Virus record (IMG/VR): IMGVR_UViG_3300042301_004520
Span: 1 to 20,255 of that record
Length of the DNA stretch: 20,255 nt
DNA from: a virus
Reading direction: 5' to 3' (one strand)
The notes under the pieces were generated by a model. It was not told the origin of the DNA, did not search any database, and saw only the letters and a list, made by a program, of their open reading frames with translations. Positions 1 through 20,255 of this stretch are shown here, one piece after another. Each line of letters opens with the position of its first letter. Position 1 is the stretch's first letter. The translations under genes and the position numbers were made by a program.

Positions 1-21
1 GTTGTCAGGCCCTCGAGGAGG

Positions 22-131
22 CCGTTGTCCACAGGCCCCTCCCCCATAGTCCACAGGCTGGGGATATCCTGTGGATAACTTCTGGGGATAAAGGGTTGTG
101 GATAACGGCTACTCGAGGGCGTTATGCACAG
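22..131. other. Cluster of DnaA-box-like sites (candidate replication origin or DnaA-binding locus)
   Basis: Six 9-mers match or nearly match the DnaA box TTATNCACA. They are TTGTCCACA at 25-33 (the form favoured in high-GC actinobacteria), TAGTCCACA at 47-55, TGTGGATAA at 70-78 and 97-105 (exact inverse of TTATCCACA), TGGGGATAA at 83-91 (one mismatch), and TTATGCACA at 122-130 (exact). The three inverse boxes sit at a 13-14 bp period, like a tandem array. A weaker TGGGGATAT lies at 59-67. The cluster follows the 3' end of the HNH gene, in sequence with no coding role that I can see. That it acts as an origin is inference; a titration or regulatory site is the alternative. Confidence 0.65.
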
Positions 132-137
132 GGTAGA

Positions 138-159
138 CCCTTAGCCGGATGGGCTAGGG
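138..159 (-). terminator. Possible weak terminator hairpin at the end of the early operon
   Basis: An inverted repeat pairs 138-146 with 152-159 as eight base pairs with one bulged base and a small loop. It overlaps the TAG stop (154-156) of the HNH gene. There is no U-run after it on the minus-strand transcript, so it would be of the tail-less type. It may simply be chance. Confidence 0.3.
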
Positions 160-504
160 GGTTGGTGGTGGGGTGGTGCGCCTCCTCTCCCTGTCGTAGG
201 TCGCTGCCTTGCTGCTGTTGCATTGTCGACACAAGACTCCGAGATCGTGGTCGACGACGAGGTCGTAGGCGGGGTGGCCGGGTCGGCCTGGATGGTTGGG
301 CATTGTCCAGCCTGGACAGTTGAAGCCGTGAAGGGTGATCCACTCGAGGCGTAGTTGTTGGGAGTTGTAGCGCCAGTTGCCGGCGTACTCCTCCCTCCTA
401 CCCCTCGCCCTACCCCTGGCCCGTTCGTAGGTCCGTCGGCATGGTTGGCATGGTTGGGGTGGGGTTACCCATCCCCCACATGTTTCGCATCTTCGAGCTG
501 CCAT
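154..504 (-). CDS. HNH endonuclease-like protein
   Basis: This 116-aa basic protein has an N-terminal zinc-knuckle-like pattern (CETC near residue 7, CQPC near 17), then an HNH-type core with VVDHD followed by LCRQCNSSKA near the C-terminal third. The CxxC-N-K ending is the usual treble-clef signature of HNH nucleases. Such proteins nick or cut DNA. In many siphoviruses an HNH protein sits beside the terminase genes and helps packaging, which would fit if the genome end lies just left of this window, but the terminase is not visible. The ATG at 504 overlaps the preceding TAA as TAATG. It is the last gene of the early transcript. A homing-type HNH is the alternative. Confidence 0.75.
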   Translation of the reverse strand: MAARRCETCGGWVTPPQPCQPCRRTYERARGRARGRREEYAGNWRYNSQQLRLEWITLHGFNCPGWTMPNHPGRPGHPAYDLVVDHDLGVLCRQCNSSKAATYDRERRRTTPPPTP

Positions 505-926
505 TACAGTTCGGCGAGTTTTTGACGGCCGGCGGTGGTCAGGGTCTGGACACGGCCTTCGGAATCACTGGATGTCTGTCGTGTCTTTGGGTGTCCGGTG
601 ATGTCGATTACATAGCTGACCCATTCAAGCTTTCGACACTCTCCGAGACGGGTTGCGACCTGGTTGCGACTCATTCCGATTCGGTCGGCAATTTCGGCAG
701 CTGTCTGGTCACCATAGGTTTGGAGAAGCTGCATGACAGTGTGGCGTTGCGAGCCGAACTTGATTCGATTAGATGGCGCTCGAGCTGCTTGCTGTGACGT
801 CTCTGGGTGGTAGCGGCCGACCGACGGTTGCAATGTGTGGTCGATGGTTCCCTGACCGTGGCAAGTTGGGCAGGTGATCTCGGCGTGTTCTAGTTCTGCG
901 ATGTGGTCAAACAGTGATGAAGTCAT
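504..926 (-). CDS. Winged-helix DNA-binding protein with N-terminal CPTCHGQG zinc knuckle
   Basis: This 140-aa protein has one CxxC motif in CPTCHGQG (residues 19-26), resembling half of a DnaJ-type zinc knuckle. It then has the phage pattern HPETSQQAA and a helix-turn-helix at about 65-100 (HTVMQLLQTYGDQTAAEIAD, then MSRNQVATRLGECRKLEWV), a typical winged-helix reader. The start is firm, with AAGGAG placed 6 nt before the ATG. It lies 15 nt after the primase/helicase stop and overlaps the HNH start. The likely role is DNA binding in regulation or replication near the candidate origin. The target is unknown. Confidence 0.75.
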   Translation of the reverse strand: MTSSLFDHIAELEHAEITCPTCHGQGTIDHTLQPSVGRYHPETSQQAARAPSNRIKFGSQRHTVMQLLQTYGDQTAAEIADRIGMSRNQVATRLGECRKLEWVSYVIDITGHPKTRQTSSDSEGRVQTLTTAGRQKLAEL

Positions 927-941
927 GTTGCTCCTTGGGGT

Positions 942-3101
942 TTAGAAGATGGGTTGTGTTTGTTGTGTTTCTGGGGTGGCCTCGGACCGCGTCCCCCTAT
1001 AGGGGGGGACGCGTCCCGTTTGGCTCGCTGCTACCGCGTCCCGTTGGGGGTCTACCGCGTCCCGTTTTTCTGAGTCTGTGACGTGGGGTTTTGTTAGCGC
1101 GTCCGGCGCGTCCCACTTTTCACCCTGCGCGTCCCGCTGTCGCGTCCCGTCGAGCGCGTCCCGCTGGATTTCATCGCGTCCGACGCGCTTGTGCGCTTGT
1201 GAATTGGTGGTGATTCCGGCTGTGAGTCTCATGTGTTCCTGGCTGTTCGCTGCCTGTTTGCGGAACTTCAGAGCGGTTCGGATGCGGCTGTCTCTCATCT
1301 TGTGGCCTGCTTCCCTCACGGCTGTTTTGGCGGCGTTGAAGCCGACGTTGTCGGGGAGGTTGAGTGACTCGAGGAGGTCGGCGTCTTGGCGTGTGCCGTC
1401 GGGCCATGCTTGGTCTTGGGCGTCGATGACATAGTCGTGGCCGTGGTCGGTTTCGATGCGGCTGATTCGAATGTCTTGGGGGACCCAGGAGAGGCGTGAG
1501 TGTGTGCGGTTGAGGCGGACTCCGTCGCCTTTGTTTGTGTTGGTTCGTGAGAGCTGCCAGACAATGTCAACGTCGTCGGCTTTGGCGCTGGATCCTCTCA
1601 TTCCTTTTTCGACGGATTTGCCGGAGTGGTCGGTGCGTAGGACTGCGACGCCTCGGGCTTTGAGTGAGAGTCCTGTGTGTCGGTAGAACGCTCGGACTGT
1701 GTCGGCTCGGTCTTCGTCGCCTTCGACTGCACGGCCGAAGGTGTCGACGACTACGAGTTCGGCTTGGGTTTGGTCGACGAGGTGGAGGAGGGCTGTGGCT
1801 CCTTCGATGGTGTCTAGGGGTGGGAGTGAGGGGAGGAGGGCGTAGTGGAGTTTCTCGAGGTTGTCTTGGGGTCCGTAGCCGAGTTCTGTGAGACGTTCGA
1901 TGAGGTCGTCTTCTGTCATTTCGTAGTCGAGGTAGAGGACGTTTGTGGGAATGGCTCGGGTTTGTCCGAGGATTCTGCTGCCGGTGGCGACTGCTGCGAC
2001 GATGGCGAGGGTGATGGTGGATTTGCCTGCTTTGGCTGGGGCGTAGAGGGCGATGGCTCGGCCTTTAGGGATGATGGGTTCGGCCAGCCATTCCTCGTCT
2101 GGTCGGTCGTCTGTCCAAAGTTTCGTCCAGTCGACGAGGTGGGCGAGTTCGATCCGGTTCTCGAGGTGTTCGATGGAGGGTTCGGGTGGGGTGATGAGTT
2201 GGTTTGTGAAGTAGTTGTCGAGGGTTTGGGTTTCTTGTGTGAGGAGATGTGTTGCAGCTGCTGAGCGGTTGCCGTTGTGGTGTCGGCAGGCGTAGTAGCC
2301 GAAGCGTGAGTAGGAGTCTTCGGGGAGCCATGGGATGGAGGAGGTGAAGGTGGTGAGGATGTCTCTGCCTTCATGGCCGACTGTGGCGGAGATTCCTTCT
2401 CGAATGTCTTTGCCTGGTCGGGTCCATTGGGTTTCGCCGGTTGGGAGGGTGGCGGCGAGGGTCCAGCCGTCAGCGTGGAGGAGGTCAGGCCAGGTGGTTT
2501 GTTGGTTGTATCTGGCAGCGATTGAGTCGGTGTCTGACGGCTTGGCGAGGTTGGGTGGTGGTTGTGTCGGTTCGGGTGTGGTGAGGAGTTGCAGGAGCCA
2601 TTCGGGGGCGTCTGCGATGGTGTCGCATCCGTGGTCCCATTGGTAGGCGTTGCCGTTGGGGTGGATGGTTGGTGGTGCGACGATTTGGCCGCCTATGCCT
2701 CGGATGTCGAGTCCTGGTCCGAGGCGTCGGCCGGCGTCGTTTCGGATCTCCTGGCCGGTCGGATAGGTGAAGAGGAGGTGCCAGCCGCCGGAACCGGTGA
2801 TGGACATGAGAGTTTCGGGAAGTCGTCCATATTGTTCCTCGAGGTCGGCGAGGGTTTCGTCTCCGGCTTTGGTGTCGGTGATGTCGACGTCGAGAACGAA
2901 GAATCCGGTTTCAGGGCCGGTGGCTATGCCGATTCCGTGGTCGTGGTAGGGGCCGGTGAACCATTCGGTTATGAGTTCCGGATCTGCTGTGGCGATGTTC
3001 TGCCAGCCGTTCAATGCCGGCCGCTTTTCCCCTGGTCGGATTGGAACGATTCGCCAGCCACGGTTGGCGTACTCGAGTGCTGTCGGGAGCGGGGATGTCA
3101 T
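942..3101 (-). CDS. Bifunctional primase-polymerase / RepA-like AAA+ helicase
   Basis: This 719-aa replication protein has three parts. The N-terminal prim-pol (AEP) domain, about residues 5-170, shows the catalytic DVD at 71-73, SGGWHLLF at 104-111 and LDIRGIGGQIVAPPT at 131-145. A RecA-fold RepA/DnaB-like ATPase, about 330-545, shows Walker A APAKAGKST at 354-362, LDYEM at 391-395, Walker B ELVVVDTF at 448-455 and RTDHSGK at 489-495. A predicted winged-helix segment lies at about 573-620, and a low-complexity charged tail at about 635-719 is rich in RDA triplets. It probably primes DNA synthesis and unwinds the template at the phage origin. The start ATG overlaps the upstream TGA as ATGA. 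The tail-coding DNA carries iteron-like repeats. Confidence 0.9.
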   Translation of the reverse strand: MTSPLPTALEYANRGWRIVPIRPGEKRPALNGWQNIATADPELITEWFTGPYHDHGIGIATGPETGFFVLDVDITDTKAGDETLADLEEQYGRLPETLMSITGSGGWHLLFTYPTGQEIRNDAGRRLGPGLDIRGIGGQIVAPPTIHPNGNAYQWDHGCDTIADAPEWLLQLLTTPEPTQPPPNLAKPSDTDSIAARYNQQTTWPDLLHADGWTLAATLPTGETQWTRPGKDIREGISATVGHEGRDILTTFTSSIPWLPEDSYSRFGYYACRHHNGNRSAAATHLLTQETQTLDNYFTNQLITPPEPSIEHLENRIELAHLVDWTKLWTDDRPDEEWLAEPIIPKGRAIALYAPAKAGKSTITLAIVAAVATGSRILGQTRAIPTNVLYLDYEMTEDDLIERLTELGYGPQDNLEKLHYALLPSLPPLDTIEGATALLHLVDQTQAELVVVDTFGRAVEGDEDRADTVRAFYRHTGLSLKARGVAVLRTDHSGKSVEKGMRGSSAKADDVDIVWQLSRTNTNKGDGVRLNRTHSRLSWVPQDIRISRIETDHGHDYVIDAQDQAWPDGTRQDADLLESLNLPDNVGFNAAKTAVREAGHKMRDSRIRTALKFRKQAANSQEHMRLTAGITTNSQAHKRVGRDEIQRDALDGTRQRDAQGEKWDAPDALTKPHVTDSEKRDAVDPQRDAVAASQTGRVPPYRGTRSEATPETQQTQPIF
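988..1013. repeat. Perfect 10-bp inverted repeat within the primase/helicase 3' end
   Basis: The arm CGCGTCCCCC at 988-997 pairs exactly with GGGGGACGCG at 1004-1013 around the six-base loop TATAGG. It forms the downstream edge (in transcript direction) of the GCGTCC repeat array, and its left arm contains one copy of that repeat. It lies inside coding sequence, so a stem this long and GC-rich suggests a DNA- or RNA-level role such as an origin hairpin, nick site or transcription pause. Confidence 0.75.
989..1183. repeat. Iteron-like array of GCGTCC(C) (ten copies), candidate replication origin
   Basis: The octamer GCGTCCCG occurs exactly at 1011, 1036, 1057, 1129, 1142 and 1156. Close variants start at 989, 1099, 1108 and 1176. 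Two copies lie in a longer identical 15-mer, CTACCGCGTCCCGTT, at 1031-1045 and 1052-1066 (period 21 bp, two helical turns). On the coding strand the unit is CGGGACGC. It is read as R-D-A (or WDA/PDA) in six copies, G-T-R in two, and in a third frame as G-R in two, so the repeat is kept at DNA level rather than as a peptide repeat. Iterons inside or beside the gene of their own initiator are a known plasmid and phage arrangement. Origin function here is inferred. Confidence 0.7.
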
Positions 3102-3295
3102 TGTGTGCCGAGTTCCATTCCGGTGGTGTCTTCAATGGCGGCCATGAGTTCCATCATTCCGGACAGATATTTGGCATTGGTTTCACAGAGCAGCTGGATG
3201 AGGGCGATGGCGTGGCAGAGGTCTTCGTCGAGGGTGTCGGGGTTGGGCCAGAACCTTTGGTTTTTGAGTGCTTGGAGTATGTCGTCGGGTGTCAT
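3098..3295 (-). CDS. Small hypothetical protein (65 aa)
   Basis: This 65-aa protein is not recognised. It appears helical, with an N-terminal MTPDDILQALKNQRFWP segment and a central amphipathic stretch containing two cysteines (DLCHAIALIQLLCETNAKYL) and a methionine-rich run (SGMMELMAA). No membrane segment or signal peptide is evident. It is coupled on both sides by ATGA overlaps, to the preceding HGTR/CRC-HTH gene and to the following primase/helicase. It may therefore be an accessory factor co-translated with the replication protein, but this rests on position alone. Confidence 0.75.
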   Translation of the reverse strand: MTPDDILQALKNQRFWPNPDTLDEDLCHAIALIQLLCETNAKYLSGMMELMAAIEDTTGMELGTQ

Positions 3296-3630
3296 GCTGC
3301 TCCTTCGAGGTAGGGGTCGATCCAGTGGGGCCAGATGATGATGGGGTGGAGTCCGAGGCCGATGGCTGCTCGGTCGGCTGTGTTGTCGGTGAGTCCACGT
3401 TCGAACGATCTGTGGAGGGTTCGGGCGGGGATGCCGGTGAGGTAGGCGAGTTCCACAAATTCGGTGGTTCCTGCCGCTTGGAATAAGGGTTGGATGGGCC
3501 AGTAAAGGGTTCCTGGCTGTTGAATGTGCTGATTTTCGCTGTGGTGCTTATCTGCTGCTCGGTTGGCTTGGCGGCAGGGTTCACATCGACAGCGATGGTA
3601 GGAGTAGCAGGTTCTGGTTCCGTGTTTCAT
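3292..3630 (-). CDS. HGTR...CRCxxC zinc-finger-like protein with C-terminal HTH
   Basis: This 112-aa protein starts with HGTRTCYSYHRCRCEPCRQAN (residues 3-23), a short Cys/His module that also occurs in two other proteins of this phage. A helix-turn-helix-like segment follows at about 58-95 (FVELAYLTGIPARTLHRSFE, then ADRAAIGLGLHP), ending in a tryptophan-rich IIIWPHWIDPY. I chose the ATG at 3630 because it overlaps the TGA of the upstream 58-aa gene as ATGA; the much longer in-frame extension would run through two other genes. It is probably a small DNA-binding regulator. The metal binding is inferred from the cysteines. Confidence 0.75.
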   Translation of the reverse strand: MKHGTRTCYSYHRCRCEPCRQANRAADKHHSENQHIQQPGTLYWPIQPLFQAAGTTEFVELAYLTGIPARTLHRSFERGLTDNTADRAAIGLGLHPIIIWPHWIDPYLEGAA

Positions 3631-3803
3631 CGGCCGTTGACTGTCCACCAGGTGAGGAGTGCTTGGCAGGTTTCGCAGTCGGGGCCGTGGTGGTGGCGGT
3701 GCAGTTTCATCAGCTGCTTCTCGAGCAGGTTGCCGGCGTTGCGGACGAGTTCGATGTCGGTGTGAGAGATGAATACTTCTGGAATGTTGGGGTTGTGGTT
3801 CAT
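3627..3803 (-). CDS. Small hypothetical protein, His/Cys-rich centre (58 aa)
   Basis: This 58-aa protein begins at the ATG at 3803, which shares its first base with the TAA of the Rpf-domain gene (TAATG). It ends in an ATGA overlap with the next gene. The centre holds KLHRHHHGPDCETCQALLTWW. A CxxC next to clustered histidines suggests metal binding. The N-terminal half is predicted helical. The family is not recognised. It could be a small adaptor or regulator. Confidence 0.7.
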   Translation of the reverse strand: MNHNPNIPEVFISHTDIELVRNAGNLLEKQLMKLHRHHHGPDCETCQALLTWWTVNGR

Positions 3804-4339
3804 TAGATCCATCCAAACTTTCGTGAGCAGCCCGGCCACGCTTTCCAGCCGGAAGAGGCCAAGACTTTCTCAGCCACTGCGATCTGTTCTTCTCTTGAGG
3901 CTTCCCATGGATGGGCGGCGTATTCGCTGCCACCAAAGGACCGCCAAGTGGAATAGGAGCGTTGATGCATGAACTGGAGGCCGCCTCCGAATCCGTTGCC
4001 GGTGTTTGCTGCCCAGTTGCCGCCGGCCTCACATTGAGCCAAACGATCCCAGTGTGATCCGTCGCCCTGGTCAAAGTTCGGGACCGGACGTGGAGCCGGT
4101 GCTGTGGTGGTGGTTGTGACTGTGATGAGGTAGGCGTCGAGGTCGGCTAGCGCGCGCGCTGCGTTGTCGGTGAAGTCGTAGCCGATGACTTCGACGGGTT
4201 GCGACTGTGGTGGTGTCTGTTCAATTTCGGCGACTGCTGGGGTGGAGCAGCGGGCGAAGATGACAGCTGCTGCTAGGAGGAGTGCTATTGCTAGACAGCC
4301 GGCGGTTGTTTCTTTCCAGTGGCTTTCGGTTTCATCCAT
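3803..4339 (-). CDS. Membrane-anchored Rpf-domain (lysozyme-like transglycosylase) protein
   Basis: This 178-aa protein has one N-terminal hydrophobic segment (about 13-29, [17 protein letters not shown]), a spacer and a Thr/Pro linker ([15 protein letters not shown], about 73-87). A C-terminal resuscitation-promoting-factor domain spans about 97-176. The domain shows [13 protein letters not shown] with the catalytic Glu at about 104, [15 protein letters not shown], and a late Cys at about 171 that can pair with Cys103. Rpf domains cleave peptidoglycan glycan strands and wake dormant actinobacteria. The ATG at 4339 is preceded by GAGGAAA, so longer in-frame starts were rejected. It is encoded among replication genes, not beside the endolysin. 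Its first 49 nt overlap the zinc-ribbon gene in another frame. Confidence 0.88.
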
Positions 4340-4464
4340 TGCGGGTTTCCTCGAGTCTTTCGTGTGCAGCTGCGACAAAGCACGGCCAGCACGGGTTGTG
4401 GGGTCGAGTATTCGTTGGCGCATTTTGGGCAGCGCCAGTCCCGATGTTTGTTTGCCGAGGTCAC
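4291..4464 (-). CDS. Small zinc-ribbon protein (57 aa, GTG start)
   Basis: The reading frame has 57 codons starting at GTG 4464, which overlaps the TGA of the preceding gene as GTGA. It ends at TAG 4291-4293, inside the 5' end of the Rpf gene. The peptide has CPKC at residues 12-15 and CRSC at 30-33, then a basic tail ([20 protein letters not shown]). The two knuckles 14 residues apart are a standard zinc ribbon. The overlap geometry, the paired CxxC motifs and the otherwise unexplained 121-nt gap make it a convincing gene. It probably binds nucleic acid or protein. The exact role is unknown. Confidence 0.8.
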
Positions 4465-4670
4465 GTCAGGGTTCGGGAGCGGTCGTAGATGGGGAAGGGG
4501 ACGTTGTCTGGGTCTCGTCGGGTCCAGGAGGCGAGTTTCTGGGCGATCTGGAAGGCGTCGGCGTGATTGTTGGATGTCGCCAAGGTGATCCGTTCCGCTC
4601 CTTGTGACGCTTCCACTAGGAAGAGGTTTCGGTGGTGGTCAGTGCGGATGAGGATGTGTGCTTTGTCCAT
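4461..4670 (-). CDS. Small hypothetical protein (69 aa)
   Basis: This 69-aa protein starts [20 protein letters not shown]. It appears to alternate beta strands with a central helix ([15 protein letters not shown]) and ends in a Pro/Arg-rich tail. I do not recognise the family. The ATG at 4670 is preferred over the in-frame start at 4706, because the longer version would read through one arm of the 4692-4731 hairpin and add a peptide unlike the rest. It is the first gene after that hairpin and is joined to the zinc-ribbon gene by GTGA. Confidence 0.65.
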
Positions 4671-4691
4671 GTCTGGTCTTTCGGGTTGGTG

Positions 4692-4731
4692 AAGCAGCCC
4701 CACCACAGTTCGGGTTGTGGTGGGGCTGCTT
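4692..4731 (-). terminator. Strong 16-bp hairpin between the RHH gene and the next operon segment
   Basis: A perfect 16-bp inverted repeat has arms AAGCAGCCCCACCACA at 4692-4707 and TGTGGTGGGGCTGCTT at 4716-4731, with loop GTTCGGGT. It begins 4 nt after the RHH stop codon and ends 21 nt before the next ATG. No U-run follows on the minus transcript, so it would be a tail-less terminator, an attenuator allowing partial read-through, or an RNA-stability stem. No promoter is obvious between it and the next gene, so some read-through is expected. Confidence 0.75.
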
Positions 4732-4734
4732 AGG

Positions 4735-4881
4735 TCAGGCGCTCGGTTTGGTGTCTGCCAGATAGGCGTCGAGTGCCCTACGGATGAAGGTGGATCGGTT
4801 CACTCCAAGACGTTTGGCTGTCTCGTCGATTTGGTCGATGAGGTCCTGGTCGAGTTGTGCGCCAATCAGTCGCTTTCCCAT
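4735..4881 (-). CDS. Ribbon-helix-helix (CopG/Arc-type) DNA-binding protein, 48 aa
   Basis: A 48-aa reading frame runs from ATG 4881 to TGA 4735-4737. It reads as a short basic beta strand (KRLIGAQLD, 3-11), a first helix (QDLIDQIDETAKRL, 12-25), a GVN turn and a second helix (STFIRRALDAYLAD, 30-43). This is the complete ribbon-helix-helix fold, whose dimers insert the strand into the major groove of operator DNA. It starts one base after the OB-fold gene's stop codon and is followed at once by the 16-bp hairpin. It is a candidate autoregulator of the early genes; its operator is not identified, though the repeat in the 9614-9642 promoter is a possible target. Confidence 0.85.
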   Translation of the reverse strand: MGKRLIGAQLDQDLIDQIDETAKRLGVNRSTFIRRALDAYLADTKPSA

Positions 4882-4882
4882 G

Positions 4883-5311
4883 TCACATCAGGTCGTCGGC
4901 GCTGATTGAGGCCGGCTTGGGTGGCTGGTATTGGGCAACATACTTTTTCGCTGGGTTGAGTCCGGCTTTCGTCGGTGGCTCGTCTTCCTGGTACTTGACG
5001 GCCAAGATCCCGCCGGCCTCGAGGTTGCAGTCGGCCTTCGTGAGGGCGTCTTTGATTGCCCCAAGCATGAATCCTTTGGCGAAGATTCGTGTTTCCTCTT
5101 GGGTGTCCTGGTCGATGCCGGTGAAGACGAACTGCATTTTGGGTTTGCCGTCTGCCCAGGTGATGGGTTCTCCGGTGATGAAGTCGGTTTGTTGCCGTTC
5201 TTCGAGTCCGGTGATTTTGATTTTGACCATGTCGCCGATGTTCGGGAACTTGGCAATGTTGCCGCCACCTTTTCGGGTGAGGGCCTCTGCTGCTGTGTTG
5301 TCAAATGTCAC
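4883..5311 (-). CDS. Probable single-stranded-DNA-binding / OB-fold replication protein
   Basis: This 142-aa protein, GTG start, overlaps the exonuclease stop as GTGA. It has a beta-rich core (MVKIKITGLEERQQTDFITG, KPKMQFVFTGIDQ, ETRIFAKGFMLGAIKDAL, GGILAVKYQ) and a flexible Pro/Lys region. It ends in an acidic-hydrophobic tip, SADDLM, resembling the protein-recruiting tail of SSB proteins. The position, directly after a RecB-like exonuclease, fits a recombination/replication pair. The OB fold is inferred from pattern and context, with no diagnostic motif. An alternative is another small exonuclease-associated recombination factor. Confidence 0.6.
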   Translation of the reverse strand: MTFDNTAAEALTRKGGGNIAKFPNIGDMVKIKITGLEERQQTDFITGEPITWADGKPKMQFVFTGIDQDTQEETRIFAKGFMLGAIKDALTKADCNLEAGGILAVKYQEDEPPTKAGLNPAKKYVAQYQPPKPASISADDLM

Positions 5312-6924
5312 TGTTGGGTTTCCTTGTCTGTCGGGGAGCCACCTTTGATGGCTGTGACGATGTCACCTTCCAACCGGCAACCGTTCTCATCCCACATTGG
5401 GACGAGGTCGAGGTTGTTGATGGCGGTGACGATTCCGAGAGCCGCTTTGGCCTCGGCCTTTCGGAGAGTGCCAAAGGCGTCTCCGAGAGAATGGTGAGGG
5501 ATCTTTTGGTCGGTCGCATTGTCTAGCACCGTCCAAGTCAGCTCGTCATCGCGATGAACAGCAAGGTCGATGATGGCTTGGCAGATCAGGTAGCGACGTT
5601 CCGCTGGGATCCCTTGTGGCGGTGAGAGTGCGAGGGTTCGGCCACAAGCTTTGGCGTCCTCGAGAATGTTTTTCACCCAGAGGAGCGCTTCTTCTGGGAG
5701 TTCCATTGCCCGTTCGTTGAGTCGGTTGATGATGTCGGTGTGGATCAGGGTGTCGGTGCCGTCATTTACTGCCCTTCGCCTGGTCGACTTTTTGGGTGGT
5801 ACGGGTGGCGGGTTGAGGTCGGGGAGTGACGCGAAGGGGAGGCCGAGTTCTTTTTCGAGTACGTCGAGTACGCGTGAGATCCCGTCGCCCTGGTCCAAGG
5901 TGATCGGGTCGCCAGATTTCAGGGTTGGGTGTCCGTCGGGCCAGGCGTCGGCGAGTGCTTGGGCGTGGCCGTCGACAATGATTCGGGAGATTCGGTCGAG
6001 TGTCGCGATTCGCCACGGATCGTCGACGTGTTGCACTTGTCCCGGCCGCTGGCGTCCGTAGAGGGCCGCTGTGGCTTGCTGTGGGGTGAAGGGGTGGATG
6101 GGTGTGTATTTGCGGAGCCGGCGTACCTCGAGGGCTGTGTGGAGCGCTTCTGTTCCGGCTTCGAGATCCAGCCAGTGGAGTTCGGCGAGGCCGGAGCCTG
6201 GTTGACAGTGAATGATGATTCCGGCCGATTTGGAGACGTTCGGCATGGGTTCACGGATGTCTTGCGAGCCGTCTTTGGCTGGGCCTTGGGTGTAAAGGTT
6301 GGAGGCGTTTGCGTAGATGGAGAGCTGGATGGCAAAGCCGAGTCCGCCATATTTGACGGAGCTGCCAGTTTTAAGGTCGGCGATGAAGGTTTCTTCGCCA
6401 TCGGTGAGGGCAAGGTCGAAGGTTCCAGCTACTTCGATTTCGTCATTCACCACGATGCGTTCGGTCATGCCGTCAACAAAGGACAGTCCAGCATCGGAGA
6501 GGGCGGAGAGGATGGCTTCGATGTCGGCCTGGTATGGGTCGGGGGCGATGAACGTGGGGTCTTTGAGGCGACGTTCGAGCAGTCCGTGGACAGCGGTTCC
6601 GAGATCCCGTCGGACTGTGGCTCCGCCTGCTTCGGACGCGCGCTTCACCAAAGAGTCCAGCGTCTTTTTGTCGTCTTGTGGGGTGGTGGCGACGAGGGCG
6701 ACGAGGTCTGGTCGTAGTCCGAGACCGATGGCGGTCATTCGAGAGTTCCAGGCCATGAGACTCGAGGAGTCATCCAGAATCTTGGAAACCGTCGTCGCCC
6801 GGGTGTAGCCGACCAGTTTCTCTCCTCGAGGGGGGAGGACTTGGTAGCGGCCCCATCGGTCCCGGCGGGTTTCTTGGATGGGCTGGTTGAGGCTGTTGAT
6901 TGCTTCAGGGTCTAGCGTTGTCAT
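5308..6924 (-). CDS. RecB/Cas4-like PD-(D/E)XK exonuclease with a novel C-terminal extension
   Basis: The N-terminal part of this 538-aa protein, about residues 20-290, carries the RecB-type nuclease signature. It shows GTAVHGLLERRL with His113, EVAGTFD with Asp170, IADLKTG with Asp183 and Lys185, and QLSIYANA (QxxxY, Gln200/Tyr204). The enzyme class resects double-stranded DNA in a metal-dependent reaction, making 3' ends for recombination or genome processing. After a Pro/Lys/Arg linker (about 371-384) comes a helical C-terminal region of about 140 residues that I do not recognise, possibly a partner-binding domain. AGGAG lies 8 nt before the ATG. It is followed with a GTGA overlap by the SSB-like gene. 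Confidence 0.85.
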   Translation of the reverse strand: MTTLDPEAINSLNQPIQETRRDRWGRYQVLPPRGEKLVGYTRATTVSKILDDSSSLMAWNSRMTAIGLGLRPDLVALVATTPQDDKKTLDSLVKRASEAGGATVRRDLGTAVHGLLERRLKDPTFIAPDPYQADIEAILSALSDAGLSFVDGMTERIVVNDEIEVAGTFDLALTDGEETFIADLKTGSSVKYGGLGFAIQLSIYANASNLYTQGPAKDGSQDIREPMPNVSKSAGIIIHCQPGSGLAELHWLDLEAGTEALHTALEVRRLRKYTPIHPFTPQQATAALYGRQRPGQVQHVDDPWRIATLDRISRIIVDGHAQALADAWPDGHPTLKSGDPITLDQGDGISRVLDVLEKELGLPFASLPDLNPPPVPPKKSTRRRAVNDGTDTLIHTDIINRLNERAMELPEEALLWVKNILEDAKACGRTLALSPPQGIPAERRYLICQAIIDLAVHRDDELTWTVLDNATDQKIPHHSLGDAFGTLRKAEAKAALGIVTAINNLDLVPMWDENGCRLEGDIVTAIKGGSPTDKETQQ

Positions 6925-6956
6925 TTGAGTTTCTCCTGGTCGGGTTGGAGGTTGTT

Positions 6957-7184
6957 ATGTGGCCGTTGTTGTTGTCGCTGTTTGAGCTGCTGGGTGTGTT
7001 TGGTATGTGGCAGGCCGGTCGGGGCCGGTGGTGGGGTTGGTTGGTGGTGATGTTGCATTCGTGGCCGTGGGCCATCTACGCCATCGTCTCAAACCAACCG
7101 GGGTTCCTCTTCATGTTTGCGATGTGGCAAGTGGTGAATGGTTGGAACTGCTGGTCTTGGTTTCATCGTCCCCGAAGCCTGTGA
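6957..7184 (+). CDS. Small multi-pass membrane protein, the only plus-strand gene
   Basis: This 75-aa, very tryptophan-rich protein has about three hydrophobic segments (WPLLLSLFELLGVFGMW, WWGWLVVMLHSWPWAIYAIV, GFLFMFAMWQVV) and a short basic end. The shape, with WWGW and a following YAI plus GFLF, matches a small membrane protein that recurs in actinophages. GGAGG stands 5 nt before the ATG. It fills the gap between two minus-strand genes, and its last 74 nt converge with the 3' end of the HTH gene. Minus-strand transcription of the early operon would be antisense to it. Possible roles are membrane modification, superinfection exclusion or lysis timing; none is shown by the sequence. Confidence 0.75.
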   Translation: MWPLLLSLFELLGVFGMWQAGRGRWWGWLVVMLHSWPWAIYAIVSNQPGFLFMFAMWQVVNGWNCWSWFHRPRSL

Positions 7185-7779
7185 CAGTCGCGCGCATTGC
7201 CCGAGATTTGATCGTCCGTTCGTTGCTGAGCCGGCGTTCCTCGACGATGCGGAACATGATTTGATGGTGCAGCTGCTGGACCGCCTCGGCTGTGGACTTT
7301 CGGATCTTGGTTTTAGAGATTTGCAAAGCGCGCGCGTCAGGGTTGCCGTTGATGTGGCGGGCGATTTGTGCGCGAGTGCAGCCGTGTTTGAGTAGGTCGT
7401 TGATGAGGCGCCAGGTGGGTTTGGCGTCGACGAGTGTTCCGCCAGCTGCTCTGTGTCGGCCGACAGCCAAGATCCGGTCGGCTGTTTTGGGTCGGATGCG
7501 AAGAAGTTGCCCTGAGGCGATCTTTTGAATGGTGGACAGGGCCACTCCGGAGGTGGCGTGGATTTGCCGTCTCCCGACTCCTACTTTGCGAAGCCATTGG
7601 ATGTGTTCTCGAGTTTCGGTGGCGTCAATGAAGATCACTGCTGGCGCTTCGATGCCGTAGGCGACTCGACGTTCTGTTCTGTCTCGTTCTCTGGCGTAGA
7701 GTCGATTGGCGATGGTGCAGGGTTGGCAGCGGCATTTTTCGACAACATATTTGGCTCGGGTGCCGTGTTCCCTGGTCAT
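7111..7779 (-). CDS. HGTR...CRCxxC module fused to HTH domains, DNA-binding regulator
   Basis: This 222-aa basic protein starts at ATG 7779, in an ATGA overlap with the WhiB gene. It opens with HGTRAKYVVEKCRCQPCTIA (residues 5-24), the same Cys/His module found at the end of the WhiB protein and in the 3292-3630 protein. Two HTH-like regions follow, at about 68-105 (VGRRQIHATSGVALSTIQKI, XRE-like) and 124-165 (RLINDLLKHGCTRAQIARHI). The Ser/Thr-rich C-terminus extends over the plus-strand gene, so the last 20 or so residues look unconstrained. It is probably a transcription regulator made together with WhiB. Confidence 0.75.
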   Translation of the reverse strand: MTREHGTRAKYVVEKCRCQPCTIANRLYARERDRTERRVAYGIEAPAVIFIDATETREHIQWLRKVGVGRRQIHATSGVALSTIQKIASGQLLRIRPKTADRILAVGRHRAAGGTLVDAKPTWRLINDLLKHGCTRAQIARHINGNPDARALQISKTKIRKSTAEAVQQLHHQIMFRIVEERRLSNERTIKSRAMRATVTGFGDDETKTSSSNHSPLATSQT

Positions 7780-8138
7780 CGTTTGTTCCATTCGGCTCGG
7801 AATCGGGCGTTGGAGAGGCGGCATTCTGGGCAGCGGCAGCCGACCGCATAGCGGCGTCTTGTGCCGTGTGGGGCGTTGGGAAGTTTGATTCCCTGTTCGA
7901 GCCGATAGGCGCGTCGGTCTTTTTCGGTCATGCCAGCCCAGATTCCGTATCGTTCGGGGTTGTAGGTGACGTATTCGCGACAGTTGTCGATGACTGGGCA
8001 GGTTTTGCAGATGGCTTTTGCCCTGTTCATTTGGGTGGTGTCGCCACGGTTCACGAAGAACAGGTCGGTGCGGCCTTTGCACGCTGCCCGGTCGGTCCAA
8101 ATGTCTTGTAGGTCGGGGTGTTGCTCGGGTTGGTTCAC
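7776..8138 (-). CDS. WhiB-family [4Fe-4S] transcription regulator with extra C-terminal CRCxxC module
   Basis: This 120-aa protein (GTG start, GTGA overlap) has the four WhiB cysteines at residues 20, 44, 47 and 53 (CKG; CKTCPVIDNC). The turn GIWAGMTEKDRR at 65-76 follows. WhiB proteins bind a [4Fe-4S] cluster and act with the major sigma factor; they are confined to Actinobacteria and their phages. Beyond the usual domain, residues 91-111 (HGTRRRYAVGCRCPECRLSN) form a second Cys module shared with the two HTH proteins here. It may rewire host promoters or block host WhiB-dependent functions. Confidence 0.93.
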   Translation of the reverse strand: MNQPEQHPDLQDIWTDRAACKGRTDLFFVNRGDTTQMNRAKAICKTCPVIDNCREYVTYNPERYGIWAGMTEKDRRAYRLEQGIKLPNAPHGTRRRYAVGCRCPECRLSNARFRAEWNKR

Positions 8139-8332
8139 TCGTAGAAGCCGTACTGTTTGAGGGTGGCGTTTTCGGCTTTGAGGTTGGCGATTCGTGCTTC
8201 GAGTTCTCGGATCTCTTCGAGCTGTGCGGCGATGATGTCGGCGGCGTCGAGGACGAGTTCGAGGTCGAGTTGGTCGCTTTCTACGAGTGCTGTGAGTTGC
8301 TGACAGAAAATGGTGACGTTGGTTTCGGTCAT
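8135..8332 (-). CDS. Small coiled-coil protein (65 aa)
   Basis: The 65-aa protein starts at ATG 8332 (ATGA overlap with the resolvase stop) and ends in a GTGA overlap with WhiB. The C-terminal half, about 35-60 (AQLEEIRELEARIANLKAEN), is a clear heptad coiled coil with leucine/isoleucine at core positions. The N-terminal half (NVTIFCQQLTALVESDQLDL) is predicted helical. It is probably a dimerising partner. The family is not recognised. Confidence 0.75.
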   Translation of the reverse strand: MTETNVTIFCQQLTALVESDQLDLELVLDAADIIAAQLEEIRELEARIANLKAENATLKQYGFYE

Positions 8333-8670
8333 CGGTTCTTTCCTTCGATGAGTGTGATGAGGGTGTCGAGGGTGCAGGTGACGTACCAGGAGGCGGGGTT
8401 GCCTTTGCCTCGTCGTTTGTGGATCACGATTCCGGTTTCTCGGCCAGCGTTTTTCGCTTGGATGGCGACGTCGTCGACCCAGCCGGCAAGGTCGAGGCGT
8501 GCATGGTTTTTGACTTGGATGGCCGGCCAGTTTTTGTCGGGGACCCAAATGTCGCCACGGTCCAAGGTTGCGCCGGCTGGGACTCGTTCGGCTTCGACAC
8601 CTCGGACGTTCAGATAGTCACAGGAGGCACGTTCGGCGGCTGACCCTTTGGCCTTGTTTGGGTTGCTCAC
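8329..8670 (-). CDS. Holliday-junction-resolvase-like PD-(D/E)XK nuclease
   Basis: This 113-aa protein starts at GTG 8670, chosen because it overlaps the preceding small gene's TGA as GTGA and has GAAGG upstream. The ATG at 8700 would overlap that gene by 34 nt and lacks a ribosome-binding site. The nuclease pattern is KGSAAERASCDYL (Glu13), then AGATLDRGDI (Asp37/Asp40) and AIQVKNHARL with the Gln-x-Lys at 52-54. This matches archaeal-type Hjc and phage resolvase-like folds. The likely role is resolving branched recombination or replication DNA, together with the exonuclease and SSB-like protein. A VRR-NUC-type nuclease is the alternative. Confidence 0.78.
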   Translation of the reverse strand: MSNPNKAKGSAAERASCDYLNVRGVEAERVPAGATLDRGDIWVPDKNWPAIQVKNHARLDLAGWVDDVAIQAKNAGRETGIVIHKRRGKGNPASWYVTCTLDTLITLIEGKNR

Positions 8671-8756
8671 AAAACGCCTTCGGAGATAACCCAAACCCAT
8701 CCCATGACCAGGGCGACAATGAGGAGGATTCCGATGAAAGCCAGCGTGTCGGTCAC
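8667..8756 (-). CDS. Tiny single-pass membrane protein (29 aa)
   Basis: The 29-codon frame reads TDTLAFIGILLIVALVMGWV and a short C-terminal tail, almost entirely one transmembrane helix. Its GTG start at 8756 overlaps the preceding TGA (GTGA); an in-frame ATG at 8759 would also work. Its TGA overlaps the resolvase GTG in the same way. The exact couplings at both ends and the gap it fills argue for a real gene despite its size. The function is unknown. Confidence 0.7.
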   Translation of the reverse strand: MTDTLAFIGILLIVALVMGWVWVISEGVL

Positions 8757-8926
8757 CATTGCCGGTTCCTAACTGGCCAGGCGAAGATCCCGACAGCGAC
8801 GATGGCGAGGAGGACTGTGAGTCCGAGGACAGGGCCGAGGGCGTCGTGTTGCGCTGTGTTCTCGACGAGGGCTGGGAGAAGCATGAAGGCGGTGAGGCCG
8901 GTGAGGAATTGCGCTGTTTGTTTCAT
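8753..8926 (-). CDS. Small two-pass membrane protein (57 aa)
   Basis: This 57-aa protein starts at ATG 8926 (ATGA overlap). It has two hydrophobic segments, FLTGLTAFMLLPALV (about 7-21) and GPVLGLTVLLAIVAVGIFAW (about 31-50), with a basic C-terminus RNRQW. AAAGGTG lies upstream of the start. Longer in-frame starts were rejected because they would cover the preceding gene. It might be holin-like or a membrane accessory factor, but it is far from the endolysin. Confidence 0.75.
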   Translation of the reverse strand: MKQTAQFLTGLTAFMLLPALVENTAQHDALGPVLGLTVLLAIVAVGIFAWPVRNRQW

Positions 8927-9087
8927 GCTGCACCTTTCGGGGTGTGATTGGTCGGGTGGTTGCTGCTGTAGCCGGTGTAAGTGTCGGGGCAGGTTTCCCG
9001 ATGGTCGAGATATTCCTGGGCGCCTTCTCCGGTGCGGCGAAAGAGTCTTTTGCATTGGAGACAGCGTATGGCGTTTGGTTCGGTCAT
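8923..9087 (-). CDS. Small C2-type zinc-finger protein (54 aa)
   Basis: The 54-aa protein (ATG 9087, ATGA overlaps on both sides) contains CLQCKRLFRR at 9-18, then EYLDHRETC with His29 and Cys33. This is a C-x2-C...H-x3-C finger seen in many actinophage small proteins. The C-terminus is polar and rich in Ser, Asn and His. It probably binds nucleic acid or protein. No specific function can be given. Confidence 0.75.
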   Translation of the reverse strand: MTEPNAIRCLQCKRLFRRTGEGAQEYLDHRETCPDTYTGYSSNHPTNHTPKGAA

Positions 9088-9224
9088 TGCGGTATCTCCA
9101 AGTCTTCTCCGATGAGGACGATGACAGGGGTCCCGGTCGGTGCCGCTGCTCTGAGGGTGTTGGCTTTGCGGATCTGATGGGCGAAGAGGAGAGCTGCTGG
9201 GATGAGGCAAATCACAGTCCACAT
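9084..9224 (-). CDS. Small N-terminal-anchored membrane protein (46 aa)
   Basis: The 46-aa protein starts at ATG 9224 (TGATG overlap with the upstream stop) and ends in an ATGA overlap. Residues 2-16 (WTVICLIPAALLFAH) form one membrane segment, followed by a basic patch (QIRKAN) and a short tail (VIVLIGEDLEIPQ). The family is not recognised. It is one of three small membrane proteins in this early cluster. Confidence 0.7.
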   Translation of the reverse strand: MWTVICLIPAALLFAHQIRKANTLRAAAPTGTPVIVLIGEDLEIPQ

Positions 9225-9553
9225 CAGTTCACCTTCGCGATTTCGGCTTCGAGTCCTTCGATGGAGAGTTCGTTGACGTCGGTGTTTTGGATGTAAAGGC
9301 GGACGTTGATTATTGCGTGCCAGAAGTTGTCGTCGTTGGCGAAGTCTTGCGGGTGGAGCAGGTTGACGACTGTTTCGGCGAGGATTTCGGCTTGGACGAG
9401 GGCTGTGATGTAGAGGTCTTCGATGTGGTCGGCGGGTTCGTATTCGTCGTGGATGTGTTCGACGTTGCCGATGATGGTGGCGTATTCGTCGGTTTTTTCC
9501 TCGGCTTGGATGAGTTGGTGGAGGAGGCTGTCGAGTTCTTTGATTGCTGCCAT
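9224..9553 (-). CDS. Acidic helical hypothetical protein, first gene of the early operon
   Basis: This 109-aa strongly acidic, probably all-helical protein has HLIQAEEKTDEYATIIGNVE, DHIEDLYITALVQAEILAET and ELSIEGLEAEIAKVN among its segments. No motif I can name is present. AAGGAAA stands before the ATG. It is the first gene after the strong promoter at 9614-9642, so it should be among the most abundant early products. Acidic early phage proteins are sometimes DNA mimics or inhibitors of host enzymes, which is possible here but not shown. Confidence 0.75.
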   Translation of the reverse strand: MAAIKELDSLLHQLIQAEEKTDEYATIIGNVEHIHDEYEPADHIEDLYITALVQAEILAETVVNLLHPQDFANDDNFWHAIINVRLYIQNTDVNELSIEGLEAEIAKVN

Positions 9554-9613
9554 GTCGGGGTTTCCTTGTCTGTTGGCTTTTCTTGTGTGTGGGGCGGCTG
9601 CTCCACATGAGAA

Positions 9614-9642
9614 GTTTTAAAGGACGTTTAAAGGAATGTCAA
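9614..9642 (-). promoter_or_regulatory. Strong sigma70-type promoter of the early operon with a direct repeat (operator candidate)
   Basis: On the minus strand, TTGACA (9642-9637) is a perfect -35 element and TAAAAC (9619-9614) a 4/6 -10 element, separated by 17 nt. Transcription should begin near 9607, giving a leader of about 54 nt before the ATG at 9553. The spacer and -10 hold the nine-base direct repeat TTTAAAGGA (plus-strand 9616-9624 and 9627-9635), spaced 11 bp, one helical turn. This placement is typical of a repressor operator. The region is clearly more AT-rich than the rest of the window. Confidence 0.75.
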
Positions 9643-9663
9643 GGATCTTTTTTTGGGAATGCA

Positions 9664-9710
9664 GAAACCCCAGCCACGGGGCCTGGGGGAAGGCTGGTGG
9701 CTGGGGTTTC
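9664..9710 (-). terminator. Terminator-like hairpin after the holin
   Basis: A perfect 14-bp inverted repeat has arms GAAACCCCAGCCAC at 9664-9677 and GTGGCTGGGGTTTC at 9697-9710, with a 19-nt loop. A second short pairing ATGC/GCAT lies outside it (9659-9662 with 9713-9716). It is the end of the late transcript, about 100 nt after the holin and just upstream of the early promoter. No U-run follows on the minus strand, as is common for actinobacterial terminators. The rest of the 257-nt gap (9554-9810) holds only this hairpin and the promoter. Confidence 0.75.
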
Positions 9711-9810
9711 CGGCATCCGATTCGGTTGTGGTTCTCAGAGTGCGTGGCGGTTCGCCTCGAGGTTCCATTCGACACCCAGGGGAGGGAGGTGTCGTCGTCG
9801 AATCGGGGAT

Positions 9811-10047
9811 CTAAGGAAACGTCTTGAAGGTAGGGACGATGGACGGTGAGTCGGTCGGGCCAATCTTGTCCGAAGCGATAGACGTGAGGACAGAAAGTCC
9901 AGCGGCGATGGCAGCGGTGGCGGCCAGTTGCATCCAGTCGAGGCTGAGCCAATCCATTTGGGAGGCGCCTGCCAGGGCGACGAGTGTTTGGGCGAAGGTT
10001 TTGATGGCACGTTCTACGAGCTGCAAAACGAAGGATTTGGTGAACAT
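9811..10047 (-). CDS. Holin (r1t-like)
   Basis: This 78-aa protein starts MFTKSFVLQLVERAIKTFAQ. This is the usual actinophage holin opening: a short aromatic/basic start, an amphipathic helix and a first membrane stretch (AQTLVALAGA). A second hydrophobic segment follows at about 37-53 (LAATAAIAAGLSVLTSIA). A Pro/Ser tail ends it. Holins accumulate in the inner membrane and open it at lysis time, letting the endolysin reach the wall. I chose the ATG at 10047 because it forms TAATG with the upstream stop. It is 2.2 kb downstream of the endolysin and is the last gene of the late block. Confidence 0.8.
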   Translation of the reverse strand: MFTKSFVLQLVERAIKTFAQTLVALAGASQMDWLSLDWMQLAATAAIAAGLSVLTSIASDKIGPTDSPSIVPTFKTFP

Positions 10048-10175
10048 TACGGTTTCCAATCTGGGCTTGGGTATTCCTGCTCATCGGGGTATTCGTGTTC
10101 TTCCGGATCGTATTCGTCCGGTTCCTCTTCGGGGCGGGTGAGGGGGATGACGTCGGGTTCGATAGTGATGGTCAT
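10047..10175 (-). CDS. Very acidic small protein with EY(D/P)-repeats (42 aa)
   Basis: This 42-codon frame runs from ATG 10175 (ATGA overlap with the DUF6378-like gene) to TAA 10047-10049 (TAATG overlap with the holin). After MTITIEPDVIPLTRP it contains three imperfect repeats, EYDPEEH, EYPDEQ and EYPSPD, giving a chain dense in Glu, Asp, Tyr and Pro. It is probably unstructured. It could bind a basic partner or regulate the holin, to which it is translationally coupled. Nothing firm can be said about its role. Confidence 0.72.
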   Translation of the reverse strand: MTITIEPDVIPLTRPEEEPDEYDPEEHEYPDEQEYPSPDWKP

Positions 10176-10561
10176 TCTTCCTCCTCGTCTACCCATTCTT
10201 CCTCATCGTCATCGACGTCGAAAGAGACAGCGATGGTGGCAGGGTTCAGAAGTGATCCGTAGAGGCAGTCCAAATAGCCGGCGGCGTCTGTGATGGAGTC
10301 TTTGAGCTGTTCGGCGTTGAAGCCTTCTTCGAGTCCACGCGCAATCCTTCCGAGCTTCATACAGATCATGAAGAGAATGCCGGCGTTGACGTCGATGACA
10401 TCGTCACCCCAAAGCGAGTTGAAGAGGTTGGTGACGCGTTGGTAATCCTCCCAGGGCGGCCCGTACGCGCGCCCACGGTCGCCATGTACGAGGGCGAAGC
10501 CGTCGAGGAGGATTGAGGGCCAGGCGGCGTCGAAGTATTCGTCGACTTCGGGTTCTTCCAT
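10172..10561 (-). CDS. DUF6378-like phage protein with acidic tail
   Basis: This 129-aa protein has the characteristic HGDRGRAYGPPWEDYQRV at about 26-43, followed by a helical region (NLFNSLWGDDVIDVNAGILF, then MICMKLGRIARGLE) and DSITDAAGYLDCL. This matches a family common in actinophages and other phages whose function is undetermined. The C-terminus is a run of Asp and Glu (about 116-129). AAGGAC precedes the ATG. It stands between the metallophosphoesterase and the acidic 42-aa gene. An all-alpha nucleotide-pyrophosphohydrolase-like fold is possible but unproven. Confidence 0.75.
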   Translation of the reverse strand: MEEPEVDEYFDAAWPSILLDGFALVHGDRGRAYGPPWEDYQRVTNLFNSLWGDDVIDVNAGILFMICMKLGRIARGLEEGFNAEQLKDSITDAAGYLDCLYGSLLNPATIAVSFDVDDDEEEWVDEEEE

Positions 10562-10570
10562 GTCGGGTCC

Positions 10571-11803
10571 TTATGCGGAGTGGATGTGTAGGTCGCCCCA
10601 GCCTCGAGGTCCGTAGCCGGTCCCGATGCCGAGGGTGAGAAGTCCAGCGGGTGAGTTTTGGCCGCTCATGTCAGTCCACCATGAAGAGCCACCATCCATC
10701 GCGGGTGCCTGCATGAAAGTCCGACCAGAAGTCTCTGAACAGATGAAATGGTGATAGTGGCCGGTGATGAGGATGTCGGCGTCGGCGATTGGCTGGCGTC
10801 CCATAACCTGGCCTTTCCACCAGTTCTCAAGTTTGGCGGCTGGATGACCGGAGGCGCCGGCTTTGTGGCCGTGGGCGAAGGCGACTGGGATTCCAGCGAT
10901 GTTGAGGACCAGGTTGTTTCCTGAGGCGAGGACGGTGGTGCAGCTGCCGTAGCGTTCCTCATTCGCCTGGAGGATTTCGGCAACCTGCTCCACGACAGCC
11001 AAATCGTCGTTGTCGGTGGTGCGAGTGAAAGATTTTCCGTTCAAACGGTTTTCGCCATGGTTGCCAGGAACAGCAGCTAGGACGATCCGTGGGGCGAGGC
11101 CGAGGACGTTGTCGACGGCTCGGAGGATGAGCCGGCGGGCGAGGCGCATTTGTTCACGCCTGTCCAAGTCGACGTTGAAGGTTTGGCCGGGATAGTGGCC
11201 GGTGCATTGCTCGACCAGATCGCCGAGGCCGACGAGGTAGACAGTGTCGACTGGTCGTCCTGCTTTTTTGAGTTCTTTGATTCGGGCTGGCAGATAGTCG
11301 AGGGTGCGGCAGATTCTTTCCACGGTTTCGGGGGTGCCGCCATTTGGCTCCCCAGCCTTTCCGAGCTGCCAATCGGCTATGAGGACGACCAAGGCTCGGT
11401 CGGGCCTCTCAGGGCCTTTCAGGGGCTTCACAGGGCGCCTCTTCTCCACTAGGCGGCAGAGAGCGTCCACATCAGGTCGGTCATAGTCCAGTTCACGCGC
11501 GCGCAATGTCGCCCGGTAATAGCGAAGCCGCCGGCCGTCATGAGTGTCCCAGGCGCGTACTTGGACCGATCCTTCGACCACTTCAGTGGTGAGCGGATCC
11601 AATCCCCAGTCGGCGACGAGTTCAGACCACACCCCTGTTGTCGGGTCGGCCTCGAGGGGTGGGGTGGTGAGGGTTCCTTCTCGACCGTTCCATGCGACGC
11701 CTGGTTCCCAGCCTTGCGGATGGTTTCGTCGGGGCCGTGATCCTGCCGCTACTTCGTCAGCGAACGAGGCAGTTTCGTCGGTGTTTTCGGATTGAGTCGC
11801 CAC
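10571..11803 (-). CDS. Calcineurin-like metallophosphoesterase
   Basis: This 410-aa protein has the five metal-binding blocks in order: ADWQ (Asp144), VGLGDLVE (Asp195), PGNHGENR (Asn248-His249), AHGHK (His311/His313) and ITGHYHHF (His349/His351). The roughly 130-residue N-terminal part carries a basic/Trp region and an HTH-like WSELVADWGLDPLTTEVVEG, as in the winged-helix-plus-phosphatase proteins frequent in actinophages. Family members hydrolyse phosphodiesters of nucleotides or nucleic acids with two metal ions. The substrate here is unknown. The start GTG 11803 has GGGAG upstream and overlaps the preceding gene by 47 nt. Confidence 0.88.
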   Translation of the reverse strand: MATQSENTDETASFADEVAAGSRPRRNHPQGWEPGVAWNGREGTLTTPPLEADPTTGVWSELVADWGLDPLTTEVVEGSVQVRAWDTHDGRRLRYYRATLRARELDYDRPDVDALCRLVEKRRPVKPLKGPERPDRALVVLIADWQLGKAGEPNGGTPETVERICRTLDYLPARIKELKKAGRPVDTVYLVGLGDLVEQCTGHYPGQTFNVDLDRREQMRLARRLILRAVDNVLGLAPRIVLAAVPGNHGENRLNGKSFTRTTDNDDLAVVEQVAEILQANEERYGSCTTVLASGNNLVLNIAGIPVAFAHGHKAGASGHPAAKLENWWKGQVMGRQPIADADILITGHYHHFICSETSGRTFMQAPAMDGGSSWWTDMSGQNSPAGLLTLGIGTGYGPRGWGDLHIHSA

Positions 11804-11984
11804 GGATCTCCCATCCTCTCCGCTTCATTGCCCTAGAGATTGCCTCTGCGTTCCAGGACTGGTCGGCGAGGACTTCGTTGACTTCGCCACGGGTTTTTGT
11901 GTCCATGTTTTTCAGTAGAACACAGAGTCGACATTCGATTCCGGAGGTTCGGGTTTCTTCTCGGACGTCGTCGGCAAAGCTCAT
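11757..11984 (-). CDS. Small HTH DNA-binding protein with CRLC motif (75 aa)
   Basis: This 75-aa protein starts at ATG 11984 (ATGA overlap with the DUF2746-like gene). After GIECRLCVLLKNM it shows two helices and a recognition-type segment (NAEAISRAMKRRGWEI, then DSIRKHRRNC). This is a pattern shared by small actinophage proteins found beside terminase or nuclease genes. The CxxC plus the late Cys may bind zinc. It is probably a DNA-binding partner of the metallophosphoesterase, whose start codon it overlaps. A small-terminase-like role is possible, but no large terminase is in view. Confidence 0.65.
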   Translation of the reverse strand: MSFADDVREETRTSGIECRLCVLLKNMDTKTRGEVNEVLADQSWNAEAISRAMKRRGWEIRGDSIRKHRRNCLVR

Positions 11985-12226
11985 TTGCGCCACCATGGGG
12001 TTCGAGTTGTCATGCGGTGCAGGACGATGTGGTCGTCAAGCCGGTCGGAAACAGTTTCGACTCTCTCGGCGGTGGAGTCAACCTTCTTTTCGATGCGGTC
12101 GAGTTTCAGCGAGTTCTCGGAGTGTTCGTCGGTGTTGATTCGACGGGTTTTCCGTGACTGCCAAATGACTCCGGCGAAGGCTAAAAGTCCGGTGACGGAC
12201 GCGGCGATGATCGGTTCCCACTGCAT
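11981..12226 (-). CDS. DUF2746-like membrane-anchored coiled-coil protein
   Basis: This 81-aa protein has one N-terminal membrane segment (about 4-22, EPIIAASVTGLLAFAGVIW), a basic stop-transfer patch (QSRKTRRI), and a cytoplasmic coiled coil (about 38-68, NSLKLDRIEKKVDSTAERVE) ending in HRMTTRTPWWRK. The layout matches small actinophage proteins placed between endolysin and holin that are thought to take part in lysis. It begins 20 nt after the endolysin stop, with AGGGG upstream. Confidence 0.75.
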   Translation of the reverse strand: MQWEPIIAASVTGLLAFAGVIWQSRKTRRINTDEHSENSLKLDRIEKKVDSTAERVETVSDRLDDHIVLHRMTTRTPWWRK

Positions 12227-12246
12227 GACATGAACACCCCTGCCGG

Positions 12247-12996
12247 TTAGTTGCCGAGTCGGCGAAGGTCGTTGACTTTGAACCAGTCACACCAAGGGCC
12301 AGTCGAAGGCGCTGCCTGGAATGATCCGTAAAGTTCGCCATAGGCGGCGAGGGTGACACAGAGACGGCCGTCAGGGGCTTTCTCGGCGACAAGGTTGGAG
12401 CCGGCAATGCCAGGCTTCAGTTCCATCCAAGGACCGATGACACCACCAGGCGTTCCGGACCAGCAGGACACAACCTGTCCGCCTTCTGTGAGGGCGATGA
12501 ATTCGTCACGGCCGTCTGTGTTGATGAGGTGGAACATATCCCGGTCCTTTGCGTTGGTGGGAGTCGGTGTAGGAGCTGTCGAATATGGTGGCCTAGCAAT
12601 CTCAGCCATGCCACCACCATCGAACGGAAACCACAGGTCTTTCACTTTGGAGCCGCTGACATTGCCGTTTCGGGTCCATGCGCCGGTTTCGGTGAGGCCG
12701 ATGATCATGGCGACATGGTCATAGCCGCCAGGTGTGGATCCCCATTCGAAGGCGACGAGGTCGCCTGGTTGGGCTGTGCGGATGTCGTAGGAGTTGCGGC
12801 CTTGGCTTCGGTATTCGTCGAAGCAGGCGGATACCCATGCGAAATGTGTGGGGATGCCACATTCGGAGAGGGCCATGGATTGAAAGGCCATACACCAGGC
12901 CGTTCCTCGAGCCAACGGATACCAGGCCCACGTCTCGTCGCCACCATCACCAAGGCGCGCGCCTTCAAAGTCGAGAACCTGCTGAGCAGTCGTCAC
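12247..12996 (-). CDS. Endolysin, CHAP-type amidase/peptidase with C-terminal beta-propeller-like binding domain
   Basis: The N-terminal domain of this 249-aa protein, about 1-138, shows GTAWCMAFQS (Cys35), GDLVAFEWG and YDHVAMIIG (His94), and TRNGN (Asn110 region). This is the Cys-His-Asn triad of CHAP/NlpC-like peptidoglycan hydrolases. After a short Thr/Pro linker (about 139-148), residues 152-245 hold two repeats of the FIALTEGGQV...W...PGGVIGPW type, a tectonin/PLL-like lectin fold likely to bind wall sugars. It cleaves host peptidoglycan at lysis. GTG 12996 overlaps the acidic gene's TGA (GTGA). No signal peptide is present, so the holin must release it. Confidence 0.85.
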   Translation of the reverse strand: MTTAQQVLDFEGARLGDGGDETWAWYPLARGTAWCMAFQSMALSECGIPTHFAWVSACFDEYRSQGRNSYDIRTAQPGDLVAFEWGSTPGGYDHVAMIIGLTETGAWTRNGNVSGSKVKDLWFPFDGGGMAEIARPPYSTAPTPTPTNAKDRDMFHLINTDGRDEFIALTEGGQVVSCWSGTPGGVIGPWMELKPGIAGSNLVAEKAPDGRLCVTLAAYGELYGSFQAAPSTGPWCDWFKVNDLRRLGN

Positions 12997-13103
12997 TTCG
13001 ACTCCTCGGCTGGGTTGGGTTCGTCGGCTGGGGCTTCGAAGTAGGGGATGAGGCCGGCTTCGTCAGGGTTCGGGATGTTCTCGAGCTGCTCCTCGGGATT
13101 CAT
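12993..13103 (-). CDS. Acidic micro-protein (36 aa) between tail fibre and endolysin
   Basis: A 36-codon frame runs from ATG 13103 (TAATG overlap) to TGA 12993-12995 (GTGA overlap with the endolysin). The sequence opens MNPEEQLENIPNPDEAGLIP and is rich in Glu, Pro and Asn throughout. It is probably unstructured. The two stop/start couplings and its exact fit in the gap support it as a gene. It may simply carry ribosomes across to the endolysin, or be a short virion decoration. Its function is unknown. Confidence 0.7.
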   Translation of the reverse strand: MNPEEQLENIPNPDEAGLIPYFEAPADEPNPAEESK

Positions 13104-13750
13104 TAGACGGGCGCTCCGGACGGACCAATGTCGGTCATCGTGATTAGCGCCGGGGAGGCTGTGCCGTTTGAGTTCATGCGGCCAGTGCCACTTGATCGTT
13201 GCATTGTGAGGAAGAGGCCGTTGCTTGATGCCGTCGAAAGCGTTGTTGAAAACGAAAAAGCCAACGGTGTGTAGTTGTTCAGCGACGTCGAGACGACCTG
13301 AGCCATTAGAGACGTGCCAGTCAGACTGCCGTTTCGCAATCGAAAAGTGAACTGCGAAGCAGAGGCGACATCGTCATAGCAAGAAGTAGAGACGGTAAAG
13401 AGGTAGCGGCGGTTAGCAATAGAGCTAAAGCTTGCCGTACTGGTAACCGTGATCTCGGTAGTTCCAGAAGTCGTGACCACGCCTGCCGACTGCGTTACCG
13501 AAGCCATCCAGCCCCACGGAGCATTCCAGCCTGGGCCTTTACGCCAGGACGTGCCGTTGTAGGTGTAGAGGCCCTCGTTGGCGTCGTTGCTGCCAATGTA
13601 GGCGACCATGCCGTCTTCTGGGGCGGTGACACTGACGTCTCTGGACCCAGTTGATACAAACGACATGACCGACTGTTCCATGAGGTAGTTGTTGACGTCT
13701 GAGGCGGTGAGGACCGATGCTGCTGTGAAGTTTTTGAATCCGCTACCCAT
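13103..13750 (-). CDS. Small tail-tip / fibre protein
   Basis: This 215-aa protein starts with FKNFTAASVLTASDVNNYLM (residues 5-24) and a PEDGMVAYIGSNDANEGLYTYNGTSW segment. This is a signature opening of actinophage minor tail proteins downstream of the tape measure gene. The rest is beta-rich and Ser/Thr-rich (residues 85-215), typical of a fibre that meets the host surface. AGGAG is placed well before the ATG. It is followed by the acidic 36-aa gene and endolysin. Its base use is less GT-skewed than its neighbours. Confidence 0.8.
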   Translation of the reverse strand: MGSGFKNFTAASVLTASDVNNYLMEQSVMSFVSTGSRDVSVTAPEDGMVAYIGSNDANEGLYTYNGTSWRKGPGWNAPWGWMASVTQSAGVVTTSGTTEITVTSTASFSSIANRRYLFTVSTSCYDDVASASQFTFRLRNGSLTGTSLMAQVVSTSLNNYTPLAFSFSTTLSTASSNGLFLTMQRSSGTGRMNSNGTASPALITMTDIGPSGAPV

Positions 13751-13759
13751 GATGGTCTC

Positions 13760-15724
13760 CTAGTAGGCGAGTCTGTCTGTGTCGAGGACGCCGAGTGTTG
13801 CTGAGTCTAGAACGAATGGCGCGTTTTCTAATGTTGGCGAAGTAGTAAAGGTAACCACCCAGTTGTCTCGAGTGATGGAATGTTTGATTCCTTCGATGAT
13901 TAGAGTTTTGCTGATTTGGGCGCCGATGTCTTGTGGGGTGCGTTCCACTGTGATCCGGTCGCCGATGTCCAAAGTGACACAGGGGGATTGGTAGGCGACA
14001 GCTCGACGAGGGTTTACTGTGAGCTGGTCGATTCGCATTTGCGGATCTTTGTATTGCTGGAGTTTGTAGAGAGCAGTATTGGCGACGAAGTAGCCGTCGT
14101 CGGCGATGAAGTTGCCGATGTTCAAAGTTTTTTTGAAGTATTTGCCTTGGCTGGTGGTGTCCGAGGCGGTGAAGCTAGTGCCGTTGGGCTGAGTGACGAT
14201 GATTTCGTTGTAGATGTAGCGGTCGTCATAGGTGAGGGTGATATCGGAGTATTTGATTTCTCCGACGCCAGGATTGTCAGAGAAGGTTGCTTGAGAGGTG
14301 ACGAAGTTTCCGGACCCTTCGGCGTTGCGGTCGACGAATTTGATTTTGCCGTCGACTGACATGAAGAGGCGGCCTTGTTCAGCGGTTTCCACTTCTTTCA
14401 GGGCGTCGAGGAGTCCTTTGCCTGTGGTGTTGATTCCGAGGACTGTGGTGTCGCCTGTTCCGAGGTCGAATCCGTCGGACGGCCAACCGGTGAGACCGGC
14501 GAGTGTGGTGATTCGTTGGTCTGTGCGGGTTCCTTGTAGGTAGGTTCCGATTCCTGCTTGGTATTGGGCGAGAACGTCGGAGGCTGTGAGCTGGTAGTTG
14601 TTGTAATAGGCGAGGTGCTGGATTTCGCCTTTGTAATACAGAGTGAAGTTGTTGGCTGCGACGGTGCTTTTGGAGATTGGATATCCGATGGTGTCTTTGT
14701 CGTAGTAGTTGAAAGTGTCGTAGACATAACTTCCGGAAGCTGAGAAAGAAGTGGCGTCGACATATGTGGTCGGAGTGCTTGGTGCTGTGACGTTTGTGAG
14801 AACCACATAGTGTGGTTTTCCATCATTGACTTGAATGGTTGTTGTTGTTTGGTTGACGTTGAGAACTCCACCTCCTGTTTGAGTGAATGCTGCCTCAACA
14901 GTGCCAACTCCATTGGCATCAACGACCATTCCGAAATGGACTGAGTACGTCCCCCAGCCATGATTGAAAATGGCATATCGGCCAGGTGCCGTTTCGGTGC
15001 TTCGAATCCAAAGTCCGACGGAATAGGAGGTCGTCGCGTCTGACAAAGGATTTTTTATTTTAAGGAATTTGGTTCCATCTAGAGCGGAAGATTTGGCCGG
15101 ATCGTTCACAATCATTTCGTCGGAGGAAATGCAAAATGAAGGAGTGTCGGTTGTAGTTGCCCATTCTGCCGAAGTTGCCGACCAGCTGATGATCTCGAAG
15201 GCGTATTGGCTGCCGTTGAAGTCGGCGAGGGGATACCAGGCGGAAGGAATCGCGCCGAAAGAGATGGCGGTGGTAGTCCAATACGACCTCAGTTTGAATT
15301 CGTTGAGGACTTTAAAAGCGTCGCTGGCGGTAACTGTGACAGTGGCTTCGTTTGGGTAAGAATACGACTGGGGCCACTGGTCGATGAATCCGAAGAAGAT
15401 GGAGCGAATAGTGCCGCCGGCTGGGGTCACTCGGATTCGGATGGGGCGGAGTGGTGTCAGTTTCCCGTAGTAGGTGCCGGCTGTGTTTTCAGGGTCGAAG
15501 AGTCGGGTTCGGTTGTCGAGCAATACTTGGCAGGAACCGGCCGAATAGGTGTCGAGTTCGTTGGAGCGTCCCCTCGAGGTCGACAGCTCGCGAACGTATT
15601 GAGTCACATCGGTCCAGGTGATGGAGGCGAGTGTTGAGTTGATGGGGACGGTGCCGGAGCCGGCAGTGGTGGAGAAACCGATTTCGACGGTGACAACCAT
15701 TCCGTCTTCGAGGGTTGATGGCAT
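13760..15724 (-). CDS. Minor tail protein with internal LamG/concanavalin-like domain
   Basis: The N-terminal part of this 654-aa protein, about 1-145, is the baseplate or distal-tail-like region common to siphovirus minor tail proteins (VTQYVRELSTSRGRSNELDT, LFDPENTAGTYYGKL, IFFGFIDQWPQSY). A beta-rich LamG-like jelly-roll occupies about 160-390 (AWYPLADFNGS, SVGLWIRSTE, IFNHGW, HYVVLTNVTAP, GEIQHLAYYNNYQLTASDVL) and probably binds a cell-surface sugar. The C-terminal third resembles the tail-hub region (IKYSDITLTYDD, then LDIGDRITVERTPQDI). It is coupled by TAATG to the tape measure gene. It likely forms the host-recognising tip. Confidence 0.82.
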   Translation of the reverse strand: MPSTLEDGMVVTVEIGFSTTAGSGTVPINSTLASITWTDVTQYVRELSTSRGRSNELDTYSAGSCQVLLDNRTRLFDPENTAGTYYGKLTPLRPIRIRVTPAGGTIRSIFFGFIDQWPQSYSYPNEATVTVTASDAFKVLNEFKLRSYWTTTAISFGAIPSAWYPLADFNGSQYAFEIISWSATSAEWATTTDTPSFCISSDEMIVNDPAKSSALDGTKFLKIKNPLSDATTSYSVGLWIRSTETAPGRYAIFNHGWGTYSVHFGMVVDANGVGTVEAAFTQTGGGVLNVNQTTTTIQVNDGKPHYVVLTNVTAPSTPTTYVDATSFSASGSYVYDTFNYYDKDTIGYPISKSTVAANNFTLYYKGEIQHLAYYNNYQLTASDVLAQYQAGIGTYLQGTRTDQRITTLAGLTGWPSDGFDLGTGDTTVLGINTTGKGLLDALKEVETAEQGRLFMSVDGKIKFVDRNAEGSGNFVTSQATFSDNPGVGEIKYSDITLTYDDRYIYNEIIVTQPNGTSFTASDTTSQGKYFKKTLNIGNFIADDGYFVANTALYKLQQYKDPQMRIDQLTVNPRRAVAYQSPCVTLDIGDRITVERTPQDIGAQISKTLIIEGIKHSITRDNWVVTFTTSPTLENAPFVLDSATLGVLDTDRLAY

Positions 15725-18099
15725 TAGCTTCTCCAGCCTGGTCCGGAGCGGCGTTCGTAGGAGGAGATAGCTTCAACGATTGTTTGTCCGATGGCGGCTT
15801 TGTCGGCGGTGGGGGAGACGTTGACGTTGATGGTCACATTCCCTCCGCCACTGCCACCCATTCCTCCGCCAGCGTTGGAAAGAAGGGCCTTGTTAGTCGA
15901 GAAGGCGTCAATGATTCGACCGTAGCCGGAGGGGATAAACAGTTCTGGGCCTTTCTCGCCGACCATGTAAGGAGTGCCGGCATCGACAGGACCACCAGTA
16001 GCTCTTCCTGGGATTCTTACCCCAATGCCCACATTGGGGTTGAGTCCGAGGATTTCTTGGATAGTTCTTTTGATGCTGTCTAACTTCCTCTGTGCTTCGT
16101 ATGTTTCAGCATCAACAGTGACAACAGGTTTCGCCAGCGACATCAAATAAAATTGCGTACCAAGATCGGTAAGTCTCTTTCGCAGTGGACTGTCGGGGGC
16201 AAGTGTTTCGGCCAGTTCAAAGTACTTTCCGGCCGTAATGCCTGCCGATTCGGCTGTCGTAAGTGTTTTACCGTTCAATAATGCTGCGGCTGCGGCAGCA
16301 TCAACAGCCGCCTCTGCCTCATTTTGGTAAGCCTTGAGAAGATCCAGACCCTCTTGGGTGCGTTCATCCGCTGTCAAAGAACCGTCAGAAAGACTCTTGT
16401 TGTATTCCTGCAACGCTTTCCGACTGTTGATCTGGGATTCTTCCAAAGAAATGTTGGCGCCGAACAAATCGTTTGTCGCGCCATAAAGATCCTCGAGGGC
16501 CTTTGTTGCTTTGTCGGCTTCGCTTGCTTGTGCGCCAAACCCTGCACCAAGATCGTCGACAACTTGATTGGCGAACTGTTGCTCAGAAGTAGCTTCGCCG
16601 AGACTGACGCGCAATCCATCAAGATCACGAACAAGCCCTTCAAGACTGTCGCCTGAATAGCCAGCAGCTTGACCGGTCGATAGAAGTTCAAACTTCGCTC
16701 TTACGAGTTCAGCTGCTAGAGAGTTTCCGCCTTCTGCCAATTGGTCAAGAGTCGTCAGAAGAGTCCTGCCGCCATCATTAGACTCATTTGCGACTCTTAC
16801 CAACTCGTCAAGTTCTTCTGAAGAGCCTGTGACGGCTTCAGCAAGTTTTTGGAAGTTTGCTGTCGGAAGATCCTTGAATGACTGTTGTGTAGCGAAGTCT
16901 TGGGCGATAACTGACCGGATGTTCTCTTCGAGGCTTTTCGTGTTGTTTGAAATTGCTTCGGTGAATGATTCAACGCGAGCGTCATTCTTGGCAGATTCTT
17001 TAGCTGCTGCTGCTTGGTTGTCAGAAAAAACTTTGTAGACAGCAGCGCCTGCAATCATCACAGCAATTAGCGGTCCCATTGAAAGGGTCGCTGCACCAGC
17101 AGCAGTCGAAGTGGCTGCTGTCGTCGTATTTAAAGAGGCGATTGCGCCTTGAGTGCCTACTGCGGACAGCGCTGCTTTTTCTAGTGTCGCTGGCAACAAT
17201 TTTATAGCGGTAACGGCTGCTGTGACGCCGGAATAAATTTGTGGTCCTACCAGGGCGACGCCTGTTAGGGCGATGACTCCGGTTTGAACTGGTCCTGGTA
17301 GAGCCGAGAAGGCTTGGGCGACAGCTGAGACGACTTCTTGGATTTTGGTGTAGATGGGAAGAAACGATCTGCCTAGATCGGCGGAGGCGTTTTTGGTATT
17401 CGCTGAAGCGATGGCTGCTTGTCCCGAAGCAGTAGTTGCTTCACGTCCAAACTGTCCTTGGGCGAACGCTGATTTTTCCGTAATGAGTGCTAGGGCTGCT
17501 TGGCCTTTGGCGAGGGTTGACACGTTGGAAGCGTTATCGGCCAAGCCCATGGAGACGGCTTTTGCTGCGATGTCTGAAGCTTTGAGGGCGATGCCGAAAC
17601 GCTCCAGGGGGTCGAACTCGCCTCGAAGTGCAGCTCCTAAAGCGGTGACGGCTTCATCGGTGCTTCCGCCGAGTGTGGCGGCAAGGTCGGCGCCTGTTTG
17701 AGTGAGGAACACTGCCTGTTGAGCGGCCTCCCTAGAAGATAGTCCGAAGCCTTTGAGTGATGCTCCGAGCCGGCTGGTGAGTGTTCTGGCGGCTTCTTCG
17801 GAAAGGCCGGCTAGGTTGGCGGCTTCTTTTGCGAATTTGTTGATAGGTCCGGCAGCGTCTTCGAAGACAGCAGCTGTTCCTCCGACTGCCTGTTCAAGAT
17901 TGGCGGCGGCGTCGACCAGCTTTTGGGCGCCATAGAGAACAGCGCCTCCAAAGAGGGCGTTTCGGAGGATGTCGCCAGACTTCTTAGCGTTGTCGCCGAA
18001 TCCAGCGATTTTACTTTCCGCTTTTTGAAGTTCTCGGGCGAGTTGCGAGGAATCGCCGACAATGGCAACTCTGACTCCGCTTTTGTCACCAACAGCCAT
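15724..18099 (-). CDS. Tail tape measure protein
   Basis: This 791-aa protein follows the tail chaperones directly. The N-terminal region (about 10-260) is rich in Ala/Gly coiled-coil-like helices with the motif typical of these proteins (LFGGAVLYGAQKLVDAAANL, GAALRGEFDPLERFGI). Two long hydrophobic stretches (about 272-300 and 341-358, ending VMIAGAAVYKVF) may line the membrane during DNA entry. The C-terminal block GRATGGPVDAGTPYMVGEKG and PELFIPSGYGRI is the standard tape-measure ending. It sets tail length. No peptidoglycan-hydrolase domain is seen. The central part has different base use from the flanks. Confidence 0.92.
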   Translation of the reverse strand: MAVGDKSGVRVAIVGDSSQLARELQKAESKIAGFGDNAKKSGDILRNALFGGAVLYGAQKLVDAAANLEQAVGGTAAVFEDAAGPINKFAKEAANLAGLSEEAARTLTSRLGASLKGFGLSSREAAQQAVFLTQTGADLAATLGGSTDEAVTALGAALRGEFDPLERFGIALKASDIAAKAVSMGLADNASNVSTLAKGQAALALITEKSAFAQGQFGREATTASGQAAIASANTKNASADLGRSFLPIYTKIQEVVSAVAQAFSALPGPVQTGVIALTGVALVGPQIYSGVTAAVTAIKLLPATLEKAALSAVGTQGAIASLNTTTAATSTAAGAATLSMGPLIAVMIAGAAVYKVFSDNQAAAAKESAKNDARVESFTEAISNNTKSLEENIRSVIAQDFATQQSFKDLPTANFQKLAEAVTGSSEELDELVRVANESNDGGRTLLTTLDQLAEGGNSLAAELVRAKFELLSTGQAAGYSGDSLEGLVRDLDGLRVSLGEATSEQQFANQVVDDLGAGFGAQASEADKATKALEDLYGATNDLFGANISLEESQINSRKALQEYNKSLSDGSLTADERTQEGLDLLKAYQNEAEAAVDAAAAAALLNGKTLTTAESAGITAGKYFELAETLAPDSPLRKRLTDLGTQFYLMSLAKPVVTVDAETYEAQRKLDSIKRTIQEILGLNPNVGIGVRIPGRATGGPVDAGTPYMVGEKGPELFIPSGYGRIIDAFSTNKALLSNAGGGMGGSGGGNVTINVNVSPTADKAAIGQTIVEAISSYERRSGPGWRS

Positions 18100-18106
18100 C
18101 TGGGCC

Positions 18107-18543
18107 TCACTCGTCCCAACGCTTAGCGTCCGGACCGTATTCGGCGGATTCTCTGCGTCTTGTTTGAACTTCGAACATTGCGTCGAGGTAGTGGTCGGGT
18201 TCCTCTAAAAGTACGGACATGGAGATACCCGAGTCAATCGCCAGCGCTGCTATAGCGAGGGTGAAGAACTCGGGTCCGTAGGGGTTTCTTCTTCTTCTTC
18301 CGAAAGAATGTCAACCCCATCAACGGTTTCCATCCATTCGTCGAAGTCGGGAATGTCTGTGCTGATTCGTTTTTCTGCACACCATCCGAAGAACCACAGA
18401 TGTTCGGTGTAAATGCCGCCATCTGAGAACAGACTGGAGACTGGCATTTTGAACTGTCGTTCGAACTTGACGGCGTCGACCTTGCGGCCTGGTGCTTCGA
18501 CGAGGGTTCCGTCTTGGTGTGTGATTCGGTATTTTGCGAACAT
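18107..18543 (-). CDS. Tail assembly chaperone G-T fusion (net -1 programmed frameshift)
   Basis: The G frame (18250-18543) ends at TAG, but a second frame, one base back, stays open to TGA at 18107-18109. It encodes YGPEFFTLAIAALAIDSGIS, then SVLLEEPDHYLDAMFEVQ and ending YGPDAKRWDE. This is a standard T-type extension and otherwise has no start of its own. The switch must happen between an in-frame TGA of the second frame (about 18309) and the G stop, best near GAAACCCCT (plus 18280-18288). The sequence is not a textbook X-XXY-YYZ heptamer. The fusion would be about 145 aa and would help fold the tape measure protein with G. Confidence 0.8.
18250..18543 (-). CDS. Tail assembly chaperone (G protein)
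   Basis: This 97-aa protein, from MFAKYRITHQDGTLVEAPGR, has a middle section (KFERQFKMPVSSLFSDGG, then EHLWFFGWCAEKR) that matches G-type chaperones of siphoviruses. It ends in a glutamate run (EEEEETP) where the frameshift occurs. It helps the tape measure protein fold and keeps it soluble for tail assembly. It starts 14 nt after the HK97-gp10-like gene with AAAGGAAC upstream, and is the first of the pair G / G-T. Confidence 0.85.
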   Translation of the reverse strand: MFAKYRITHQDGTLVEAPGRKVDAVKFERQFKMPVSSLFSDGGIYTEHLWFFGWCAEKRISTDIPDFDEWMETVDGVDILSEEEEETPTDPSSSPSL

Positions 18544-18557
18544 GGCGGGCTGTTCCT

Positions 18558-18989
18558 TTATCGGAGGGCGGATTGAACTGCTTTGTCGACTGCTCGGCCA
18601 GCGGCCTCGACGAGTCGGTCTTGTGTCTGTCTGATACCTGGGTAGACGTAGCGTCCATACTTCACGATCGGTCGGACGATTGTTTGGTTTCTGCCAGGGC
18701 CACGGTTTCTAAGTGTGCCACCAAAGTCCAGCCACCCAAAGTATGGAGCGAAGGATGACTTGCCGCCGGCCACAACGTAGAGGGTGTTTCCGCCTGCCCT
18801 TGCTTTCAAAGTGAACTGGGCGCGTCCGGAAATCTTGGGGACCCTTTGCATGATGGCCGGAAGGGTGTTGATGATGATGGCGGCTTTGAGGTCTTCGCGT
18901 AGGACCGGGACGAGGTCCGGATGTATCTTTCGCAGATACTTCCGGACCTCGGCCAGATTGCTGATGTAGACCCCAGCCGGTAAAGCCAC
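18558..18989 (-). CDS. HK97-gp10-like head-tail connector / tail completion protein
   Basis: This 143-aa protein, GTG start sharing its G with the tail-tube stop (TAGTG), has LAEVRKYLRKIHPDLVPVLR near the N-terminus and PKISGRAQFTLKARAGGNTL. The later YFGWLDFGGTLRNRGPGRNQ with VRPIVKYGRYVYPGI is the usual signature of HK97-gp10-like proteins. These seal or join the tail to the head. In most siphoviruses this gene precedes the tail tube gene; here it follows it. A 17-bp hairpin lies in its first codons (18912-18950). Confidence 0.78.
   Translation of the reverse strand: MALPAGVYISNLAEVRKYLRKIHPDLVPVLREDLKAAIIINTLPAIMQRVPKISGRAQFTLKARAGGNTLYVVAGGKSSFAPYFGWLDFGGTLRNRGPGRNQTIVRPIVKYGRYVYPGIRQTQDRLVEAAGRAVDKAVQSALR
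18912..18950 (-). repeat. 17-bp near-perfect inverted repeat at the start of the connector gene
   Basis: Arms at 18912-18928 and 18934-18950 pair over 17 positions with one mismatch, around the five-base loop TTCGC. The outer ten pairs (GAGGTCCGGA with its complement) are perfect. It lies in coding sequence, 39 nt after the tail-tube stop. In the mRNA it would fold at about codons 14-26 of the connector gene. This position suits a transcription attenuator, an mRNA-stabilising stem or translation control that favours tail-tube protein over the next gene. Confidence 0.8.
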
Positions 18990-19393
18990 TAGCCGTTCTT
19001 GGCGATAGTGCTAGCTGCGCGCCAGCTGCCCGAAACGGTGATGGGGCCGTCGACCGGTGAATCGACTGAGAAGTCGAAGAAGCCGGTTCCGTACCAGTAG
19101 ACGTTCGGAGCGTTGGTGATGTCTGGGTACAGGTAGAACTTGCGGGCGTCACCATCGACAGCGGCCGTGTAGGACTGGGCGGTTGCGTCGTCGAAGTAGC
19201 CGGAGAAGCTGCCCTGAGCGTCAGGAAGGCCCGAAACATAGACCTTGTTTGTGTCGCCGAATGAGGTGACTTCAGCGGTGTCGACAGCGAACTCTGCTGA
19301 CCACTGCTTGAGGAATGCGACGGATGAGGGATTCGCTGCTGAGGTAGCGATTCCGAGGTAAAGGCGACCGTTACGGCCGTGGCGACGTGCCAT
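18989..19393 (-). CDS. Major tail (tube) protein
   Basis: The pattern of this 134-aa protein is that of short actinophage tail tube proteins: MARRHGRNGRLYLG, then SVAFLKQWSAEFAVDTAEVT, FGDTNKVYVSGLPDAQGSFS, GYFDDATAQSYTAAVDGDA, and a closing beta strand FDFSVDSPVDGPITVSGSWR. AAGGAG stands before the ATG, giving strong translation, as expected for the most abundant tail subunit. It is placed between the glycosyltransferase and connector genes. Its many surface Ser/Thr residues make it a plausible glycosylation target. Confidence 0.87.
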   Translation of the reverse strand: MARRHGRNGRLYLGIATSAANPSSVAFLKQWSAEFAVDTAEVTSFGDTNKVYVSGLPDAQGSFSGYFDDATAQSYTAAVDGDARKFYLYPDITNAPNVYWYGTGFFDFSVDSPVDGPITVSGSWRAASTIAKNG

Positions 19394-19435
19394 TGGTTTC
19401 TCCTTGGGGAGTTGGTGGGGTCTGGGGTTCTCCGG

Positions 19436-20255
19436 TCACGTCGGGATGCTCGGGAGAGCTGCTACACATTCCAGCAGATGCCGGACATTATTGTCGAAAG
19501 TTCGGGTGGCGATTGCGTTTCGTGCCTCGAGTGCGACTGTTTGCCGTTCTGCCGGATGGTTCAGCCACCATCGTAGTTTCTCTCCGAACTCTTCGGGTGT
19601 TTCGAAGGTGGGCAACATGGAAAGAATCTGGTCGGATTCGGGGCGGGGTTCTCGGAGAAAGAAAGTTCCTGTGGCGGCGAGTTCCACTTCGCGTGGACCC
19701 ATTGCCCAGCCTTGGTCATGGCCGGCGGCGCCTTCCTTGCGGTAAAGGTTCGCCGAGGTGTGGACTGAGGAATACAACTCGACTGTGTGTTCGTTGGGGA
19801 AACAGCCGGTTTGTTCGTGGATGAGGAACTGTTGGAGTGGTGACTGGTCGTCGAGTGCCTGCCAGTTTCCGGCGAAGGCGACGTCGATTCCGGTCCAGTC
19901 GACTTGTTCGAAGAAGTTGATTCGGGAGGGGAAGGCGGTTCCTACCCATCCGAAGTCGGCTCGGAGATCGTCGGAGACTGGGTGGCGGTAGTGGATTTCG
20001 GGGTCGTATGCCTGGGGGATGTACCAGGTGTTGGGTTGGGTTTGGCGGAATGTGTCGAGGTTGGTGGGGTCGTTGATGAATGCGGCGTCGGCCCTGGCAG
20101 CGATGGGCTGTTGTGAAGGATCCTCATACGGGGATTCTGTGAGGATGACAGCGATTCGGATTCCTCGAGATCGGATGATGTCGAAAGTTTCGGGTGGGAC
20201 GAGGAAGGCGGAGGTGATGATGACGAGGTCGGGCCAGAAGTCGAAGCAGGTGGCG
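19436..20255 (-). CDS. CgeB-like glycosyltransferase (5' end outside the window)
   Basis: A 272-residue open frame reaches the right edge. It shows alternating Rossmann-like segments (DLVIITSAFLVPPETFDIIR, RIAVILTESPYEDPSQQPIA, NTWYIPQAYDPEIH, DFGWVGTAFPSRI, VAFAGNWQ). It ends with the glycosyl-transfer family 1 (CgeB, Glyco_trans_1_2-like) close: MGPREVELAATGTFFL, FETPEEFGEKLRWWLNHPAE, ARNAIATRTFDNN. The GPREVELAATG block stands where the sugar-nucleotide-binding E-A-x-x-G motif of the family lies. It probably adds sugar to a virion protein. It stops 42 nt before the tail-tube gene, in the middle of the structural operon. The start is not in the window. Confidence 0.85.
   Translation of the reverse strand, partial: ATCFDFWPDLVIITSAFLVPPETFDIIRSRGIRIAVILTESPYEDPSQQPIAARADAAFINDPTNLDTFRQTQPNTWYIPQAYDPEIHYRHPVSDDLRADFGWVGTAFPSRINFFEQVDWTGIDVAFAGNWQALDDQSPLQQFLIHEQTGCFPNEHTVELYSSVHTSANLYRKEGAAGHDQGWAMGPREVELAATGTFFLREPRPESDQILSMLPTFETPEEFGEKLRWWLNHPAERQTVALEARNAIATRTFDNNVRHLLECVAALPSIPT

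Follow-up and report, generated by a model that had tools for sequence, protein, structure and literature searches.

In a phage genome, the stretch that begins in the prim-pol 3' end and reaches across the cohesive-end site (cos) is best read as a replication-origin region of the iteron-plus-DnaA-box kind, a reading to which we give, from sequence comparison, a probability of roughly 55%. The window analysed here is the whole of an IMG/VR contig (IMGVR_UViG_3300042301_004520; 20,255 bases). It holds two features of such an origin, namely a DnaA-box cluster and a direct-repeat array near a candidate initiator gene. We know of few tailed phages that use host DnaA, and in the open-access papers searched no earlier description of such arrays beside a phage cos was found.

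DnaA-box-like sites at the left end of the window

The array lies between a small HNH-like gene and base 1, and its neighbouring genes read leftwards on the minus strand. Its parts are as follows.

1-10: genome terminus (cos edge), placed by coincident contig ends and spanning relatives; the plus strand starts GTTGTC and the minus strand ends ...GACAAC
25-33, plus strand: exact DnaA-box-like site TTGTCCACA, kept in most relatives
34-46: GC-rich inter-box element (minus strand TGGGGGAGGGGCC), conserved across relatives in alignment
47-55, plus strand: near-match TAGTCCACA with one mismatch; L004 and L015 have exact TTGTCCACA here
70-78, minus strand: exact DnaA-box-like site TTATCCACA; L004 and L006 have TTGTCCACA here
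83-91, minus strand: near-match TTATCCCCA with one mismatch
97-105, minus strand: exact DnaA-box-like site TTATCCACA, the best conserved box of the left half
122-130, plus strand: exact DnaA-box-like site TTATGCACA, kept in L002, L003, L004 and L015

A sequence-only reading of this DNA had reported six DnaA-box-like sites in 110 bp, three of them with a 13-14 bp period. All six were recovered where it had placed them (22-131), as four exact nonamers and two sites with a single mismatch, and the start-to-start steps of the sites at 70, 83 and 97 are 13 and 14 bp. The comparison with shuffled composition that it proposed was made with first-order Markov simulations (n = 1000), in which a window held 0.34 exact sites on average and never more than two per 110 bp, against the four observed. 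These four, all within the 25-130 cluster, are the only exact matches in the 20,255 bases. The array region is among the least stable 40-mers, and no separate AT-rich unwinding element was found apart from it. GC skew is uninformative as an origin marker, being nearly monotonic in a genome that is read in one direction. A similarity search of positions 1-8000 against phage records returned just two short unrelated matches, and a comparison of the box array with plasmids returned one weak match.

An array divided by the genome ends

Five contigs that span the end of the window (L002, L003, L004, L015 and L052) read ...CAAC, then CCCTGCGCCC, then CCCTTCTCGC... The equivalent ...CAAC is a contig end in the window and in L006, L008, L009 and L010, relatives found via prim-pol, and CCCTTCTCGC is the start of many other contigs. 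From these contig ends we deduce that base 1 of the window would be a cohesive end, with CCCTGCGCCC as a putative 10-nt overhang. The array accordingly does not stop at the edge of the window, because base 1 is cos and the array resumes opposite it in the relatives. The cluster of the sequence-only reading is thus real, but it is not isolated: in the relatives that span cos, it runs on along the terminase side. Two contigs of 34.86 kb carry boxes at both of their ends.

Some further observations concern these termini. The contig end ...CAAC of L007 was considered as a cos and rejected, as L052 reads through it. In L054 and L055, the same extra stretch (the first ~57 bases) precedes the cos sequence; it probably reflects a variant end or an error of assembly. 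In the right half-array of L055, L059 and L254, the inverted repeat CCGGCAGG/CCTGCCGG surrounds one box, in a shorter form in L055, and is followed by a terminator-like T run on the opposite strand.

Conservation of the array in relatives

The array is found at the same place in L002, L003, L004, L015, L006, L008, L009, L052 and others, which bears out the conservation that the sequence-only reading had set as a test. The highest count among the relatives is that of L004, with 14 TTNTCCACA sites in 370 bp straddling cos. In an alignment of the right half, identity is 94% at box positions, 56% at the third base of the box and 72% in non-box columns; box columns were picked by motif match, which inflates their conservation, so that the third base within the same columns is the fairer comparison. 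At this third base A, G and T are nearly equal and C is at about 1%, and such variation, limited to the third base, is DnaA-like. Spacing is also shared, with steps of 12-17-12-32-16-14 common to L002 and L051 and the first four of them present in L254. A cluster that is conserved in relatives and that varies as DnaA boxes do makes recruitment of host DnaA the best reading. No boxes lie left of cos in L010.

The same sites could instead titrate host DnaA and so stop host initiation, as datA does, with no part in phage replication. Each genome offers many strong-type sites, multiplied by phage copy number, which is what titration would use; it needs, however, no fixed place beside cos or near a replication gene, no conserved spacing and no enrichment by primase-helicase and terminase genes (below), and we consider it unlikely.

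Beyond cos the relatives encode a TerS-like protein (Terminase_7, E 0.0016, below the family cut-off), then TerL (phrog_9, E 8e-57) and then a portal protein. In phage lambda, the R sites of cosB are repeats beside cos on the terS side. The present site resembles a lambda-type cos (cosN/cosB) in that terS and terL adjoin a cohesive-end site and that repeats occur, and are densest, towards the terminase genes; the repeats might therefore be a cosB-like packaging site for the phage TerS, their likeness to DnaA boxes being incidental. Repeats of that function would be expected wherever TerS and cos are homologous, and this was not found: among TerS homologues with 33-55% identity (L060-L063 and others), several of which keep the cos core, boxes are absent both from the interval between cos and terS and from the flank examined. 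Box array and cos are thus separable, and this speaks against packaging as the only role. Hum25 and Bridgette, with genome ends that resemble those of the cultured phage Seahorse (below), likewise carry no boxes there. The repeats of the window phage differ further from those of lambda in being DnaA-box-like, with the degeneracy expected of DnaA boxes, and in lying on the HNH side of cos as well. Taken together, these points make the packaging site quite unlikely.

The host of this phage appears to be actinobacterial, since the related genome G008 encodes WhiB together with an Rpf-like transglycosylase; the window also has an Rpf-like transglycosylase. The prim-pol relatives in cellular genomes are distant matches only, in actinobacterial genomes and MAGs. 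The dnaA loci sampled from Acidimicrobiia and Actinomycetes have few clustered exact boxes, with C common at the third base, and matching of the array to a host oriC was dropped as the loci of these two classes were too poor in such boxes.

Genes next to the array

Three genes lie nearby, one of which contains a second array.

154-504, minus strand: small HNH-like endonuclease gene with Cys pairs and DLVVDHD...CRQCNSSK; a neighbour of cos that is kept in close relatives
504-926, minus strand: winged-helix (HTH_24) gene between the prim-pol and HNH genes
942-3101, minus strand: Prim-Pol / RecA-fold helicase fusion of 719 aa (Prim-Pol E 1e-46, AAA_25 E 5e-28)
988-1181: iteron-like array inside the prim-pol 3' end, in which GGACGCG/CGCGTCC occurs 11 times, most copies reading GGGACGCG on the coding strand

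The sequence-only reading had seen no polymerase in the window, which was mistaken: the Prim-Pol and AAA_25 helicase domains are encoded 0.8 kb from the box array. It had also overlooked the iteron-like array in this gene and the position of the cluster at cos. A structure prediction of modest confidence (mean pLDDT 63.7) gives this protein a helical unit (570-627) and, after it, a predicted disordered tail (624-719). The HNH homologue of L004 has only a weak HNH_5 match (E 0.058). Along nearly the whole strand that bears the terS-to-prim-pol genes in G008 (L280 and L281), C exceeds G.

Since a motif alone does not name its binder, the sites might also serve in transcriptional control, bound by some other protein of the phage (a regulator) or of the host. 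The nearby winged-helix gene would suit such a role, but it was not found among the relatives examined; box-bearing relatives lack it, so the gene is not needed for the boxes, and its product was rejected as the box binder. A scan of the array region in L004, limited to sigma-70-like promoters, found none. We regard transcriptional control as highly improbable.

Iteron-like array in the prim-pol gene

The replication-origin reading rests in its second part on the array at 988-1181, a candidate initiator-binding array judged by its sequence. The rest of the window holds just three copies of GGACGCG/CGCGTCC. Within the array the motif occurs in all three reading frames, which indicates that it is conserved as DNA, and the protein segment that it encodes is the predicted disordered tail.

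Most of the iteron-like positions are kept in L002 to L009. In L010, six of the positions are kept with another motif, CCGCCGC, an overlap that none of 2000 random placements equalled. L013 carries the motif CGGGAACCG with a spacing of 20, 14, 13, 21, 9, 32, 21, 25, against 20, 14, 13, 21, 9, 42, 21, 25, 22 in the window; the two are equal save for one gap that is 10 bp shorter. Arrays of related motifs are found in L016, L018, L019 and L180. Across several lineages, the arrays in prim-pol 3' ends keep their spacing constant while their motif switches in concert, and further motifs seen in these 3' ends are CGGGGACA and GCGGGACA.

The prim-pol relatives L012-L021 have no paired TTRTCCACA boxes in contigs of at most 34.5 kb, which are possibly incomplete, and this indicates that replicons of this type can do without the boxes. 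As L013 and L016 have the iteron-like array without paired boxes, the DnaA boxes would be an accessory of the replicon type.

Similar arrays in other phages

When viral contigs were scanned for stretches with three spaced boxes, at least 120 were found (L117-L236), where a rough hand estimate of the chance expectation is below one. These 120 contigs were chosen solely by their DnaA-box arrays, and the controls by an arbitrary 14-mer. An A1-like prim-pol is present in 14 of the 120 box-array contigs listed and in 0 of 120 controls, and a dnaA gene in none of those 120 box-array contigs. The longest neighbouring ORFs of the box-array contigs listed most often encode TerL (19/109, one PHROG), portal protein and primase-helicase (13-14/109), whereas those of the controls are tail or tail-fibre genes, in a control set that is partly redundant, with one 2052-nt ORF common to many contigs.

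In L120, L169, L170 and L188, similar arrays follow prim-pol on its downstream side, at an internal position in the contig. An AT-rich near-palindrome, TTAACATAATGGACATTGTATTAAATGG, is common to L169, L170 and L188 beside their box arrays and is possibly an unwinding element or operator.

The interior arrays bear on another explanation, in which a DnaA-bound end structure would act in DNA entry or end joining, either as an injection pause or by holding the ends for ligation. Here boxes are present in the outermost 200 bp or so at both genome ends, in keeping with such a role. The injection stop signal of phage T5 sits about 8-9% into the genome and not at its tip. This signal is reported to include DnaA boxes, although their role is unproven (PMC13250531). 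T5 and the window phage share the presence of DnaA boxes; they differ in phage type, in the structure of the repeats and in position, the boxes of the window phage being at the very termini. With arrays also found inside contigs, a role in entry or joining seems very unlikely.

Cultured phages offer a parallel. In the Arthrobacter phages Seahorse and Tiff81, boxes lie between an HNH gene and the right genome end, so that the order of HNH gene, TTATCCACA boxes, genome end and terminase is that of the window phage. Seahorse has three TTATCCACA boxes and one TTGTGCACA, and at its other genome end a small TerS-like gene and TerL. These phages differ from the window phage in having fewer boxes, on one side of the end only, and other replication genes, including a PolIII beta clamp (in Seahorse, NC_070836 47706-48782). 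The Seahorse clamp together with the end boxes hints at use of a host-type replisome.

Comparison with known origins and a proposed mechanism

In phage lambda, the iterons of ori lie inside the coding region of gene O, and their motifs differ between related phages. The window phage resembles lambda in having iterons within the coding region of a replication gene, with motifs that differ between relatives. In lambda, however, ori lies at a distance from cos and depends on the O iterons, whereas here the candidate initiator is the Prim-Pol/helicase and DnaA boxes flank cos.

The origins P1 oriR, RK2 oriV and pSC101 are of the theta type and rely both on host DnaA and on an initiator that the element itself encodes (review PMC4980987). 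As in the present region, a replication gene lies there close to an iteron array and an array of DnaA boxes, all within a short stretch of DNA. In the window phage, in contrast, cos interrupts the DnaA array, the iteron-like sites lie inside the Prim-Pol/helicase coding sequence and the initiator is a candidate. For how the candidate origin would work, iteron plasmids and P1 oriR are the nearest models.

In the mechanism that we propose, DnaA binding, the identity of the initiator, origin firing and dependence on circularisation are all steps that we infer. The iteron-like array in the prim-pol gene would be the target of a phage initiator, a role that probably falls to the Prim-Pol/helicase, and host DnaA would bind the TTDTCCACA sites to the left and right of cos. 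Bound DnaA would then help to open the origin and bring in host replication factors. On injection, the linear genome would circularise, and its left and right halves would form one contiguous array; because cos lies inside the array, the halves are contiguous only after circularisation. It is possible, though doubtful, that this is a DnaA-dependent origin split by cos in which the joining of the half-arrays at the cohesive ends licenses replication. With its centre at cos, such an array points to a simple means of coupling replication to circularisation. Cos-side arrays exist in cultured Arthrobacter phages, and the arrangement is thus testable there. Iteron-like arrays in prim-pol genes, with fixed spacing and switching motifs, could likewise be used to find candidate origins in many phages that are uncultured.
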